64,000 nucleotides of DNA from a virus, in IMG/VR virus record IMGVR_UViG_3300020385_000012, positions 1-64,000 of that record; one strand, 5' to 3'. Numbering within the stretch: the stretch's first letter is position 1; every line of letters starts with the position of its first letter. The position numbers and the translations under genes are program-made. Positions 1 through 64,000 of the stretch are shown here, piece by piece. Under the pieces are notes generated by a model that did no database searches, had not been told where the DNA came from, and worked only from the letters and a program-made list of their open reading frames with translations.

Positions 1-3000
1 TCCCAAGTACCTTGATCGTTTATTAATGTTAGAGCTGCATCCCAACTATGGGATTGAACCTTAAGAGCTACACCGGTGTTAGCTGTTGGTTCATAAACAT
101 GCAACTTAGCTGTAGGGCCTGTTAACCCGATTCCTACGTTTCCAGAATTATCTATAACCATACGTTGAGCCATATCAGCACTCGAACTTGGTTGTGTATA
201 AAAAGCTAAACCTCCTCCAAATGTACCGTTTCCAGCGTCTTTAATACCGTATATACCACCTGTTACCCTTAAACTGGAAGTATCTGACCACCATTTTTGA
301 GCAAAAACAATTCCATTGCCAAGTTGACCTGGGGATGCATTAGCGGTTGTATGATTTTCTATTCTTATAGAATTATTTACACCAGTTAAATCAGCAGTAG
401 TTGGGCCTGATACAGTTAATTTACTACTAGGCGAAGTAGTCCCAATTCCTACGTTACCGCCGTTGAAATATGAATTACCATTTGTGTTTATTAGCACCTT
501 TGCATTACCACCAATTTGATACATAGCCATAAAAGGATAACCACCATCATTTTCTATATATGTTGCTAAACCACCTGAAGTTCGTGTTATAAACAAAGCA
601 TCTGTACCTTTAACATCTAATTTAGCCGCAGGCGATGTTGTCCCTATTCCTAATCTTCCAGTGCTATTTGTATAAACCATCTGATGAGTAAAATTCCCAC
701 TACTATTATATGCTTCAAAACTTAAATAATCTATACTAGAACTAGAGCCATTAATTTGAAATGCTGAAGAATTAGAATCATATATTGCACCAGTTGCTGT
801 ATTTCTATTAAATCCAATCCTACCACTATTAGCATTTTGAATTTTTAAATTTCCAATTTTAACGCTTCCTGATACTTCAAGCTTTTCAGCAGGGTTAGTC
901 GTTCCAATCCCGACTTTTCCACCCTTTAACGTCATTGTATCTGTGTAAGCACCATCTGTAAACAACATTGAATCATTAGAAGCGTCGTGCTGTATCTTAG
1001 CTTTTACACTATCAGATTCTTCAAAAAATATTGTGGCATCTGCATTAGAAGCATTTGCATTTATATATAAATTTGTATTACCAGCATTAGTTATTTTTAT
1101 ATGACCACCTGATACTTCAAGTTTTTCAGCAGGCGAAGATGTTCCTATTCCTACGTTGCCACCATTGAAATATGAAGTGCCATTTGCTAACAATCTTATT
1201 TTTTCAGAACCATTTAACGATAAATTTAAAAAGCCATTATCTATGTCAGCACCACTTGTTCCAAAAGCACCTATTTTAATTAAATCATAATCAGCACTTG
1301 ATATTTCTAATCTATCACCATCGCCTACAATGTGAAGTTTTTCAGCAGGCGAAGATGTTCCTATTCCTACGTTGCCACCATTGAAATATGAATTACCGCC
1401 AGTAGATAATCTAATTTTTTCAGCCTCAGATGCATCATACATACTAAGCATTGAACCATTACCACTTCGCCCAACACTAAAATTAAATCTTTGTTCACCA
1501 TTATCAGCTCTAAATCTAACATTCCTATCAATACTATTATCACCAGTGGCTGAATTTGTTAGTACGTCTAATCTAGCTGTCGGCGAAGTTGTTCCTATAC
1601 CAACATTACCGTCTCTATCAATACGCATTTTCTCGGTATTACCAACTCCTGCTTTGTATGTTTTAAAAGCTATATCTCTACCATCAACACTATTAGCATT
1701 ATTATTATGAACCCCTATACCTCCATCTCCATTGTTGAAAGTTAAGAGACATCCATCACCTCCTCTAATATCAATATTACCATTTACAGTAAACTTTTGA
1801 TATAATGCAGTATGCCCAATACCTACTTTTCCAGAACTATCAATACGCATTTTTTCACTTCCACCTGTATATAATCTAATACCACCAACTGAGCCATCGC
1901 CTGCCCTTAATTGTAATAAACCACCATTTCCACTTTCATTACCTGATATATGAACAGATGCACCCCTTGTATCTCCAGAAGCACCACCACCACTAATAAT
2001 TATTTGCGCATTATCTGAGCCATCAGCAGTATTTGATAAAATTGTAGCATTACCATTAAATTGCATATTTCCAGAACTGTCAATACGCATTCTTTCTGTT
2101 GGTGAACCACCACTTGTTGTCCAAAAAGCTAAATCAGTTGGATTATTACTTGAAGCAGTGTTTATAGCTTGTATTCCAGCACCACCTTTAAATTCAGAAT
2201 CTCCTCCTAAACTTGTGGATGTTGCTCCAAAAGATATACCTGTTTTTTTAGGGTAAGAACCTCCTGTTCCAGTATTTACATTTATTGAGACATCATTTGT
2301 TGCGTGATATAAACTTAATTTAGCATCAGGCGAAGTAGTACCGATTCCTACGTTTCCAGCATTTGTAATACGCATTCTTTCTGAATATGTACCTGTAAAA
2401 AATTGATAATTTCCATTTCTTGCATAATATCTCATATCAATACCATTGTTGGTATTTGCTCTATCAAGACATTCAAAACTAACATTATCAGAACCTGTGG
2501 TTACATCTAATTCAGCATCAGTTTGTTTAACTACAAATTTAGCTAATGGCGAAGTCGTTCCGATTCCTACGTTGCCGCCTAAAGGATTTAACAATAATTT
2601 AGCGGTAACTTGATTTGTTGTATATTGACCTTGTATCCATATTGAGGGTGTGCTTGGGTTTACACCAAACATCATTCTTAATCCACTTGCGCCAAAATTA
2701 CCTATACCTATTATAGAATTAGCAGCAGTTGTTGTATATGTTGCAGAAGGGTCACCACTATTTCCATTAATATTTAATTTTGTATCAGGCGAAGATGTTC
2801 CTATTCCTAGATTTCCTGAACTGGTTAGTCGCATACTCTCACTGCCATTAGCTTCCCATTTATGGTAGGAAGGGCTTATATAATAACCATCACTTCCATC
2901 ACCATTTTGTAAATACAATCCATTAGTACCACCTCTAAAATAAATTATATTATTTGTGTGTAATACTGCTGTTGCTGTTGCTATACTTCCGCCAGTAAAT

Positions 3001-4724
3001 TGTACACCACTACCTGCTATAATTTTACCTGTAAAAGTTACATCTGCTCCTCCTATAGTAAGTCCACTTGTTGTAGTTTGTAGATAACTATGCTCAACAT
3101 CATTTTTTTCAAAAAGTATTTGTTTTGCATCTGCGGTATCGTCTCTTGATAAAGTTAAATATCCTGGTCCAAGTTCGGCGCCGTTAATATCTCCTAATGA
3201 AGCACCTACTCCTGCCACAGATGTTCTATTAATTAAAAATGCAGTTCCTTTGACTGTTCCTGCAAAAGTCGCACTACCATCTACTTGACTAAATGTTTGA
3301 AAATCTGTACCGCTTGAATTTCTAAAATGTATAACTGCTCCAGCACCCGTGTTACTAGGTGTTTGTAATAATGTTCCTAATGATGTATTTGAAAATAATG
3401 TATTTGTGTCACTTGCGCCTTTAATCCAACCATTAACTCTTACATTTCCTGCGAAAGTTGCGTTTCCAGAACTATTAACAGAAAAAGCACTTGTTCCCTG
3501 ACCTGCGGCTTGACTTCCATATCTTACATCTAAAATATTTCCACTTCCTGCTTGTTGTATATATACTGCTGTATTACTACTGTTTCTTGTTAGTAAAGAA
3601 TAATCAGTTGAACCAGTTGTGGTTCTAAATCCATTTGCTTGTACAATAGCATTTGAAACAACATCACCTGTAAAAGTTCCTTCACCTGTTACACTAACAC
3701 CTGTGTTTGTGGTTTCAAATTTTTTGCTACCATTATAATATAAATCTACTGAGCCATCTTCCGAAAACTCAGCCATAAATTCATTATTAGCGCCCTGTAA
3801 GTATATATCATTTGATGATTTTATAAATAAATCACCTGTACCTGTTTCGTTTATATAACTATGGCTACCATCGTGATATATTTCTAGGTCTTTACCGCTA
3901 CCCATAAAAATCTTTGACTTATCTGGGAATATTGTAGCTCCTAATGTATCTGTATTATTTGTATCGGTTCCAGAAAGGTAGAAGTAATTTGCTAAATTAC
4001 CATCCCCACGATCAGCTTGAAAATATACGTCATTATTATCTACTTGTTGTTTAATGTAAAGACCACCGGTATCATTTTCTATATATGAGTTACTGCCATC
4101 GTGATATATTTTTAAATCTTCACCAGTGCCTAAACTTAATATTGAATCATCTGTAAAGTTTACATTTCTATCAACCGTATTAGGTACATCATTTACTCTA
4201 CCAGCGCCGAATACTTCAATTAAACCATTTGTGGAATGTGATTTAATTACGATACCAATTTTTTGTATAAGATTACTTGCGCCAGTTGGTTTTGTATTAG
4301 TAAATTCACCCAGCACATCTGATACATACAATTCATCACCTATACTAAATGAATTTGTTGCAATACCTGAAACACTTCCAAGCATTACGCATTCGCCTTC
4401 TGCATCAACTGCTAAGGTCTCGTTTAATACACCAATAGCAGGCATTTTGCTGCTATCGTTATTATCGGCTCTAATTATTTCGATTACATTCCCAGAAGGA
4501 GGGTTTGCGCTGGGAGACGCGTGTACGACAGTACCTTTAGATAATGATATGCTGTCTTTATTTTTTACAGTAAAAATTACACTCCTAGTTTCATCAGCAG
4601 CGTTATCTATGAAGCTTAAAGTTCCAGCTCCATCTGTTTTTATTATCTGGCCAGACGTTCCGTCAGCCGAAGGCAATGTATACTGGTCGTTTACATTAAT
4701 ATTGCTAAGAAATCTTTTAGCCAT
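1..4724 (-). CDS. Long tail-fibre protein, N-terminal and shaft part (cut by left window edge)
   Basis: The gene starts at ATG 4724 and reads leftward without a stop to the window edge, at least 1,574 codons. Its first residues are MAKRFLSNINVND, followed by LPSADGTSGQIIKTDG, a common opening of marine phage fibres. The shaft contains at least eight in-frame copies of a GNVGIGTTSP-like turn, encoded near 431, 631, 1134, 1350, 1584, 2331, 2550 and 2790, so no frameshift separates them. Such turns are typical of trimeric beta-helical fibres matured by a C-terminal S74 chaperone. A chaperone end in the same orientation sits at 63558-64000, probably the missing end of this gene. Role inferred: host receptor binding. 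It is the last gene of the tail block, 10 bases after the 447-residue fibre gene. Confidence 0.85.
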   Translation of the reverse strand, partial: MAKRFLSNINVNDQYTLPSADGTSGQIIKTDGAGTLSFIDNAADETRSVIFTVKNKDSISLSKGTVVHASPSANPPSGNVIEIIRADNNDSSKMPAIGVLNETLAVDAEGECVMLGSVSGIATNSFSIGDELYVSDVLGEFTNTKPTGASNLIQKIGIVIKSHSTNGLIEVFGAGRVNDVPNTVDRNVNFTDDSILSLGTGEDLKIYHDGSNSYIENDTGGLYIKQQVDNNDVYFQADRGDGNLANYFYLSGTDTNNTDTLGATIFPDKSKIFMGSGKDLEIYHDGSHSYINETGTGDLFIKSSNDIYLQGANNEFMAEFSEDGSVDLYYNGSKKFETTNTGVSVTGEGTFTGDVVSNAIVQANGFRTTTGSTDYSLLTRNSSNTAVYIQQAGSGNILDVRYGSQAAGQGTSAFSVNSSGNATFAGNVRVNGWIKGASDTNTLFSNTSLGTLLQTPSNTGAGAVIHFRNSSGTDFQTFSQVDGSATFAGTVKGTAFLINRTSVAGVGASLGDINGAELGPGYLTLSRDDTADAKQILFEKNDVEHSYLQTTTSGLTIGGADVTFTGKIIAGSGVQFTGGSIATATAVLHTNNIIYFRGGTNGLYLQNGDGSDGYYISPSYHKWEANGSESMRLTSSGNLGIGTSSPDTKLNINGNSGDPSATYTTTAANSIIGIGNFGASGLRMMFGVNPSTPSIWIQGQYTTNQVTAKLLLNPLGGNVGIGTTSPLAKFVVKQTDAELDVTTGSDNVSFECLDRANTNNGIDMRYYARNGNYQFFTGTYSERMRITNAGNVGIGTTSPDAKLSLYHATNDVSINVNTGTGGSYPKKTGISFGATSTSLGGDSEFKGGAGIQAINTASSNNPTDLAFWTTSGGSPTERMRIDSSGNMQFNGNATILSNTADGSDNAQIIISGGGASGDTRGASVHISGNESGNGGLLQLRAGDGSVGGIRLYTGGSEKMRIDSSGKVGIGHTALYQKFTVNGNIDIRGGDGCLLTFNNGDGGIGVHNNNANSVDGRDIAFKTYKAGVGNTEKMRIDRDGNVGIGTTSPTARLDVLTNSATGDNSIDRNVRFRADNGEQRFNFSVGRSGNGSMLSMYDASEAEKIRLSTGGNSYFNGGNVGIGTSSPAEKLHIVGDGDRLEISSADYDLIKIGAFGTSGADIDNGFLNLSLNGSEKIRLLANGTSYFNGGNVGIGTSSPAEKLEVSGGHIKITNAGNTNLYINANASNADATIFFEESDSVKAKIQHDASNDSMLFTDGAYTDTMTLKGGKVGIGTTNPAEKLEVSGSVKIGNLKIQNANSGRIGFNRNTATGAIYDSNSSAFQINGSSSSIDYLSFEAYNSSGNFTHQMVYTNSTGRLGIGTTSPAAKLDVKGTDALFITRTSGGLATYIENDGGYPFMAMYQIGGNAKVLINTNGNSYFNGGNVGIGTTSPSSKLTVSGPTTADLTGVNNSIRIENHTTANASPGQLGNGIVFAQKWWSDTSSLRVTGGIYGIKDAGNGTFGGGLAFYTQPSSSADMAQRMVIDNSGNVGIGLTGPTAKLHVYEPTANTGVALKVQSHSWDAALTLINDQGTW

Positions 4725-4734
4725 AAATTAAATT

Positions 4735-6078
4735 TTATCCTATTTTAGTTACAAGAACTCTAATGTCGTTTGATGCAGGTATTGAATTGCTACTAAATGA
4801 TACTGTCAATGCGTTTGTATTTGTTCTTACTACATCTGCATAAACTGTATCATAAGTACTATTATCATACAATTGAACCGTCACATCTCTACTACCTAAA
4901 TTGTGTGTTACTGTATACGATGTATTTGACCCATCACCAATAGATGTAACATATGTTGTGGGAACTTTATAAGTTGTTAAAGCAGGAGTTCCAGCATGAT
5001 TGTACGCTTGGAATTCCCAATCATCATCAGCTTCATTCCATCTAAATTGAACATTTGCCCCAGTTCCTCTTTCAATCTCAATACCCGCGTTTTCACTTGG
5101 TGTTCCAGTTACATCACTGTTTAATGTAATAATATTATCAGCAATATTTAATTCAGTATGATTTATTTCTGTAGTAGTTCCCTCAACAGTTAAATTACCT
5201 CTAATTGTTAAATTTGTATCATTATCTGAATCACCAATATACACTGTATCTCCTGAATTGTATGACGCTAATAAAGTTGCTAATTCTGCTTTTGTTAATT
5301 GATCAGGAAATTCAACTGTTTTTGTATTAACAGCAGTAACGTGACCTGTTGATGATGTTGTAATTCCGTCTACAACAGTAAAGCTATCCCCATCGTTATT
5401 GCTTAAATCATTGCTTGTTGTATTTGTTCTAGTTACAGCAGAATGATCAACCCTTAATGTGTTTGTTAATGCTGTTGTTTGTAAATCTGTACCACCTGCA
5501 ATTGTAAATGTTTCAGAATCCAAATCAATAGCCCCTGTGCCAGAATCGCCAGCATAATCTAAATCTTCTGCTGTAATTTGTGTATCTACATAATCTTTTA
5601 CCGCTGCCGATGTTGGTAATGTTGTGTCGTTATCATTTGAAGCAATATCTTCTGCTTGTGTAATAACTAAACTGCCGTTTAATTTTGCAAATGTAATACC
5701 GGCGTCTTTTATTTTCACAGCTCCATTACCATCTGTATTTGATAATTCAATCGTGCTGTTATCAACAGTAACTTCTATTTCATCCGCGTTTGCGGTAATA
5801 CCATCCCCACCAACAACATTTATTGTTTGAGCGTGCGCGCCATTTGTTGTATTAACAGTTCCAGTTAAACCATTTCCTGCTGTTATATTTATACTTGTAA
5901 TATCACCACCTAGATCAACCCACCCAGCCGAAGTGTATAAATAAATTGTATCATCTGTGCTATGATAATATATTTGTCCTTCTACTGGATTTGAAGGAGC
6001 AGCGCTTAATTTATGAATTACTGGTAATTGTAATTCATTTTTATTAAGATTAATATGTGTTAAGTATTGTAAAGCCAT
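4735..6078 (-). CDS. Tail-fibre/appendage protein
   Basis: A 447-residue beta-rich protein with a collar-like start (MALQYLTHINLNKNELQL), a short GQIYYHSTDDTIYLYT segment resembling fibre head-binding regions, and long Thr/Asn/Asp-rich stretches. The last 80 residues (TSYTVTHNLGSRDVTVQLYD and onward) resemble the end of the next gene upstream (VNHNLGKRPTVVLVD), so the two share a C-terminal beta-domain seen in phage appendage proteins. It lies between that 228-residue protein and the giant fibre. The assignment rests on composition, position and the shared domain; the exact place in the particle is unknown. Confidence 0.75.
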   Translation of the reverse strand: MALQYLTHINLNKNELQLPVIHKLSAAPSNPVEGQIYYHSTDDTIYLYTSAGWVDLGGDITSINITAGNGLTGTVNTTNGAHAQTINVVGGDGITANADEIEVTVDNSTIELSNTDGNGAVKIKDAGITFAKLNGSLVITQAEDIASNDNDTTLPTSAAVKDYVDTQITAEDLDYAGDSGTGAIDLDSETFTIAGGTDLQTTALTNTLRVDHSAVTRTNTTSNDLSNNDGDSFTVVDGITTSSTGHVTAVNTKTVEFPDQLTKAELATLLASYNSGDTVYIGDSDNDTNLTIRGNLTVEGTTTEINHTELNIADNIITLNSDVTGTPSENAGIEIERGTGANVQFRWNEADDDWEFQAYNHAGTPALTTYKVPTTYVTSIGDGSNTSYTVTHNLGSRDVTVQLYDNSTYDTVYADVVRTNTNALTVSFSSNSIPASNDIRVLVTKIG

Positions 6079-6084
6079 GTTTTA

Positions 6085-6771
6085 TTAGTTTGCGTATATT
6101 GTTCCAGTAAAACTAGATGTTGTTGTTACTGTTATTTGTGTTGTTGAGTTGTGTTGTATATCTGCTACAACTTCAGTCCCTGCTGAATCCACAAGAACCA
6201 CTGTTGGTCTTTTTCCTAAATTATGATTTACCTCCTGGCCAACGCCTGCAGAGAAAGTTATATCGTTTGAAACAAAGTTTTTATCTGATTGACCTTTATT
6301 AGATAAAGACATTGTGTAATATTTGTTGAGTACTAATCCATCGTTGCTTTCTAAATGTGAAATAGACATAACAGAAAAATTAGTACTTCCCGCTTGTGTT
6401 AAGCCATTAAAAACAAAATGGCCAAAATTATTTTTATTATCTGTTTGAGATATAATAATATTTTGCCCAACTAAATAATCTAATAAATCTTTTATGTTCT
6501 GATTTGACAAATCACTATGCGAAACCGTAATTTTAGAAATCGTGCTAAACGAAGGGCCACCTGTTGTTAAATTTAATGATCCGTAAGAATTACTTGTGTT
6601 ATATTGAAAAGTTAATAAATCCCCTATGTTTAATAAACCGGAATCGTTAACTAATTGTATTACATCACTAAGTTTAAAATTTTTAGTACTGCTACCAGAT
6701 GAATCTGTTCCTATTACTTTATCGTTTTTAGAAACGGTATTATCTAAATTATAAGTACTAATTCTAGCCAT
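6085..6771 (-). CDS. Tail-fibre-associated protein
   Basis: A 228-residue protein starting MARISTYNLDN, with KVIGTDSSGSSTKNF near residues 18-32, a motif frequent at the start of phage fibre proteins. The last 60 residues (VGQEVNHNLGKRPTVVLV) match the pattern of the C-terminal domain of the neighbouring 447-residue protein, suggesting paralogous terminal beta-domains. It sits 6 bases downstream of the holin gene and 6 bases upstream of the next fibre gene, inside one tight operon. Probably a short fibre or appendage subunit; function inferred only. Confidence 0.65.
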   Translation of the reverse strand: MARISTYNLDNTVSKNDKVIGTDSSGSSTKNFKLSDVIQLVNDSGLLNIGDLLTFQYNTSNSYGSLNLTTGGPSFSTISKITVSHSDLSNQNIKDLLDYLVGQNIIISQTDNKNNFGHFVFNGLTQAGSTNFSVMSISHLESNDGLVLNKYYTMSLSNKGQSDKNFVSNDITFSAGVGQEVNHNLGKRPTVVLVDSAGTEVVADIQHNSTTQITVTTTSSFTGTIYAN

Positions 6772-6777
6772 TAAATT

Positions 6778-7239
6778 TTATTTTTTAAATAAGCTTGTTG
6801 CCTTTTCTGTTGTACGCCCACCGAAATAAGCTAAAACAACGGACATCATAACTTTTTCGAAAGTATCGTTCCATGTTTCACCTATATGGAATGGTATCGA
6901 CTCAACACTATCCAATATTCCAGCTAATGAGAATATAACAATACACCACACTAAAACTAGTGGGCGTACATTTTTCGAAAGCCAGGAATCTGACATGGAA
7001 TCCGCTTGCCACCTTGAAGTGATGCTTTCCATTTCTTTATTTTGTTGTTCAAATATAAGCTGTTGTAATTTTATTTTATCTTCGCTGCTTGCGTCAGATT
7101 TACCTATTGCTGCTATAGCTTCTGCCGGGGTTGAAGCGCCACTAATTAGATTACCTAAAGTAGGGTTAACTAATGAAGCCGCACCAAACAAAAGTTTACC
7201 TACAGTAGTTTCTGCAAATTTCTTTTTTGGTTTACTCAT
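6778..7239 (-). CDS. Holin, 3TM family
   Basis: A 153-residue protein with the layout of the three-transmembrane holin family known from gene transfer agents and marine phages: basic start, Gly/Ala-rich first hydrophobic stretch (about residues 14-36), a charged helix, the family-typical SRWQADSMSDSWLSKNVRPL at 78-97, then two hydrophobic segments around 98-112 and 131-142. It would form inner-membrane lesions that let the endolysin reach peptidoglycan. The likely partner endolysin (M15 peptidase) lies about 24 kb away at the distal end of the other late segment, so lysis genes are split. The start overlaps the upstream 54-residue gene by an ATGA. Confidence 0.8.
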   Translation of the reverse strand: MSKPKKKFAETTVGKLLFGAASLVNPTLGNLISGASTPAEAIAAIGKSDASSEDKIKLQQLIFEQQNKEMESITSRWQADSMSDSWLSKNVRPLVLVWCIVIFSLAGILDSVESIPFHIGETWNDTFEKVMMSVVLAYFGGRTTEKATSLFKK

Positions 7240-7400
7240 CTTTTTTTCATTTTATATGGAACAATCTTATTCAATGCATTTTGCCTAGCTTCACAACCAC
7301 ACGGTATGTTTAAACCAGATGATACTTTATCAACTACACGTTTTATGCCTGTAGCTTTAGTAAACTTTGCTATTGAATCCCCTAAACCTCTACTTTCCAT
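7236..7400 (-). CDS. Small conserved-looking phage protein with CGCEARQ motif (54 aa)
   Basis: A 54-residue ORF from ATG 7400 to TGA 7236, joined to the holin gene by an ATGA overlap. The first half is amphipathic (MESRGLGDSIAKFTKATG); the second has NIPCGCEARQNALNKIVPY, with a Cys-x-Cys pair and a Leu-Asn motif that recurs in small phage proteins next to structural genes. Function unknown. Support for coding comes from the tight packing (no gap on either side) and the motif. Cys-x-Cys could bind metal, but two cysteines alone would not make a finger. Confidence 0.65.
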   Translation of the reverse strand: MESRGLGDSIAKFTKATGIKRVVDKVSSGLNIPCGCEARQNALNKIVPYKMKKR

Positions 7401-7688
7401 TTAACAATTCCATTTTCTTCTAGCAGCTCTACCTCTTTCAGATTTCCATCCTTTTGATCTTGCACAAAACGATTTACGTCTTTTAGCGGCTTTGCTTCCT
7501 TTCTTTAATTTAGAAGGAGGTGTTGTTACCGCTGTTTTAAGTTTACTGCCTGGGTTATCTCTTCTGTATTTAGCTACACCTTTAGCAGTCATTCCACCAC
7601 CGGCTTTTTTACCAGTACCGCCTTTTTTGTTTACTTTTTTATAGTAACCTAAAGATTTTTTTCTTGATGGTGCGTTTTTACTGGGCAT
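7401..7688 (-). CDS. Small basic protein, DUF6321-like
   Basis: A 95-residue, very Lys/Arg-rich protein. It has the pattern I associate from memory with the marine-phage family DUF6321: GGGMTAKGVAKYRRDNPGSK near residues 31-50, KLKTAVTTPPSKLKKG, then KSFCARSKGW and an Arg-rich end closing in RRKWNC. Function is not known. Its basic charge and late-operon position suggest nucleic-acid binding or virion packing, which is inference. It starts a run of tiny basic proteins (7691-7887) and abuts the 54-residue gene directly. Confidence 0.7.
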   Translation of the reverse strand: MPSKNAPSRKKSLGYYKKVNKKGGTGKKAGGGMTAKGVAKYRRDNPGSKLKTAVTTPPSKLKKGSKAAKRRKSFCARSKGWKSERGRAARRKWNC

Positions 7689-7690
7689 AA

Positions 7691-7801
7691 CTATTTTTTC
7701 TTTTTCTTTCTTAATTTAGCAAAATCAGCGCCAGTAATTTTATTAAACGGTGGCGCCATTTTAGCTATTCTAAGTTGGTTAGCAGTTAATTTTTTTTTCA
7801 T
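7691..7801 (-). CDS. Tiny basic protein with APPFNKITGADF motif (36 aa)
   Basis: A 36-residue ORF from ATG 7801 to TAG 7691. Sequence features: MKKKLTANQLRIAK, then MAPPFNKITGADFAKL, and a poly-Lys end. The ITGADF core recurs, from memory, in tiny basic proteins of many marine phages, which supports real coding despite the length. The start overlaps the stop of the upstream 29-residue gene as ATGA. Function unknown. Confidence 0.65.
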   Translation of the reverse strand: MKKKLTANQLRIAKMAPPFNKITGADFAKLRKKKKK

Positions 7802-7887
7802 TTTTTTCCGTAGGATTTTTTCTTTGACATTTTTTTGTAGGACTTTTTAGTTTTAAGTCCACCACCTTTTTTACTTTTTCCTGGCAT
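7798..7887 (-). CDS. Tiny Lys/Gly/Ser-rich protein (29 aa)
   Basis: A 29-residue ORF from ATG 7887 to TGA 7798, opening MPGKSKKGGGLKTKKSYK. It begins two bases before the end of the winged-helix gene region and ends in an ATGA overlap with the next tiny gene, so translational coupling is likely. Composition is Lys/Ser/Gly only, so similarity evidence is weak. Function unknown. Confidence 0.45.
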   Translation of the reverse strand: MPGKSKKGGGLKTKKSYKKMSKKKSYGKK

Positions 7888-7889
7888 AA

Positions 7890-8330
7890 TTATCTGTTTT
7901 TATCTTTGATCATATCATCTATAGCTTTATTATAAACTTTATCTGTATACGATCGGTTATTAAAAAATTTACTTCTTGTTCCTGTTGGTAAGTCTTCTTC
8001 TGCAAGCATTATACGATATATTCGTTTAATTAATTGCTTACATTTAAAACTTGTTTTGTATATTGTGTATTTTTGAGTAACACGATTTCTTTCTCTCCAA
8101 ACATCAATCCAACCATCTCTTCTTAATCTTTCCCATCTGTCTTTATCCCAACTATAGGTATACACCCCATCAATAAATTCATTACGTGTAAATCGGTCTT
8201 TGCAATCTAAATAAATAAGTAACTCAAGATCTGCATCTTTTATATTATAAGTTTTACAGGCCCATTTACGAATGAGCCTGTAGTATTTTAATAAATTTAA
8301 ATCTTTTATGTTATCTGCACTTAATCTCAT
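7890..8330 (-). CDS. Winged-helix-like phage protein of unknown role
   Basis: A 146-residue protein with helix-rich start (LLKYYRLIRKWACKTYNIKD), a segment DLELLIYLDCKDRFTRNEF, and RWERLRRDGWIDVWRERNRV followed by TQKYTIYKTSFKCKQLI. The order helix-helix-helix-beta wing resembles a MarR-like winged helix, and proteins of this type occur in marine phages near chaperonin or structural genes (recalled, not searched). Its start overlaps the GroES stop by ATGA. It could be a late regulator or a DNA-binding virion component; the sequence does not decide. Confidence 0.55.
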   Translation of the reverse strand: MRLSADNIKDLNLLKYYRLIRKWACKTYNIKDADLELLIYLDCKDRFTRNEFIDGVYTYSWDKDRWERLRRDGWIDVWRERNRVTQKYTIYKTSFKCKQLIKRIYRIMLAEEDLPTGTRSKFFNNRSYTDKVYNKAIDDMIKDKNR

Positions 8331-8584
8331 TCCACAAGTACAATATCCCCTAATTTTAAAACGTAATATAGTTTGTCATTTAATTCTATACCATGACCGG
8401 CCATTTTGTCGTAATGTACTATATCATTTTCATTAAGGTTTTCTACTAGATTACCAGCAGATATAACTTTACCTTTTAAATACCTAACGTCTTTATTTTG
8501 ATCTTCAGTAAGTTCTAAACCTCCAACTTTCTTTGGTGCTTCTTTTATTTTTTCTATGACTACGTAGTAATTAATTGCTTTCAT
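8327..8584 (-). CDS. groES: Co-chaperonin GroES (Cpn10)
   Basis: An 85-residue protein, slightly shorter than the usual 95-97. It starts KAINYYVVIEKIKEAPKK, has a mobile-loop region KKVGGLELTED around residues 18-28 where the hydrophobic tripeptide that docks on GroEL is expected (LEL instead of IVL), then KGKVISAG, and ends in DKLYYVLKLGDIVLVE, the canonical beta-barrel close. It overlaps the end of the GroEL gene by 14 bases, so the pair is one translational unit. It should cap the phage GroEL and possibly also the host ring. Confidence 0.88.
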   Translation of the reverse strand: MKAINYYVVIEKIKEAPKKVGGLELTEDQNKDVRYLKGKVISAGNLVENLNENDIVHYDKMAGHGIELNDKLYYVLKLGDIVLVE

Positions 8585-10133
8585 CTAATCGAATATTATT
8601 AATTACACAATCTGCAGAAAAAATAGTATTAACAACACTTACTGCATTTTTAAGAGCTGTTTTAGTCACAAGAACAGGATCAATAACACCTTCTTTAATC
8701 ATATCAACAACTTCTCCGTTGATTACATTTATTCCTTTACCTATGTGCCCAGATTCTTGATATTCTAAATTTGCATTTTCAAGTATAGTAGTGTATGGTG
8801 ATTTTATTGCTTCAAGCAAAATAGCTTCGCCATCACTTTCAGGTCTTATGTTATATGAAGCATCTAATAGTGCAACACCGCCGCCTGGAACAATACCTTC
8901 TTGCAATGCTGCTTTAGTAGCATATATTGCATCCTCAACTCTATCTTTCTTTTCTTTTAACTCAACTTTTGAATTAGCACCAACTTTTATAATAGCAACG
9001 TATCCATTTAACATTGCTAATCTTTGTTGTAGCTTTTTCTTAAAGTAAGGGTTCTTTTCTTCTTTTATTTTGTTTTCAACTTTTTCTATTCTTTCATTTA
9101 GAATAGGACCTTGATCCATTATAGTTAAGACAGTATTTTTATCGTCTGTAACAGACTTTATTGCTTGCCCTAATATATCAGGTTGAATTAAATCTAAATC
9201 ATCCCCTAACTCTTCGTTTATTACCTTTGCTCCGGTAAGAATCGCAAGATCTTCAGTTGTGTCCTGTTTAGTAGGCCCGAATCCAGGTAAGTCAATCACA
9301 TTGACTTTTATATTGCCTTTAACTTTATTTGCTAGCAATGCTGCTAATGGCTGCTGTTCTACGGTTGCTACAATAAGCAGACTTCTTTTTTCTTTGATTA
9401 CAAACTCTAGTACATTCTGAATTTTACGAATGTTGGGAATTGGAGAAGAAACTATCATTACGTACGGGTTATCTAGTTCAGCTTTTCCTTTATCCTTATC
9501 TGTTACAAAGTATGGCGATTTGAGTCCACAATCTATTTGTGTGCCTTCAACAAACTCAACGTTTGTTTTTTCGGTCTCAGACTCTTCCATAAGGACCACT
9601 CCGTCCTTACCCACTTTCGAATATGCTTGCGATATAATCTTTCCGAGGCTTTTATCGTTATTACAACTAATTGAACTTACATTTTCTAACATGTCTCCTT
9701 TAACGTCAACTGCCTTATCAGTAAGTTCTTTATTAACTTTTTCTAATCCCCTTTCTATCCCCTGCTTTATATCTCTTATATTGTTTTTGTCTTTTGCTTT
9801 ATTAGCTAAATTCAAAAGCGAATGAGCAAGGACGGTAGCTGTAGTAGTACCGTCACCTGCTTCTTTCACTGTGTTTTTGGCAGCCTCTTTTATAAGGGTT
9901 GCTCCCATATTTTCGACCGGGTCAATTAAGACTACGCTTTCCGCAACGGTTACTCCGTCTTTTGTTATCACCGGTCTTCCGAGAGCGTCCTCGTAAATTA
10001 CGCATTTACCAGAAGCGCCGAGGGTTGATTTAACTGCTTTAGTTAATTTATCAACACCTGCCATTATTTTTGTTCTAGCATCTGTTCCGAAGGACAGATC
10101 CTTTACTATCTCACTTGGGTTATTATATTCCAT
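8571..10133 (-). CDS. groEL: Chaperonin GroEL (Cpn60)
   Basis: A 520-residue group I chaperonin, shorter than typical cellular GroEL (about 540-548) because it ends in NNIRLDESN without the Gly-Gly-Met tail. Nucleotide-binding elements are intact: STLGASGK near 36-43, DGVTVAE around 59-65, GDGTTTATVLA at 93-103, and GIVPGGGVALL near 412-422. The apical region is complete in length. It is encoded with GroES in the order groEL-groES, the reverse of the usual host order. Likely role: folding of capsid or tail proteins late in infection. Phages with both subunits are uncommon; most with chaperonin genes carry only one. Confidence 0.95.
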   Translation of the reverse strand: MEYNNPSEIVKDLSFGTDARTKIMAGVDKLTKAVKSTLGASGKCVIYEDALGRPVITKDGVTVAESVVLIDPVENMGATLIKEAAKNTVKEAGDGTTTATVLAHSLLNLANKAKDKNNIRDIKQGIERGLEKVNKELTDKAVDVKGDMLENVSSISCNNDKSLGKIISQAYSKVGKDGVVLMEESETEKTNVEFVEGTQIDCGLKSPYFVTDKDKGKAELDNPYVMIVSSPIPNIRKIQNVLEFVIKEKRSLLIVATVEQQPLAALLANKVKGNIKVNVIDLPGFGPTKQDTTEDLAILTGAKVINEELGDDLDLIQPDILGQAIKSVTDDKNTVLTIMDQGPILNERIEKVENKIKEEKNPYFKKKLQQRLAMLNGYVAIIKVGANSKVELKEKKDRVEDAIYATKAALQEGIVPGGGVALLDASYNIRPESDGEAILLEAIKSPYTTILENANLEYQESGHIGKGINVINGEVVDMIKEGVIDPVLVTKTALKNAVSVVNTIFSADCVINNIRLDESN

Positions 10134-10159
10134 TTAATTAAATTTTTTAGTATAAGTGG

Positions 10160-10456
10160 TTATTTGAAGGTTTTTACTACTTTAGGTCCTTTTAAAAACT
10201 CTAGCTTTTTTGTATAATGAGATATACTCCCATCAATTGCAGCCTCGCAGCTTTCTAAAGTTTCACGCCTGGTTACATCGATCCATTTTTCTTCATTGTT
10301 TAGATCTTTGTATTCGGCCTGGAAAAATCCATTAGGTAGTTGAACAATACGCCAGTTTTCTTTCTTAGCGATGTGCTCCCAAAGAGTTCTGGTTTCTTCG
10401 GATATTCCTTGGGTACTGTTGTTCCCCCAGGAATAGGTTTTGTAAAAATAAGTCAT
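10160..10456 (-). CDS. Unrecognised late protein (98 aa)
   Basis: A 98-residue soluble protein (MTYFYKTYSWGNNST, then ENWRIVQLPNGFFQAEYKD, WIDVTRRETLESCEAAIDG and a Lys-rich end). The Trp/Tyr/Phe pattern with alternating beta strands suggests a small alpha/beta fold. It lies between the tail protein and groEL on the same strand with short gaps. I do not recognise a family. Confidence 0.6.
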   Translation of the reverse strand: MTYFYKTYSWGNNSTQGISEETRTLWEHIAKKENWRIVQLPNGFFQAEYKDLNNEEKWIDVTRRETLESCEAAIDGSISHYTKKLEFLKGPKVVKTFK

Positions 10457-10501
10457 TGGTTTTGGTCTTATGTTACTATAATTACGTAATTGTCAGGTGT
10501 T

Positions 10502-12832
10502 TTAACTTGGCTTGGAGGTTATACCGTAGTAACCCCATTGTTGACCTGGACTTGAATCAGATATATCTCCGCCTGTAGCGGATAATTGCATGACAGAAGA
10601 TTGTGCTACTGATGGTAAACCTCCACTTCCGTTTGTATACGAATTAAAACTAAAAGAATCAGAACTGTAGTCAGTGTATGTATTTAAAGCAGTCCCAGAA
10701 GACATTGTTGCAGATGTTATTGTGAAACCACTACCCAAAGCCCCTGTAGATATATCCCCATCACTTGTCCTAATTTTAAAATAGTCATGTCCTGCATTTA
10801 TGCCTATATCCATGTCAAATGAAAATCCTGCATAGAGATAATCTCCCTGCACATATAAACTAGATATACCCTTACATTTTGCATATCCCGGCCAATTTCC
10901 ATCTGTAGAGCCATTTATATTAATTCTTTTTATCCATTGAAGTGTACCGCTGGAGTTAAATTTTGCAATAGCAATTCTAAAGTCATTAGTATCGGTACCC
11001 ACTAAACTATCTCCCCCTGCATAATCTTTTTGATCCATATGCCCACTATCATAAAATATATCGTTTGGGACAAAATTAGTTTTTCTAAATTCTTGTTGGG
11101 TTGCTACATATACATTATTACTACCATCTAAGGCTATTTGTTTCCAAACGTAAGATTCTGAATCTTCCCCTGTTGCAAACAAATTTAATTTATATATTTT
11201 TTTCCAAGTTAAACTAGAGCCATTTGTTTTTAGTACAAATGCTTTGTATTGTGATGTTCCTGCCGAAGTTCCAGTTATTCCGCAAATGTAAGAATCGCTT
11301 CCATTAACAGCAACCCCTTGGGCAACAGTATGGTCATCACCGAAAATTAAATGTTTAGAATAAACTAAACTGGGGCTTGTAATCAAAGCAGCACCTCTGT
11401 TTTTATTTTCACTACTTATTGATGTGGTAACATTCCCTACGGCTACTACATTTGTAGAATTAGCTGCAACATCTCTAAAGGCAGTATATGGTGTTGATGA
11501 AGAATTTATAGTCCAAACTTTTGCACTACTATTACTCCAAACATTAGAGGATGTTGCGTTAGCTGCTGTTTGTGAACTAAATTGTATTCTGTACAAAAAA
11601 GGGTGGTATTTTTTAGTTGTGTATCTAGCGTAGTCGTCAAAAACTTGTCCAGCTATATAACAATTAGATACACTGTTTGCGTATGCGCTAGCTACGGATG
11701 GTTTTGCGTACCTAGAAGTGAACTTTAAAGGTTGTGTTTGTAAAGAGTTTTTTTCGAATTTTTTTGTAAAATGTTCAAATAAAAATAATTGCGGGTGATA
11801 TACACTGCTTTTTGTTTGCAATGCATTTTTAACTGCCCCAAATCTAAAATGGTCCAAAAAATTATTCGTATATATATCTGCTGGTTTTGTATCTACCCAA
11901 AATATATGAGTAGGGGTAGCTGGGACATCAATCCAGCACATGTCCGATATTATGTTATCCGTACTTTCATTCCAATTCCAAACCGTGGCTATTTGTTTAG
12001 CAGGTGCGTAAACACCACTTAAACCTGTTTCGCTGGAACTAAATATACCCGCTGTACCGTATTTATCTGTTAAACCTATTGCTGGCTTGTGATTGTTATC
12101 ATCTGAATTATATAACCCTCCGCCTGTATAAACGTACTCTTGTGTATCAACAATTAAAGAGTGATCGCCAACACCGTTGTATTTTAAATTAAATCTATAA
12201 TATTTGTCGGTCAATGAATCTCCTCTAGCTTTTAAATAACTTCCGGATGTTTCATATTTTCTTACATGCTCAAAAGTAGAGCTATACGGTTGATATGGAT
12301 CTACGTTTAATGTAAATGCTTCATTTGTTGTACTATTTGGATCGCTACTCGATCCGCAATTTTGTATACCGTACCAAGAGCTGCCTGTCCAATATCTTTT
12401 TTCAGTCCCGTTAGAATACCATCCAGCTGCTCGATTAGTTGTTAACGACGTATTAGAATGTATATCTAATGCAGACTTAACCGGATCAGTTTTATAAAAA
12501 TCTTGGAACCAATCGCAATAAACTGTAACATTGCTCGCGGTGCATACAGCAGATGTCGAGGAGCTGTACTTTAATGTGTAACTAACATATGAAGGGTTAG
12601 AACTGTAATCGTGGTCGTATTCATAGAATTCACCCATGCCGTGTTCTGCAACCCCATTTGGTTTGTGGAAGCTTGATGTATTAACCGCGTCAAAACCCCC
12701 ATCTGCTGCGTGGGTTGATAAATTTTTTAAACTTACACTGGTAGGTTGAGTGCTTGTACTGTCGTAGTTATCATGTACAAATTCTTTAGCAATCTTTCCT
12801 AAATGCAATGGTCCATCTTCAGGTACTCCCAT
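10502..12832 (-). CDS. Virion tail protein, probably receptor-binding, with beta-propeller-like repeats
   Basis: A 776-residue protein. Its N-terminus (MGVPEDGPLHLGKIAKEF, then SVSLKNLSTHAADGGFDA) matches the anchoring start I recall from marine podophage fibre proteins. The middle is Ser/Tyr/Asn/Thr-rich. From about residue 390 on there are repeated segments such as NCYIAGQVFDD, NVVAVGNVTT, DSYICGITGTSAG, NNVYVATQQ, followed by SSGTLQWIKRI, the layout of SBBP/kelch-like propeller blades. Blades of this kind often bind glycans. Likely an adhesin at the tail tip. It follows the 76-residue basic gene by 3 bases, at the head of the left late block. Confidence 0.7.
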   Translation of the reverse strand: MGVPEDGPLHLGKIAKEFVHDNYDSTSTQPTSVSLKNLSTHAADGGFDAVNTSSFHKPNGVAEHGMGEFYEYDHDYSSNPSYVSYTLKYSSSTSAVCTASNVTVYCDWFQDFYKTDPVKSALDIHSNTSLTTNRAAGWYSNGTEKRYWTGSSWYGIQNCGSSSDPNSTTNEAFTLNVDPYQPYSSTFEHVRKYETSGSYLKARGDSLTDKYYRFNLKYNGVGDHSLIVDTQEYVYTGGGLYNSDDNNHKPAIGLTDKYGTAGIFSSSETGLSGVYAPAKQIATVWNWNESTDNIISDMCWIDVPATPTHIFWVDTKPADIYTNNFLDHFRFGAVKNALQTKSSVYHPQLFLFEHFTKKFEKNSLQTQPLKFTSRYAKPSVASAYANSVSNCYIAGQVFDDYARYTTKKYHPFLYRIQFSSQTAANATSSNVWSNSSAKVWTINSSSTPYTAFRDVAANSTNVVAVGNVTTSISSENKNRGAALITSPSLVYSKHLIFGDDHTVAQGVAVNGSDSYICGITGTSAGTSQYKAFVLKTNGSSLTWKKIYKLNLFATGEDSESYVWKQIALDGSNNVYVATQQEFRKTNFVPNDIFYDSGHMDQKDYAGGDSLVGTDTNDFRIAIAKFNSSGTLQWIKRININGSTDGNWPGYAKCKGISSLYVQGDYLYAGFSFDMDIGINAGHDYFKIRTSDGDISTGALGSGFTITSATMSSGTALNTYTDYSSDSFSFNSYTNGSGGLPSVAQSSVMQLSATGGDISDSSPGQQWGYYGITSKPS

Positions 12833-12835
12833 AAT

Positions 12836-13066
12836 CTATTCTTTTTTAGTTCCATTACCAAAGTTACCCCTGTTGTTCTTTACAGAAGTAAACCTCTTTG
12901 TTCTGTGATCGTAGTCTTTGCCCTTTAGATTAACGCCACGTTTCTTTGCTGCCTTACGCTTTTTTTGATTCTCAGCCTTCATCTTTCTTCTTCTAGGTGT
13001 CATCGCAACTTTCTTATCTCTTGCTTTCTTAGCAGCTTTTGCTTTCTTACTTAGTTTTTGTGCCAT
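12836..13066 (-). CDS. Small basic protein, first gene of the left late block
   Basis: A 76-residue Lys/Arg-rich protein (MAQKLSKKAKAAKKARDKK, then TPRRRKMKAENQKKRKAAKK) with a less charged end, KGKDYDHRTKRFTSVKNNRG followed by NFGNGTKKE. The tail end recurs, from memory, in basic proteins preceding fibre genes of marine phages. It is the gene closest to the divergent region, so late leftward transcription must start just upstream. Could condense DNA or bind nucleic acid; this is inferred from charge. Confidence 0.65.
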   Translation of the reverse strand: MAQKLSKKAKAAKKARDKKVAMTPRRRKMKAENQKKRKAAKKRGVNLKGKDYDHRTKRFTSVKNNRGNFGNGTKKE

Positions 13067-13147
13067 ACGTATAATATCACTTGTTATACCTAATTATTAA
13101 TAACGTGACGTTAGGTAGCTACTTATATACCTTTACAGGCTAATGTC

Positions 13148-13192
13148 GTATAGGGGAGTAATGGGTTACACCACCGTATTACCCTTGTATAC
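13148..13192. other. Long imperfect hairpin in the divergent region
   Basis: GTATA (13148-13152) pairs with TATAC (13188-13192); GGG plus GTAAT (13154-13162, with a bulged A) pairs with ATTACCC (13178-13184). Neither flank carries a T tract, so it is not a classical terminator. Could be an origin structure or transcript leader element. Confidence 0.5.
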
Positions 13193-13266
13193 CTTATAAT
13201 AAAATCAACTTATTTTACCCCACCCCCCTACCTTTTTAAAATTTTCTTATAAAGTTTTTACCTTTT

Positions 13267-13298
13267 ACAAAGTTACTACGTAGTTATATAGATATTAT
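13267..13298 (+). promoter_or_regulatory. Early promoter element, copy 1 (most divergent)
   Basis: Box one ACAAAGTTACTACG at 13267 and box two AGATATTAT at 13290-13298, with the same 23-base offset as the six other copies. It differs most from the consensus ACAAACTAAAYACGAAC / GGATAATAT but keeps the downstream AAGTG. It precedes the gene at 13335 by 36 bases. Confidence 0.65.
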
Positions 13299-13334
13299 AA
13301 GTGTAAGTAAGTATAACAATTAAAATTAAATAAA

Positions 13335-13652
13335 ATGAGTAAATTAAATGAGACTTTAAGTAAACTAAGTAAAGAAGAATTAAGAGAAATCTTTCCACCA
13401 ATTCACAGAAACAATTTTGTAGTAAGAAAGAGTTGGTTAGGTAGAAATCAAATCATTACCTTTATCAATAACAAACATGAACAAGTCACCTACAATCACG
13501 ACGAAGTATTAAAAGTAATGTTACCTAAACTAAACATTTTACCATGCTGGATTAAGCGAGGTTATTGGTCTCAGTCTACCGACATGCCAAGTAATGTTAG
13601 AAGTAAAGTAATTGAAAGAATTAATCTACTAGAAAACAGTGACAATAGCTAG
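13335..13652 (+). CDS. Unrecognised early protein (105 aa)
   Basis: First rightward gene after the divergent region. The product is a soluble, basic 105-residue protein with a helical start (LNETLSKLSKEELREIF), an aromatic basic middle (NFVVRKSWLGRNQIITF) and a Trp-rich segment (PCWIKRGYWSQSTDMPS). No family recognised. As the first promoter-proximal gene it is a candidate for a host-takeover protein, by position only. Confidence 0.65.
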   Translation: MSKLNETLSKLSKEELREIFPPIHRNNFVVRKSWLGRNQIITFINNKHEQVTYNHDEVLKVMLPKLNILPCWIKRGYWSQSTDMPSNVRSKVIERINLLENSDNS

Positions 13653-13670
13653 TTACTAATTAACCTTAAG

Positions 13671-13705
13671 TACCTTATGTCACACTTTTTGCGGTGAGTG
13701 AGGTA
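13671..13705 (+). terminator. Hairpin after the first early gene
   Basis: TACCT (13671-13675) pairs with AGGTA (13701-13705), with an inner TCAC/GTGA pairing around a T-rich loop. No T run follows, so termination activity is doubtful. It lies in the 179-base gap between 13652 and 13832, which otherwise holds only promoter copy 2. Confidence 0.35.
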
Positions 13706-13773
13706 CAGGGTTACAACTGTAAACAATTTTACAATAGTAAACAAATAACCTACTTTGCAAATGCTATACAACT

Positions 13774-13805
13774 ACAAAGTAAATACGAAGTGAAATGGAT
13801 AATAT
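13774..13805 (+). promoter_or_regulatory. Early promoter element, copy 2
   Basis: ACAAAGTAAATACGAAG at 13774 and GGATAATAT at 13797-13805, offset 23 bases. AAGTG follows as in copy 1. It lies 26 bases upstream of the 43-residue gene at 13832. Confidence 0.8.
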
Positions 13806-13831
13806 AAGTGTAATAAATAAATAATAATAAA

Positions 13832-13963
13832 ATGAAATTAAATAAAATATATAAAGAAATCAACGAAATAGGTACTTATACTAAACCTAATGAAATTCAA
13901 AGAAAAAGATTAGTAGAGTTAATTGCAATGATACCAATTTCTAAATACGATAGAGTAAGATAA
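13832..13963 (+). CDS. Small early protein (43 aa)
   Basis: A 43-residue ORF, ATG 13832 to TAA 13961-13963, opening MKLNKIYKEINEIGTY and ending AMIPISKYDRVR. It sits just after promoter copy 2 and is followed after one base by the next small gene, a packing that supports expression. Charged and helical; function unknown. Confidence 0.55.
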   Translation: MKLNKIYKEINEIGTYTKPNEIQRKRLVELIAMIPISKYDRVR

Positions 13964-13964
13964 T

Positions 13965-14108
13965 ATGAAAAAAATACTATACACCTACGACGAAAATAAG
14001 TTAGAAACATTAACTAAAAAAATGTTTGGCGAACAATATACTTTCAGTAAAATGAGTGAAAGAGAAAAAGGTATGATAAAAAACGAATACAATGATATAT
14101 ACAGATAA
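13965..14108 (+). CDS. Small early protein (47 aa)
   Basis: A 47-residue ORF, ATG 13965 to TAA 14106-14108, opening MKKILYTYDENKLETLTKK and ending EKGMIKNEYNDIYR. Highly charged. The start follows the preceding stop within TAATATG and the end overlaps the next ORF by 17 bases in another frame. Unknown function. Confidence 0.5.
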   Translation: MKKILYTYDENKLETLTKKMFGEQYTFSKMSEREKGMIKNEYNDIYR

Positions 14109-14223
14109 ACTAGGTAACGATATGACTTGGGCAATTTTAAAGCAAATGTCCGGTGAATTAACTAGGTGGGATATAATTGGAATAATTGAAACTCACAAAC
14201 TAAACACGAACACTAACGGATAA
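14092..14223 (+). CDS. Small early protein (43 aa)
   Basis: A 43-residue ORF, ATG 14092 to TAA 14221-14223, opening MIYTDKLGNDMTWAILKQM and including TRWDIIGIIETHKL. Its last codons are formed by promoter copy 3 (CTAAACACGAAC and GGATAA), so the coding end and the promoter are superimposed. Function unknown; coding status moderately supported by packing only. Confidence 0.45.
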   Translation: MIYTDKLGNDMTWAILKQMSGELTRWDIIGIIETHKLNTNTNG

Positions 14224-14226
14224 TAT
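14195..14226 (+). promoter_or_regulatory. Early promoter element, copy 3
   Basis: ACAAACTAAACACGAAC at 14195 and GGATAATAT at 14218-14226, offset 23 bases. The ATG of the next gene (14235) begins only 8 bases past box two, so the transcript would be leaderless or nearly so. Confidence 0.85.
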
Positions 14227-14234
14227 AATTGAAT

Positions 14235-14375
14235 ATGGAAACAACATTTGAAAGTTTAATGGAAGAAATAGGATTTCACCTAACACAATACGACAAAGAA
14301 AATATAGACAAAGATGATTTAATCAATGCTATACAACAGGTACACGAATTTTATAATACCACAATAACAATATGA
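14235..14375 (+). CDS. Small acidic early protein (46 aa)
   Basis: A 46-residue acidic ORF, ATG 14235 to TGA 14373-14375 (METTFESLMEEIGFH, then DKENIDKDDLINAIQQVHEF). It is read directly from promoter copy 3 and joined to the next gene by an ATGA overlap. Helical, unknown function; small acidic early proteins of phages often bind host enzymes, which is only a general analogy here. Confidence 0.6.
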   Translation: METTFESLMEEIGFHLTQYDKENIDKDDLINAIQQVHEFYNTTITI

Positions 14376-14629
14376 AAAAAAATAAGCAATACTATGTATG
14401 TAAGTCGATGAAGGAACTTCTCGCATTCACCAAAGCAAAGAGAAAACAAAGAGCTCACCAACACTATGAAATGGCAAAAGCATATGGTCCTTGTAGTGGA
14501 ATGGGTAACAGAAGATACAAAGTAAAGCAAAAATCCACGTTTCTAAAAGGTAAATCATATGCTTATAAAGGTAGATGGAATTACTACGCGGTGGATCCAA
14601 ATGGACATTACAAACTAAATACGAACTAA
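14372..14629 (+). CDS. Small basic early protein (85 aa)
   Basis: An 85-residue Lys/Tyr-rich protein (KQYYVCKSMKELLAFTKAKR, then HQHYEMAKAYGPCSGMGNRR and a Tyr-rich end). Translationally coupled to the preceding acidic gene by ATGA. Its stop codon is the TAA inside promoter copy 4. Could bind nucleic acid; no family recognised. Confidence 0.65.
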   Translation: MKKNKQYYVCKSMKELLAFTKAKRKQRAHQHYEMAKAYGPCSGMGNRRYKVKQKSTFLKGKSYAYKGRWNYYAVDPNGHYKLNTN

Positions 14630-14641
14630 ATCGGATAATAT
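14610..14641 (+). promoter_or_regulatory. Early promoter element, copy 4
   Basis: ACAAACTAAATACGAAC at 14610 and GGATAATAT at 14633-14641, offset 23 bases. Box one supplies codons and the stop of the upstream gene. It faces the membrane-protein gene starting 15 bases downstream. Confidence 0.85.
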
Positions 14642-14656
14642 AATAAATTAATAACT

Positions 14657-14839
14657 ATGATAAAAGCAATATTCTTTTCAAAAATGAGTGACTACAAAGT
14701 GGTCGACGTAATACTAAAAATAGTTCTTGCAGGATTATTTATAATGTGGGTGCTAGGTATGGCCCAATTGCTATACCACCTTGTAACTGACCCATCATCA
14801 ATTGAAAATGCAACCTTTGGAATCTTTGACACACTATAA
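14657..14839 (+). CDS. Small early membrane protein (60 aa)
   Basis: A 60-residue protein with one clear transmembrane helix: VILKIVLAGLFIMWVLGMAQ around residues 18-37, followed by LLYHLVTD. It is read from promoter copy 4. An early single-pass membrane protein could act in superinfection exclusion or membrane takeover; nothing in the sequence proves this. Confidence 0.65.
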   Translation: MIKAIFFSKMSDYKVVDVILKIVLAGLFIMWVLGMAQLLYHLVTDPSSIENATFGIFDTL

Positions 14840-14840
14840 T

Positions 14841-15053
14841 ATGGAATTTAAAGACTACCCTCAACACTTAATTGACGCTAAACTACAAGAATGTCTTGAC
14901 TACGAAGCGAAATACGGTAAAATACCACAAGTAACTGCTGTAAAAAATTGGTGTAAAAGCTATGAATACCGTAAAAACGAGTGGGAATGGAGACAAAATG
15001 TTGCGAAAAGTATAAAACCTAATGTAAACTATTTAAAACCTTATTATGAGTAA
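14841..15053 (+). CDS. Small early protein (70 aa)
   Basis: A 70-residue protein. The start at 14841 is chosen over an upstream ATG at 14802 because it follows the previous stop by one base and avoids a 38-base overlap. It opens MEFKDYPQHLIDAKLQECL and has GKIPQVTAVKNWCKSYEYRK. Helical and charged; no family recognised. Its end overlaps the next start (ATGAGTAAAATG). Confidence 0.6.
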   Translation: MEFKDYPQHLIDAKLQECLDYEAKYGKIPQVTAVKNWCKSYEYRKNEWEWRQNVAKSIKPNVNYLKPYYE

Positions 15054-15261
15054 AATGAAAATTATGGAAGAAGTTGCCGACGTGCAGGTAACTTACATTA
15101 TAGAAACATTGTATGACTCTATTGCATGGGCAATGGACGGAATTGAAGAGTTTGAAAAATTAGACGACGAAGCATTTAACACGGTGCACAGTGCTATACA
15201 AACCTTGACTATCGAGAAACTTCACGCTGGATATGTACCTGCGGAAGATTATACAAACTAA
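15046..15261 (+). CDS. Small acidic early protein (71 aa)
   Basis: A 71-residue acidic helical protein (MKIMEEVADVQVTYIIETL, then MDGIEEFEKLDDEAFNTV). Overlaps the preceding gene by 8 bases. A second possible start lies at 15055. Its stop is the TAA inside promoter copy 5. Function unknown. Confidence 0.6.
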   Translation: MSKMKIMEEVADVQVTYIIETLYDSIAWAMDGIEEFEKLDDEAFNTVHSAIQTLTIEKLHAGYVPAEDYTN

Positions 15262-15284
15262 ATACGAACTCAATTGGATAATAT
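15253..15284 (+). promoter_or_regulatory. Early promoter element, copy 5
   Basis: ACAAACTAAATACGAAC at 15253 and GGATAATAT at 15276-15284, offset 23 bases. The sequence continues ATTTG, giving TATATTTG, a match to the Bacteroidota -7 pattern TAnnTTTG. The next ATG (15291) is 6 bases past box two, so a leaderless mRNA is expected. Confidence 0.88.
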
Positions 15285-15290
15285 ATTTGT

Positions 15291-15482
15291 ATGAAAAAAT
15301 GTAAATGTAAAAATATAATACCAATCGGAAGAGTAAAACTAGGCTACAATACCTGTATTAATTGCAGTACAACTCAACAATACAGTTACGTACCTATAAT
15401 TGCAAACAAACAAGTACTTGAGGTGCAAATTGTATCTCAAGAAGTAAGTGCTGCGGTGCATAAATCGTGGCGTAGAAAGTGA
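15291..15482 (+). CDS. Small Cys-rich protein, possible zinc ribbon (63 aa)
   Basis: A 63-residue protein with MKKCKCKNIIPIGRVKLGY followed by NTCINCSTT: a C-x-C near the start and a C-x-x-C at about residues 22-25, spaced like a short zinc ribbon. The rest (QVLEVQIVSQEVSAAVHKSW) is beta/helix with a basic end. It is the sole gene between promoter copy 5 and the structured RNA/tRNA segment. Metal binding is inferred from the four cysteines. Confidence 0.6.
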   Translation: MKKCKCKNIIPIGRVKLGYNTCINCSTTQQYSYVPIIANKQVLEVQIVSQEVSAAVHKSWRRK

Positions 15483-15499
15483 GAAATAGGAGACAATAT

Positions 15500-15571
15500 A
15501 TGTATGTGGTGCCGACTATCGACGGATATAAGCGAGCGTACGGAAGTGTATTACATATTGCGTCACACTAA
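15500..15571 (+). CDS. Possible 23-residue peptide upstream of the structured RNA
   Basis: An ATG at 15500 follows AGGAG at 15488-15492, one of the few good Shine-Dalgarno-like matches in the window, and reads 23 codons to TAA 15569-15571 (MYVVPTIDGYKRAYGS and onward). It may be a leader peptide or chance. No similarity evidence. Confidence 0.22.
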   Translation: MYVVPTIDGYKRAYGSVLHIASH

Positions 15572-15577
15572 CTCACT

Positions 15578-15696
15578 TGAGAGGTGGCGGCCTACTGGTC
15601 ACGTTAGGTAGATCGGTACATTGTACCAGTACGAAACAGAAAGTGTGGATAAATGACAATACTAGTTAACTACCAGTCCACAACTTCTACCTCTCA
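15578..15696 (+). ncRNA. Candidate structured RNA directly upstream of the tRNA
   Basis: A perfect 8-base closing pair, TGAGAGGT (15578-15585) with ACCTCTCA (15689-15696), encloses two further inverted repeats: TACTGGT (15593-15599) with ACCAGTA, and AGTGTGGA with TCCACA(A)CT just before the closing strand, plus a palindromic TAGTTAACTA. Together they predict a multi-branched RNA of about 119 bases that ends three bases before the tRNA. There is no convincing protein in the segment. It could be an independent small RNA or a tRNA-precursor element. I do not recognise an RNA family. Confidence 0.45.
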
Positions 15697-15699
15697 TAA

Positions 15700-15772
<73 letters not shown>

Positions 15773-15775
15773 CTA

Positions 15776-15931
15776 ATGAAATATCCGAATGCAAAGAAAC
15801 ATTTTTATGTGTCAATTCTGAAGAGTGTAGTAAGAATCGGCGGGTATACGCTAATACCTTTCAATATAACAGCGGCATGTATTACACTGGTTATCAGTGA
15901 GTTAATCGGTATAATTGAAGAGTTAGTTTAA
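15776..15931 (+). CDS. Small early membrane protein (51 aa)
   Basis: A 51-residue ORF, ATG 15776 to TAA 15929-15931, beginning three bases after the tRNA. It opens MKYPNAKKHFYVSILKS, then VVRIGGYTLIPFNITAACIT and LVISELIGIIEELV: one or two hydrophobic helices with a conserved-looking SELIGIIEELV end. The pattern resembles small membrane proteins I recall from marine phages. Function unknown. A competing frame across the tRNA (15715-15900) is rejected. Confidence 0.68.
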   Translation: MKYPNAKKHFYVSILKSVVRIGGYTLIPFNITAACITLVISELIGIIEELV

Positions 15932-15932
15932 T

Positions 15933-15964
15933 ACAAACTAAACACGAATACAATTGGATAATAT
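15933..15964 (+). promoter_or_regulatory. Early promoter element, copy 6
   Basis: ACAAACTAAACACGAAT at 15933 and GGATAATAT at 15956-15964, offset 23 bases, followed by AAATG. It begins two bases after the stop of the preceding gene and lies 26 bases before the gene at 15991. Confidence 0.85.
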
Positions 15965-15990
15965 AAATGTAAACTAAATAAAATTAAATT

Positions 15991-16215
15991 ATGAGCAAAT
16001 CACTTTACCACAGGTTATTTCCTGAATTGAAAAAAAATTTAAATGCAAATGCGAAACAATACGAAACCGCAAAACACTTAAAGTACAGATTAATGAGCCA
16101 CACAGCGTGGTATCAATTAACCATTGATGACGTCAGACAGTTGCAAACTTGGGCAGACTTCTACGACAGATCAGTTGAATCTGTGCTATACGGCGATAAC
16201 ATTATCAAAAAGTAA
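15991..16215 (+). CDS. Unrecognised early protein (74 aa)
   Basis: A 74-residue helical protein (SLYHRLFPELKKNLNANAK, then YRLMSHTAWYQLTIDDVRQL and TWADFYDRSVESVLYGD). Read from promoter copy 6; its stop codon overlaps the next ATG (TAATG). No family recognised. Confidence 0.6.
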   Translation: MSKSLYHRLFPELKKNLNANAKQYETAKHLKYRLMSHTAWYQLTIDDVRQLQTWADFYDRSVESVLYGDNIIKK

Positions 16216-16466
16216 TGACATTAAACGAACGCGCACACGACAAAATCTGTGCAAAAATATTTGCCCTTGAGTGGGAAGTATCAGATAAACAAAAAGAAAT
16301 AGATGACGGTACTGCAACTAGGTTTATACCTATTGATCTACACAAATCTGTTCTTAAAAGCATGAAACGTGAAAAAGAATTATACGAATATATACTAAAA
16401 TTAATATTAAATGAGCACAAGAAACCTCACAATGATCGTAAATCGGTCAGCAGCAAAACAATTTGA
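16215..16466 (+). CDS. Coiled-coil-like early protein (83 aa)
   Basis: An 83-residue helical protein (NERAHDKICAKIFALEWEVS, KQKEIDDGT, LKSMKREKELYEYILKLI). Heptad-like spacing suggests a short coiled coil. The 3' end overlaps the next gene by up to 56 bases if that starts at 16411. Function unknown. Confidence 0.55.
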   Translation: MTLNERAHDKICAKIFALEWEVSDKQKEIDDGTATRFIPIDLHKSVLKSMKREKELYEYILKLILNEHKKPHNDRKSVSSKTI

Positions 16467-16896
16467 GCAAGGCTTTGCAGTCGAACCCAAAAAAGTAAAC
16501 GACGATAGCTATGTAAACATGTACATACACCATGACGGTTACCCTTCATGGCGTGGCGTAGAGCTAGCTAACTGGGTAAACTACATACAAAAAGACCAAG
16601 GCTTCACTCAGTTTGGAGATGGTTCTAGAATTGCAAGTCATCTAGTACACGATTTTCATTATAACAGTCAATACCTATATCCTAGTGTTGAATCAATTGA
16701 TCACCAATACACATGGATAATATGGGTTGGTAAACCTGATGTATGGATAAGTTGTTGGGACAACTACGAAAATAAAAATATATTTGTCGGTAGTCCTGAT
16801 AGTTTAATTAAAAAATACAGCGAACCCGGTATGGAATATACACAGTGGAAAGAAGAAAAACTATGTAAAGAAAACTATTTAACAAAGAATATATGA
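16411..16896 (+). CDS. Unrecognised early protein, Trp/Tyr-rich (161 aa)
   Basis: A 161-residue soluble protein. MSTRNLTMIVNRSAAKQF is followed by a Trp-rich body (NMYIHHDGYPSWRGVELANW, then HQYTWIIWVGKPDVWISCW). The start at 16411 is preferred because residues STRNLTMIV look like the first beta strand; 16432 is the alternative. The pattern resembles a small phage family of unknown function with HHDGYP-type motifs. It ends with a short overlap into the next gene. Confidence 0.65.
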   Translation: MSTRNLTMIVNRSAAKQFEQGFAVEPKKVNDDSYVNMYIHHDGYPSWRGVELANWVNYIQKDQGFTQFGDGSRIASHLVHDFHYNSQYLYPSVESIDHQYTWIIWVGKPDVWISCWDNYENKNIFVGSPDSLIKKYSEPGMEYTQWKEEKLCKENYLTKNI

Positions 16897-17141
16897 AAGA
16901 AAATAAATTACCCAAATGGTTTAATGGAACCGTATACAATCAAGGCGATAGTGTAACAAATCCATTCTCTGGCGAAAGCTACGAACTTAACAACTTAGAA
17001 TTAAGTATGTACGACTTTGTTATGGGGTGTGCAATGATACCCTCAACAAATTTAAATGACTCTGTAATCAAAAATTGGCAAGACGGTTTGTCATGGTTCA
17101 GAACAAATAACCCTAAAGCCTACATGGTATTACTAGATTAA
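16893..17141 (+). CDS. Small early protein (82 aa)
   Basis: An 82-residue protein (LPKWFNGTVYNQGDSVTNPF, then YDFVMGCAMIPSTNLNDSVI and WQDGLSWFRTNNPKAYMVL). It overlaps the previous gene by ATGA and is followed at one base by the next. The arrangement NGxVYxxGDxVTNPFSGExxELN looks like a conserved beta-hairpin entry. No function recognised. Confidence 0.6.
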   Translation: MKENKLPKWFNGTVYNQGDSVTNPFSGESYELNNLELSMYDFVMGCAMIPSTNLNDSVIKNWQDGLSWFRTNNPKAYMVLLD

Positions 17142-17142
17142 T

Positions 17143-17529
17143 ATGGAAAAGATATACAAAGAAGATATGCACGACGTTACACCTGAAGAGGCAAAGACTT
17201 GGATACTAGAGTATTACAATTCTAAAATTACAACTGACTATATGGGAACCAATACTTGTGACTATATATTTGAATCTGTATACACTGCAGACTCTTATAC
17301 GGTTTACTGGGCCCACGCTAATGATGACTACGGTTTTAATCCTGAAAATGTATACTATTATGCTACGGGTATGGTTGAAGACATCATCGGTTGTGTTAAA
17401 GACGGTCTTGATATATTCATTGATGAAGAAATTTATGATGAATTATATATTGACGATTTACTTCATGAGCAATATATAATAGTGCAAGACAAAATTGAAG
17501 CAGAAAAAGAATTAAACGATACAGACTAA
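17143..17529 (+). CDS. Acidic early protein (128 aa)
   Basis: A 128-residue, strongly acidic protein rich in Asp, Glu and Tyr (EDMHDVTPEEAKTWILEYY, then DYIFESVYTADSYTVYWAHA and IDEEIYDELYIDDLLHEQY). Small Asp/Glu-rich early phage proteins can mimic DNA or bind host enzymes, but no DNA-mimic family is recognisable. Its stop codon is the TAA within promoter copy 7. Confidence 0.6.
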   Translation: MEKIYKEDMHDVTPEEAKTWILEYYNSKITTDYMGTNTCDYIFESVYTADSYTVYWAHANDDYGFNPENVYYYATGMVEDIIGCVKDGLDIFIDEEIYDELYIDDLLHEQYIIVQDKIEAEKELNDTD

Positions 17530-17552
17530 ACACGAACTTACACGGATAATAT
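17521..17552 (+). promoter_or_regulatory. Early promoter element, copy 7
   Basis: ACAGACTAAACACGAAC at 17521 and GGATAATAT at 17544-17552, offset 23 bases. The next ATG (17559) lies 6 bases past box two, again predicting a leaderless transcript. This copy would drive the UVR-like gene, ligase and downstream replication genes. Confidence 0.85.
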
Positions 17553-17558
17553 TAATAT

Positions 17559-17816
17559 ATGACAGACGACGAATACAAAATGCTATACCGCCGAATACGC
17601 ACCGATTTATACAATGAGTTTATAAATCCTGAAACGGCAACTTACGGACTTGATGTCGTGCGACAACAGGACCCTAAAGAATTCACACCCGGTGAACTAA
17701 TACAAGAAGAAATAATTAGTTTAACTGAAGTAATGAAAGAATACGAAAGCAACGAAGAATACGAACAAGCTGCTTTTATTAAAAAACGAATTGATAACCT
17801 TAAAAAAAGATTATGA
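17559..17816 (+). CDS. Small protein with UVR-like helical hairpin (85 aa)
   Basis: An 85-residue helical protein. Its last half, LTEVMKEYESNEEYEQAAF followed by IKKRIDNLKK, fits the UVR motif (the UvrB/UvrC interaction helical hairpin). The first half opens TDDEYKMLYRRIRTDLYNEF. It overlaps the ligase start by ATGA, so a role in DNA transactions is plausible. The UVR match is by motif only and short coiled coils can mimic it. Confidence 0.6.
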   Translation: MTDDEYKMLYRRIRTDLYNEFINPETATYGLDVVRQQDPKEFTPGELIQEEIISLTEVMKEYESNEEYEQAAFIKKRIDNLKKRL

Positions 17817-18652
17817 TAAGTAAACCAATGTTAGCCCACAAGTTTGATATAAACAGAGTTGATTACTCTCAACCTGTATATATACAACCGAAACTCGACG
17901 GTATCAGATGTTTATTCACTGCTAATGGCGCGTTCTCACGTAACAAAAAACAGTTTATGAACCTTAAACATATCGAAATGGCACTTAAACCATTTTTCGA
18001 TCAACACCCTGATGTTGTGCTCGATGGTGAATTATACAACCATAAATTAAAACGAGACTTCGAAAAAATAGTTTCACTTGTGCGTAAGCAAAAGCCAACC
18101 GAAGAAGACAGGCGTAATGCACAGCATTTAATTCAGTTTCATGTCTACGACTACTTTGATGGTGTACAATATGACTCATACCGAAACAGACACAACAACC
18201 TAACTGCATCTGATATTTACGGTCCGAGCGTACATTATGTACCTACTTACAGAGTACACAAACATGAAGAGGCGTTGAACATACACCATGATGCGTTCCT
18301 TTCTAACGGTTACGAGGGCTCAATATTACGACTTAATGACGTGTACAAACACACGAGATCTTACAGTCTAATGAAGTTCAAAGACTTTAGCGACGCAGAA
18401 GCAATTATAGTGGGCTACGAACTTGGTCAGGGTAAACGTACCGGTACCCTTGGCAAGTTTCTAATGATGGATGATGATGGTAATAGATTTGGTTGTCCTC
18501 CCGGTAAAGGTTATAACTATAAAGATTTAGCAAATATGTTAAAAAATATTAATAAATATATCGGTAGACGTGCAACGTTTACATATTTTCAGCGAACAAA
18601 TGCAGGCAGTTATAGACACCCACTATTTAAAACAGTTAGAAATTATGAGTAA
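17813..18652 (+). CDS. ATP-dependent DNA ligase
   Basis: A 279-residue minimal ATP-dependent ligase with the nucleotidyltransferase motifs in order: motif I QPKLDGIRC with nucleophile Lys27, motif III LDGELY at 70-75, motif IV YEGSILR at 167-173 and motif V SLMKFKDF at 185-192, followed by a compact OB domain (IIVGYELGQGKRTGTLGKF). It lacks an extra N-terminal DNA-binding domain, as usual in small phage ligases. It should seal nicks during replication and recombination. Preceded by the UVR-like gene and overlapped at its end by a 33-residue ORF. Confidence 0.92.
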   Translation: MISKPMLAHKFDINRVDYSQPVYIQPKLDGIRCLFTANGAFSRNKKQFMNLKHIEMALKPFFDQHPDVVLDGELYNHKLKRDFEKIVSLVRKQKPTEEDRRNAQHLIQFHVYDYFDGVQYDSYRNRHNNLTASDIYGPSVHYVPTYRVHKHEEALNIHHDAFLSNGYEGSILRLNDVYKHTRSYSLMKFKDFSDAEAIIVGYELGQGKRTGTLGKFLMMDDDGNRFGCPPGKGYNYKDLANMLKNINKYIGRRATFTYFQRTNAGSYRHPLFKTVRNYE

Positions 18653-18746
18653 AGTTATATGGCAATTATACAACGAAAATATGATAAGCATAGAAGTTGC
18701 TAACATATTATTAGATACACACTATAATAGAGTTAATAAACAATGA
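18645..18746 (+). CDS. Small early protein (33 aa)
   Basis: A 33-residue ORF, ATG 18645 to TGA 18744-18746 (MSKVIWQLYNENMISIEVAN and a basic end). It overlaps the ligase end by 8 bases and the next gene start by ATGA, filling the space exactly. Helix-turn-helix-like spacing is too short to call. Function unknown. Confidence 0.45.
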   Translation: MSKVIWQLYNENMISIEVANILLDTHYNRVNKQ

Positions 18747-19252
18747 ATATATTTTATTTACACAAGAACCCTTATAAAGCGGCGAGCTATGTTTACGATA
18801 AGCACAAGGTTAAAATGATCTTAGAGTCAGCCCAAATGCTTTGTACGGCCCACAGATACTATGGCAATGAAGACGTGCCTTATAAAACTGCACATCTAAA
18901 TCACCCATCAAGTATTTGGTGTCGTGAAAATAAAAACCAGTACAGATGGTTATACAATCATATGTTAGGTTTAAGCCAAGAATATACTGCGCGTTATAAT
19001 AAAAAACATTTAACAATAACTAAATGCAAAGAAGCATTATCTAAATATCCGCCTAACATACCCGATGGTAAATTTCAAGAACCACCTCAGTGTATGCCAG
19101 ACGAGTTTAAACGGTCTAATGCTATACACGGGTATTGGACGTATTACATTATTGAAAAAGCAAAAATAGTAAACAAAAATGAAAAACCTTATACTTTTAA
19201 CACTATTCCTGAAGACGTACGTTACCGCTACGGTTTACCATGCGGTGCCTGA
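18743..19252 (+). CDS. DenV-like (pyrimidine dimer DNA glycosylase-related) protein
   Basis: A 169-residue protein opening MNIFYLHKNPYKAASYVYDK and HKVKMILESAQMLCTAHRYY. This pattern of a Lys-His pair followed by ESAQMLCTA is shared by phage proteins related to T4 endonuclease V, which cut DNA at pyrimidine dimers. It continues THL/NHPSSIWCRENKNQYRWL, which fits the same helical family. A phage of sunlit water would benefit from such repair. The catalytic N-terminal threonine of T4 DenV is not evident, so the activity may differ. Similarity recalled, not searched. Confidence 0.6.
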   Translation: MNIFYLHKNPYKAASYVYDKHKVKMILESAQMLCTAHRYYGNEDVPYKTAHLNHPSSIWCRENKNQYRWLYNHMLGLSQEYTARYNKKHLTITKCKEALSKYPPNIPDGKFQEPPQCMPDEFKRSNAIHGYWTYYIIEKAKIVNKNEKPYTFNTIPEDVRYRYGLPCGA

Positions 19253-19529
19253 ACAGACAGACAGTACTCCATTCGTCACTGCCTCTATGAAACACATAAA
19301 CCCTGATAATCCTGCGGGTCATCGGTGGATAGCAGTTTCACGAGACCTTGAAAAGTTGGGTTATACGTTTGGAGCAATTGTCTGCATTGAAGGAATAAAT
19401 AGAAAATTTGATGGTGACTGGGTTGTACAAGACCGAATGAATAAACGTTTTACTAAACGTATTGATTTACTTGTAAATGTTGGCACTATGGGAAAATGGA
19501 ATAACATAAAAATTGAACTAAATGAGTAA
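19179..19529 (+). CDS. Exported 3D-domain (double-psi barrel) protein
   Basis: A 116-residue protein with a hydrophobic signal-like start (MKNLILLTLFLKTYVTATVY). The body has PFVTASMKHINPDNPAGHRW, IAVSRDLEKLGYTFGAIVCI and DGDWVVQDRMNKRFTKRID, the arrangement of the 3D/RlpA-like double-psi barrel, including the paired Asp residues of GDWVVQDRM. Family members act on or near peptidoglycan. It overlaps the preceding gene by 74 bases in another frame, needed to keep the signal peptide. An envelope protein made from an early operon may modify the cell wall before lysis. Confidence 0.7.
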   Translation: MKNLILLTLFLKTYVTATVYHAVPEQTDSTPFVTASMKHINPDNPAGHRWIAVSRDLEKLGYTFGAIVCIEGINRKFDGDWVVQDRMNKRFTKRIDLLVNVGTMGKWNNIKIELNE

Positions 19530-19635
19530 CACAGCAAAAAATGCAAAGCATTTAATTAAAGTTAATTACAGGGGTATTACAGATAAAATCAAAAAATTTC
19601 AAAAGCCGAGAAGAGCGACGAAAGCTAATAAATAA
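19522..19635 (+). CDS. Tiny basic protein (37 aa)
   Basis: A 37-residue ORF, ATG 19522 to TAA 19633-19635 (MSNTAKNAKHLIKVNYRGIT and a Lys/Arg-rich end). It overlaps the previous stop by 8 bases and ends 17 bases before the next gene. Basic, unknown role. Confidence 0.45.
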   Translation: MSNTAKNAKHLIKVNYRGITDKIKKFQKPRRATKANK

Positions 19636-19652
19636 TAATTAGTAAACAGCTA

Positions 19653-20291
19653 ATGTCACAAGAAAGAAACATACAGTGGCTGAATGATAAGCAGGTTATA
19701 TATTATCGTAACCCTATCACAGATGAGCCAACCGAGTCAACTGATCTATATGATTACTACGCGGAAGGTACGTATCAATGCTATAGTTTGTTCAGAAGTA
19801 AAGCAAAGATAACCACATATAAATCTTTAAAGTGGCATTTTCTAGTATTATATTATTTAAATTATGATGGTATCGAAGGAGACCATTGGTCATTAGAAGA
19901 TGATATGACTAGCATATTTAAATTTATTGCTAACAAAGAAAATGGATTTGTTACATTTTTTATGAAGCAAAAAATACTTAATAATATGATTAATGAAGTA
20001 CTCGCTGTTGGCGATACACCTCCACGTAATCGTATACGTAAAGTTATATTTAAATTCAATACAGGATTAACATTGTCGCAAAAGTTGAGCATCGTTGGTA
20101 CATTGATTGGTAAAGGCAAAAAAGTTTCAGAAGATGATATATACCAATGTATGCTTGATTTGAACCACGAAAAACAAAAAATAACAATTAACAAACTGGC
20201 CAAACTATTAGGCTGTACAACACGTACAATACATAGAAACATGGGCAACCAATTAAAAACAGAAAAAGAATTACTTAATAACGAAATATGA
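19653..20291 (+). CDS. Helix-turn-helix protein coupled to the sigma factor gene
   Basis: A 212-residue protein with an aromatic N-terminal half (IQWLNDKQVIYYRNPITDEP, then KSLKWHFLVLYYLNYDGI) and a C-terminal helix-turn-helix, KITINKLAKLLGCTTRTIHR at about 176-195. It overlaps the sigma-factor start by 4 bases (ATGA), so the two are translationally coupled. That suggests a regulator that works with, or in place of, sigma region 4, for example in promoter switching. The N-terminal domain is unrecognised. Confidence 0.65.
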   Translation: MSQERNIQWLNDKQVIYYRNPITDEPTESTDLYDYYAEGTYQCYSLFRSKAKITTYKSLKWHFLVLYYLNYDGIEGDHWSLEDDMTSIFKFIANKENGFVTFFMKQKILNNMINEVLAVGDTPPRNRIRKVIFKFNTGLTLSQKLSIVGTLIGKGKKVSEDDIYQCMLDLNHEKQKITINKLAKLLGCTTRTIHRNMGNQLKTEKELLNNEI

Positions 20292-21052
20292 AAAAATATA
20301 ATATACCAATATATTTAAAGTATAAGCAAGAAGTTGAAGATGCGTGGGAAGATGTTAATAAACCAATTGACGGCGATTATACTGGATTAACTAATGATGA
20401 AATCATTATAAACTTTTTACCATTAGTAGAAAACATAGCAAGAAAACAATCAACGTCTGATCAAGCTTCAGGTATATTATCAATACTTGATTTAATACAA
20501 GAAGGTAGTGCAGGTTTAATTGCTGCCACAAATAAATTAGATCGTGAAACATTAAGGAAGTCAGACGATCAAGAAAAAACATTAAAGTCGTTTTTATCTA
20601 AACGAATCAAAGGTGCAATCAGACGTGCAGTTGATATGAATAGAGGCGAAATAAGAATACCCGAGCATAAATTAAATGAGATACGCAGAAATCCAAAAGA
20701 CGAAAGATTAGTTTCAATGTTCTTTAACTCTGTATTTTCTTCAATTGATGCTAAGCCAAACAACGACGAAAATTTAGCTTATCAAGTTATAGATAAATCT
20801 GAACCATATAACATAGCTTTATTAAATACTTATTTGTTAGGACTAATGCGAACGCATTTAGACGAACGACAATATAATGTATTGAGATTAAGTTACGGAT
20901 TAGATTGTGATAAGCATTCAGCAAACGAGATAGCATCAATAGTTGGAATCAATGTGAGTACTGCTCATGTTCGTATTTCACAGATAAAACGCGATGCTAT
21001 ACAAACCTTAATTGACAACGTAGACGGCTCGCAAGTGCTTGATTACCTGTAA
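20288..21052 (+). CDS. Sigma-70 family RNA polymerase sigma factor
   Basis: A 254-residue protein with region 2 (LPLVENIARKQ, LSILDLIQEGSAGLIAATNK, SFLSKRIKGAIRRAVDM) and region 4 (LDERQYNVLRLSYGLD, then ANEIASIVGINVSTAHVRIS with QIKRDA), the latter a typical -35-recognising helix-turn-helix. Region 3 is short. It would redirect host RNA polymerase. Candidate targets are the seven two-box elements upstream or, more likely given its mid-early position, still unidentified late promoters. No phage RNA polymerase is visible, in line with sigma-based control. Confidence 0.85.
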   Translation: MKKYNIPIYLKYKQEVEDAWEDVNKPIDGDYTGLTNDEIIINFLPLVENIARKQSTSDQASGILSILDLIQEGSAGLIAATNKLDRETLRKSDDQEKTLKSFLSKRIKGAIRRAVDMNRGEIRIPEHKLNEIRRNPKDERLVSMFFNSVFSSIDAKPNNDENLAYQVIDKSEPYNIALLNTYLLGLMRTHLDERQYNVLRLSYGLDCDKHSANEIASIVGINVSTAHVRISQIKRDAIQTLIDNVDGSQVLDYL

Positions 21053-21105
21053 GTTACGGTGAATAGAGAATTTAAGTTTAATAATTAACATGTAATAATA
21101 TTAAT

Positions 21106-21681
21106 ATGACCCTAAACCAAAAACTGTCAACCATTCAGACAAAATTTAAATCGAAGAAAAGTAGATTTAACTCATTCGGCAAATACAACTTCAGATCAGC
21201 CGAAGACATTCTCGAAGCAATTAAACCCTATCTCTTAGAGTTAGGAGTGTCAGTAAGGATTAAAGAAAAATTAATCTCAACTGAACCTATGCCTATACTT
21301 GAAAGCACAGCTGTTATTCAAGATGAAAAAGGTATGGAATTGAAAGCTACAGCATTAGTTGGTGTAGACTTAAATCAGAAGGGTATGCAAACTCCACAAA
21401 AGTTTGGTTCCGCTTCGAGTTACGGTAAAAAGTATGCACTTGGCAACTTATTACTTATAGACGACACTCAAGATAGTGACGCAACAAACAGTCATGGCAA
21501 AGTTACTATTGCTAAGCCTAAACCAGTCGCAAACAAAGCTGAAATAAAAAACAAAGAAGATGTTAAATTTCAAAAAGCTTTAGACTATATTAGAGCAGGT
21601 GGTAAAATGGCAGTGATTGAAAACAAGTATGTCTTAACACCAGATGTTAAGAAACAATTAATTGAATTAACTACATTGTAA
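21106..21681 (+). CDS. ERF-family single-strand annealing protein
   Basis: A 191-residue protein with KKSRFNSFGKYNFRSAEDIL near 17-36 and GSASSYGKKYALGNLLLIDD at about 100-119, the hallmark blocks of the ERF recombinase family. It promotes annealing of complementary strands in phage recombination. It is followed directly by a PD-(D/E)XK exonuclease, the usual exonuclease/annealing pair, so the two likely cooperate in genome concatemer processing or repair. Start chosen at 21106, the first ATG after a 53-base gap that contains a weak -10-like sequence. Confidence 0.85.
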   Translation: MTLNQKLSTIQTKFKSKKSRFNSFGKYNFRSAEDILEAIKPYLLELGVSVRIKEKLISTEPMPILESTAVIQDEKGMELKATALVGVDLNQKGMQTPQKFGSASSYGKKYALGNLLLIDDTQDSDATNSHGKVTIAKPKPVANKAEIKNKEDVKFQKALDYIRAGGKMAVIENKYVLTPDVKKQLIELTTL

Positions 21682-22413
21682 ATGAACAAAGAAAAGGTAT
21701 TAGAAAAGTTAAAAGAAGATGAACATTATTATGGCAAGTTTGGTAAACAATTCTTGAGTAACAGTGACATATCTACTTTGCTTACTAATCCTTTAGCTTT
21801 AGGCGAACAATCAAAAATGTCTTCAGCCTTTCTTGTTGGTGGTTATTTTCATACTGCAATACTTGAACCGGATAAATTAAAAAAGTTTAAGATAATTGAA
21901 AGCAGTACGAGAAACACAAAACATTATAAAGAAATGTCTGGCGGCGAACTGTGTTTATTACAACACGAAGTCGATCAAATTGAATTGATGACCGACAAAT
22001 TAATGAGTAATGATATATGCCGAGGTTTAGTCCGAGGTATAGATGTTGAGTATGAGAAGCCTGGTATAGTGGAGCTTGAAGGCAATATGTGGAAGGGAAA
22101 AGCTGACATCATAAACCATGATGATCAACTAATCATTGACCTGAAAACCACTTCCGACATTCACGCTTTCAGGCGTTCCGCTTACCGTTATAATTACGAC
22201 AGTCAGGCATACATCTATAGTAAATTATTCGGCTATGAATTTGTGTTTATGGTAATAGATAAAAAGACACATCAAATAGCAGTTATTGATTGCTCACCAG
22301 ATTTTTATAAGTCAGGTGAGGCTAAAGTTAAAAGAGCCACTGAGGCTTACGACTTATTTTTTAAAACCGAAGGATTTGAACCTTCACAATATTTTATGAA
22401 TTTAACCCTTTAA
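21682..22413 (+). CDS. PD-(D/E)XK exonuclease, RecE/exodeoxyribonuclease VIII-like
   Basis: A 243-residue protein with the nuclease core GNMWKGKADIINHDDQLIID followed by LKTTSD: the Asp of KAD and the Asp-Leu-Lys of DLKTT fit motifs II and III. RRSAYRYNYDSQAYIYSKLF is the typical Tyr-rich helix behind the active site in RecE-like exonucleases (PDDEXK_12). Its ATG follows the ERF stop directly. It should resect DNA ends to give single strands for the annealing protein. Confidence 0.85.
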   Translation: MNKEKVLEKLKEDEHYYGKFGKQFLSNSDISTLLTNPLALGEQSKMSSAFLVGGYFHTAILEPDKLKKFKIIESSTRNTKHYKEMSGGELCLLQHEVDQIELMTDKLMSNDICRGLVRGIDVEYEKPGIVELEGNMWKGKADIINHDDQLIIDLKTTSDIHAFRRSAYRYNYDSQAYIYSKLFGYEFVFMVIDKKTHQIAVIDCSPDFYKSGEAKVKRATEAYDLFFKTEGFEPSQYFMNLTL

Positions 22414-22426
22414 AACCCTTATTATT

Positions 22427-22645
22427 ATGGCAAGAAGAAAAAAAGCAACAACAAAATTATGTGCAATGACGGGAATGACATTTCCGACAACAGAGTTTTA
22501 TGCAAACAAAACATCTTCGGATGGATTGCATGCGTATAGCAAAAAAGCTGACAACTTCAGAAGAAGATTACAAGCTACAGGAGCTACAGTAGGAACTACT
22601 GAGCTAAGAACTATGTTCAATAACTTATTTCAAACAGCAGTATAA
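22427..22645 (+). CDS. Small basic protein upstream of SSB (72 aa)
   Basis: A 72-residue protein: Lys/Arg-rich start, then LCAMTGMTFPTTEFYANKTS and DGLHAYSKKADNFRRRL. The C-x-x-T-G start and FYANKTSSDGLHAYSK look like the small phage families carrying a treble-clef remnant, but only one Cys is present, so zinc binding is unlikely. It sits between the exonuclease and the SSB-like gene, suggesting a replication or recombination accessory role. Confidence 0.6.
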   Translation: MARRKKATTKLCAMTGMTFPTTEFYANKTSSDGLHAYSKKADNFRRRLQATGATVGTTELRTMFNNLFQTAV

Positions 22646-22646
22646 T

Positions 22647-22958
22647 ATGGCTAGTATAATTAAAACAAGTATTAACCTAAACGAGATACCAAAAGACAAG
22701 ATCATTATTGGTAAGAAAGGTAAGTATTTACCTATTACAATTACTATCAATGATGAAGTTGATCAGTTTGGTAATCAAGGACCGGTTGTAGTTGCTCAAT
22801 CCAAGGAGGAAAGAGAAGCTAAAAATCCTAAAGTTTATTTAGGTAATGTTCAAGTAGTTTGGACAAATGGTGATAATGTTGATGCAGCACCAAGATCAGA
22901 TCAACCAACACAAGCAGCGGCTCCGGCTCCTGCAGTAGCAGATGATTTACCATTTTAA
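22647..22958 (+). CDS. Single-stranded DNA-binding-like protein
   Basis: A 103-residue protein with a beta-rich body (TSINLNEIPKDKIIIGKKGK, YLPITITIND, PKVYLGNVQVVW), a Pro/Ala-rich linker and the C-terminal tip DDLPF, the conserved acidic-hydrophobic tail by which SSB recruits partner enzymes. Placement between exonuclease and primase-helicase supports the call. It is shorter than bacterial SSB, fitting one OB fold. The identity rests on tail and context. Confidence 0.72.
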   Translation: MASIIKTSINLNEIPKDKIIIGKKGKYLPITITINDEVDQFGNQGPVVVAQSKEEREAKNPKVYLGNVQVVWTNGDNVDAAPRSDQPTQAAAPAPAVADDLPF

Positions 22959-22969
22959 ATAGTTAGTTA

Positions 22970-24694
22970 ATGCAAGTAAACAACACGGAGATTAATGGTT
23001 TTTTAATCGACCAGTTTAACCAACACAATTTAGCTGTTGGTAAAGCGCAGGGGATTTGTCCCCTGTGTTCGTCTAATAGAAAACCAGAAAATAGAAAACA
23101 AAAGTGTGCCTCTTACGATTGGGAAAGAGGTTTGGGTACTTGCCATCACTGTGATTCAACATTTCAATTACATTCATATCAACGTAAAGGGTCTGCACTC
23201 AAAGAGTATGTTAGGCCCAATGCGTTGGATGTTGTTGACCCTAAACAATTAGGTTCAAAAGTATATGAGTGGTTCCAATCACGAGGTATATCTCAAAAAA
23301 CTTTAGATGAATTAAATGTCACGGAAGGTAAAGAGTTTATGCCACAGACCGGCAAGCCCGAGAATACAATTCAATTTAATTATATAATGGGCGACCAACT
23401 CATTAATGTTAAATATAGAGACGGCAGAAAGAATTTCAAATTATACAAAGGTGCTGAGAAGATATTTTATAACATTAATAGTATAGTTGGTTATGACGAT
23501 TGTATAATAACAGAAGGTGAAATGGATGTGTTAGCACTACATGAAGCTGGAATTAAAAATGCAATATCAGTTCCTAACGGAGCTACACTAAATTCAAATA
23601 ATTTAGATTATTTGGATAACTGTATAGATTACTTTGAGAATAAAGAAAAAGTAATACTAGCTGTAGATAATGACGAACCAGGTCAAGCACTACAACAAGA
23701 ATTTATAAGACGACTCGGAGCAGAAGTTTGTTATTTAGTTACATTTGAAGATTGCAAAGATGCAAATGAATATTTAATAAAATACGGTAAAGAGAAATTA
23801 ATTAAACGTATTGAAGGGGCTAGACCAGTTCCATTAGAAAATGTAACAACTTTTAAAGATATAGAAGATGAAATTACAGACTTTGTTAAAAATGGTTTCA
23901 AACGTGGGTATCAAATTGGTTTACCTAATTTTGATAACATTTTTAGTACTTATACTGGTCAGTTTATCACTGTTACTGGGATACCTAGTAGCGGAAAATC
24001 AGATTTCGTTGATCAGATGGTAGTTGGTTATAACCAAAACTATGCATGGAAAACAGCATTTGCATCGCCTGAGAATGCACCAACATATTTACATGCTCAT
24101 AAACTAATGAGAAAAGTTTGGCAAGATATGCCACGTAAGCATGATATTGGTACAGACAAATGGAATCAAGTAGCAGAACACGTTAATGATAATTTCTTTT
24201 TCATTGATATGGAAAGATACACGCTTGAATCTGTATTGCGTAAAGGTGCTGAGTTAGTAAAACGTAAAGGTATTAAATGTTTAGTCATAGACCCATTTAA
24301 TAAAATCAGAGACGTCGATTGTAAAACTGAAGACGTTAATAGATACACAATGGAGTATCTAACAAAGATTGAAACGTTTGCTAAAAAGTATGACGTATTA
24401 GTGTTTATAGTAGCACATCCAACTAAGATGTATAAAGATAGTAATGGTAAGATTGAAGAACCAACTATGTATAATATTAAAGGTGGAGGTGAATGGTATG
24501 ACGCATCTTACCACGGTATATTAGTTCATAGAGATTATGAAAACAAAACTGTTAAAGCTAAAATACTTAAAGTTAAGTTTCAGAATTTAGGAGAGAACGG
24601 AGCTGAAGCTCATTTTACGTGGGAACCTAAATCTGGTTGCTTTATACCGCACGAACTTGCTATACACGACGATGAACCAATGCCCTGGGATTAA
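22970..24694 (+). CDS. DNA primase-helicase, T7 gp4-like
   Basis: A 574-residue bifunctional protein. An N-terminal zinc motif has Cys30, Cys33, Cys58 and Cys61 (GICPLCSS and GTCHHCD). A TOPRIM primase core follows, with TEGEMDVLAL (Glu182) and AVDNDEPG (Asp233, Asp235). The C-terminal RecA-like DnaB/T7 helicase has Walker A GIPSSGKSD at 337-345 and Walker B CLVIDPFNKI. It should unwind DNA and make primers at the fork. No DNA polymerase gene follows it or is seen elsewhere in the window, which is unusual beside a T7-type primase-helicase. Confidence 0.92.
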   Translation: MQVNNTEINGFLIDQFNQHNLAVGKAQGICPLCSSNRKPENRKQKCASYDWERGLGTCHHCDSTFQLHSYQRKGSALKEYVRPNALDVVDPKQLGSKVYEWFQSRGISQKTLDELNVTEGKEFMPQTGKPENTIQFNYIMGDQLINVKYRDGRKNFKLYKGAEKIFYNINSIVGYDDCIITEGEMDVLALHEAGIKNAISVPNGATLNSNNLDYLDNCIDYFENKEKVILAVDNDEPGQALQQEFIRRLGAEVCYLVTFEDCKDANEYLIKYGKEKLIKRIEGARPVPLENVTTFKDIEDEITDFVKNGFKRGYQIGLPNFDNIFSTYTGQFITVTGIPSSGKSDFVDQMVVGYNQNYAWKTAFASPENAPTYLHAHKLMRKVWQDMPRKHDIGTDKWNQVAEHVNDNFFFIDMERYTLESVLRKGAELVKRKGIKCLVIDPFNKIRDVDCKTEDVNRYTMEYLTKIETFAKKYDVLVFIVAHPTKMYKDSNGKIEEPTMYNIKGGGEWYDASYHGILVHRDYENKTVKAKILKVKFQNLGENGAEAHFTWEPKSGCFIPHELAIHDDEPMPWD

Positions 24695-24975
24695 TGAAAA
24701 GTTTATATAAAAGAAGAAAGAAAAACTATTTGCCTTCATACATGGCTTCGCCTGAAGAACAAGAATGGAAATTATTTTGTACAAGAAAGAACATAAGAAT
24801 TTCACCTTGGGCTATGCCACAAGATGGTCAATGGAAAATATGTATAAACTTAGGCCCGTATAAAAAAGGAGAGAAGTGTAACTTTGCTCCACACGTATAC
24901 GATAAAGAAACACTATGGCCAGAATATTATAGAATGTGTAAATATTATTATGATAAATATAGAAAATCAGTATAG
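24694..24975 (+). CDS. Small unrecognised protein (93 aa)
   Basis: A 93-residue Lys/Tyr/Trp-rich protein (NYLPSYMASPEEQEWKLFC, then RISPWAMPQDGQWKICINL and a Tyr-rich end). Its ATG overlaps the helicase stop (TAATG) and its end overlaps thymidylate synthase by 26 bases. Tight packing supports translation. Function unknown. Confidence 0.62.
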   Translation: MKSLYKRRKKNYLPSYMASPEEQEWKLFCTRKNIRISPWAMPQDGQWKICINLGPYKKGEKCNFAPHVYDKETLWPEYYRMCKYYYDKYRKSV

Positions 24976-25798
24976 AGGATTAGTTGCTGCAATATTACAG
25001 TCAGCTCCTAATAAAGAAGATAGAACAGGTGTTGGAACTAAATCTGTATTTGGCAGACAGTTAACACACGATATGTCTATAGGCTTTCCCTTACTTACAA
25101 ATAAAAAAATGTATTTCAATTCCGCAAGAACAGAATTACTATGGATATTAAATGGTAGAACAGATATGAAATACTTACAGGATAACAACGTGTCTTATTG
25201 GGATGCTGATTACAAAAGATCAGGCAGAACAGATGGTACTCTTGGCCCTGTATATGGCCATCAATGGCGTAAGTGGAAGATAGCAGATGGTGCATACACA
25301 AGATATGCAGATCAATTGTATAATTTAGTTAAAAACATTAAGGAAAATCCTAACTCAAGGAGATTAGTAGTTAACGCATGGAATGCGTCTGAATTAGATA
25401 ATATGGCATTGCCTCCTTGTCATTATGCTTTTCAAGTATATATAAATAACGGCAAAATGGATTTAATGTGGATTCAAAGATCTGCTGATGTGTTTTTAGG
25501 ATTGCCTTACGATATAGCTATGTATGGTTTATTATTAGAATTATTATGTAAAGAAACAGAATATATTCCTGGTAAACTTATAGCTCAACTTGGTGATTGT
25601 CATATATACAATAATCATATTGATGCTGCAACCTGTTATATGTACAGAAGAGAATCAAATAACCTACCCGAATTAAAATTAAATGAGGGTATTAAGATAA
25701 TAGATGATAAATTACATATACCAAATAAAGAATCTATTGAGATATTAAACTATAACCCTTTGCCAGCAATACCGGCAAAATTAAACGTTGGAAAATAA
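24950..25798 (+). CDS. thyA: Thymidylate synthase (ThyA type)
   Basis: A 282-residue folate-dependent thymidylate synthase converting dUMP to dTMP. RTGVGT at 25-30 binds phosphate, GPVYGHQWRKW at 99-109 is the core signature, the catalytic cysteine is Cys157 in ALPPCHYAFQ, and RSADVFLGLPYDIAMYG at 177-193 is the nucleotide-binding loop. The start at 24950 is chosen over 24884 because MINIENQYRGLVAAIL aligns with the family start and the upstream part looks like frame read-through of the previous gene. It works with NrdAB and MazG to supply dNTPs. Confidence 0.93.
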   Translation: MINIENQYRGLVAAILQSAPNKEDRTGVGTKSVFGRQLTHDMSIGFPLLTNKKMYFNSARTELLWILNGRTDMKYLQDNNVSYWDADYKRSGRTDGTLGPVYGHQWRKWKIADGAYTRYADQLYNLVKNIKENPNSRRLVVNAWNASELDNMALPPCHYAFQVYINNGKMDLMWIQRSADVFLGLPYDIAMYGLLLELLCKETEYIPGKLIAQLGDCHIYNNHIDAATCYMYRRESNNLPELKLNEGIKIIDDKLHIPNKESIEILNYNPLPAIPAKLNVGK

Positions 25799-26565
25799 TG
25801 TATTATTTATATCATATTCCAGGTAAAAAAATCGGCGTTACACGTAATCTTAATAAGAGAGTTACGCAAACGCAGGGTTATAAGCCTACTGAATACGAAG
25901 TTTTAGATCAGTCTGATGATATAGATTACATATCCCAGAAAGAACTAGAACTTCAAAAGTCTTATGGCTATAAAGTAGATATTAAACCTTATAAAAATTT
26001 ATTTAAAATGAAAATAAACGTAACCGATCAAACCACAACATTCCCTGTTCCTGTTGCTAAAGTTAAAGGCAGATTAATGGATCAAATTGGGATGACATGG
26101 ACAACCAGCTTTGGTAAAATATTATTAGATGTTGAAATAGCACAATGGATTGCATCTAATGCACATACGTCCATGTTTAATAGCGATAGAAGCTATGTAT
26201 ATAATAAAGCATTATGGGAATTTTATTGTTCACATAACAGCTTAGAATCATTAAACATTGATGCTGAACAAAACATATTTGATAGTATTAGAACTTGGGC
26301 CAAAGTAAGAGGCTTATATGAAAAGGGTGATGAGAACACTCAATATGTAAAACTTCAAGAAGAAGCTGGCGAGTTAGCTAAAGCTTTATTAAAGAATGAC
26401 CAACCTGAAGTTATCGATGCTATCGGTGACATTATAGTTGTTCTTACTAACTTGGCACATTTAAGAGGTGTTAAGATTGAAGATTGTATTGACTCAGCTT
26501 ATAATGTTATTAGCAAGAGAACAGGAAAAATGATTAACGGAACATTTGTGAAAGATGAGCTGTAA
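25798..26565 (+). CDS. GIY-YIG-like and MazG-like fusion protein
   Basis: A 255-residue two-domain protein. Residues 1-70 (MYYLYHIPGKKIGVTRNLNK, then a QKELELQKSYGYKVD segment) resemble a degenerate GIY-YIG nuclease core with YLY and KIG in place of GIY/YIG, an Arg in NKRV and a Glu in ELELQ. Residues about 160-250 are MazG-like (KLQEEAGELAKALL, then EVIDAIGDIIVVLTNL), carrying the ExxE and D-x-x-D metal-binding pattern of nucleotide pyrophosphohydrolases. The joined arrangement is also known to me from other marine phages. It starts at the last base of the thyA stop. Possible role: nucleotide pool or alarmone control. Confidence 0.72.
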   Translation: MYYLYHIPGKKIGVTRNLNKRVTQTQGYKPTEYEVLDQSDDIDYISQKELELQKSYGYKVDIKPYKNLFKMKINVTDQTTTFPVPVAKVKGRLMDQIGMTWTTSFGKILLDVEIAQWIASNAHTSMFNSDRSYVYNKALWEFYCSHNSLESLNIDAEQNIFDSIRTWAKVRGLYEKGDENTQYVKLQEEAGELAKALLKNDQPEVIDAIGDIIVVLTNLAHLRGVKIEDCIDSAYNVISKRTGKMINGTFVKDEL

Positions 26566-26773
26566 ATGTAAATTCAGAGACCCTGTTGTTGAAAGAGTCG
26601 TAGACAAGTTCAAACAACGATCAGATGTAGGCTATAAAAAATATGGCGTTACACTTGATGAAGACCCCTCTAAAATGATTGACTGGCTTAATCATTTACA
26701 AGAAGAGTTGATGGATGCTGTATTGTATTTACAAAAAGCTAAAGAAACTTATGAGAAAGAAAAGAGTATATAA
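26555..26773 (+). CDS. Small MazG-adjacent protein (72 aa)
   Basis: A 72-residue protein (MSCKCKFRDPVVERVVDKFK, then GVTLDEDPSKMIDWLNHLQE and ELMDAVLYLQKAKE). The end, WLNHLQEELMDAVLYLQK, matches a helical pattern found in small phage relatives of MazG-type all-alpha NTP pyrophosphohydrolases (E-E-x-x-D). It overlaps the fusion gene by 11 bases. Activity uncertain at this size. Confidence 0.6.
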   Translation: MSCKCKFRDPVVERVVDKFKQRSDVGYKKYGVTLDEDPSKMIDWLNHLQEELMDAVLYLQKAKETYEKEKSI

Positions 26774-27206
26774 AAGAAAGAGAGGTCCTGTTGTAGCTAA
26801 AAAAGTTATTTACGATGGGATCCACTTCGCTTCTGGTTTAGAAAAATATATGTATAAAGCTCTCAAGATGGCTAATATAAAAGCTAAATACGAAGGCGAA
26901 ACTTTTGTATTAATAAATGGTTTTCATTTTGAAAACAAAGTATACGAAAGACAGTCTAATAGTAAAGGCATATTTAAAAATAGAGGTTGTAAAAGAATAC
27001 TACCAATTAAATACACGCCAGACTTTATAGGAGAAGATTTTATAATAGAAACTAAAGGTAGACCTAATGAATCGTTTCCAATACGTTGGAAATTATTTAA
27101 ACATTTAATGACAAAACAATTTCCAGGTTACACTTTATATAAACCACAAAATCAAAAAGAATGCGATCAGGTAATAGAATTAATAAAAACGCCGGAAAGC
27201 ATTTAG
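26751..27206 (+). CDS. Endonuclease I-like PD-(D/E)XK nuclease
   Basis: A 151-residue basic protein with IYDGIHFASGLEKYMYKAL, then PIKYTPDFIGEDFIIETKGR and IRWKLFKHLM. The Glu in the first block, the Asp of YTPDF and Glu-Thr-Lys of IETKG form the nuclease motif found in T7 endonuclease I-like and DUF1064-type phage resolvases. It may resolve Holliday junctions or branched DNA before packaging. The start at 26751 (MRKKRVYKRKRGP) is preferred to 26715, which would deepen the overlap with the previous gene. Confidence 0.75.
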   Translation: MRKKRVYKRKRGPVVAKKVIYDGIHFASGLEKYMYKALKMANIKAKYEGETFVLINGFHFENKVYERQSNSKGIFKNRGCKRILPIKYTPDFIGEDFIIETKGRPNESFPIRWKLFKHLMTKQFPGYTLYKPQNQKECDQVIELIKTPESI

Positions 27207-27334
27207 CTCGAAGGAAATATAAAGAACGTAAAATAGACACGTACATTAAATGGTCAATAAACAAAAGAGGCTATTTAAAATGGAAAGATCTTATAATGAT
27301 ACACGAACAATATAATATAAAATGTTATGGATGA
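27161..27334 (+). CDS. Small basic protein (57 aa)
   Basis: A 57-residue ORF, ATG 27161 to TGA 27332-27334, opening MRSGNRINKNAGKHLARRK and including YIKWSINKRGYLKWKDLIMI. It overlaps the nuclease end by 46 bases and the next small gene by 8 bases. The ordered composition (basic start, aromatic helix) suggests a real protein. Unknown function. Confidence 0.55.
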   Translation: MRSGNRINKNAGKHLARRKYKERKIDTYIKWSINKRGYLKWKDLIMIHEQYNIKCYG

Positions 27335-27482
27335 GAAAGAAGAACCATCAGGAACATGGAGTATGGCATTAGGAACATACCCAGGAGTACTATTTGGGGC
27401 TAGAACTTATGAAGGCCCAACACACACACAACACGTATTTTATCTACCCTTTGTGGATATAGCAATAGAAATAAAAAATTAA
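27327..27482 (+). CDS. Small protein (51 aa) upstream of nrdB
   Basis: A 51-residue ORF, ATG 27327 to TAA 27480-27482 (MDEKEEPSGTWSMALGTYPG, then LFGARTYEGPTHTQHVFYLP and a beta-like end). It ends two bases before nrdB. The beta-rich, Gly/Thr/Pro pattern reads as a small folded protein. Unknown function. Confidence 0.6.
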   Translation: MDEKEEPSGTWSMALGTYPGVLFGARTYEGPTHTQHVFYLPFVDIAIEIKN

Positions 27483-27484
27483 TT

Positions 27485-28477
27485 ATGAAAGCACCATTAT
27501 TTACAGAAAGAATTCCGTACAAACCATTTGAATATCCTGAGTATTACACAGAGGGTTGGTTAAAACAAGCTCAGGCCTTTTGGCTACATACTGAAATTCC
27601 TATGTCCGGTGATTTAAAAGATTGGAACGAAAAACTAAATGACAAAGAGAAGAACTTGGTCGGAAACATACTACTCGGCTTCGCCCAGACAGAGTGTGCA
27701 GTCTCCGACTATTGGACGCAAAATGTTGTCTCGTGGTTTCCTAAGCACGAGATTCAACAAATGGCAATGATGTTTGGTAGTCAAGAGACTATCCACGCCG
27801 TTGCATACAGCTACTTGAATGAAACTTTAGGTCTTGAAGACTATGAAGCATTCTTGCATGAACCAGCTACAGCAAAAAGATTTGAAAATCTAGTTGCTTA
27901 TGAAGGTAACGATCCCGTAGGTATTGGTAAAAGTCTTGCAGTATTTTCTGCATTTGCTGAAGGTGTATCTTTATATTCTGCATTCGCTGTGCTATACAGT
28001 TTTCAAATGCGTAATATGCTTAAAGGTATAGGTCAACAAATGAAGTGGTCTGTAAGAGATGAATCATTACACAGTAAAATGGGATGCCAGTTATTTAGAC
28101 ATATGTGTTCACAAATACCAGGTCTAAAACAAGAGTGCGAGCCACATATATATTTGGCCGCTTTAGAAATGCACAATGCTGAAATGTCTTATATAAATAA
28201 GATGTTTGAGATGGGTGATATAGAAAATTTAACAGCTTATGACTTACAACACTTCATCAAAAAAAGAGTTGGCGACAAACTTGAAGAGCTCGGCTACACT
28301 GAAAGAAAATACAAGCAGTGGGACTGGACAGAAAAATCGTATGACCAAAAATCAATTGACAAAATGGCTTGGTTCGATCATCTTACTGGGGGTCACACTC
28401 ACACTGATTTCTTCGCTATTAGGCCGACTGACTATAGTAAAGCAAACGAAGGAGAAGATTTTGAAGACGTTTGGTAA
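27485..28477 (+). CDS. nrdB: Ribonucleotide reductase small subunit, class I (NrdB)
   Basis: A 330-residue radical-generating subunit. Diiron ligands are all present: Glu70 (FAQTECAVSDYW, Glu in place of the usual Asp), Glu101 and His104 (SQETIHAVAY), Glu159 (FAEGVSLYS), Glu193 and His196 (DESLH). The radical tyrosine position is Tyr108, four residues after His104 as in E. coli. The C-terminus (EDFEDVW) fits the peptide that docks on NrdA. It is encoded before nrdA with a 67-residue gene between. With thymidylate synthase it supports dNTP supply in infection. Confidence 0.93.
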   Translation: MKAPLFTERIPYKPFEYPEYYTEGWLKQAQAFWLHTEIPMSGDLKDWNEKLNDKEKNLVGNILLGFAQTECAVSDYWTQNVVSWFPKHEIQQMAMMFGSQETIHAVAYSYLNETLGLEDYEAFLHEPATAKRFENLVAYEGNDPVGIGKSLAVFSAFAEGVSLYSAFAVLYSFQMRNMLKGIGQQMKWSVRDESLHSKMGCQLFRHMCSQIPGLKQECEPHIYLAALEMHNAEMSYINKMFEMGDIENLTAYDLQHFIKKRVGDKLEELGYTERKYKQWDWTEKSYDQKSIDKMAWFDHLTGGHTHTDFFAIRPTDYSKANEGEDFEDVW

Positions 28478-28487
28478 AAATTAAATT

Positions 28488-28691
28488 ATGGGAGTACAAA
28501 AAAACATTAAACAATTGCAAGAGCAAGTGGGAATTTTAAGTGGTGCTTTAACTAATGCATTAAAAGAATTAGATGCTTTAAAAGTATTGTCTCAAGGGAC
28601 ATTAACAGCATTTCAATTACATATTGGTAAAGACGACTGGGACAAACTTGTTGAAGAACTTAAAGATTTAGATAAAAGAGATGTGGAATAA
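28488..28691 (+). CDS. Small coiled-coil protein between nrdB and nrdA (67 aa)
   Basis: A 67-residue helical protein (KNIKQLQEQVGILSGALTNA, then LKELDALKVLSQGTLTAFQL and an acidic end). Heptads suggest a coiled-coil dimer. It overlaps the nrdA start by 11 bases. In some phages a thioredoxin or glutaredoxin sits here; this protein has no Cys, so it is not one. Could modulate the NrdA-NrdB complex, by position only. Confidence 0.6.
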   Translation: MGVQKNIKQLQEQVGILSGALTNALKELDALKVLSQGTLTAFQLHIGKDDWDKLVEELKDLDKRDVE

Positions 28692-30402
28692 AGAATGGAA
28701 AAAAGGTGTAGACTACCCTTCGTGGGGTGACACAGATGTATATAAGAAAACAATTGGTGGTGGTTATTTAATTAAAAATGAAACACCAAGAGATGCATAC
28801 AATAGAGTTTGTGAAACTGTAGCGAAGCGTTTAGGACGCCCAGAAATGGCCAAAACATTTTTTGAATATATATGGAATGGTTGGCTATGTTTAGCTTCCC
28901 CTGTGTTGTCTAATACAGGCTCAGATCGAGGTTTGCCAATATCATGCTTTGGTATAGATGTTGCTGACTCAATATATGACATTGGAAACAAAAATTTAGA
29001 GATGATGTTACTCGCTAAGCACGGCGGTGGAGTTGGCATTGGTATAAATCAAATTAGACCCGCCGGCGATAAAATTACAGGAAATGGAACATCTGATGGA
29101 GTTGTGCCTTTTTGTAAGATATACGATTCAACTATACTCGCCACAAATCAAGGATCTGTCCGAAGAGGAGCTGCAAGCGTTAATATTAATATTGACCACC
29201 CCGATTTTGAAGAGTGGTTGGAAATACGAGAACCTAAAGGAGACGTTAACCGTCAATCGCTCAACCTCCACCAGTGTGCTGTGGTCGGCGACAAGTTTAT
29301 GCGAAGACTTGATGCGGGCGATAAAAATGCGAGGAGGTTATGGGGAAAGTTACTTCAGAAACGTAAAGCAACTGGAGAACCTTATATCTTATTTAAGGGA
29401 AATACAAACAAAAATAATCCAGAGCAATACAGAAAGCACGGATTAAAAGTACATATGACAAATATATGCAGTGAAATTACATTGCATACTGATGAATCAC
29501 ATTCATTTGTTTGTTGTTTATCATCGTTAAACTTAGCTAAGTACGATGAATGGAAAAACACCAATCTAATATACGATAGTATATGGTTTTTAGATGGTGT
29601 CTTAGAAGAATTTATACAAAAGTCAAAAGGTAAAGTTGGATTTCATAATTCAGTAAGATCTGCTGAAAAAGGTAGAGCTTTAGGATTAGGAGTGCTTGGA
29701 TGGCATACATACTTACAAGAACAAGGTTTACCATTTGAAGGTTTATTAGCACAATATGAAACAAGAAAAATATTTTCACAAATTAAAATTGAAAGCGAAA
29801 GAGCTTCCATGGCACTTGCAGAGGAGTTTGGTGAACCTCTATGGTGTAGGGGTTCAGGTTTTAGGAATACTCATCTCCGTGCCATTGCTCCTACTGTTAG
29901 CAATAGTAAACTTAGTGGCAATGTTAGTCCCGGTATCGAACCCTGGGCCGCTAATGTATTTACGGAACAAAGCGCTAAAGGTACTTTCATTCGCAAGAAC
30001 CCTACATTATTAAAGCTATTAAAAAAGCATAAAATTAATACCGAAAAAGTTTGGTTAAAAATTATGAAAGATGGGGGGTCAGTTCAAGGCGTTAAAGAAC
30101 TTAATGATATAACTATAGGTAAATGGGATACATCAGCGAAAGAAGTATTTAAAACATTTAAAGAAATTAATCAACTGGAATTAGTTAATCAAGCGGGTAT
30201 AAGACAACAATATATAGATCAGTCTGTTAGTTTGAATTTAGCTTTTCCTAGTGTTGCAGATCCTAAGTGGATTAATAAAGTTCATTATGAAGCGTGGAAG
30301 AAAGGTATTAAAACCTTATATTATATGAGGACGGAATCTGTATTGAGAGGTGATATTGCGCAAGCAGCAATGGACGAGAATTGTTTAGCTTGTGATGGAT
30401 AA
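28681..30402 (+). CDS. nrdA: Ribonucleotide reductase large subunit, class I (NrdA)
   Basis: A 573-residue catalytic subunit, much shorter than E. coli NrdA (761) because the N-terminal ATP-cone is missing, so dATP would not shut it down. Catalytic residues are present: Cys89 (PISCFG), Asn261-Cys263-Glu265 (TNICSEI), a Cys at 278-279 (VCCLSSLNL), the radical-transfer pair in LYYMRT near 554, and the C-terminal redox pair of ENCLACDG. It ends the rightward unit, 55 bases before the convergent terminator. A nine-codon ORF (MSGWWDPNN) lies between but is too short to call. Confidence 0.94.
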   Translation: MWNKEWKKGVDYPSWGDTDVYKKTIGGGYLIKNETPRDAYNRVCETVAKRLGRPEMAKTFFEYIWNGWLCLASPVLSNTGSDRGLPISCFGIDVADSIYDIGNKNLEMMLLAKHGGGVGIGINQIRPAGDKITGNGTSDGVVPFCKIYDSTILATNQGSVRRGAASVNINIDHPDFEEWLEIREPKGDVNRQSLNLHQCAVVGDKFMRRLDAGDKNARRLWGKLLQKRKATGEPYILFKGNTNKNNPEQYRKHGLKVHMTNICSEITLHTDESHSFVCCLSSLNLAKYDEWKNTNLIYDSIWFLDGVLEEFIQKSKGKVGFHNSVRSAEKGRALGLGVLGWHTYLQEQGLPFEGLLAQYETRKIFSQIKIESERASMALAEEFGEPLWCRGSGFRNTHLRAIAPTVSNSKLSGNVSPGIEPWAANVFTEQSAKGTFIRKNPTLLKLLKKHKINTEKVWLKIMKDGGSVQGVKELNDITIGKWDTSAKEVFKTFKEINQLELVNQAGIRQQYIDQSVSLNLAFPSVADPKWINKVHYEAWKKGIKTLYYMRTESVLRGDIAQAAMDENCLACDG

Positions 30403-30456
30403 AATTTGGAAGAAGCGCGCGTGAGGAAATGAGTGGTTGGTGGGATCCAAATAATT

Positions 30457-30482
30457 AAGGGGGATTAATTTCCCCCTTTTTT
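30457..30482 (+). terminator. Bidirectional intrinsic terminator at the convergent junction
   Basis: AAGGGGGA (30457-30464) pairs with TCCCCCTT (30471-30478) around loop TTAATT, followed by a T run to 30482 on the plus strand. The A bases at the 5' side give a short T run on the minus strand. It contains the stop codon of the converging lipoprotein gene and ends both the nrdA unit and the late unit. Confidence 0.85.
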
Positions 30483-31130
30483 CATTATTACTTTTGTTGA
30501 ATTAACAATATCTCTACCCGACTTATTGTTATTATAATTATTAATATCTTGCCTAGGTGTTATTTTAGATTCAAATCTATTTGGATTTTCTTTTGGCTCA
30601 ACTCTTGTGTTGTTATTCCAGTTTCTAGAAACATTATTAGGATTCCTGTAAATTCTTTCTTCTCTATTATCTACTTTCTTTCTTAATCTATTAGCTATAA
30701 CATCTACATTTGGTGTTCCTCTTCTTTCCTTCATTATAGCTCTCTGTCTCCATATTTTATATGAATTATATTGCCAAGGGGTATACCATTGATATGCTCC
30801 CCAGTTATTATAAGTTAAAGCCCATTCATACCAAAACTGACTTCTGTTCCAGTAAGCGTCGATAGGACTTAATGGTTTCCAAAACCTATAAACAAATGAT
30901 GAAGTATAAAACGAATAAGGTTGCTTCATCGCAAACTGTGCATAATCCCACCTAAATCTAAAATCAGTTCTCATCTTCCAATTTAATCTTGAAAAAGATA
31001 AGGTATCTATTTTTACAGTATTAGGAACTTCTAATACTACAAATTTAGTAGGCTTATGATTAATAGTGGATAATTGAACAGACCCACATCCTGTTAGTAT
31101 TAATAATAAAATTAAAATGTAATTTTTCAT
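30465..31130 (-). CDS. Predicted lipoprotein, aromatic-rich
   Basis: A 221-residue protein with a lipoprotein signal: MKNYILILLLILTGCGSVQ, lipobox LTGC (Cys15). Residues 45-125 are rich in Trp, Tyr, Phe and Arg (RFRWDYAQFAMKQPYSFY, FWYEWALTYNNWGAYQW), followed by an Arg/Asn-rich tail. No family recognised; the aromatic block is reminiscent of flavobacterial surface lipoproteins. It is the last late gene, overlapped by ATGA with a 29-residue ORF after the M15 endolysin. Position next to the endolysin would suit an outer-membrane spanin partner, but no inner-membrane partner is evident. Confidence 0.75.
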   Translation of the reverse strand: MKNYILILLLILTGCGSVQLSTINHKPTKFVVLEVPNTVKIDTLSFSRLNWKMRTDFRFRWDYAQFAMKQPYSFYTSSFVYRFWKPLSPIDAYWNRSQFWYEWALTYNNWGAYQWYTPWQYNSYKIWRQRAIMKERRGTPNVDVIANRLRKKVDNREERIYRNPNNVSRNWNNNTRVEPKENPNRFESKITPRQDINNYNNNKSGRDIVNSTKVIMKKGGN

Positions 31131-31216
31131 TTTTTCATGTGTTTAGTTAAATTTGGATAAAGCTCTATGACAAAGTCATGTACTTTATTTATAAACTCAA
31201 TTATGATTTTTTTCAT
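31127..31216 (-). CDS. Amphipathic 29-residue peptide between endolysin and lipoprotein
   Basis: ATG 31216 to TGA 31127, joined by ATGA overlaps on both sides (endolysin stop/start and lipoprotein start). The product opens MKKIIIEFINKVHDFVIEL and ends basic, a good amphipathic helix. The exact two-sided coupling argues for translation. A role in membrane disruption or coupling of lysis genes is possible; it has no lipobox or full transmembrane helix. Confidence 0.6.
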   Translation of the reverse strand: MKKIIIEFINKVHDFVIELYPNLTKHMKK

Positions 31217-31671
31217 ATAACCATATATTTAGTTTTGTTGTTCTCGTCTTTGTATGCTTTCAAACATCTTTTTCTATTTGAATCAGCATCTACATAACTT
31301 ACATGCACCCAATCTGGGTTTTGATCGGTGCCAAATTCCCAAATCATTTGATCGTAATCTAAGTTATCTTTTATGTATTTATACATATCTGCGTTTGACA
31401 TATAGCCATATGTGTCGTCTAAATCCATTGCTCTGCCTTGGCAATGCTGTGATTTTGCACTCCCACCAATCGCTTGATTTAATTCTGGGCTGCGATAAAA
31501 TGAGTTAATTTTAATCGGCCCATTAACGTGTTTTCTTAATGGTTCAAATACTTTCTCAGCAATCAATTCCATATTTTGTAATTCATAATCACCGGGTGTA
31601 TTATCTATACCTGTTCTCATTGCCGTTGCACTAAACGTTGCTTCTTTTTTACTAATGTGTTCGCTAATCAT
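31213..31671 (-). CDS. Endolysin, M15 family peptidase
   Basis: A 152-residue zinc peptidase of the Peptidase_M15_3 type, which cleaves peptidoglycan cross-links. Ligands are His76 and Asp83 in SQHCQGRAMDLDD and His123 in DWVHVSY; SFYRSPELNQAIGG precedes them as usual. No signal peptide, so it needs the holin (about 24 kb away) to cross the inner membrane. It sits between the barrel-like protein and the 29-residue peptide. Best single lysis enzyme call in the window. Confidence 0.88.
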   Translation of the reverse strand: MISEHISKKEATFSATAMRTGIDNTPGDYELQNMELIAEKVFEPLRKHVNGPIKINSFYRSPELNQAIGGSAKSQHCQGRAMDLDDTYGYMSNADMYKYIKDNLDYDQMIWEFGTDQNPDWVHVSYVDADSNRKRCLKAYKDENNKTKYMVI

Positions 31672-31674
31672 TTT

Positions 31675-33126
31675 TTATAATTTAAATTTACCGCCTATTG
31701 TTATTGAATATGTTAATGGAAATGAGTCTGTGCTTTTAGCCACATTAAAACCTAAATTCATTCTAAAGGTTTTAGTCATAGAAAAATCAAAGTTAGCACC
31801 ACCCACGAATAAAGCGTGCTCATTAAAAACAAATCCATTATCTAATGTACTGTAACTCACTGGTGTTAATGCGGTAGCTAACATAGGTGATACAGTAAAT
31901 CTTTTAAAGTTATATGGTTTGGTACCAAAAAATACAAATGAAGGCATTATGTTCCAATTTCCTTGGCTATATAATATATTGTTTGATGCAGATACTCCAC
32001 CAACAAATCCTTTCCATTTATTTTCTTTTTGGCCTATATAAACGTTGCTAATACCAAATGACATATTATAAACGCCATACATATACATTAATCCAGCTGA
32101 TAATGTTTGCACATTAGCAATACTCCCTTTGTCATAAAAATGGCCAAATACATATTCTTCACCATTCTCTCTAATTATAACTGGAACTTTTTTATCGTAT
32201 CTATGAAATACATGACCTCTTGAACCACTTAAACTAAATTGTTTTAAGTTGTCCCATATCATCATATTAGCGGAATAATTAAATTCACCGTTCATAGATG
32301 ATTGTGCAAAGCCAATACCTATAACCTGATTTGCAGCACCATCTAATCCTGACATTCGCATTAGATTAGCAGATATAATTATAGGGTTTGTATTTTTCTT
32401 TTTCTTTTTTTTCTTTTCTTCTTCCTCCTCTTCTTCTTCAGACTCTTCCTCGGATTCTTCTTCCTCCTCTTCTTCTTCTTCTTCTTTATCCTCTTCCTCT
32501 TCTTCTTTTTCTTCCTCTTCTTTTTCCTCTTCTTGTTCATCTTCAGAGTCATCACTATCATCATCGGAATCGTCGCTATCATCAGAATCATCAGAATCAT
32601 CTCCATCTCCATCAGAATCATCTCCTCCGTCGTCTCCATCACCTCCATCATCACTATCTCCTCCACCGTCATCACCGTCTGAATCTCCACCACCATCTCC
32701 ATCGCTATCCCCTCCTCCGTCAGAATCACCGCCAGAGTCACCACCGCTATCGCCAGTGTCTCCACCGCTATCTCCTCCAGAATCAGATCCACTTCCTGAA
32801 TTGTCAGAGCCACTTCCGCTTGAATCAGAGCTATTGGTATTTGATGTAGATGTTTGTGTTGTTGTTTGTGTGGTTTGGGCTGTAGAACACGCTGATAACG
32901 CATACCACCAGGCATACGTTTGTTCCATCCAAGTTCTTAAAGCACCACTGTAAAAATCATTTGCAGTAAATGTTTTTGTTCTGTTATAAAAAGATACTGT
33001 TGTGTATCCTTCCATTTGAATTGAAACTTTTTTAATCTCTCCGGTACATCTATCCGCAAAGGCTTGTACTAATGTTTGAGAATATATACTTGAGGAAAAT
33101 AATAATAATATTATTATTTTTTTCAT
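31675..33126 (-). CDS. Exported barrel-like protein with extreme Asp/Ser/Gly and Glu linker
   Basis: A 483-residue protein. The signal peptide MKKIIILLLFSSSIYSQ ends in a flavobacterial Ser-Gln site. Residues 18-90 form a small domain with two Cys (Cys27, Cys80) and many aromatics. Residues 99-195 are almost only Ser, Asp and Gly, 196-237 almost only Glu, 238-244 Lys. From 245 to the end are alternating strands (GIGFAQSSMNGEFNYSANMM, GVYNMSFGISNVYIGQ, FRMNLGFNVAKS) closing in TIGGKFKL, like an outer-membrane beta-barrel with terminal aromatic/hydrophobic strand. It shares the exported block with CsgG-like genes. Function unknown. Confidence 0.72.
   Translation of the reverse strand: MKKIIILLLFSSSIYSQTLVQAFADRCTGEIKKVSIQMEGYTTVSFYNRTKTFTANDFYSGALRTWMEQTYAWWYALSACSTAQTTQTTTQTSTSNTNSSDSSGSGSDNSGSGSDSGGDSGGDTGDSGGDSGGDSDGGGDSDGDGGGDSDGDDGGGDSDDGGDGDDGGDDSDGDGDDSDDSDDSDDSDDDSDDSEDEQEEEKEEEEKEEEEEDKEEEEEEEEEESEEESEEEEEEEEKKKKKKKNTNPIIISANLMRMSGLDGAANQVIGIGFAQSSMNGEFNYSANMMIWDNLKQFSLSGSRGHVFHRYDKKVPVIIRENGEEYVFGHFYDKGSIANVQTLSAGLMYMYGVYNMSFGISNVYIGQKENKWKGFVGGVSASNNILYSQGNWNIMPSFVFFGTKPYNFKRFTVSPMLATALTPVSYSTLDNGFVFNEHALFVGGANFDFSMTKTFRMNLGFNVAKSTDSFPLTYSITIGGKFKL
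32395..32832. repeat. Low-complexity coding repeat (TCD/TCC and TTC triplets)
   Basis: About 440 bases of near-triplet repeats encode the Ser/Asp/Gly, Glu and Lys linkers of the exported barrel-like protein. On the plus strand it reads as runs of TCATCN and TTCTTCC units. Such tracts are prone to in-frame slippage, so linker length may vary between relatives. Confidence 0.85.
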
Positions 33127-33845
33127 TAATGATCAAATATTTTTTTTCTTATCATTCGTTTAACAACCTTAGCAACTGCAGTTTCTAAAGCTTTCTTAGT
33201 CGATGTACCAATTGATGATTGATTAAACTTAACATCTTCTAAATTCTCATTATTTAATAAAGTTAATTCTCTTGTTGTTGTAGCTTTACCTAAGCCAGAT
33301 CCCGTCATATATAAACCAGTTTCAGAATCAATAAGCTTAACTTGTAATCCTAATCTTGTAACTAATTTATTTTTAATACCGTCTTTTAAATTAATAGTTT
33401 CATCTTCTGATATACTAAAGTCATAAACTTCTATATAACAAAAGTATTTAGCTAAAACTATTTTACCAATAGGATTTATAACGTTAGCTGTAAAACCTTT
33501 TTCACTTGCTTTGAATTGTTTAATCATTCTATCTTTTATCTCATCTCTTGTTTCTACAAACTCAAAACGAAACGTTTCATCTAAGAATGCTACAGTTATA
33601 TTAGTTAAACCTAATCCAACTCTATAATCACCTAGTTCAGGATACTGATTTAATATTTCTTCAGTAACACCAATGTTAAGCAATGCTACAGATACAGGGT
33701 CACCGTTATATTCTGGTACACTCCATATAGATTCTCTTGACTCAAAGCTACCGACATAATCTTCGGTTGTTGTTTTTCCAATTACTTGGCTATGAACAGA
33801 AGCCACAGCCGATACAAATATCGCACATAGTATAAATTTTTTCAT
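33126..33845 (-). CDS. Exported CsgG-like protein (curli secretion channel family)
   Basis: A 239-residue protein with signal peptide ending VASVHSQ. The order of elements follows CsgG: a first strand VSVALLNIGVTEE, a helix with VGLGLTNITVAFLDETF, then RFEFVETRDEIKDRMIKQF (matching the WF-x-x-x-ER block of CsgG), IVLAKYFCYIEVYDF, RLGLQVKLIDSETGLYMTG and a closing helix STKKALETAVAKVVKRMI. CsgG is the outer-membrane curli export pore; related folds occur in FlgT and LpoB-like proteins. The membrane hairpins of CsgG look shortened here and there is no lipobox, so pore formation is not assured. Confidence 0.6.
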   Translation of the reverse strand: MKKFILCAIFVSAVASVHSQVIGKTTTEDYVGSFESRESIWSVPEYNGDPVSVALLNIGVTEEILNQYPELGDYRVGLGLTNITVAFLDETFRFEFVETRDEIKDRMIKQFKASEKGFTANVINPIGKIVLAKYFCYIEVYDFSISEDETINLKDGIKNKLVTRLGLQVKLIDSETGLYMTGSGLGKATTTRELTLLNNENLEDVKFNQSSIGTSTKKALETAVAKVVKRMIRKKIFDH

Positions 33846-33846
33846 G

Positions 33847-34077
33847 TTACCAATCTATTTCTCTTTCCTCTTTCTTTGGTTTTTGTATAACTGTTTTAGT
33901 TATAACCAAAGTATCTTTTACAACACTCGGAGGTATTGTTATTGTTTGTTCCATTGTTGGTGGAGGGGAATCATCTTCAGGACTGAATATAGCTTCCATG
34001 TTAGCTATAAATATTCCACCAGCTGCAGTTATAATTAAACCTACTGTAGCTATTATTTGATTTTTTAATTCTTTCAT
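33847..34077 (-). CDS. Single-pass membrane protein with Pro-rich tail (76 aa)
   Basis: A 76-residue protein: NQIIATVGLIITAAGGIF at about 6-23 is a transmembrane helix, followed by IANMEAIFSPEDDSPPPT, a Pro/Thr segment, and a charged end KPKKEEREIDW. The topology (short cytoplasmic start, periplasmic tail) suits an inner-membrane spanin-like or anchoring subunit. It lies between the CsgG-like gene and a lipoprotein gene, and membrane protein plus lipoprotein neighbours recall i-spanin/o-spanin pairs. No family recognised. Confidence 0.6.
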   Translation of the reverse strand: MKELKNQIIATVGLIITAAGGIFIANMEAIFSPEDDSPPPTMEQTITIPPSVVKDTLVITKTVIQKPKKEEREIDW

Positions 34078-34078
34078 A

Positions 34079-34438
34079 TTATTTCATTGAAAAGGTTTGT
34101 CGACCTATAAATTGATTATTTTTAGTATACAGCTCCACGGTATATGAACTAACTGGCAATGAATTAACATATATATTTAATATGTTATCGCCTTCTCTGC
34201 CTTTTATTATTTCTTGATTAATTATAGTATTTGTAAAATCTAATATTTTAATCCTATAGTCACCATCAGAGGGTAGCTTAGTGTTTATTCTCACTTTGTC
34301 TTGCACTATATAGCTTTCAAGTTTTAAACCAACAGCTTGAGGCATGAATAAAGATTCAGGCACTTCTTGTATCGGTCTTTCATTGTATACCTCTGTGGTG
34401 CAACTTATAAATAAAAATAGTATAAAAAGTTTTTTCAT
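34079..34438 (-). CDS. Predicted lipoprotein with beta-sandwich like a T9SS sorting domain
   Basis: A 119-residue protein with lipobox FISC (Cys13) after MKKLFILFLFISC. The mature part (YIVQDKVRINTKLPSDGDYR, then IKILDFTNTIINQEIIKGRE and NSLPVSSYTVELYTKNNQFI) has the strand order and LP-x-x-x-Y turn of Bacteroidota type A sorting domains of the type IX secretion system. A sorting domain on a lipoprotein would be odd, so this may be just the same fold. Start and upstream stop share one base (TAATG). Confidence 0.6.
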   Translation of the reverse strand: MKKLFILFLFISCTTEVYNERPIQEVPESLFMPQAVGLKLESYIVQDKVRINTKLPSDGDYRIKILDFTNTIINQEIIKGREGDNILNIYVNSLPVSSYTVELYTKNNQFIGRQTFSMK

Positions 34439-36063
34439 TATTGTATTTTTAAAATTACTTTAGTTCCATCGCTTGTAACAGCATCCGTTGTTTTAAAATA
34501 AATTAATCCTGATGCGTTTGTCACGGTTTGTTTTGTATTAAATATAATTTTATAAGGTTTACCAACCTTAATGCTTTCTTGGTTTTCTACACTAATGCTA
34601 CCAAAATATAATTTATTATCGCGTTCTGTTGCAAAATTAGTTAATAGATTACCTGTATCGAATTGAACCTCTTCAAATTCTAATATAGTATCGTCAAACT
34701 GAATTACAAATTGCATGCCCGCTAAATAATTTTTTTCGAGTTCAACTAATAATTCCACTTTATCGTTAACTAAACTTGTTGAAATATCTAAATCTAAATT
34801 TTCAATTTTACCCTGTACAATAGGCATTCTTACAACGCCCTCGTTATTGTTTCTAGCTATAGGTTCAAATGAATGTGAGAAGTCTACGTCTCCAATAAGT
34901 CCGTGACCAAAATCAAAAACCTTATTAGAATCAGTAGGTGTAAAATGTTTTTTTTGTCCAAAGTAATAATCATCTGTAGCATATCCGTATTGTGTTTTTT
35001 CTCCCCAAATATCTTTAGCGCCGTTAGTAGAGCTGGTAAAATATTCACTAACATTTTTATCCATTATGTGACTAAGTATAACATAAGAATCATCAAAGTC
35101 TACATTACCGCTATTATTAACTTCACCTAATAAAGATTGTAGCGCATGGGTAAACGTACTTGCCGAACCACTTGGGCTAGAACCAGCGCCGATAGCCTCT
35201 TTAAATACTAAAAACACATCAGTAACAGTAACCACATCATCTAACCAATCAGAAGCCAGTTCATTATCAACAGTAATGTTAATATTGTATTTAACATCGT
35301 TTTCTAAGCCAGTTACAATAGCTTGAGAATTAGCATCAAAGTTGCCACTCACTACACTATTATTATTACTTAATATATCGTATTTATAATGCGTCGGTTT
35401 GTCGTTCTCTGTTTTAAGATTTATAGTAACACTTCCGGCGTCGCCACCTTCAACATCTGATAATGTTATTTTTTGTTGCATTGCATCAACGTCGTATTTT
35501 GTTGATGTTGAATTATCTTCAGCCCTCATCCAGTTAAGATGAGTTACATTATTATAATTGCTGTAGTTAGTATTAATCTTATCTTTAATTTTAAAATCAA
35601 CTTCAATTAAAGTATTATTATATGTTATGCCTACACCATCTTGAATTGTTATCCTTTCTACTGACCAATCGTTATTTGTAGGATACGAATTAGTATCTCC
35701 TTGTACTTGCGTTCTATTAAACCAACCGTGTAAATACTGATCTGAAAGATTATCTTCATCATAAGTACTTAAAACTTTATACTTATAACCGTCCCAATGT
35801 GTTAACGACGTTTGCGCATCGGTATTAGCTGAGTTATCGGTTACTTTAAATCTATGAGTAATTTTTTGTAACAATTTGTTATTGTACTCATAGTCAAATA
35901 TATACAAGTTAGGGTCAACATTATTTGTGACTTGTATTGTATTAAACTTTATTGTTATAGTATCACCAACTGCAAAATTTTCGGCGTTTGTATAACTGTG
36001 ATCAAGTTTTAAATCTTGCGATAAACAGAATAATGGTAATAATAAAAACAATAGTTTTCTCAT
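34438..36063 (-). CDS. Exported multidomain protein with dockerin-like and cohesin-like parts
   Basis: A 541-residue protein with signal peptide MRKLLFLLLPLFCLSQ. An N-terminal beta domain follows. Residues 205-270 (GSVTINLKTENDKPTHYKYD, YNINITVDN) look fibronectin/BACON-like. Residues 306-336 (ALQSLLGEVNNSGNVDFDDS) form an EF-hand-like dockerin block. The last 115 residues (VELLVELEKNYLAGMQFVIQ, DDTILEFEEVQF, GSISVENQESIKVGKPYKII) fit a cohesin-like beta sandwich. Cohesin and dockerin domains bind each other in cell-surface assemblies. The protein could self-assemble or bind a host scaffold. Composition differs little from neighbours. Confidence 0.65.
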   Translation of the reverse strand: MRKLLFLLLPLFCLSQDLKLDHSYTNAENFAVGDTITIKFNTIQVTNNVDPNLYIFDYEYNNKLLQKITHRFKVTDNSANTDAQTSLTHWDGYKYKVLSTYDEDNLSDQYLHGWFNRTQVQGDTNSYPTNNDWSVERITIQDGVGITYNNTLIEVDFKIKDKINTNYSNYNNVTHLNWMRAEDNSTSTKYDVDAMQQKITLSDVEGGDAGSVTINLKTENDKPTHYKYDILSNNNSVVSGNFDANSQAIVTGLENDVKYNINITVDNELASDWLDDVVTVTDVFLVFKEAIGAGSSPSGSASTFTHALQSLLGEVNNSGNVDFDDSYVILSHIMDKNVSEYFTSSTNGAKDIWGEKTQYGYATDDYYFGQKKHFTPTDSNKVFDFGHGLIGDVDFSHSFEPIARNNNEGVVRMPIVQGKIENLDLDISTSLVNDKVELLVELEKNYLAGMQFVIQFDDTILEFEEVQFDTGNLLTNFATERDNKLYFGSISVENQESIKVGKPYKIIFNTKQTVTNASGLIYFKTTDAVTSDGTKVILKIQ

Positions 36064-36524
36064 AGTTTTAATTTCTTAATAATGTTTTCAGATAATTTTT
36101 TTAATGCAACGCTTACACTATTTTGTGTAAACTTCCCTTGTTCATTTAATAAAATTAAAGATGTAGTTATATCTTTTGACGTGCCTTTCACTTTTACTTT
36201 TTTCTTTTTGTATTTAGCAATAGCAATTATTTCGGTTTGACTCGATGATTTGCTATACAATGCAATATTTGATTGAGTACGTTTCACATCAAAATAAATT
36301 AGCTCAACATCTAAAACATTTTTACTTCTATCATTTAAGCTATAATCTTGATCCTGAACCACCTCCTCTAATATGTTTTTCAACCCAAACCCAACGTTTC
36401 TATTGCCAACCAAAGGACCAGTTTGAATTGAATTTTTTATATCGTTTATTTTAATATCTTGTGCAGATATTACAATGCAAAATAATAAACTACTTACTAT
36501 CTTTATTCCTTTTATGTACTTCAT
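36060..36524 (-). CDS. Small exported CsgG/YajG-like protein
   Basis: A 154-residue protein with signal peptide (GIKIVSSLLFCIVISAQ). The mature part has VGFGLKNILEEVVQDQDYSL, VLDVELIYFDVKRTQSNIAL, IIAIAKYKKKKVKVKGTSKD and SVALKKLSENIIKKL. The first block resembles VGLGLTNI of the CsgG-like protein, and the ends (helix with Ala-Leu-Lys and Ile-Ile-Lys) match too, so the two may be paralogues; it also resembles YajG-type lipoproteins but lacks a lipobox. Overlaps the next gene by ATGA. Confidence 0.5.
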   Translation of the reverse strand: MKYIKGIKIVSSLLFCIVISAQDIKINDIKNSIQTGPLVGNRNVGFGLKNILEEVVQDQDYSLNDRSKNVLDVELIYFDVKRTQSNIALYSKSSSQTEIIAIAKYKKKKVKVKGTSKDITTSLILLNEQGKFTQNSVSVALKKLSENIIKKLKL

Positions 36525-36654
36525 ACCATCTTTGAACAGTAAAGCCTATTGAAACTAATAATAATATTATTTTAAGTATATCTTCAACCGAAGTCATTGA
36601 AACTGTAAATGCTGATGTGTTCAATGCTAACACTTTTAAATCTTGAGTATCCAT
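36490..36654 (-). CDS. Small single-pass membrane protein, holin-like (54 aa)
   Basis: A 54-residue ORF, ATG 36654 to TAG 36490. It opens MDTQDLKVLALNTSAFTVSM, then has one strong helix ILKIILLLVSIGFTVQRW at about 27-44, with a basic end. Small marine-phage proteins of this layout recur near late genes and are sometimes called holins; this is recalled, not verified. It overlaps the start of the CsgG/YajG-like gene by 35 bases and heads the exported cluster. A second holin or a membrane anchor. Confidence 0.65.
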   Translation of the reverse strand: MDTQDLKVLALNTSAFTVSMTSVEDILKIILLLVSIGFTVQRWYEVHKRNKDSK

Positions 36655-36655
36655 T

Positions 36656-36931
36656 TTATTTTCTTCTTTTAACTGATTTGACCCTTCTTGGTTTTCCTTT
36701 TGGTTGTCCTAAGCTTTTCTTTTCTCTGATTTTTTTTGCTTTTTCAGATGAAGACATTTCGCCCGATGTTTTTGGTGTTTTACTTGATACTCTTTTGCTT
36801 GGTCTGCAATACGGCACGCCTCTGCCGTCGCCTTTTTTACGACCACAGGCTTTTCCTGTTCTAACGTCAACCCATTTTTCTTTGAACCAACGCTTGAGCG
36901 CAGCACCTTTTTTAGTTTTTCTTACTGCCAT
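36656..36931 (-). CDS. Basic phage protein, DUF5872-like
   Basis: A 91-residue Lys/Arg-rich protein with GAALKRWFKEKWVDVRTGKA, then GRKKGDGRGVPYCRPSKRVS and KTPKTSGEMSSSEKAKK. This matches the DUF5872 pattern known from many marine phages and giant viruses (recalled). Two Cys (in KACGRK and PYCRPS) may bind metal. Function unknown; likely nucleic-acid associated. It is followed downstream by the membrane protein and preceded by two tiny basic genes with one-base overlaps. Confidence 0.78.
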   Translation of the reverse strand: MAVRKTKKGAALKRWFKEKWVDVRTGKACGRKKGDGRGVPYCRPSKRVSSKTPKTSGEMSSSEKAKKIREKKSLGQPKGKPRRVKSVKRRK

Positions 36932-37050
36932 TATTTAGGTTTTTTATGACCGCAGCCTTTTTTCTTTAAAGCTAAGTGTTCTTTATATGTTTTTGCCATA
37001 AACGGTTTGCCTTTGCAATACATTTTATGTGCTTTGAATTTTTCAGCCAT
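36931..37050 (-). CDS. Tiny basic Cys-containing protein (39 aa)
   Basis: A 39-residue ORF, ATG 37050 to TAA 36931, MAEKFKAHKMYCKGKPFMAK and an end with KKKGCGHKKPK. One-base TAATG overlaps join it to both neighbours. Cys, His and Lys positions recall a small metal-binding or nucleic-acid-binding peptide common in marine phages. Function unknown. Confidence 0.62.
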   Translation of the reverse strand: MAEKFKAHKMYCKGKPFMAKTYKEHLALKKKGCGHKKPK

Positions 37051-37166
37051 TATTTTTTATTTTTACCTTTGTTTTTTCTACATTTAGCTATAGCTCCACT
37101 CGCATATGCGGATGGGAATACTTTATATTGTCTTTTTACTTTATAGTAACACGCATCTTTTGGCAT
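37050..37166 (-). CDS. Tiny basic protein with YKVFPSAYASGA motif (38 aa)
   Basis: A 38-residue ORF, ATG 37166 to TAA 37050. DACYYKVKRQYKVFPSAYAS and GAIAKCRKNKG form a motif that recurs widely in tiny proteins of marine phages and cyanophages (recalled), which supports it as real. It sits just downstream of the giant internal virion gene. Function unknown. Confidence 0.72.
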   Translation of the reverse strand: MPKDACYYKVKRQYKVFPSAYASGAIAKCRKNKGKNKK

Positions 37167-37168
37167 AA

Positions 37169-40100
37169 TTAATAAATTTTTATTTTTTTAGTTGACTTTC
37201 GTTTTTTCTTTTTAGGTTGTTTCCATTCTAATTCCCACTTAGCCCAACCTAAAGCATTAGCTACTCTCATCCAATCTTCATTTTCAGAGTCTAAAGCATC
37301 TTTTATATTTGTTATTTTTTTAATTCCTCTGTCAAGTGGTATATTCGTGCTCGCACTAACTAAATTACCTAAAGCTAAAGCAGCAGGATTATCTATAGCA
37401 AAACCTTTTTCTTTTATTTCTTTTTTATTCCATTGAAAAGTTCTATTTGCTGACACAACTTTTTTAATTTTAGATGAAATTGGAGGAGATAAATTCAATA
37501 ATTCAATAGCAGTATCTTGAGGGCTACCTTTATCCGCCATTTTTATTATAACATTTTTAAGTGTAGATATTGCTGCTCCATGAAAACCAATACCCCTTAA
37601 TAATGAATCCGCCATACCGTTTGCAATTCTAGCACTTTTATTTTTTAAAAGCTCATCATCAGGATCATTACCAAACATCATGGCAAATAAAGCTTGCTGT
37701 AATGCGTTAAACATAATATTTTGTACAACACCATAATACATTATCTTAGACATATTGGTTTTATCATCCCCACGTCTATTTATAAGATCACTAGCAGCTT
37801 TTTGCATTATTCTAGCATATTGTGATGGTGTGTTTGCAAAAGCTAATATAACGCGCCCTAATTCGCTGGCTTGTTGTTGGCTAATTCTATCAGGTCTGCT
37901 TGATTGCTGAGACTCTTCAGATATTTCTCTAAAATCCAAAAAAGCTTTTTGCTCAGCTTCAGTTTTTGACATACCATCTTTGATATATGAATTAATTCTA
38001 TTTCTATAAAAAGCAGCCCCCCCAGAGGATATTGCAAAACTATCCGCTATTTGTGTTGGTAAAAATCCTAATTTTAATATTTTAGCAACAAAAGCTTTTG
38101 CTTTATTATTAGATTCAGCTGCAATTTCAGCAATATCGGCTTCATTAACATTAATTTTTAACCCGTTACGTCTAGTTACTAAGTAATCAGAATTCATTAA
38201 AAACATTACGTCTTTCCAATATTGAGGTTGATTAGCAAATGCCGCAGCTGCTTTCAACGGATTATTATCATTCCAATTTAAATAATTCACTGCAGATATT
38301 GTTTGAAGAACAGCTGATCTTGAGTTAAAAAACATTATTGTTCCTACTGAGCCGTTTATCCAATCAACAAGTCTATTTGTTAAAGCGTCACCACCTTTGG
38401 ATTTTCTGTTAGTTCCAGTTTTCATACGTTCGAGCATGTTTTCTAAAGCTAACCTATATTTTTTACCAAAAGCAGCCTCTAATTTATTTAAATTTGTTTC
38501 AGAAAATATTATATCAACATTTTGTTGCCATTTTTCTAAAGCTTGCTTTCTAGAGTCCGTGTTTAACCCTTGTAATAAATCTGTATTTATATTGCCAGCT
38601 AACCAATTTTTGTCCGGTTTTATGTATCCATCTTCATTTATTGTCATTAAATCGTTAGCAAAATTTCTTAAAGAATTATCTTTAGCAACAAATTTATTTA
38701 ATTCTTTTTTATCAATTTGAGATAATCCATCAATTTCAAAACCGCTTTGTGTCCATATATAAACTCTAATTGCTTGATCAACAGTAAAAGGTTCTCCAGG
38801 AACTTTTTCATTTAAATCTTTAGGCGATAATTTAGATAATTTTGTAATTTCATTATATTTATCAGCCATTTTTACCCTAGTGTTAGATATATCAACCATT
38901 GCTTGGGCATAAAGATCTGTTATATTTTTTTCAATCCATTTTATTTGTCTATCTCCTTCTTTTCCTTTTCCAATAAATTTATACATTAACCCCATAAAAT
39001 CCTGTGCTGATGGAGGTATACCTATTATATCAAATTTGCCTTTGTCCTTACCAGCAACAGTAGCTTTAGCTCTAGCATATCTTTTTCTTGATTCAATTTT
39101 TGTAGAATTTTCTAAAATATCATTAAACTCAACATTTAAATCTATACTTTCACTAGGCTTTATATTTGTAAACACCTCCGCAGTTTGCGGTCCAGCTTTT
39201 ATTGTTTTAGGTTTTACAACAGCATCATTGTTGCCAAAAAATAAATAAGCTCTTATATTAAATTTTGTTTTTGTATTATTTTCTCGGGTTTGATCAGTTA
39301 AAGAAATTTTTATAACAGTGTCTAAACCAAAATTGTAAATATCTTTTACTTTTAATTTTAGAGGATTTGTTCCTAATGACACCCACCCTTTGTCACCAAA
39401 GTACATGTATTGGTCCCCTTTACTTTTATATAATTTAACTATTGGAGCCACCGTTGGTAATGTTTTTGTAGCTGTTCTACTAATAAGTTTACTTAACCAT
39501 TCGCTCATTTTTAATGGCTCTTTATTTATATCTTTTTCTGTTGGATGAAATTTATCTGTAATTACAAATCCATCTGAATCTAACTCATATGGCAGGTTTG
39601 CTTCGTCTAATTTTTGAATTATTCTATTGGTTATTTTATTAGCCTCCGCAAACATTTCATTTGCTATTTCTGGACCAAATTCATTTAGTATATTTTTTTT
39701 ACCATTTTTAGACCCTATTTTGTCACTAATAGAATTTTTAATTTCAAAACCGTATTTTTGTCCATTGAGTTCAATGTCTATATCAACGCCTGTGTCTCCT
39801 GTTTTTAGCGCTTTTAAGTCAGACATATTAAGAATTTTAATTCCCGGTATCAAAGCTTCTAACTCTTTCGCTACAAAATACTCTAATGCTTGCCCTTTTC
39901 TATCCTTTAAATTTAAACCATATTGTACTTGCCCAGCAATTAAAGCGGTCCAAAATACATTAAAATTTTCTTCTAAACTAATACCGTCTAAAGAATTAAC
40001 AAGATCTATAATTAAACTAGCAGATTCAGAAAATTTAAAATCTGTAGCTCTATCAATTTCTTTTGCAACTTGTGATAAGTAATTGTCATCAAACTGCTCC

Positions 40101-43100
40101 CCTTGCATTTCAACAATGCTTTGTATTTTATTTTGTATTTCTGGATCTCTTATAACGTCTAATGTAGCATCAAAAGCAATTTCTTCAGCTAATGCTTCCG
40201 CTAATGCTGTTTTTCTTGTTCCTTGCGTAGACCTACCAACATCTTCACCTAAAAAATAATCTACAAATTCTTTATTTTTTATTTTCTTTTTTCTAAATAT
40301 AGGATTTCCTTGAGCAGTTTTTTCTCTTTTTTGTTTTCCATTCTCATCTAAAACCGGCTCTACAAAAGGTTTAAATCTTTTATTTAATGTAGACTGAGGT
40401 ATTATACTATATAATAAATCAAAATTAACTTGCAAAAATTGCTTATAATCAACACCTCTTCCTAAAAATTTAGCTATTGTAGGTTTTAATTCTGTTCTAA
40501 ATGCTTTTTGTAATTTTTTTCTAAAATCTTTTGATTTAACAGATGGTAATTTTGTACCAAAAGTTTTAATAACAGAATTTTTAACTTTATTTACAATGCT
40601 TTCTGTTAATCCTAAAGATGTCCTAAGACTTTCTCTTTGATCAAGTATTTCAGGATTGGTAACATCATCAGTAACGCTTTTTGCTTCTGAAACGTCTTCT
40701 GTAAATTTAGTTTCAAACATCTGAGATGCTATTGTTTTACTTTTTTGTTTTAATCTAAAAAGTATATGTGAAGCTAAAACAGGGTTTCTTTTGGCATCAT
40801 ATTGTCTTAAAGAGCCAAGTATTCCATACACTGGGTCTGAAACAAGAGCCATTTCAAAATCTTCTTTCATTTCTGAAAACTTAGGAACATCTCTATATTT
40901 ATTTACAATTTTTTTAATTTCTTGTTTTATATATTTATTATCAGCAATCGACATTATTGCATTTTCACCTTTATTTTCAAACATTGTCTGTATTGCTTGA
41001 GAATCAGAGGCTGCAACTTTTAATTCTGGTTCAGCTTGAACTTTTTTATCTGCTTCAATAATTAAATCGCTTAAACCAGCTTTTAATTTTACTAAATCGG
41101 TTTTATCTAAAGTTCCATCTTTTATTCTTTGGCCAAAGTTTATAAGTAAATTTACAGCATCGGTTTGACCTTTAAAATTAATTTTAGTACCCGCGACTAA
41201 ATTCATGCTTTCCGCAATTGAACCTAAAAATGTTTTATTTTTAATATTGTCGGGTTTAATTTTGCCCTCCGCTACTCTTTCTAAAAAGTTAACAACTATT
41301 TCTTCAGCATTAGTAATATCTGCCGACTGAGCACCTTTTACTCGCTTCCCTTTAAATTCAACACCAAACATTTGGTCATAAACTTTTTTATTGTTTACTT
41401 TTAACCATTTTTCTATTTGTTCAGCTATTGGTTTATATTCATCGCTTTTTATTCCTAAGGATTCAAACAATGCGTTATGTGAAATTTCATGATACCCTGT
41501 ACCCGCTCTTTCATTTTTAACAGCATTTTCTTTAGATATTAATTCATAAGACTTGCCTTTTAATTTAAATTGAATCCCGTTTGTTATACCTTTTCTAAAT
41601 TTGTTTATAGTGTTTTGGTCAATATTTGCTCCAATTTTTGTTACGTAATCTAATAGTTGATCATTAGTTTGAAATGACTTAAATTCGTTATTAAGCCCTT
41701 TTATTTTTTTACTAGATGCCACCGATTCGTCAAACTTATCTTCAAAATACAATTCAGAAGCCTTTTGAAAAACTTTTGTTTCTGATGTATTAGTATTGTA
41801 AAATTCAAAAGAATCTTTAGCTTTTTGTATATAACTATTGTATTTTTTATTATCCGAAGCTTTTAGTAAACTAAATTCATTGCCAAAAGATTCTTCGCTT
41901 CTAAATAAATCTCTAACTTCTTGTAAATTATTAAAATCGCTTTGCAATATATTTAACGCTAATTTTTTTTGTTTGTTAGTTAGCTTGTTATCGTTTAGTA
42001 TTTCCGAAGCTTTAGATCTTAATGTTTCTTGTTTGGATGTTATATCCATGTAGCCCTGAAAAGCTTCTTTAGATATTTTTTCGTTTATTTTGTTACTAAT
42101 ATTTGATAATATACTTTCGTTTGCTTCTCTTAATGTTTTAACCTGCTGTTCAAAGCTTTTAAAAGTAGATGAATTAGTGTTTAAATTCGCCATACTTTGT
42201 TCTATCTCACTAATTTTATCATTATTAGCTCGAAACTCTTTATATTTATCTACGTCGCCAAATTTTTGCATAAACATTCCTGCGGTTGCAGGAGCAGAAT
42301 TCATTAAAACTGCAAACATAGCGCCAGAAAAAGCAGAGTGATCTACGTTTTCAAAAGTAGGCCTTCCTGTTAAAATGTTTTGTGTCATAGTAGTTAAAGA
42401 CTCACCACCAGATTCAATAAAAACTGGTGCGGCAATTTGTTGACCGAAATAGCCTTTCATACTTCTTTCAACAACAGATTTACCTGATTTTGACAGAGCG
42501 TTAAAAGTGTTTCTTAAAAGCAAATAACTAGGAGCAACACCAAACAAACCTTCTGCCATACCATAACCAGATGAAATAAGCATTTTTTCCCCAACGCTAC
42601 GACTAGACATAGGATCTAAAGCGTCTTGTTTTGTCATAGTGGCGTATTGTTCTCCCGCGCTTGGTAAACTTGCTGCTACTCCTGCGGCTATTGTTTGTCC
42701 CGCAGCTCCAGCGCCTGCAAAACTAGCAAGACCACCAGATGCCGCCATAGATGCAAATATAGGTAATTGAGTTGATATTTCTTGCCCTAAAAATCTACCG
42801 AAGTTTCCATCTTTGAAAGCATCTTTAAATTTTATATTAGGAGAATATTTATTCATTGTTCCGTCTACATAATTACCCCAAGCAAGATCAACTTCATCTA
42901 AAGCCTTTAAGGTTTTTTCTTTCTGCTCTTCATCGTCTTCAAAAAGTATAGTAGAAATTCTTGTAGCGTTATTTAAACCATATACAACAGCACTACCTAG
43001 CCCAGTACCAATTTTAGCTAAATGTTTATTAAAATGATCATAATCTTTACTTAATAAATCAGCACTAATAGCCATTTCTTGCATATCGGCACCTTGTGTT

Positions 43101-44182
43101 TTTAAATAAGGAAGCTTGCTTAATATAGCCTCTTCTTTTAATTTATATTCATCAAAGTTTGATTTATATTGATTAAATTCATTTTTAGAAATTAACCTGC
43201 CGTCTTCTAATTGTAATAATTCACTTTCGGGAACTCCTAATGTTTTAAAATTATAATTTGGGTCTTTTACCTTGTCAGTAAAGCTTTGAATTTCATCGCC
43301 TAATTGTTTATTTTGATTATACAAATCTTCAACTTTTTGTGAAAATTTCATATAATTTTCAATATCTTTTTTTACATTAGTTTTTTGAGACTCAAATTTT
43401 TCGTAATCTGGCTGTAAAACTTTACTAGATGGAATATTAATATTGCCAGAAACACTAGTAAATCCCTCAACCTTTTTGTATTTTTTATATTCAGGATCTT
43501 TATCTAAAATTTGATCAACGTTATATTTAAATTTATCAAGCTTATATTTGCTTTTTAATTGATTTAACAATTCTAAATCTAATTCCTCTCCCTCTAAACC
43601 TTGCTCGTTTTTTATTTTTAGTCTTCTTTGCTTTAATTCTTTTTCAGAAATATCTAACGATCTTTCATATTCAAAATATTTAGATTGTGTTGTAGACGAG
43701 GGGCCAGCTCTTAATGTTCCTCCGCCAACTATAACGCCGGGATTTTGTATAATTTCAGTTTTTTCGTTAAAAATATCAAAATTAGGGTTATCATCTGTAC
43801 CAAATAATCTTTCCATCTCTGCATTTTGCTCGCCTGTAAGTTTTGCTTTTTCAAGCATAACAGAGGTGTCTTTACTTATAGATGGGACAACAGATATATC
43901 TTCCGTAGTTGTTGGAGTTGGTTCTGATTTTTTTATATTTTCAATAGTTAAGCCTTGAAGCTCATTACCTATTTGGGTTGGCATCGCTGGTGATGCCGAA
44001 GAAATATTTCCCGAATTTAAATCCGTATTGGATGCTTTGTTTTCTTCCACAGCCGCACCCGGTGTTGTGGACGATTGCTTTCCCTCAGAACTATCGTATT
44101 TTTCGTATCCTGGAAATAAGCCTAGCTGAGATTCTTCAACTTCGTATATCTCACCCTCCCATTTAATTTTAAATTTATCCAT
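37169..44182 (-). CDS. Giant internal virion/ejection protein (T7 gp16 position), polyvalent
   Basis: A 2,337-residue protein, the largest in the window. The N-terminal 450 residues are helical and charged. A Gly/Ala-rich hydrophobic stretch lies at about 470-515 (ASGGLASFAGAGAAGQTIAA). A HEISH zinc-peptidase-like motif sits at 898-902 (TGYHEISHNALF). A PD-(D/E)XK-like core has Asp1467 (GVDIDIELNGQKYG), Glu1480 and Lys1482 (FEIKNS). The C-terminal third (IADSFAISSGGAAFYRN, DFREISEESQQSSRPDRISQ) matches large polyvalent proteins of marine phages. As the third gene after the tail tube it likely forms the ejected core channel carrying accessory enzymes into the cell. Confidence 0.78.
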   Translation of the reverse strand: MDKFKIKWEGEIYEVEESQLGLFPGYEKYDSSEGKQSSTTPGAAVEENKASNTDLNSGNISSASPAMPTQIGNELQGLTIENIKKSEPTPTTTEDISVVPSISKDTSVMLEKAKLTGEQNAEMERLFGTDDNPNFDIFNEKTEIIQNPGVIVGGGTLRAGPSSTTQSKYFEYERSLDISEKELKQRRLKIKNEQGLEGEELDLELLNQLKSKYKLDKFKYNVDQILDKDPEYKKYKKVEGFTSVSGNINIPSSKVLQPDYEKFESQKTNVKKDIENYMKFSQKVEDLYNQNKQLGDEIQSFTDKVKDPNYNFKTLGVPESELLQLEDGRLISKNEFNQYKSNFDEYKLKEEAILSKLPYLKTQGADMQEMAISADLLSKDYDHFNKHLAKIGTGLGSAVVYGLNNATRISTILFEDDEEQKEKTLKALDEVDLAWGNYVDGTMNKYSPNIKFKDAFKDGNFGRFLGQEISTQLPIFASMAASGGLASFAGAGAAGQTIAAGVAASLPSAGEQYATMTKQDALDPMSSRSVGEKMLISSGYGMAEGLFGVAPSYLLLRNTFNALSKSGKSVVERSMKGYFGQQIAAPVFIESGGESLTTMTQNILTGRPTFENVDHSAFSGAMFAVLMNSAPATAGMFMQKFGDVDKYKEFRANNDKISEIEQSMANLNTNSSTFKSFEQQVKTLREANESILSNISNKINEKISKEAFQGYMDITSKQETLRSKASEILNDNKLTNKQKKLALNILQSDFNNLQEVRDLFRSEESFGNEFSLLKASDNKKYNSYIQKAKDSFEFYNTNTSETKVFQKASELYFEDKFDESVASSKKIKGLNNEFKSFQTNDQLLDYVTKIGANIDQNTINKFRKGITNGIQFKLKGKSYELISKENAVKNERAGTGYHEISHNALFESLGIKSDEYKPIAEQIEKWLKVNNKKVYDQMFGVEFKGKRVKGAQSADITNAEEIVVNFLERVAEGKIKPDNIKNKTFLGSIAESMNLVAGTKINFKGQTDAVNLLINFGQRIKDGTLDKTDLVKLKAGLSDLIIEADKKVQAEPELKVAASDSQAIQTMFENKGENAIMSIADNKYIKQEIKKIVNKYRDVPKFSEMKEDFEMALVSDPVYGILGSLRQYDAKRNPVLASHILFRLKQKSKTIASQMFETKFTEDVSEAKSVTDDVTNPEILDQRESLRTSLGLTESIVNKVKNSVIKTFGTKLPSVKSKDFRKKLQKAFRTELKPTIAKFLGRGVDYKQFLQVNFDLLYSIIPQSTLNKRFKPFVEPVLDENGKQKREKTAQGNPIFRKKKIKNKEFVDYFLGEDVGRSTQGTRKTALAEALAEEIAFDATLDVIRDPEIQNKIQSIVEMQGEQFDDNYLSQVAKEIDRATDFKFSESASLIIDLVNSLDGISLEENFNVFWTALIAGQVQYGLNLKDRKGQALEYFVAKELEALIPGIKILNMSDLKALKTGDTGVDIDIELNGQKYGFEIKNSISDKIGSKNGKKNILNEFGPEIANEMFAEANKITNRIIQKLDEANLPYELDSDGFVITDKFHPTEKDINKEPLKMSEWLSKLISRTATKTLPTVAPIVKLYKSKGDQYMYFGDKGWVSLGTNPLKLKVKDIYNFGLDTVIKISLTDQTRENNTKTKFNIRAYLFFGNNDAVVKPKTIKAGPQTAEVFTNIKPSESIDLNVEFNDILENSTKIESRKRYARAKATVAGKDKGKFDIIGIPPSAQDFMGLMYKFIGKGKEGDRQIKWIEKNITDLYAQAMVDISNTRVKMADKYNEITKLSKLSPKDLNEKVPGEPFTVDQAIRVYIWTQSGFEIDGLSQIDKKELNKFVAKDNSLRNFANDLMTINEDGYIKPDKNWLAGNINTDLLQGLNTDSRKQALEKWQQNVDIIFSETNLNKLEAAFGKKYRLALENMLERMKTGTNRKSKGGDALTNRLVDWINGSVGTIMFFNSRSAVLQTISAVNYLNWNDNNPLKAAAAFANQPQYWKDVMFLMNSDYLVTRRNGLKINVNEADIAEIAAESNNKAKAFVAKILKLGFLPTQIADSFAISSGGAAFYRNRINSYIKDGMSKTEAEQKAFLDFREISEESQQSSRPDRISQQQASELGRVILAFANTPSQYARIMQKAASDLINRRGDDKTNMSKIMYYGVVQNIMFNALQQALFAMMFGNDPDDELLKNKSARIANGMADSLLRGIGFHGAAISTLKNVIIKMADKGSPQDTAIELLNLSPPISSKIKKVVSANRTFQWNKKEIKEKGFAIDNPAALALGNLVSASTNIPLDRGIKKITNIKDALDSENEDWMRVANALGWAKWELEWKQPKKKKRKSTKKIKIY

Positions 44183-44186
44183 ATAA

Positions 44187-46073
44187 TTATAGTTTTAATG
44201 CTTCTCTTTTAAACCAGTCCATTGATGCTAATCGAGGATAGTTTTTTGTTAAAGATTGAATTGCTTGTTTTCTTGATAAACCTTGATTCTGTGCGTATTT
44301 ATTTATAACATAAGGCCTAAATTTTGCCATTCTATCATCAGCTAAACCCGAGGGGTTTTGTATATACTTAAAATAAAATTGCTGATCAAAGTAAGTTTTA
44401 TAGGCTTGGGACTTTGTACTTTCATTTAATTCACTTTCTTTACCTTGTAATCTTTTATAGAATTTTTCAAGGTCATAAGGATCAAACATGTCAAATTTCA
44501 AACTTTTTTGTGGGCCCTGCTCCATAACTGCGTTTGGTAAATTCATTAACGCTTGGTTTTTTTCATCGTCAGTTTTTGTTGCATATTCAGGGCTGCTAAT
44601 TAATTCTTTATATTCCTTGCTATTTTTATCAATACCAGAAACTAACTTACTTTTTGGTTGGAAAGACAAGGTTAATATACCTTCAGCGTTTATACTAGAA
44701 TTTTCTACACTTCTTACTACGCCACCGTCACTTATTTCGTTTATGCCCGATAAATTGTAATCCATGACAGATCCTTTAAACTCATTACCGTCTGTTCTTT
44801 CTCTATCTGAACTAAAATTATTGCCAGGGTTTGCAATTATATTTTGTATATCTGAACTTATGTCAAAAGTTCTACTCATCATTTGCTGAGGGTATAACTT
44901 ACTTGCGTCTCCACCTCCTCCACCGCCACCGCCGCTTCCGCTTTGGCCACTGCTATCCTGTGGGGCTTTATAAAATTGGTCTAATACACCTTCATTTTCA
45001 ATTTGATTCATAGTGTACTGGGCTACTATTTCTGATTTGCCTCTTTGAGATTGTTTAAAAATATTTTGAGCAGTTTTTTCGTCAACACCTAATGTTTTTT
45101 GAATTTCTTTAAAACCAATATTCATAGGTAGGTCTAAAATTCTTTCGACTTGATCGGTAGATAATTTTCCACCCAACGCGTTACTCATTATTTCAATCTT
45201 TTTTTCTTCAGAAATATCTACGTGGTTATTATAAATATCATTAGCAAGAGACAATTCATTCCTAGTCATGTTTTCTTTATCCAGCCCCATAGAATTATAA
45301 ACTGTTCTTTTAACTTCATCCATAGCTATTTGATAGCTAGTTTCTTTTTCATTTGCCTTATCTGCAGTGACTAAATTTTTTAAATTAGCCATTGATCTAT
45401 TTTTTGCTGATTTTAAATAATCGTCTTTTTTACCGTCAATAATTTCTCTTTGTTCTTTGCTAGATGATGTAAAAATAGTTTGTAAAAGTTCTGGTGAATA
45501 TTTTTTGCCGTTGACTATCATGTAGCTTTCAAACTTCCCTAATTCTTTATTATAAGTAAAACTAGGTTTAGATTTACCTAATTTTATAGCATCATAAATA
45601 GCTTTTTTTTCTTTATATTTTGGTGCACCCCGATCCTCATCTTCGTTAATATCTAAACCTGAAGTATACACATAATCCATTACTGTATTTATAGGAGTGA
45701 CAGCAGATTGAAAACTATTTTGTGCATCTCTTAGCCCTTTTTTATCCATTCTATTTTCTTTAGGCATTGAGAATAAACCTCCCAAGCCTTTCTTAGTGGG
45801 TTGCTCAACCTTTAAAGCTTCAGAATAAAATTGCTCCAATGCTTGGTTTATTTGTTCTTTTGTTTGCGTGCCATTATCTACAGCGGCTTGCAATTCTTTT
45901 TCCATTGCTTCGCCTTGCTCATAAATAGAATCTTCATATTCTTTTCTATCAGCAATCATTTCTTCGCCTTTTTGTATACCAGCTTGCAACCCTTTATTAA
46001 AAGTGTCTGTAAAAGCTTTTACGCCTGCAGTGTAATCTACTGTATATGATTTTGGATTTTCGTATGCTCCCAT
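44187..46073 (-). CDS. Internal virion protein (T7 gp15 position)
   Basis: A 628-residue, largely helical protein (YTAGVKAFTDTFNKGLQAGI, KEYEDSIYEQGEAMEKEL) with a Gly-rich insert near 372-385 (SGSGGGGGGGGDASK) and a C-terminal beta/helix part. No catalytic motif seen. Position between the gp14-like and giant gp16-like genes, length and helical character fit the second internal core protein of podoviruses, ejected with the DNA. Four bases separate it from the giant gene. Confidence 0.7.
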   Translation of the reverse strand: MGAYENPKSYTVDYTAGVKAFTDTFNKGLQAGIQKGEEMIADRKEYEDSIYEQGEAMEKELQAAVDNGTQTKEQINQALEQFYSEALKVEQPTKKGLGGLFSMPKENRMDKKGLRDAQNSFQSAVTPINTVMDYVYTSGLDINEDEDRGAPKYKEKKAIYDAIKLGKSKPSFTYNKELGKFESYMIVNGKKYSPELLQTIFTSSSKEQREIIDGKKDDYLKSAKNRSMANLKNLVTADKANEKETSYQIAMDEVKRTVYNSMGLDKENMTRNELSLANDIYNNHVDISEEKKIEIMSNALGGKLSTDQVERILDLPMNIGFKEIQKTLGVDEKTAQNIFKQSQRGKSEIVAQYTMNQIENEGVLDQFYKAPQDSSGQSGSGGGGGGGGDASKLYPQQMMSRTFDISSDIQNIIANPGNNFSSDRERTDGNEFKGSVMDYNLSGINEISDGGVVRSVENSSINAEGILTLSFQPKSKLVSGIDKNSKEYKELISSPEYATKTDDEKNQALMNLPNAVMEQGPQKSLKFDMFDPYDLEKFYKRLQGKESELNESTKSQAYKTYFDQQFYFKYIQNPSGLADDRMAKFRPYVINKYAQNQGLSRKQAIQSLTKNYPRLASMDWFKREALKL

Positions 46074-46079
46074 AATTTA

Positions 46080-46913
46080 TTAAAAGTATTTTTTTGGAAA
46101 TATGTTCGAACTTGGTATGTTTGCCGTTAACCCTCCTGTGAACTTATTAGGATCTAAAATATCACTAAAGCCACTTTTTGTGCCCCCTAATGATAATCCA
46201 TTTCCGCCACCAGACATACCTGGTGCACCACTTAATGATTTTTTAAACATTCCGCCTCCGATTGCGGCACCCGCTAAACTTCCTAACGCCCCAAATGCAG
46301 CACTAGACATTTGACTAGCTTGTTGTCCGTATTGAGCAGCTTGCATTGAAGCTTGATCTGCTTGCCCAGCTAATCTATTTAATTTAGCCACGTCTCTTTT
46401 TTCTTGTGCCCCAAATTTAAAAGCTTTACCTTGCGCTTCTGCTCCTTGGACTCTCGCCGCTTCGCTCATTCTTAATTGTTGCATTTTTTGCTCTCCTTGA
46501 GCTCTTAACCTTGTGTTTTGAGCTTCTTGTTTTTCAATACCAGCTGCAATACCGGCTTTTGATCTTGCTGCTGCTTGTGCTAAAGCAGTAGCTCCCCCAG
46601 CTCCCGCACCTGTAGCTCTTAATGTATCTAAAGTAGTAGCTAAACTAATATCAGCCTCAGCGCCTTGTATTTCAGCAGCTTTTGTAGCCACTTGTAAATT
46701 AGCAAAAGGGTTTGTTACCATACTGCTCAAATCCTTAACGTTTTCATAAGGATTAATAACAGATTGCCTGTTGTTCTCTAAATTTGTAATTTGTTTATTT
46801 AGTGCAGCTGCCTGCTCTCTAGCTCTTCTAGCAGCTCTTCTGGCTTTCCCAGCACCAAATAGGCTACCTAAAGCTGACACACCTGCCGAAATTCCCATTG
46901 CTAAAAAACTCAT
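46080..46913 (-). CDS. Internal virion protein (T7 gp14-like)
   Basis: A 277-residue Ala/Gly/Gln-rich helical protein. It opens MSFLAMGISAGVSALGSLF, a hydrophobic start found in gp14-like ejection proteins that form the outer-membrane end of the channel, then ARRAAREQAAALNKQITNLE, a long Ala/Gln coiled region and a Gly-rich end. Its order just after the tail-tube gene also fits. It is probably ejected into the cell envelope. Confidence 0.75.
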   Translation of the reverse strand: MSFLAMGISAGVSALGSLFGAGKARRAARRAREQAAALNKQITNLENNRQSVINPYENVKDLSSMVTNPFANLQVATKAAEIQGAEADISLATTLDTLRATGAGAGGATALAQAAARSKAGIAAGIEKQEAQNTRLRAQGEQKMQQLRMSEAARVQGAEAQGKAFKFGAQEKRDVAKLNRLAGQADQASMQAAQYGQQASQMSSAAFGALGSLAGAAIGGGMFKKSLSGAPGMSGGGNGLSLGGTKSGFSDILDPNKFTGGLTANIPSSNIFPKKYF

Positions 46914-46924
46914 ATATTTTTATT

Positions 46925-48169
46925 TTAATTTGATGATAATACCGTTTCAGATGAAACAGCAAATAATTCTTTTTTCGATGTCTCTGTAGTGTTTGTTTCA
47001 AACACAGATGATACGTACATTCCTTTTATTCCTGACATAGCTTCTCCAAATATTATTTCGTTTTCATCAATAGCTGAACTATTTTGTAAATAAGATAAAT
47101 ATTTGTTTTCTTTTTTATTAAAAGCCTGTAGGCCAGGTAAATCATAATCTAAAGCGTTGCTATAAGCACTTATATCAAAAGCACTATCAGTAAAGTTAGC
47201 ATCGTCTAAATCTGTTTTTATGTTATTGACTTTCCAGCCAGTTGTTCCTTCGTAAGATAAATTTTTAAATACTTTTACCGCCGAAGGAGTATTATTTAAT
47301 ATTACGTTTACTTTTGATGTATTGCTTACATTATAAAAGTTATTGTAATTCGTTGTTTGATAATGTTTGTAAATATTTGGGCCATTAAATGTGTATAATA
47401 CATTTTTTAATGTAAACCCTGCATTAGGCTTATAAGTATAAAAACTTGTCCAACCTTTTGAAGATTCATCATAACCCAAAGTATAATATTCTGAATCGTT
47501 TTGAAGCGATAGTACATATTGATCTTTTACATTATCGTATATACCAACAATTTTATTAGCTGTTTTTAAATTATCTTTAAACCAGCTTCTCATACCATAA
47601 TACGACACTTCAGTATGGCCATCTCTTGATAGCCTTATTACAACCCCTCTTTTTTTATCTGCAAAGTATTTTAATCCTCCTTTTATTGCAAAACTTTCAG
47701 GATTTGTACCAATTCCATATCTTCCTGAAAAAGGTATTACTTGGCCAATAACTATATTACTTAAAGATTTTATTGAGCTACCTTCTGCAGTGAACACTGC
47801 GTCTTTATCTATTAGTGCTCTACTAATTTTATCTTCTTGTAATATTAATAAATTAGTATCTTCTGCGTGTAGCTTCTGTATACTACCCTGTCCACTATCA
47901 ACAGCTTTAGTATTAGATTTTCCAATACTAAATTCATTTAATTTATTTACACCTGTTTTAGAATTATAAATACCAGAATATATTAAAGCATTTTTTCTTC
48001 TTCTTTCTGCATAATTTTCATCAGTAGCAAAAGCTCTAGTGGCTAATTCCATAGACTGGTTGTTAAATCCACCTTTTATTCTGGATTCTTCAATATGAAA
48101 TTTTCTGCTTGCATGAGCGGGTTTTATAATAAAGGTATTAAAATAACCTATTTCTTTTGCTATTCCCAT
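46925..48169 (-). CDS. Tail-tube/stabilisation protein, C-terminal part as separate ORF
   Basis: A 414-residue beta-rich protein (NEFSIGKSNTKAVDSGQGSI, then EDTNLLILQEDKISRALIDK and LRLSRDGHTEVSYYGMRSW). These blocks, as I recall them, lie in the same long protein as the 1,075-residue neighbour in related marine podophages: the nozzle/stabilisation protein (P22 gp10 / T7 gp12 position). Here they start with their own ATG (MGIAKEIGYFNTF) 34 bases after the neighbour's stop. Either a natural gene split or a broken gene in the assembly. Confidence 0.68.
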   Translation of the reverse strand: MGIAKEIGYFNTFIIKPAHASRKFHIEESRIKGGFNNQSMELATRAFATDENYAERRRKNALIYSGIYNSKTGVNKLNEFSIGKSNTKAVDSGQGSIQKLHAEDTNLLILQEDKISRALIDKDAVFTAEGSSIKSLSNIVIGQVIPFSGRYGIGTNPESFAIKGGLKYFADKKRGVVIRLSRDGHTEVSYYGMRSWFKDNLKTANKIVGIYDNVKDQYVLSLQNDSEYYTLGYDESSKGWTSFYTYKPNAGFTLKNVLYTFNGPNIYKHYQTTNYNNFYNVSNTSKVNVILNNTPSAVKVFKNLSYEGTTGWKVNNIKTDLDDANFTDSAFDISAYSNALDYDLPGLQAFNKKENKYLSYLQNSSAIDENEIIFGEAMSGIKGMYVSSVFETNTTETSKKELFAVSSETVLSSN

Positions 48170-48203
48170 GTTTTAAATATTACATGTTTTACCGTATGTC
48201 TAA

Positions 48204-51200
48204 TTATGGATTCCCCTGACATGACCTAGAATTATCTATTGACTGCACAATTCCACCACTATGTCTTACGTCCGCATATTTTCCTTGATCGTACTGCCCG
48301 CCAATAGGTTGTGTTAATATAACACCAAAAAATGTAGAACTTAAGTTTGAATTTGTATATATTGTATCCCCTTGTTCTATAGCACTAGGGCCAGCTAATT
48401 GTGGTTTTGTTATATATAATGTTTGCGTTGATGGTTGACATAATCCTGGAGCGGAAGATGCTACAAAATAACTAACTAAAGTTCCTGGCGTTATTGTTAC
48501 ATTTACAGTATGCTGATCAAATGAAGGTGCGGAACCAGTATTCCCAGCATCAACAACTTTAATTTTTACGTTATAAACATTACCGACTGTACTTACAGCC
48601 ATATAGGTGTTTAACTTAAGTTGTCCCGGACTTGGATTACCAGCATCTCCCGTGTTTGTAATTGTAAATAAATTACTGGATGTCACGTTTGCACCACTTA
48701 ATAACACTTCTTCTATGCTATACACTAAACCTAAATCATCCCTAGTAGTATCTTTACTTCCATTTTCTGTTCCAGCCGCCGCGTTTAAAACAACACCACC
48801 AATAGTATAATGTAATGCGTTAGCTGAACTTGCTAATGAGTTTGAAAAAGTTGGGGCTGCGTTCGTTAATGTTATTACTAATGTGCCATTTAACTGCTCC
48901 CCGTTACTATCTGTTACTGTTATCGATACATTATAAGATTCGCCGTTGGTTCCATAATAAAATACGGGATTAGTAACCCTAAGGTTACTTCCGTTTATAT
49001 CAAAATTATTTTTTAAATCTGTATTTAAATCAGATTGTGCAAAAACATTATTTAAAACAAAAGACAAACTAGACATTGCACCACCTGATGAATTTGTAGC
49101 GCCAAGTGCTCCTATAACTGTATTTGCAACTGCTCCCTCTGAAAATGTAGTTCCTGATATTGTTAATGTTGCTGGCCCACCAGTGTTGCCTAAGATTTGC
49201 GTATTTAATTCTGTTACTAATCCAGTTAAAGAAGTTTCATAATATATATCTAACGCGGACTCTATCGGTTCTGTTTCAAATATTGATAAGCCTAAAGTAC
49301 CTAAAAAGTTCAAAGGCTGTTGATTTTTAGGGCTACTACTAACAGTAATAGATTTTCCATATCCATCTGGTAATTCAGCTAATAAAGGATTCTTACTGTA
49401 ATTATGAAAAACTAAATAAGTGTGTCCTAGTTCTTGTGCTGACCCAGTCGCTGTAGTATCAAACAATTCCAAACCATGATCCATTGCGGTGCCTATACTT
49501 ATTACATCTACTTTGCCTTCTTCAGAATTATATATATAAGGATCTGAATTTGTACCCGCTGGAGTTAAAGCTCCATCTACTATTACAGGAAATAAAGCCG
49601 ATTCGCTAGGACTTGTTGTTTCTTCTATAATTCCGCCAGCTCCAGGTTTTTTGGGAACTTTATTTATATTATCTCCGTGTAAAACTAACCAAGTTCTTTT
49701 ATCTGTGTCGCTAAAATACAAACTTGAATGTGCAGATTGCACGTTTGAATTGGGTATATTATCTATAGCATGGGGTGCATATACATTGTAATATTCCTGC
49801 TCTGTTTGTTTTACAACAGCTTTCCATGAGTACCAACCAAAAGGATTTAAATTCGAGTAAGCATTTGGAATTATATCATTAAACTCAATTCTTAAAGCAT
49901 ATCCAGGCCAATTAGCAGAATCTCCCGTATGTACAGGTACTCTTACTGAAGATTTATTAGTATCAGAAGGTAATATAACTGGGGATTGTCTTCCATATTT
50001 ATCAGAAAGTACTAAGCCTATTTGATAAGTACGCCTTGATTTAACAGATTGATATGGGTATTGTATATTCCAAGTTCCAGTGCTTATTCTGTTTGCATAC
50101 CCTGCTTCAAAATTAATTGAAGGCAAATTATAATTTTCTTGAAAATTACCATAAACCAATCTGCTGCCAACTATTTCTTGAGCTTTTGCTTTTCTTGGTA
50201 CATTATCAAAAACTCTTGTTAATTGATCTTCTGGTAAAGTTTTAAAAGGTAAAGTTAACTCATAACTGTAAGTAAATAAATTACCTACAACCCCATAAGA
50301 AGCATTATTAGTAACATCATTATCTGTTAACGGTATTTCAGCAACTGCTTTAATGCCAGGGTTATCAGCTTCTTTGTAAAGTATTTCAATTTTATTTATA
50401 CCGTAATCAGAAGTTACATTATCAGATGGTAAATCAACTCTTAACTGAACCCTCCCAACATCATTTATAAAAGAATCAACTTCTGTTGTTGATGCTGCAG
50501 AAGCTATTTGTGCGTCAGTTAAACCAAGGGATGTGTTGTATGTTTTGGGTATAAAGCATGTTTGCGTAAACGGCGATATAACGGAATATTCCCCATCTTC
50601 AAATTTATATCTATACGCAAATTTTATAAATTCTTCTTCAATTCTATCTTCAGAATTTTTAAAAGTTAAAGTTACGGTGGCGCTAGCGCTGGCTTGTTTT
50701 GTTAATGTTATTGTTAAACCATTGCCACTAATGTTTTTAACGGAGGTGTCCGCGGGAATTCCGGATCCAGTAACAGCTTGCCCTATATAAATATCATTAT
50801 TAATACTACCGGTGTAAGTTATACTATCTGAGCCTGATGTTGTTGCAACTGATTGAGTTGTAGTCAACTTCTGTAATCCAGTTTGATTTAATGTAGGATG
50901 TAAAATATTTGGAGCGTTATAAGGATAATACTTAGCTACGCTAATTTTAGCTTCCGAATTATAATAAGATGTATTTTCTAAAGCTTTTATTATATTTATT
51001 TTTCTAGGCTGATTGTTATCATCTGTCCAAAATAACAAATCATCTATTATGTTAACTCCAGTAATTAAATGACTAGTGCTAAAATTTAAAAAATTTGATG
51101 CATTGTTTATTATAGTAATTGGAGAAGAATTACTGTTTGTATTATGATAATATATATTGTCAGCAACACCTCCGCCGCTAACAAAATAAAAAATTCTATT

Positions 51201-51431
51201 GCTACCGTCCGCTTGCGACTCAGAATCAGCTATATAACCTATAACTTCTCCACCATTTATATTACCAATTTTAGAGTTACCTTTTATATTTTGAACAACA
51301 CCAATATCAGAACCATCAGATTTAGTTATATGGATGTTTTGTGCGTCTACGTATTCACCATTAGGTATTAAACGGGCATCGAGATCTTTATTCATTTTAC
51401 CTTTTAAAAAGGTATTTTTGATTTCTGGCAT
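48204..51431 (-). CDS. Tail-tube/stabilisation protein, N-terminal part with Ig/cadherin-like insert
   Basis: A 1,075-residue protein opening MPEIKNTFLKGKMNKDLDAR and LIPNGEYVDAQNIHITKSDG, the well-marked start of podophage stabilisation/nozzle proteins. It has the expected body (RKINIIKALENTSYYNS, FIKFAYRYKFEDGEYSVISP, YQIGLVLSDKYGRQSPVILP). From about 790 to 1010 it carries Ig/cadherin-like repeats (PTFSNSLASSANALHYTIGG) that could reach outward and bind hosts. It ends QSIDNSRSCQGNP; the usual C-terminal part continues in the next ORF. The joining point should be checked for a frameshift. Confidence 0.75.
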   Translation of the reverse strand: MPEIKNTFLKGKMNKDLDARLIPNGEYVDAQNIHITKSDGSDIGVVQNIKGNSKIGNINGGEVIGYIADSESQADGSNRIFYFVSGGGVADNIYYHNTNSNSSPITIINNASNFLNFSTSHLITGVNIIDDLLFWTDDNNQPRKINIIKALENTSYYNSEAKISVAKYYPYNAPNILHPTLNQTGLQKLTTTQSVATTSGSDSITYTGSINNDIYIGQAVTGSGIPADTSVKNISGNGLTITLTKQASASATVTLTFKNSEDRIEEEFIKFAYRYKFEDGEYSVISPFTQTCFIPKTYNTSLGLTDAQIASAASTTEVDSFINDVGRVQLRVDLPSDNVTSDYGINKIEILYKEADNPGIKAVAEIPLTDNDVTNNASYGVVGNLFTYSYELTLPFKTLPEDQLTRVFDNVPRKAKAQEIVGSRLVYGNFQENYNLPSINFEAGYANRISTGTWNIQYPYQSVKSRRTYQIGLVLSDKYGRQSPVILPSDTNKSSVRVPVHTGDSANWPGYALRIEFNDIIPNAYSNLNPFGWYSWKAVVKQTEQEYYNVYAPHAIDNIPNSNVQSAHSSLYFSDTDKRTWLVLHGDNINKVPKKPGAGGIIEETTSPSESALFPVIVDGALTPAGTNSDPYIYNSEEGKVDVISIGTAMDHGLELFDTTATGSAQELGHTYLVFHNYSKNPLLAELPDGYGKSITVSSSPKNQQPLNFLGTLGLSIFETEPIESALDIYYETSLTGLVTELNTQILGNTGGPATLTISGTTFSEGAVANTVIGALGATNSSGGAMSSLSFVLNNVFAQSDLNTDLKNNFDINGSNLRVTNPVFYYGTNGESYNVSITVTDSNGEQLNGTLVITLTNAAPTFSNSLASSANALHYTIGGVVLNAAAGTENGSKDTTRDDLGLVYSIEEVLLSGANVTSSNLFTITNTGDAGNPSPGQLKLNTYMAVSTVGNVYNVKIKVVDAGNTGSAPSFDQHTVNVTITPGTLVSYFVASSAPGLCQPSTQTLYITKPQLAGPSAIEQGDTIYTNSNLSSTFFGVILTQPIGGQYDQGKYADVRHSGGIVQSIDNSRSCQGNP

Positions 51432-51434
51432 GTA

Positions 51435-52595
51435 TTAGTGTTTAATAAATTTTGATTTACCTCTCATTACTTGCTCTAGTTCGGCAATTTTAAGACTAGA
51501 TAATCTTAATTTGGCATTTCTTATTGCTGCTCTTTTTTCTTTTCTAAATCTATTTATAATGTATTCAGGAAAATTAATTCTTGAGCTTGCAATTCCATAT
51601 GTTATATATTTATATATTGCATCTTCAGCAAATTTGTGAACTTGCATTTCGTCATCTGTTCCTAATCCATCTGAAATATATTTTAATGTTATAATTTGAT
51701 TGGCCAATTCACTTGAAAAACTAATTGTTCCATTAAGCTCATCTATTAAAAATATTCCATTTTCTTGTGTGGTTTCTGGGTTTGAACCTTTTCTTCCGCC
51801 GTACGATGTTATTTTTTGCAAACCTACATTAGTATCATAAGTAATATCTTCATCAGCAAAATTACCTGATATTTTTCTATTATCAAATTCTTTAAATCTA
51901 TCGCTTGTAACTGGTGTTCCAGTTAATAAAGATCCATCCGCATCATAAAGATACTTATAATCATCATCTTGTAAAATTGATTCCGAAGGTTTTGATGTAT
52001 ACCTACCTGGGTAAATAATGTGCTCAACCCCAACATCATCTATAAAAGATATTCTTACATAATGGATGTAATCTTGAGGCATTGGTATAGATAAACTAGG
52101 ACCAATTTCAATTTCTTGTATTTTTTCTATTCTAGAAATATCATAACTAAACTCTTGTATGCCGCGTTTAGCGTGGAATAGCACATCAGATTTGTTTGCA
52201 CTAGATATTAATTTGCCATCGCCTATGTAGGCGACCATATAGTTATTTATAATATCCTGCATTGAAATATACCTATAATTACCATATCTTTCTGCTTTTC
52301 CAGTTTCTTTTACTTCAATAATTAGCCCGGCATTTGGTCTATATTGTGAATTTGCAAAAGTTATTACATCTGCATTATTAGTATTACCTGTAAATGTTAC
52401 AACGCCTGATGAAGCATTATACGAATAGTTCCCTGTATTTATTTCTTTACCATCTATGAAAACAGCAATACTTCCAACTGCAGGCAATGTAGGAAAATAA
52501 ACGGTAGTTATAGTAACTGTATTTGAAGAACCAGCTGCGGTAAATTGTTGTGACTGGCTATAATAAGCCTGTTGTGTTACATTTATTAATCCCAT
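51435..52595 (-). CDS. Head-tail connector/tail protein
   Basis: A 386-residue protein with an N-terminal beta domain (FTAAGSSNTVTITTVYFPTL, NYSYNASSGVVTFTGNT) and a core with YRYISMQDIINNYMVAYIGD, AKRGIQEFSYDISRI and PQDYIHYVRISFID, ending in basic helices (FRKEKRAAIRNAKLRLSSLK). Proteins with the helix FHAKRGIQEFSYDI pattern are tail-tubular A or adaptor-like in marine podophages (recalled). Three-base spacing to the stabilisation gene and five to the next connector support a shared assembly step. Confidence 0.68.
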   Translation of the reverse strand: MGLINVTQQAYYSQSQQFTAAGSSNTVTITTVYFPTLPAVGSIAVFIDGKEINTGNYSYNASSGVVTFTGNTNNADVITFANSQYRPNAGLIIEVKETGKAERYGNYRYISMQDIINNYMVAYIGDGKLISSANKSDVLFHAKRGIQEFSYDISRIEKIQEIEIGPSLSIPMPQDYIHYVRISFIDDVGVEHIIYPGRYTSKPSESILQDDDYKYLYDADGSLLTGTPVTSDRFKEFDNRKISGNFADEDITYDTNVGLQKITSYGGRKGSNPETTQENGIFLIDELNGTISFSSELANQIITLKYISDGLGTDDEMQVHKFAEDAIYKYITYGIASSRINFPEYIINRFRKEKRAAIRNAKLRLSSLKIAELEQVMRGKSKFIKH

Positions 52596-52600
52596 TTATT

Positions 52601-53599
52601 TTAATTTTCTAATTGTATTATTTTATTTTCTTCTCCGCTTGCTACTTGAATAACTGTTGGGTCTTTTATTATAATTCCAACATAACCTAATATTTTTATT
52701 ACTAAATCAACTTCGTCAGATTCATGCAACTCAAAATCAGTTGATGACCCTGAAGCATATTCGTAAGACCCATTAGATGAGTTTTTTGAAAATCCCCAAT
52801 AAGGATCAGCTGGTATTTTTATATAATCAAAAGTAATGTTTTCACCAATTAAACTAATCGGGCTTATTTTAAAACCTTCATGGCCTCTATAATAAATAGG
52901 GTAAGTTTTAGTTGGGGCTGTTAATTTTGATGAATTAACATAAGTATATTCTGATTTATCAAGCTCTTCAAAATTTATAGATCTATTTAATCTTGATAGG
53001 TTTACTACGCGATACATATCTGCAGGTAGTATAAAATTTCCTGTAACTAAATCAGCGCTTTCTATTGGAAATGTGTAAGGATTATTTGCGCCTGTCATTA
53101 ATGATTGGGCAATAGTAATTACATCACCGGTTGCATAACCTGAACCAGGTTCTGTGACTGTTATTGACACAAAAGTATTTGTAGTGGCTACAACTGTAAC
53201 TTTTAAACCTGTCCCACTACCATTTGAGGTTGTGGCCAAGTTTGAATATGTGCCAGCTGTAACTTGTGTAGGAACACTAACACCTGTAGACGTTGTTCTA
53301 GTTCTTACATTTGTGCCAACTTTTATTCCGTTAACACCATACATTAGCAATTCAGCTTCTTTTGAAAAAATATCAATTTTTTCTTTTATATTCTTGGGAA
53401 TATTTGCATAGCCATTATTTGTTATATTAGCTTTTTCTTTATTTATAGCTTTATTATAATCAAAAAATGCTCTTTCTAAAAGATCGAGCTGCACTTCTCT
53501 GCCGATTCTATTAAATTGATCCGGTGTTAAAAAGCCTCTACCCTCTTTATTTATTATTGAAAGTACGGTTCTATATACTTTATTTACTGATATTGCCAT
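52601..53599 (-). CDS. Head-tail adaptor-like structural protein
   Basis: A 332-residue protein opening with helical MAISVNKVYRTVLSIINKEG and FLTPDQFNRIGREVQLDLLE, typical of adaptor helices, then a Thr/Val/Gly beta insert (TQVTAGTYSNLATTSNGSGT, then a phage-like SITVTEPGSGYATGDVI repeat) and an alpha/beta end with VVNLSRLNRSINFEELDKSE. Its place, second after the capsid gene, fits a connector. A weak hairpin lies just upstream. The GSGYATGDVI motif is widespread in phage tail proteins. Confidence 0.65.
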   Translation of the reverse strand: MAISVNKVYRTVLSIINKEGRGFLTPDQFNRIGREVQLDLLERAFFDYNKAINKEKANITNNGYANIPKNIKEKIDIFSKEAELLMYGVNGIKVGTNVRTRTTSTGVSVPTQVTAGTYSNLATTSNGSGTGLKVTVVATTNTFVSITVTEPGSGYATGDVITIAQSLMTGANNPYTFPIESADLVTGNFILPADMYRVVNLSRLNRSINFEELDKSEYTYVNSSKLTAPTKTYPIYYRGHEGFKISPISLIGENITFDYIKIPADPYWGFSKNSSNGSYEYASGSSTDFELHESDEVDLVIKILGYVGIIIKDPTVIQVASGEENKIIQLEN

Positions 53600-53624
53600 T
53601 TATATTTTTTTATATAATGATTAA

Positions 53625-53640
53625 GCCGCTTATTTGCGGC
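53625..53640 (-). terminator. Weak hairpin between structural genes
   Basis: GCCGC (53625-53629) pairs with GCGGC (53636-53640) around a six-base A/T loop. On the minus strand it follows the 261-residue gene's stop and is trailed by TTAAT and A-rich sequence, not a T run. Probably a processing or attenuating stem. Confidence 0.5.
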
Positions 53641-53658
53641 CTAACCACCATAAGCATT

Positions 53659-54414
53659 TTATTTTAATTTCTTTTCAATAGTTTGATAAACCTCAACACC
53701 TTCGTCTGTTTTAAACCACGCAGCTAATGCTGAATACGGGTTTTCATCAAATGGAACTGTTATAAGTTTTCTTCCTGTCGATGCCCAAGTAAACGTTCTT
53801 TGATCGTTTGACAAAACTATAATATTACTTTCTGCAGCTTTTATACCAACATTTCTAATATTTATGTTTTCATCATTTGCTAATTCTAAGAATAACTCTG
53901 GGTTGTTCCGAGCAAATAATAATAAATCTCTTTTAAGCTCCTTAGAAGTCATCTTAGATACTTTATCACCAAGCTCAGTTCTTAATATTGCCTCTGCGTG
54001 ATCAACATCTATGCCCTGTGCTGTAGTTAAAGCTTGAATTTCAAATTCAATTAAATCTAAATCATCCTCGGCTTCTTTTATAGGATTATATTCTACAAAT
54101 TTAACTCCATTGTCAGGATGAATAGCTAAAAACTTTTGTAAAGTTTGTTTTTCTTTTGGAACAAATAGTTTACCATCTTTAAAAGAAATATGAGATAGTC
54201 TTTGTGTTCCCTTCATTTCATCTACAAATACTGTATTTTGATTTTCACAATATTTAATTTCTCTTTCATATCCTTTTTTTTCGTCAAAATATAAAACTCC
54301 ACGAGATTTTAACATAAAAACAATTGGTGTATCATTTATAGATAGCTCGTAAATTTTATCTTTGAATTCTATAGTTGGTTTTACTTTTGTTGGTTTTTCT
54401 TTAATTTTTGTCAT
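53659..54414 (-). CDS. Structural protein of the capsid region (251 aa)
   Basis: A protein of 251 residues from ATG 54414, preferred over 54444 because MTKIKEKPTKVKPTIEFKD looks like a true start while the upstream extension is only A/T-derived hydrophobic residues. It has a beta part (YELSINDTPIVFMLKSRGVL), an acidic helix region (EAEDDLDLIEFEIQALTTAQ), a helix SKELKRDLLLFARNNPELFL and an end with FTWASTGRKLITVPF. Such proteins follow capsid genes in marine podophages, role not known to me; possibly head completion. A terminator precedes it, so it may be less expressed than the capsid. Confidence 0.62.
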   Translation of the reverse strand: MTKIKEKPTKVKPTIEFKDKIYELSINDTPIVFMLKSRGVLYFDEKKGYEREIKYCENQNTVFVDEMKGTQRLSHISFKDGKLFVPKEKQTLQKFLAIHPDNGVKFVEYNPIKEAEDDLDLIEFEIQALTTAQGIDVDHAEAILRTELGDKVSKMTSKELKRDLLLFARNNPELFLELANDENINIRNVGIKAAESNIIVLSNDQRTFTWASTGRKLITVPFDENPYSALAAWFKTDEGVEVYQTIEKKLK

Positions 54415-54435
54415 GATATAATATAATATAATTAA

Positions 54436-54470
54436 TAAAAGCAAAGAATACCCCCACTATTACCGTGGGG
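54436..54470 (-). terminator. Intrinsic-type terminator after the major capsid gene
   Basis: Read on the minus strand, CCCCAC and GTGGGG (54451-54470) form a stem around GGTAATA, followed by TATTCTTTGCTTTTATT. It lies just after the capsid stop and could trim or partly end capsid mRNA, leaving downstream genes at lower levels. Confidence 0.75.
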
Positions 54471-54488
54471 ATATACTTTACGTGAAAT

Positions 54489-55916
54489 TTATGAATCAAA
54501 TCTGATAAAGTTGTTAGCAGCCTGTACCACTAAACATCTTTCTGAAAGATAGTGAATTTCCATTTTGTCATCACCAATTGTAGATGCTCCACCTACTGAA
54601 CCAGTAACCCAAGATTTTAATTTTCTATCATCAGCTTGAGAAGCTCTATATCTTACGTGTAAGAAAGGTCTTCTAACATTGCTTCCTAAATTTTGGTCAT
54701 ACACTGAAGATGTTCCTGCAGGAATTAACAATCCTTTTAATGATCCTACAGAACCTCTTGTAGATTTATCATTAAGATATTTCCAATCAGTTTTGTAAAA
54801 GTCATAAGAACCTCTTCTAAATCCTGTAAATCCAAGATTTAAAGCCATGTCTTCAGAATTATTAAATACCCCAAATCCAAGCCCGCCAGCCACATGTGGA
54901 TTTAAGCCAGCTAATAGGTCATCGATTACTAAATTTGCATCTCTGTTTAAGAAAAGCATATTTTCTTCGATAGCTCCTTGCTTGTCTAATTCCTTTAATA
55001 AGTCATCAAATTCAGATAATACTGCACCTGAATCAAATTGATTTGTAGCTACAATTCCTCTTTCGCCAATAGCAGAAAGTAATCCTTGAGAACCAGCAAC
55101 ACCTACTTCAGAGTTTTCAGTGACCGTATTTGAAACTTTAGCTTTTTCAGCTTCAATTGCAATCATTTCTAAATAGTCATCAAATCTTGCTTTTGTATCA
55201 GCAGAAGATTTTAAGTACCATAAGTATCCAGACTCTCCGCCTTCACCACTTACTTGTACCCACCCGATTTGAGCAGTGTCAGATCCGTTGATTTCAAAGT
55301 GATCTTTGATAATCATTGGCTTGTTAGTGAAAGTTTTGAAACCAGGCTCAATAGATTCAGTCATACTAGCAGTTCCTTTTTGGAATTCAGAACCGTATAC
55401 GAAAAATTTGATTGCTTGATTGTCTGTAGTCGCGATTCCCGCTAGGTCATCAACGTTTTGTGCACCGTAAGGCTTAATTGTTAAAGCGTTGTTAGCTGTT
55501 TCAACTCCAACTGTAACAATCGCTTTAAATACAACACTGTTTACCTCACATACTAATGTTGCCCCTTGTCTTACTGCGTGTGTTTCAGCAGCTCCAGAGT
55601 CAATACCAGTAATAGTGTCAATTGCACCTGTAATAGGATTAATCTGACCGTTGTAAGATAAGTGTAGTCTACCTTGCTCAGACCAAATTACTTGATCAGA
55701 AGACATAGGCATTTCTGCACTAATTTGTGAAAGGAATCCAGAAATAGTTCTGTTCCCGTATCTCTGTACTTCACTTTCGTAAAGCTCAGGAAGATATTGT
55801 TTAGCCCATCCGTCGTTTTGAATGTCTAAGTAGCTCCCCGGCGTAGTTATTTTTGACACCGCTGGGGTTAAAATACTGCCAGCCAATGGGCCAGCAAATG
55901 AATTGTTATTCGCCAT
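54489..55916 (-). CDS. Major capsid protein
   Basis: A 475-residue protein between scaffold and connector genes with the profile of a HK97-fold capsid protein: LAGSILTPAVSKITTPGSYL, then WAKQYLPELYESEVQRYGNR at about 38-57, a beta-rich middle with an insert near 120-190, FDDYLEMIAIEAEKAKVSNT in the spine-helix region, and an end with IGDDKMEIHYLSERCLVVQA. The motif set (capsid start followed by LPELYESEVQRYG) is that of marine podophage and T4-like capsids as I recall them. Followed by a strong terminator, typical for capsid genes. Confidence 0.85.
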   Translation of the reverse strand: MANNNSFAGPLAGSILTPAVSKITTPGSYLDIQNDGWAKQYLPELYESEVQRYGNRTISGFLSQISAEMPMSSDQVIWSEQGRLHLSYNGQINPITGAIDTITGIDSGAAETHAVRQGATLVCEVNSVVFKAIVTVGVETANNALTIKPYGAQNVDDLAGIATTDNQAIKFFVYGSEFQKGTASMTESIEPGFKTFTNKPMIIKDHFEINGSDTAQIGWVQVSGEGGESGYLWYLKSSADTKARFDDYLEMIAIEAEKAKVSNTVTENSEVGVAGSQGLLSAIGERGIVATNQFDSGAVLSEFDDLLKELDKQGAIEENMLFLNRDANLVIDDLLAGLNPHVAGGLGFGVFNNSEDMALNLGFTGFRRGSYDFYKTDWKYLNDKSTRGSVGSLKGLLIPAGTSSVYDQNLGSNVRRPFLHVRYRASQADDRKLKSWVTGSVGGASTIGDDKMEIHYLSERCLVVQAANNFIRFDS

Positions 55917-55935
55917 TTTAATTTTTTTTTGTTAG

Positions 55936-57171
55936 TTAATAATTTTTAAGTTTAAATTTTAGCTTAGAATTATCATCCCCAGAAATAGCTTTTACTTTTA
56001 TTCCGCTAGCATCAACATACCCACTAGAAGTTTTTCTAGGGTCCATGTTAATGTTCTTGGCCTCCGCGCTCATTTGCTTGATCGCGTCAGCTTTACCTTG
56101 TTCATAAAAATGGTTAGCTATTTTGTCAGGATTAGAAGCGGCAAATAAAGCTTTATGGTAACCCCCGGCGTCTTGTAACATTTTATTGTTACCAACATAT
56201 TTATTGAAAACATTCAATAAATCACTTTGGGTTTCCTTTACTTTGTTAACATCTTTTACATTGAAACGGTATTTCTTGTCTCCTACGTTAAAATTAAAAC
56301 CTTTAAATTCTTCGCTAAAAACTTTACTAGTTTCTTGTTTAAAATGTTTTGTTTGCTGCTGTAATAATTCTTCAGCTGATTTTTGCTCTTTATTGTATCT
56401 GTCAAAAAATTCAATAGCTTTTTGTTGTTCAGGAGCTAATCTGGAACCCAACTTGACTTCCTTATAGTATTTGTCCTTAGTTTCATTTAAAAACTTATTG
56501 GCATTTGCGACTTCCTCTTTGAGAGCAAGTTTTTTTCTTTTAATATCTCTTTCCTCATCAATTTCTGCGTCAAATGAAAATTTATCGTCTAATAAAAACG
56601 ACACTTCATCATAACTTAAATGAGGTTTAGTTTGCTTATAGTATTCTCTTAATAATGTATTTTCATCTACATTAGAATAGTCAGCACTAAGTCTAACGTA
56701 ATCTTCAAGAGTTCCACCAGTTTCTTCCATAAATTTTACCAGGTCTTGTATGTTTTCTGGTAAGTTTACTTCTGGTTCTTGTGTTTTTTCTTCCTGTAAT
56801 ACTTCTTCAGGTTCCGGTGTGGCGTCGGTAGCTTCAACGCTTCCATCCACTCCTTCCTCTTCAGTATTATTTTTTTCATTTTCAATAATTTCTTCCAGTA
56901 CAGGCTCTTCTACTTTTTCTTGCTGTACTTCTTGCAGTTCCACTTTGGCTTCTTCCCCATTTTTTTCATCTTCGCTGCTTCCGCGTAACACGCCATCTTC
57001 TGGGCTTTGTTTTTGAACGGCATCTGTTTCTTCTTTTGATTGATTAATTTTTCCTAAATCCACAGTGTAATCGCCATCTTCGTTAGTTGATAGCTTTTGT
57101 ACCTCTGCTTCTTTTTCAGCAATAGACTTTTCTTCGATGTCTAAAGCTTTTGCTTTGATGTTTTCTGACAT
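55936..57171 (-). CDS. Capsid scaffolding protein
   Basis: A 411-residue, very acidic helical protein. Residues 1-130 are rich in Glu, Asp, Lys and Val (EDGDYTVDLGKINQSKEETD, LEEIIENEKNNTEEEGVDGS); the middle has NLPENIQDLVKFMEETGGTL, then long Lys/Glu helices (FDRYNKEQKSAEELLQQQTK). It ends KAISGDDNSKLKFKLKNY, a basic capsid-binding end. Position between portal and capsid genes and this composition are standard for scaffolding proteins, which leave the shell during DNA packaging. Confidence 0.82.
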   Translation of the reverse strand: MSENIKAKALDIEEKSIAEKEAEVQKLSTNEDGDYTVDLGKINQSKEETDAVQKQSPEDGVLRGSSEDEKNGEEAKVELQEVQQEKVEEPVLEEIIENEKNNTEEEGVDGSVEATDATPEPEEVLQEEKTQEPEVNLPENIQDLVKFMEETGGTLEDYVRLSADYSNVDENTLLREYYKQTKPHLSYDEVSFLLDDKFSFDAEIDEERDIKRKKLALKEEVANANKFLNETKDKYYKEVKLGSRLAPEQQKAIEFFDRYNKEQKSAEELLQQQTKHFKQETSKVFSEEFKGFNFNVGDKKYRFNVKDVNKVKETQSDLLNVFNKYVGNNKMLQDAGGYHKALFAASNPDKIANHFYEQGKADAIKQMSAEAKNINMDPRKTSSGYVDASGIKVKAISGDDNSKLKFKLKNY

Positions 57172-57194
57172 AATAAAATATAATTGTTTAAGTA

Positions 57195-59606
57195 TTATCT
57201 TGGATCAAATTGTTCTAATCCAAATCCACCTAAGTTATCAAACCCAGCGGATTCAAAGTTTTTTGGTGGTTTTCCAGATTTTCTCTGGTCTATAAGTTCA
57301 CTTTGTTGTGAAGCTTGTATTTTTGTTCTTTTGTCTTTACGATCTTCTTTGTACTCTTCTTTTTTATTAATCACCTGATTGTCCTGCTCCTTAAGCTTCA
57401 TATTAAGCTGAAACTCAAACTCCATTAGTTCTTTTTTGATTTCTGCTTCTCTTTCGAGTTTTGCAATATCAAACTGTGATTGTGCTTGCGCAATTTGTAC
57501 TTTGCTTTCAGCAATCCCTTGCTGTTTTTGTATTTCTGCGGCGGCTCCCGCTTGAGCTGACTGAGCGTTAGCTTGTGATTGTGCTTGGATATTTTCTTGT
57601 TGAATTTGTCTATCTCTATCAAACTTTTGTTTTCTTCTTAGTTTTAATAATTGATTAGCTAACTTTAAATTTTTTATTTCCCTAACATCAATAGCATCCT
57701 CTAGCTCTATTTGTTTTTGGTTCATTGCCATTTGTATATTATTTTCAAGCAATTGTTTTTCTTCTTCATCAGGCGATAGCTGTAAAAATATACCAAAATC
57801 ATGGATGTGCAACCCTTTTATTTCGTCTAAAGTGTTAACATTAAATTTGCCTAAAGATTGAATAAATGAATTTTTAGTGTTGGAATACTCTAAAACATCA
57901 GATATTCTTAAAGATATTGCTTCAGCGGTTTTTAAAGTAATATACAAACCAGCTTGCAATATATGTCGCGTTGCTGTATTACTATTTGCCGCAGCTAATT
58001 TTTGTAAACCAACTAAAGCATTTTTATCAGGGGTGCTTCCGTCCCTTGCTTCATTCAAACCTGTAACATCTCTCATCATTTGTAGATAGTAATTATAAGA
58101 CTGAATTAAGCTTTGTATTTTTTGGCCACCAGCGCCAGCCCTTAACTCTTGTATCGGCACTCTTCCATTATTAAATTCACCATCTTGTGTCATTGATCTA
58201 CCAATAACTGAACCAGTTTGGAAAAACATGTTCAACGCTTCTTGGGGATTGTAATTAGTTCCATTGCCTAAATCAACTTCTGCTAAACCATCAGCATCTA
58301 AATAAACGCCATCTGGAACCATACGTGATAAAACTTGTTGAAGCTTTAAATGTGTAATTTGAATCATATCAGCAAATGATGTCATTCTACTAACTAAAGA
58401 TTCAGTTTTTCCTTTATACATTCTAGGGGCCACAATATTATAACTCATCTGAACTTTTGTAATATCAGATTTAGGCCTTGTCATATTAACAGCCTTTTGC
58501 CATTTTAATAATTTATCATGACCAACAATTTTTGCACCCTCATATAAACATTCTATAGATCTATTTACTTTCTCAAATCTAGCTCTAGAATCTTTAGGAG
58601 GATTGAATGTATCGTCTTTTTTAATTGCTTTATCTGCACCGCTATTAGTTTCTTTTATTTTATACACTTGGTTTTGAAATGTTTTATATTCAAAATACAA
58701 TACATTTACAAAATTTTTATCAGCAGAATTAGTTCCAAGCTGATTATATAATGTAGAACCATCACCCTTCCCTTCAATTTCTTCAATATCTTCGTTTGTT
58801 AATTCTGGAAATTGTTTCTTTAACTCAACTAAACTCACTCTTCTAACTTCGCCAACATAATATAAGTCATCAAAGTATGGTGAATCCGTATAAGAATATA
58901 CTAAATCAGAAGGATCAACGTACTGTAATTTAATGCCTTCAGCAGTATTAAAACTATTTTTAACGCATCCAATTCCTAAAACAGCAATATCGTAATCTAA
59001 TCTTTTCTTTAATAATTCGTATTTATTTAAATTAAAAACATTACTTATAGCTTCCTCTTGGGCAATTTCTACTGCTTGTTTATAATCAAGCTGCATATGA
59101 ACAGAAAGTTCTTCTTCGCTTTCTGGAATGTTTTCTTTATCATTTTTAAAAGTGTCAATTCCAGTTGTGGCAATTACGCCTTCTTTAAATTCACGTAAAC
59201 GCATATCTTCAACTAATCCCTGAACATATTTTGTTCTGGCAGCAGTAGCTATATTATCTACTGAGTATGCTTTCAAGTCATATGCTCTTTCTGCAATACC
59301 GTTAACAACTATATCCACAAACTTTGGAATAATAGGTACTGGCTTCCAATCTAAATTTAGATAAGATAAATCACCGTTAATGGATAATTCATCTTTATAT
59401 TTTTTAATGCTTTGTTCGCCTCTAGCATATAACCTAAGGTTATGGTAGTTATCTCTATTAGAGAAATAGCGAGATCCTCCTGAATCTTTTTTGAACCATT
59501 CTGACTCAACAGCTTTAGCAATTTGAAGTCCATAATCTAAACCTCCTTTTTCTACGTCGCTAACTGCTTGACTCGGAAAAATACCTTTTGGTGATACTCT
59601 TGCCAT
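57195..59606 (-). CDS. Portal protein
   Basis: An 803-residue protein following terminase without a gap. It has FSNRDNYHNLRLYARGEQSI, a wing/stem portion with KFVDIVVNGIAERAYDLKAY, DYDIAVLGIGCVKNSFNTAE and DPSDLVYSYTDSPYFDDLYY, a clip/crown part with DVTGLNEARDGSTPDKNALV, and a long Gln/Lys/Glu coiled C-terminus. The DVTGLNEARDGS block is typical for podophage portals. It forms the twelve-subunit DNA entry ring. The start overlaps or abuts the terminase stop. Confidence 0.88.
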   Translation of the reverse strand: MARVSPKGIFPSQAVSDVEKGGLDYGLQIAKAVESEWFKKDSGGSRYFSNRDNYHNLRLYARGEQSIKKYKDELSINGDLSYLNLDWKPVPIIPKFVDIVVNGIAERAYDLKAYSVDNIATAARTKYVQGLVEDMRLREFKEGVIATTGIDTFKNDKENIPESEEELSVHMQLDYKQAVEIAQEEAISNVFNLNKYELLKKRLDYDIAVLGIGCVKNSFNTAEGIKLQYVDPSDLVYSYTDSPYFDDLYYVGEVRRVSLVELKKQFPELTNEDIEEIEGKGDGSTLYNQLGTNSADKNFVNVLYFEYKTFQNQVYKIKETNSGADKAIKKDDTFNPPKDSRARFEKVNRSIECLYEGAKIVGHDKLLKWQKAVNMTRPKSDITKVQMSYNIVAPRMYKGKTESLVSRMTSFADMIQITHLKLQQVLSRMVPDGVYLDADGLAEVDLGNGTNYNPQEALNMFFQTGSVIGRSMTQDGEFNNGRVPIQELRAGAGGQKIQSLIQSYNYYLQMMRDVTGLNEARDGSTPDKNALVGLQKLAAANSNTATRHILQAGLYITLKTAEAISLRISDVLEYSNTKNSFIQSLGKFNVNTLDEIKGLHIHDFGIFLQLSPDEEEKQLLENNIQMAMNQKQIELEDAIDVREIKNLKLANQLLKLRRKQKFDRDRQIQQENIQAQSQANAQSAQAGAAAEIQKQQGIAESKVQIAQAQSQFDIAKLEREAEIKKELMEFEFQLNMKLKEQDNQVINKKEEYKEDRKDKRTKIQASQQSELIDQRKSGKPPKNFESAGFDNLGGFGLEQFDPR

Positions 59607-61817
59607 CTATTGTATTATTTTTGAAAAATTTCCATTATTGTTATATTTAGAAAAACTAAAATTAACTTTGCTTTTTAATTCTCTTGTTTGATTTGGTGCA
59701 TATCTATTTTTATTACATGCCATAACCGCCAAGCCTGAACTTATCGCCGCATCAAATTTTGTTCTTTTGTTTATATCAAACTTAGCCCAATCGTTTAATG
59801 TATTATTAAAATACATATCGCCGTAACTACCATCTCCTTTTTCACCTACGTAGTTATTTATATAACTTTCAATTGCGGCAGCATGAGCTTGTCTAATGTC
59901 TTCACTTGAATTTGGTATACCTCCAATTTCTTTTTCAGTAACCGATAATTTATTCCATATTTTATCAGGTCTATTCATTGAATAGCCTCTATATCCTCTT
60001 CGTTTTAAATAGTATAATAATCTAGGCTTGTTATTTTCTGCTAGTATTGGCATACCATAAAAGTGTAATGCCATTAATATATCTTCAAAAAACATTTCCG
60101 CTGTTTGCGGTCTAGCTATATATTCTAAAAAAAACATATTAGCAGGAATTTCTTCCATGCTAAACTTCGTGAGACCGTGTAAAGCACCCTTAGATCCTTG
60201 ACCGTCGGTAGTTCCGGATATATCGTAGCTATCGCAGCCAAATGCACCACTGTGTTCGTTCCCAGGATATTTAATTCCATTTTTTAGTATTACTTTATTT
60301 TGTAAATGTGCGGGTGGAACCCAACTAATATTAAATCTTCCGTTTGGATTAGGTATAAATTCAACTTTTGTGTCTTTAATACCATTTTGCCATTGAAAGC
60401 TTCCCTTCGTAACTAAAGCACTGTACTTTGCTTCTTCGTTGAAATCTACTTGTTCGTATATTTTTGCTAAATTAAATATACTGTTTCTAGTTTCATCCCT
60501 GAAGGCATGCTCTTGAGTCCTTGGAAACTGACGATAAAATTCATTTAAACCGTCTTGATCTCCTTTTAATCCCTCAACTTCATTCTCCCAATGTTCAATA
60601 ACCCCGATGTCGATATTATCTCCTTGGTGGTCTTTGACAGGGTTGCTCGGTGTGTTAAAGACAGGTATTCCATAAGAATCGATGAATCCTTCGAAATTCC
60701 ATTCCATAGGTATGAACAAAGAATATAATCCCGAGCGAGTCTGTCCATTCTTATTTCTTTTCGTGACGTCCGAGTCATTATATAGTTTTTTAAAGTTTTC
60801 ACCACCTTTGTCTAATGAGTTACTTGTTGAACCCATCATACACTTACCAATTATTCTTGAACCTAATCTAAGAGTTGTTTTAGTAACCCTCCAGTTGTTA
60901 AGAATGTTTTCTGGTCTTTCCCATTTACCAGCTTCATCGTGTACAAGCAGCGTAAGTTTTTCACCATCATAGCTATTGTCTCCAGTATTTTTCCAGTCAA
61001 TAGTTGTATCTAACCCTTCTAATTGTAATGCTTTGTCTTTTGATTCAAAACGTTTACGAGTTAACTTTGACGCTGGCACTCTATATGCAAGTTCTGTTTT
61101 AGGTCGATCCATACCATCTTGAATCGGTTTAAAAAAGAACGGGTAGTTAATTGATATTGGAACTACTTTATCTGTAAACATTTTTTTGGCATCAGCACCG
61201 GACTTGGATAATATACCGTATCTTGAATCGGATGATATGGTTGCTAAGTTGACTGTTTCGCCAGATGCCATAAACGAAAATCCACTACGTCTATTTTTTA
61301 AATAACACATTCCGTAACTCCTCGTGTCTGCTTTACAAGCTTCCCAAAATATAAAGAATAATCTATTTGCTTCTCTAAAATCAGGTTTGCCAACATCAAT
61401 TTTAGTCCATTGTAGGTACATATAATGAGTTCCCGTTATATAAGTTGGTGTTCCTTTGTTATTAAACCAATATCCCTCATCTCTTTTAGTGAATTCGGAG
61501 TCTATATAGGTGTGCCACCTTTGCTTAAACTCATCCGGATAATCTTTCCAATCAAATATACTTTTAACAGATTTAAGCTCCTTAGGGTACTCGTGTGCAA
61601 CCCACTTATTATTTGTGTTATCTACGTTTGTTGGCTTGGGTAACGCTATCTTAAGACCCTGGATGCTATACACATCTCCAATCTGACCACTTTTAGATAT
61701 AACTACAACATCATGTTCTTCATTATATCCATATTTCCATTTTTTAGATCTATTTAATCTTTTAATGGCAGTTATTTTTATAGGCTCAATAACCTCATAT
61801 AAACTTTGCTTATACAT
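59607..61817 (-). CDS. terL: Terminase large subunit
   Basis: A 736-residue packaging motor. The ATPase has a Walker A-like KNRRSGFSF at 174-182, a nucleotide-loop region SRYGILSKSG, Walker B LTLLVHDEAGKWE at 288-300 with catalytic Glu in HDEA, and a C-motif area KCMMGSTSN. The nuclease part begins near AFGCDSYDISGTTDGQG, whose first Asp is a metal ligand. The FxxSG-type Walker A resembles large T4/P22-like terminases of marine podophages. Upstream overlap by one base with the 90-residue gene, a candidate small subunit. Confidence 0.9.
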   Translation of the reverse strand: MYKQSLYEVIEPIKITAIKRLNRSKKWKYGYNEEHDVVVISKSGQIGDVYSIQGLKIALPKPTNVDNTNNKWVAHEYPKELKSVKSIFDWKDYPDEFKQRWHTYIDSEFTKRDEGYWFNNKGTPTYITGTHYMYLQWTKIDVGKPDFREANRLFFIFWEACKADTRSYGMCYLKNRRSGFSFMASGETVNLATISSDSRYGILSKSGADAKKMFTDKVVPISINYPFFFKPIQDGMDRPKTELAYRVPASKLTRKRFESKDKALQLEGLDTTIDWKNTGDNSYDGEKLTLLVHDEAGKWERPENILNNWRVTKTTLRLGSRIIGKCMMGSTSNSLDKGGENFKKLYNDSDVTKRNKNGQTRSGLYSLFIPMEWNFEGFIDSYGIPVFNTPSNPVKDHQGDNIDIGVIEHWENEVEGLKGDQDGLNEFYRQFPRTQEHAFRDETRNSIFNLAKIYEQVDFNEEAKYSALVTKGSFQWQNGIKDTKVEFIPNPNGRFNISWVPPAHLQNKVILKNGIKYPGNEHSGAFGCDSYDISGTTDGQGSKGALHGLTKFSMEEIPANMFFLEYIARPQTAEMFFEDILMALHFYGMPILAENNKPRLLYYLKRRGYRGYSMNRPDKIWNKLSVTEKEIGGIPNSSEDIRQAHAAAIESYINNYVGEKGDGSYGDMYFNNTLNDWAKFDINKRTKFDAAISSGLAVMACNKNRYAPNQTRELKSKVNFSFSKYNNNGNFSKIIQ

Positions 61818-62089
61818 TATTTAGACCTTCTTTCTGCAAACCCCTTAAACGTATTGTCTTTTTCTTCTTTAGGTTTGTTTTCTAATAAACCCTTTTCTTC
61901 TTCGATTCTATTTAGGATCTCAAATGCATCGAATATTGCGAGCTTTTTAGTGGCTGCAGCGTTCTTGAGTCTATCGGCTGAAATGTCATCATCAGTTTCA
62001 ACAATCGGCTCTTTCGCAACTTTAACAAGTTCTTTGACTGCATCATAACCAGCTTGGATTATATTCTTTTTCGTTTCCTTGACGTTCAT
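61817..62089 (-). CDS. Small helical protein upstream of terminase, candidate small subunit (90 aa)
   Basis: A 90-residue, charged helical protein (IIQAGYDAVKELVKVAKEPI, then DRLKNAAATKKLAIFDAFEI and LNRIEEEKGLLENKP). It shares a base with terL and overlaps the gene before by 47 bases. The DRLKNAAATKKLAIFDAFEIL core recurs beside terL in marine phages (recalled). Terminase small subunits are often this size and helical, but no clear helix-turn-helix is seen. Confidence 0.6.
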   Translation of the reverse strand: MNVKETKKNIIQAGYDAVKELVKVAKEPIVETDDDISADRLKNAAATKKLAIFDAFEILNRIEEEKGLLENKPKEEKDNTFKGFAERRSK

Positions 62090-62636
62090 ATTTAATAGAT
62101 ATTGAATTGGTTAATACTCTATACATTCTTTCACCGTCTACAATAAATTCATATTCACTACTAGGTGTAAACCCAACTAAATCTTCTTTTTCTATTAAAC
62201 CGCTAATGTCTTTATCAACGTATTTTATAATGCCCTTAAAGGGCTGTTCTTTTTCGTTACTTAATATATTAGTAGATTGAATTGGTTTAACAAAACAATA
62301 CCCCTTTGGAGCATTCCATTTGTTATTTCTTTTATACAAAAATATTTGATCTGATTTTACAAAATATAAATTTTCTTTATAATGGCTGCGTGTATTTCTT
62401 TCCTTACCATGTTGGTCATACCATCTTCTAAAAACATTGTGATGTACTATAACTTCATCACCAACTTCTATTTCGGTTTTTTCAGATTTTGGCACACCCA
62501 AAACTACTCCAGTACGACTAACATACCGATGGTCAGAAATTTCAGTGTTAACTAAAAGTTCTTGACCATCAATATATTTTTTATTATCGTATCTTTCGTT
62601 TTTTGGTTTTATAATAAAATCAAATAAACTTTGCAT
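62043..62636 (-). CDS. Conserved phage protein with GroES-like barrel pattern (197 aa)
   Basis: A 197-residue beta-rich protein: VNTEISDHRYVSRTGVVLGV, EVGDEVIVHHNVFRRWYDQH, ENLYFVKSDQIFLYKRNNKW, NAPKGYCFVKPIQ, then FKGIIKYVD and FTPSSEYEFIVDGERMYRVL. The order VVLGVP..GDEVIVHHN..ENLYFV..DQIFLY resembles the Cpn10 barrel (GKVISAG..NDIVHYD..LYYVL..DIVLV), and the last part repeats a similar layout (CFVKPIQ..GIIKYVD..VGFTPSSEYEF), so it may be a double GroES-like barrel. Function unknown; adjacent to packaging genes. Confidence 0.55.
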   Translation of the reverse strand: MQSLFDFIIKPKNERYDNKKYIDGQELLVNTEISDHRYVSRTGVVLGVPKSEKTEIEVGDEVIVHHNVFRRWYDQHGKERNTRSHYKENLYFVKSDQIFLYKRNNKWNAPKGYCFVKPIQSTNILSNEKEQPFKGIIKYVDKDISGLIEKEDLVGFTPSSEYEFIVDGERMYRVLTNSISIKYERQGNEKEYNPSWL

Positions 62637-62854
62637 TAATATTCTAAGTTGTATTCTACGGCTATAGCCATATTTTTATTAAAATCTTTCCACGGTAATA
62701 CTTCTTTTCCTTTTTTAATAAAGATAGAAAACTTATCAGATTCTTCTATAATATCACATATTGTGTGGCCACCATATACCTCTTGGCCAACAGCGTAGTG
62801 CATAGCGTCATTTTTATAGTCTCTACCTATACTAATTTTTCTTACCAGTGACAT
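62636..62854 (-). CDS. Small conserved-looking phage protein (72 aa)
   Basis: A 72-residue protein (LVRKISIGRDYKNDAMHYAV, GQEVYGGHTICDIIEESDKF, then FIKKGKEVLPWKDFNKNMAI). The IGRDYKNDAMHYAVGQEV..GG pattern is common in marine phages just upstream of packaging genes (recalled). SH3-like beta order possible. Shares one base with the next gene. Function unknown. Confidence 0.62.
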   Translation of the reverse strand: MSLVRKISIGRDYKNDAMHYAVGQEVYGGHTICDIIEESDKFSIFIKKGKEVLPWKDFNKNMAIAVEYNLEY

Positions 62855-62857
62855 TTT

Positions 62858-63130
62858 TTATTTTACTTCTTCTGGTTCAATTACTTCCGCTTCTTCCTCA
62901 ATTGGTTTAAATGTTCCATCTTGAATATTTATAGAAACTTTACCGTACTTTTCTTCAAGCTTTGATTGAAATTTATTTAAATCGTTTTGAACTTCACTTG
63001 CAGCGTGTTGCAATTGGTGCTTTTGTAATTCAAGATTTCCAATTTGATTTGCAACATTATTTAGTTTCCCTACATAACCTTGCAATTCTTCTAATTGTTC
63101 TGGTGTAATTTTTTGTTCTTGGTTTTCCAT
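62858..63130 (-). CDS. Coiled-coil protein (90 aa)
   Basis: A 90-residue helical protein (ITPEQLEELQGYVGKLNNVA, NQIGNLELQKHQLQHAASEV) with a beta strand KVSINIQDGTF and a Glu-rich end. Two long helices with a beta tip resemble a prefoldin-like hairpin. Could be a small structural chaperone or scaffold partner. Follows an A/T-rich gap after the DUF7936-like gene. Confidence 0.6.
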   Translation of the reverse strand: MENQEQKITPEQLEELQGYVGKLNNVANQIGNLELQKHQLQHAASEVQNDLNKFQSKLEEKYGKVSINIQDGTFKPIEEEAEVIEPEEVK

Positions 63131-63208
63131 AATTTTAATTTTTTTTAAATTTAATTTAATTGTTTGGGTTATAATTTATTATCACTTGTTTTACTTGATT
63201 TCTAATTA

Positions 63209-63547
63209 TTATTCAACAGACGCAGCAAAAGGCGAACGAAAGGTTTTGTCTACTGGGGCTTTTTGTAATGCAATTTGTGCATCTAAACCAGTCTTCATGG
63301 AAGCAACATCTAACCCAGCCTCTAGCCAAGCTATTACATCGCTTTCCTTTAAACTAGCGTATTCTGTAAAATTATCTTTATCGTATTTTACAGAGTAAGC
63401 CCCTACGCTATTTGCTTGGTAAATATTAGGAGACTTGCCCTCTGAAGCCCCATAGGTCCAGTGAATTGTGTTGATAACATTGTCTTTGCTATCGTGTGAA
63501 ATTTTTGCGTCTAACGCATTAATTGTCCATTTGTAAGTTATTGCCAT
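63209..63547 (-). CDS. Small beta-sandwich phage protein, DUF7936-like (112 aa)
   Basis: A 112-residue protein (ITYKWTINALDAKISHDSKD, NVINTIHWTYGASEG, FTEYASLKESDVIAWLEAGL, DAQIALQKAPVD). The start YKWTINALD with later HWTYGASEG and SDVIAWLEA is a pattern I associate with DUF7936, frequent near fibre genes of cyanophages and marine phages. Role unknown, likely virion-associated. It follows the fibre C-terminus by 10 bases in the reading direction. Confidence 0.7.
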   Translation of the reverse strand: MAITYKWTINALDAKISHDSKDNVINTIHWTYGASEGKSPNIYQANSVGAYSVKYDKDNFTEYASLKESDVIAWLEAGLDVASMKTGLDAQIALQKAPVDKTFRSPFAASVE

Positions 63548-63557
63548 TTTTTTTTAT

Positions 63558-64000
63558 TTATTTATTTATTTGTGTTTTTAAAGTTTCTATTTCTTGTTTT
63601 AATTCTTTTATTGCTTCAATTAATATACCTGTTATATTTCCATAAGCAACTGATTTTATACCTTCACTATTTTCTTTAACAACTTCAGGTAATATTTTTT
63701 CTATTTCTTGTGCTATAACCCCGATTGATTTTTTATCTTCACCAATTTTATTGAATTCAACACCTCTTAACTTATTTACTTTTTCTAAAGAGTTATCAAT
63801 TGTTTTTATATTTTCTTTTAGAGATATGTCTGAAAAAGCAATTACATCACCGGAGGCATGAATGTCGCCATCAACATCTAATTCATATTGTGGGTTTGAT
63901 TCAAGAACACCAAGATAACCCGAGCTGTTTATTCTAAGTCTTTCAGCATTTTGATTTATATCTTTTAAATAAAAATTGTTAACACCATTAGCACTAAACA
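63558..64000 (-). CDS. Tail fibre C-terminus with S74 chaperone domain (cut by right window edge)
   Basis: The gene reads in from the right edge and stops at TAA 63558-63560. The product ends with the intramolecular chaperone (Peptidase_S74): GDIHASGDVIAFSDISLKEN, where the Ser-Asp of FSDISLKEN fits the self-cleavage site, then KSIGVIAQEIEKILPEVVKE, GIKSVAYGNITGILIEAIKE and a coiled coil to the end. Upstream residues (GYLGVLESNPQYELDVD) match the shaft turns of the fibre gene cut at position 1. Most likely both are one gene on a circular map. The domain trimerises and then cuts itself from the mature fibre. Confidence 0.87.
   Translation of the reverse strand, partial: FSANGVNNFYLKDINQNAERLRINSSGYLGVLESNPQYELDVDGDIHASGDVIAFSDISLKENIKTIDNSLEKVNKLRGVEFNKIGEDKKSIGVIAQEIEKILPEVVKENSEGIKSVAYGNITGILIEAIKELKQEIETLKTQINK

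Follow-up and report, generated by a model that had tools for sequence, protein, structure and literature searches.

Staphylococcal adhesins of the Sdr/ClfA type have a long, length-variable serine/aspartate spacer between a folded domain and the anchor. In the amyloid secretion protein FapF, a disordered linker connects an N-domain in the periplasm to a barrel of 12 strands. The periplasmic location of the N-terminus was demonstrated, and modelling indicated that the protein could extend across the periplasm (PMC5557850). Phage-borne CsgG and CsgF genes were described in pelagimyophages and in phage Melnitz, and uptake, sibling capture or timing of lysis were suggested as their functions (PMC7029224, PMC9004378). 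Phage HTVC008M carries CsgF, CsgG and curlin-like repeat proteins.

The DNA analysed here (the window) comprises 64,000 nucleotides of a 65,350-base virus record in IMG/VR. It encodes an exported protein with a long low-complexity tract, termed the tether protein, within a cassette of further exported and membrane proteins. The protein is proposed to belong to a phage-encoded, envelope-spanning secretion or display assembly with the barrel in the host outer membrane and the N-domain and tether in the periplasm, a reading that we regard as an even call. The following features were distinguished:

30465..31130, minus strand: lipoprotein-like gene with lipobox LTGC, conserved in some relatives only
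31213..31671, minus strand: peptidase M15 endolysin, 3 nt downstream of the tether gene (Peptidase_M15_3, E 1.7e-15)
31675..33126, minus strand: low-complexity-tether protein gene, 483-aa ORF, exported outer-membrane protein in three parts (from relatives and AF2 model me71f0626774b)
31678..32394, minus strand: C-terminal outer-membrane beta-barrel, residues 245-483, with terminal beta-signal TIGGKFKL
32395..32832, minus strand: low-complexity tract, residues 99-244, running from S/G through D and E to K, predicted to be disordered
32887..33075, minus strand: small N-terminal domain, residues ~18-80, four strands and two helices in the AF2 model
33076..33126, minus strand: signal peptide, residues 1-17 (MKKIIILLLFSSSIYSQ), ending YSQ, as read from the sequence
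33126..33845, minus strand: CsgG-fold exported protein, directly upstream and overlapping the start of the tether gene by 1 nt (AF2 model m0b1c07cbda92)
33847..34077, minus strand: small protein with an N-terminal transmembrane segment and a C-terminal Trp (from comparison with relatives)
34079..34438, minus strand: small lipoprotein-like protein with a weak DUF3244 / Por_Secre_tail match
34438..36063, minus strand: exported protein with a C-terminal cohesin-like domain (Cohesin, E 7.8e-6)
36060..36524, minus strand: short CsgG-like paralogue with a weak Lipoprotein_16 match, clustering with the CsgG-like family

The tract or its end was present in 12 further IMG/VR contigs. Since it occurs with identical order in relatives assembled from different samples, an assembly error was excluded, and the tether protein gene is a real gene of a flavobacterial phage. 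Two additional open frames, at 32388-32849 (plus strand, 153 aa) and 32379-32915 (minus strand, other frame, 178 aa), were regarded as by-products of the triplet repeat and carry no evidence of being genes.

The structure of the tether protein was modelled with AF2 from 40 sequences. The pLDDT was ~85-91 in the barrel and ~60-87 in the N-domain, and fell below 50 over almost all of residues 99-244. The cleavage site of the signal peptide was assigned by family analogy, Q17 being invariant in alignment A10. Cys27 and Cys80 of the N-domain were invariant across the 40 relatives. DSSP analysis of the model assigned 14 long barrel strands, which we read as a 12-stranded barrel with two of the 14 probably forming the extended outer part of one hairpin. 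The C-terminal octapeptide matched the beta-signal pattern in 39 of the 40 relatives, so that signal peptide, predicted transmembrane barrel and C-terminal beta-signal were all found, as in an outer-membrane barrel protein. A low-confidence helix rich in Glu and Lys at residues 230-241 contains no hydrophobic residues, both in the model and in the sequence. An earlier note on this DNA had described a small Cys-containing exported domain, a barrel-like C-terminus and a long, charged, polymer-like linker; the signal peptide with the invariant cysteines, the well-modelled barrel with its database matches and beta-signal, and the predicted disorder of the tract agree with this description.

Database comparisons were performed with sequence profiles and with the model. 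No Pfam or PHROG family was assigned to the tether protein beyond spurious low-complexity matches; those of the tract to CIS_TMP, Merozoite_SPAM and other weakly scoring Pfam and PHROG families were rejected as artefacts. Sequence-profile searches against the PDB gave nothing useful. By Foldseek, the barrel matched KdgM (E 1.9e-7) and FapF (E 2.1e-7) in the PDB, followed by NanC and autotransporter barrels. The match to FapF was no better than that to KdgM or NanC and could therefore reflect generic similarity among outer-membrane proteins. Against viral models, matches were confined to generic outer-membrane proteins.

The 12-stranded autotransporter barrels among these matches (EspP, NalP, BrkA and Hbp) would be compatible with another topology, in which the chain threads its own barrel and the tether forms an extracellular stalk bearing the Cys domain, for adhesion or to mask receptors against superinfection. 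The order of passenger (N-terminal) and barrel (C-terminal) would be correct, the S/D/G tract resembles a stalk such as the SD-repeat stalks of the Sdr/ClfA adhesins, and the neighbouring cohesin and T9SS-tail proteins suggest surface assembly. However, an autotransporter beta-domain was matched by Pfam in none of 40 members, a domain with two invariant, perhaps disulfide-bonded cysteines would be hard to thread, and the structurally similar FapF has a periplasmic N-terminus (PMC5557850). Display by this route was considered rather unlikely.

The envelope-spanning assembly preferred here would include the neighbouring genes, which are arranged in the order short CsgG-like paralogue, cohesin protein, small Trp-ending inner-membrane protein, CsgG-fold protein and tether protein. 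The best Foldseek hits of the CsgG-fold neighbour were all E. coli CsgG (4uv2; E 2.1e-7, probability 1.00, TM-score ~0.45). Since the Pfam CsgG profile reached 1 of 42 family members only (E 0.001), this neighbour is termed CsgG-like. All 43 non-redundant CsgG-like loci contained the tether protein (42 by clustering, L089 by direct reading), usually starting 700-1,078 nt past the CsgG start; L047 is ordered otherwise. Of the 80 loci from the reverse search with the N-domain, 77 contained CsgG and three were cut at the locus edge. These co-occurrence counts refer to loci found via one cassette gene, and both directions were tested. Two CsgG-like genes per locus were present in 40 of the 43 loci, and the small transmembrane protein in 39 of 43 after pooling of related clusters. 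Trp is the last residue of all 39 proteins in its two main clusters, and by its sequence this tail looks like a periplasmic docking tail.

Clustering placed the cohesin-type protein in all 43 loci, and Pfam detected it in each of 16 records. A dockerin-like stretch (GEVNNSGNVDFDDSYVILSHIMD) was noticed by eye in the cohesin protein at 34438-36063 (minus strand). Pfam dockerin was matched in 8 of 16 related records, mostly weakly, and not in the record of the window. Of 16 records, 12 contained a T9SS sorting tail (in 6 the match passed the cut-off), which makes surface export by the T9SS of the host plausible. CsgF (PF10614) and curlin (PF07012) were detected in none of 16 records, although the E. 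coli positive control was recovered, and a full curli operon was thereby ruled out. No secreted amyloid-like substrate was found in these 16 records either. In the part of the literature on phages with cohesin, dockerin or CsgG that was covered, such a cassette is not described.

The endolysin gene at 31213..31671 was confirmed by PHROG (E 1.1e-29), and many relatives have other types of endolysin close to the cassette (clusters 8, 11 and 20). The cassette might hence be a spanin-like trans-envelope device, in which the inner-membrane protein, the CsgG-type pore and the tethered barrel act at lysis or in disruption of the outer membrane. This is consistent with the endolysin gene that begins 3 nt downstream, with the endolysin-type genes of the relatives, and with the proposal that phage curli pores, as CsgGF of phage Melnitz, time lysis (PMC9004378). 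It is at odds with the cassette of phage immuto, which adjoins ribonucleotide reductase and shows no gene annotated for lysis within the 12 kb inspected, and with the cohesin and lectin-like surface proteins, which have no obvious lysis function; spanins, moreover, are much smaller. A role in lysis was judged improbable. Under the secretion or display reading, the tract is the part that would cross the periplasm.

The 146 residues of the tract comprise D41, E35, G31, S26 and K10 as well as one N, one T and one Q. Apart from the latter three residues, the earlier description as a run of only Ser, Asp and Gly, then Glu, then Lys was correct. The mean relative positions were 0.30 for neutral residues, 0.42 for D, 0.81 for E and 0.90 for K, and none of 20,000 shuffles reached both gaps of the order S/G, D, E, K. 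An imperfect period-3 array (70% matches) was located by TRF at 32396-32544. Codon usage within the tract was mixed (GAA25/GAG10, GAT31/GAC10) with at most 5 identical codons in a row, hence the DNA is not a pure triplet microsatellite.

Linkers were compared among relatives of increasing distance. The same protein was found in 12-13 IMG/VR loci with a barrel identity of 82-95%. In the window and 11 complete relatives the linker measured 127-178 aa, with 11 distinct lengths, and its flanks (79 residues before and 239 after, 318 in total) were free of indels in the 12 close sequences. Of 446 pairwise gaps within the tract, 440 had a length divisible by three, in part because the reading frame is kept. 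The idea that a slippable triplet repeat makes the linker length tunable thus stood as far as whole-codon variation between close relatives with indel-free flanks is concerned, and failed with respect to a pure repeat. Replication slippage is a possible cause of the length changes.

All of ~90 further relatives possess a low-complexity linker. Relatives without a linker, which would have spoken against the earlier interpretation, were not encountered among them, and the shortest complete ones (381-394 aa) still hold roughly 90 linker residues. On alignment A9, which is approximate in the linker region, linker lengths were 114-325 aa. Linkers are acidic in the clade of the window and neutral (S/T/G/N/Q) in a second clade, which includes the isolate Flavobacterium phage immuto. 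Both types correspond to clades on the CsgG-like tree, requiring two changes compared with a shuffled mean of 9; the acidic linker of L080 lies outside the acidic clade, on a very long CsgG-like branch. Acidic linkers invariably begin with the neutral part and have E ahead of K, and a strict order of D before E was found in 21 of 28. The last ten residues before the barrel were net positive in 34 of 40 sequences, the remaining linker being usually net negative. Since charge is not conserved across the family, a spacer property rather than charge seems to be kept, and a disordered hydrophilic spacer is the preferred interpretation of the tract. Regular EEKK repeats, as in single alpha-helices, occur just before the barrel in the linkers of L189, L191 and L192 (match from 4001). 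Adaptation of the acidic linker to salinity was rejected, as no significant correlation with the acidity of proteins of the same locus was obtained (rho 0.29, p 0.15). That the linker is unconstrained filler, resized by replication slippage and devoid of function beyond solubility, would fit its fast length change (11 distinct lengths in 12 close sequences) and its different composition between clades, but is very unlikely in view of the lack of a linker-free relative among ~90, the recurrence of the neutral, acidic, basic order in divergent proteins and the mixed codons, which are unlike a fresh slippage product.

Calcium binding, as had also been suggested for the tether, was examined by motif searches. 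No RTX, TSP3 or EF-hand match was obtained with Pfam in the tether protein, and DxDxDG and GGxGxD were no commoner in the tract of the window than in local shuffles. Since these motifs do not exceed what composition predicts, a specific role of calcium is unsupported for the protein of the window. In the relative L080 (5717-7609), the 325-aa acidic linker contains 15 DxDxDG motifs compared with 3.9 expected (0 of 500 shuffles); judged from this count, a calcium-binding tether is possible there.

Portal and terminase placed the phage near flavobacterial podoviruses. Portal identity was 53% to Caudoviricetes sp. MW202828, 47% to Maribacter phage Panino and 43% to Elemovirus. The window further encodes a phage GroEL (8571-10133, minus strand; PHROG E 6e-138), and GroEL and GroES are annotated in the related MW202828. 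For a 2,337-aa protein at 37169-44182 (minus strand), neither PHROG nor Pfam gave a match; with 41-52% identity in most relatives, its C-terminal part is far less conserved than the adjoining cassette. Scanning with the CsgG-like neighbour yielded at least 80 loci (best 80 of 215 relatives) on contigs of 9.7-343 kb; a scan with the N-domain gave 80 loci on contigs partly shared with the former.

Among 50,697 phage records, the only isolated relatives were the immuto phages of Flavobacterium sp. LMO8, which were reached via the CsgG-like neighbour (48.5% identity) and a weak N-domain match. As at least ~65 kb separate the immuto cassette from the genes annotated as baseplate and tail, assignment as a tail protein was rejected; signal peptide and beta-signal also argue against a tail or virion protein. 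In the GTDB genome set, the CsgG-like gene occurred in two MAG contigs only, L110 and L111, which may be phage contigs binned with Bacteroidota. A cellular origin was discarded on the basis of these two contigs, at least one of which is phage-like by context.

Sequence, architecture, family spread, cassette and fold predictions are results of the analysis; topology, partners and a secretion or display role of the tether protein we infer from analogy as follows. The barrel half, with 12-14 strands, would be anchored in the host outer membrane, and a disordered hydrophilic tether (~90-325 residues across the family) would link it to the small folded N-domain. By analogy to FapF, tether and N-domain would most likely be periplasmic, and the N-domain would extend past the peptidoglycan as far as the CsgG-type ring and the small protein of the inner membrane. 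The resulting envelope-spanning assembly may secrete or display the cohesin proteins of the cassette late in infection, a cohesin protein being the most plausible cargo or displayed product. The tract would act as an entropic, solvated spacer, for which length and hydrophilicity matter and the exact letters do not; such a role would account for a linker that changes in length and letters yet stays hydrophilic and low in complexity. The contour length of a disordered chain is ~0.36 nm per residue, and the 146 residues would extend to a contour of ~50 nm, more than enough to cross the periplasm. The basic residues at the end of the tract could attach it to the anionic inner leaflet beside the barrel.

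Together, the results suggest that the phage makes a module for the envelope or for secretion that has not been described before. Somewhat more tentatively, with confidence just short of even, we propose that many aquatic Bacteroidota phages (on contigs from ~40 kb to jumbo size) may carry an unrecognised hybrid machine of a CsgG-type ring, a FapF-like barrel, a Trp-tailed inner-membrane protein and cohesin-type proteins, a phage-specified structure on the infected cell in which the tether would be the periplasm-spanning arm. To our knowledge, phage-borne curli pores have been noted only in phages of proteobacteria and are still unexplained. The present cassette is a second, different one containing CsgG. 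It occurs on at least 80 viral contigs and in one phage isolate whose Flavobacterium host is in culture, so that the reason for CsgG-type genes in phages can be tested in the laboratory. Within the family, nature has moreover varied the length (~90-325 residues) and the charge of the tether on a single protein design, which is useful for asking what is required of disordered linkers in the bacterial envelope.

With the Sdr/ClfA adhesins, the tether protein shares a long, length-variable low-complexity S/D spacer. These adhesins have a Gram-positive LPXTG cell-wall anchor, whereas a barrel is present here, the tract continues to E and K, and LPXTG is absent from the tether protein sequence. The cassette resembles curli (type VIII) secretion in the CsgG fold of the neighbour and in its occurrence in aquatic phages. 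It differs from the curli-type phage operons in that CsgF and curlin repeats are missing (0 of 16 records), and the operon of pelagimyophages and Melnitz lacks the cohesin, the Trp-tail protein and the tethered barrel; it was therefore placed outside that operon type.

The overall plan of exported N-domain, disordered linker and C-terminal barrel is shared with FapF of Pseudomonas functional-amyloid secretion (PDB 5o65), as is the location next to other secretion genes. The FapF linker, however, is ~42 aa long, its N-domain is a coiled coil in contrast to the four strands and two helices modelled here, and it has a helical plug with an FF turn before the barrel, whereas a hydrophobic plug helix is not evident in the tether protein. 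An amyloid substrate was not recognised; the fap operon includes the amyloid substrates FapB/FapC, and the genes around the tether gene bear other assignments.

The closest counterpart is gp014-gp019 of Flavobacterium phage vB_FspM_immuto (NC_055915), a 160-kb myovirus, compared with the 65-kb podovirus-like genome here. Its cassette genes are nearly all annotated as hypothetical. In our assignment, gp015 is the cohesin protein, gp016 the transmembrane protein, gp017 the CsgG-like protein (48.5% identity) and gp018 the three-part barrel protein. The linker of gp018 is rich in S/T/G/N/Q instead of acidic residues. With its signal peptide, two-Cys domain containing FTxNDFxxG, long linker and barrel ending GGKLTF, gp018 otherwise matches the tether protein, and the isolated phage carries the same cassette.
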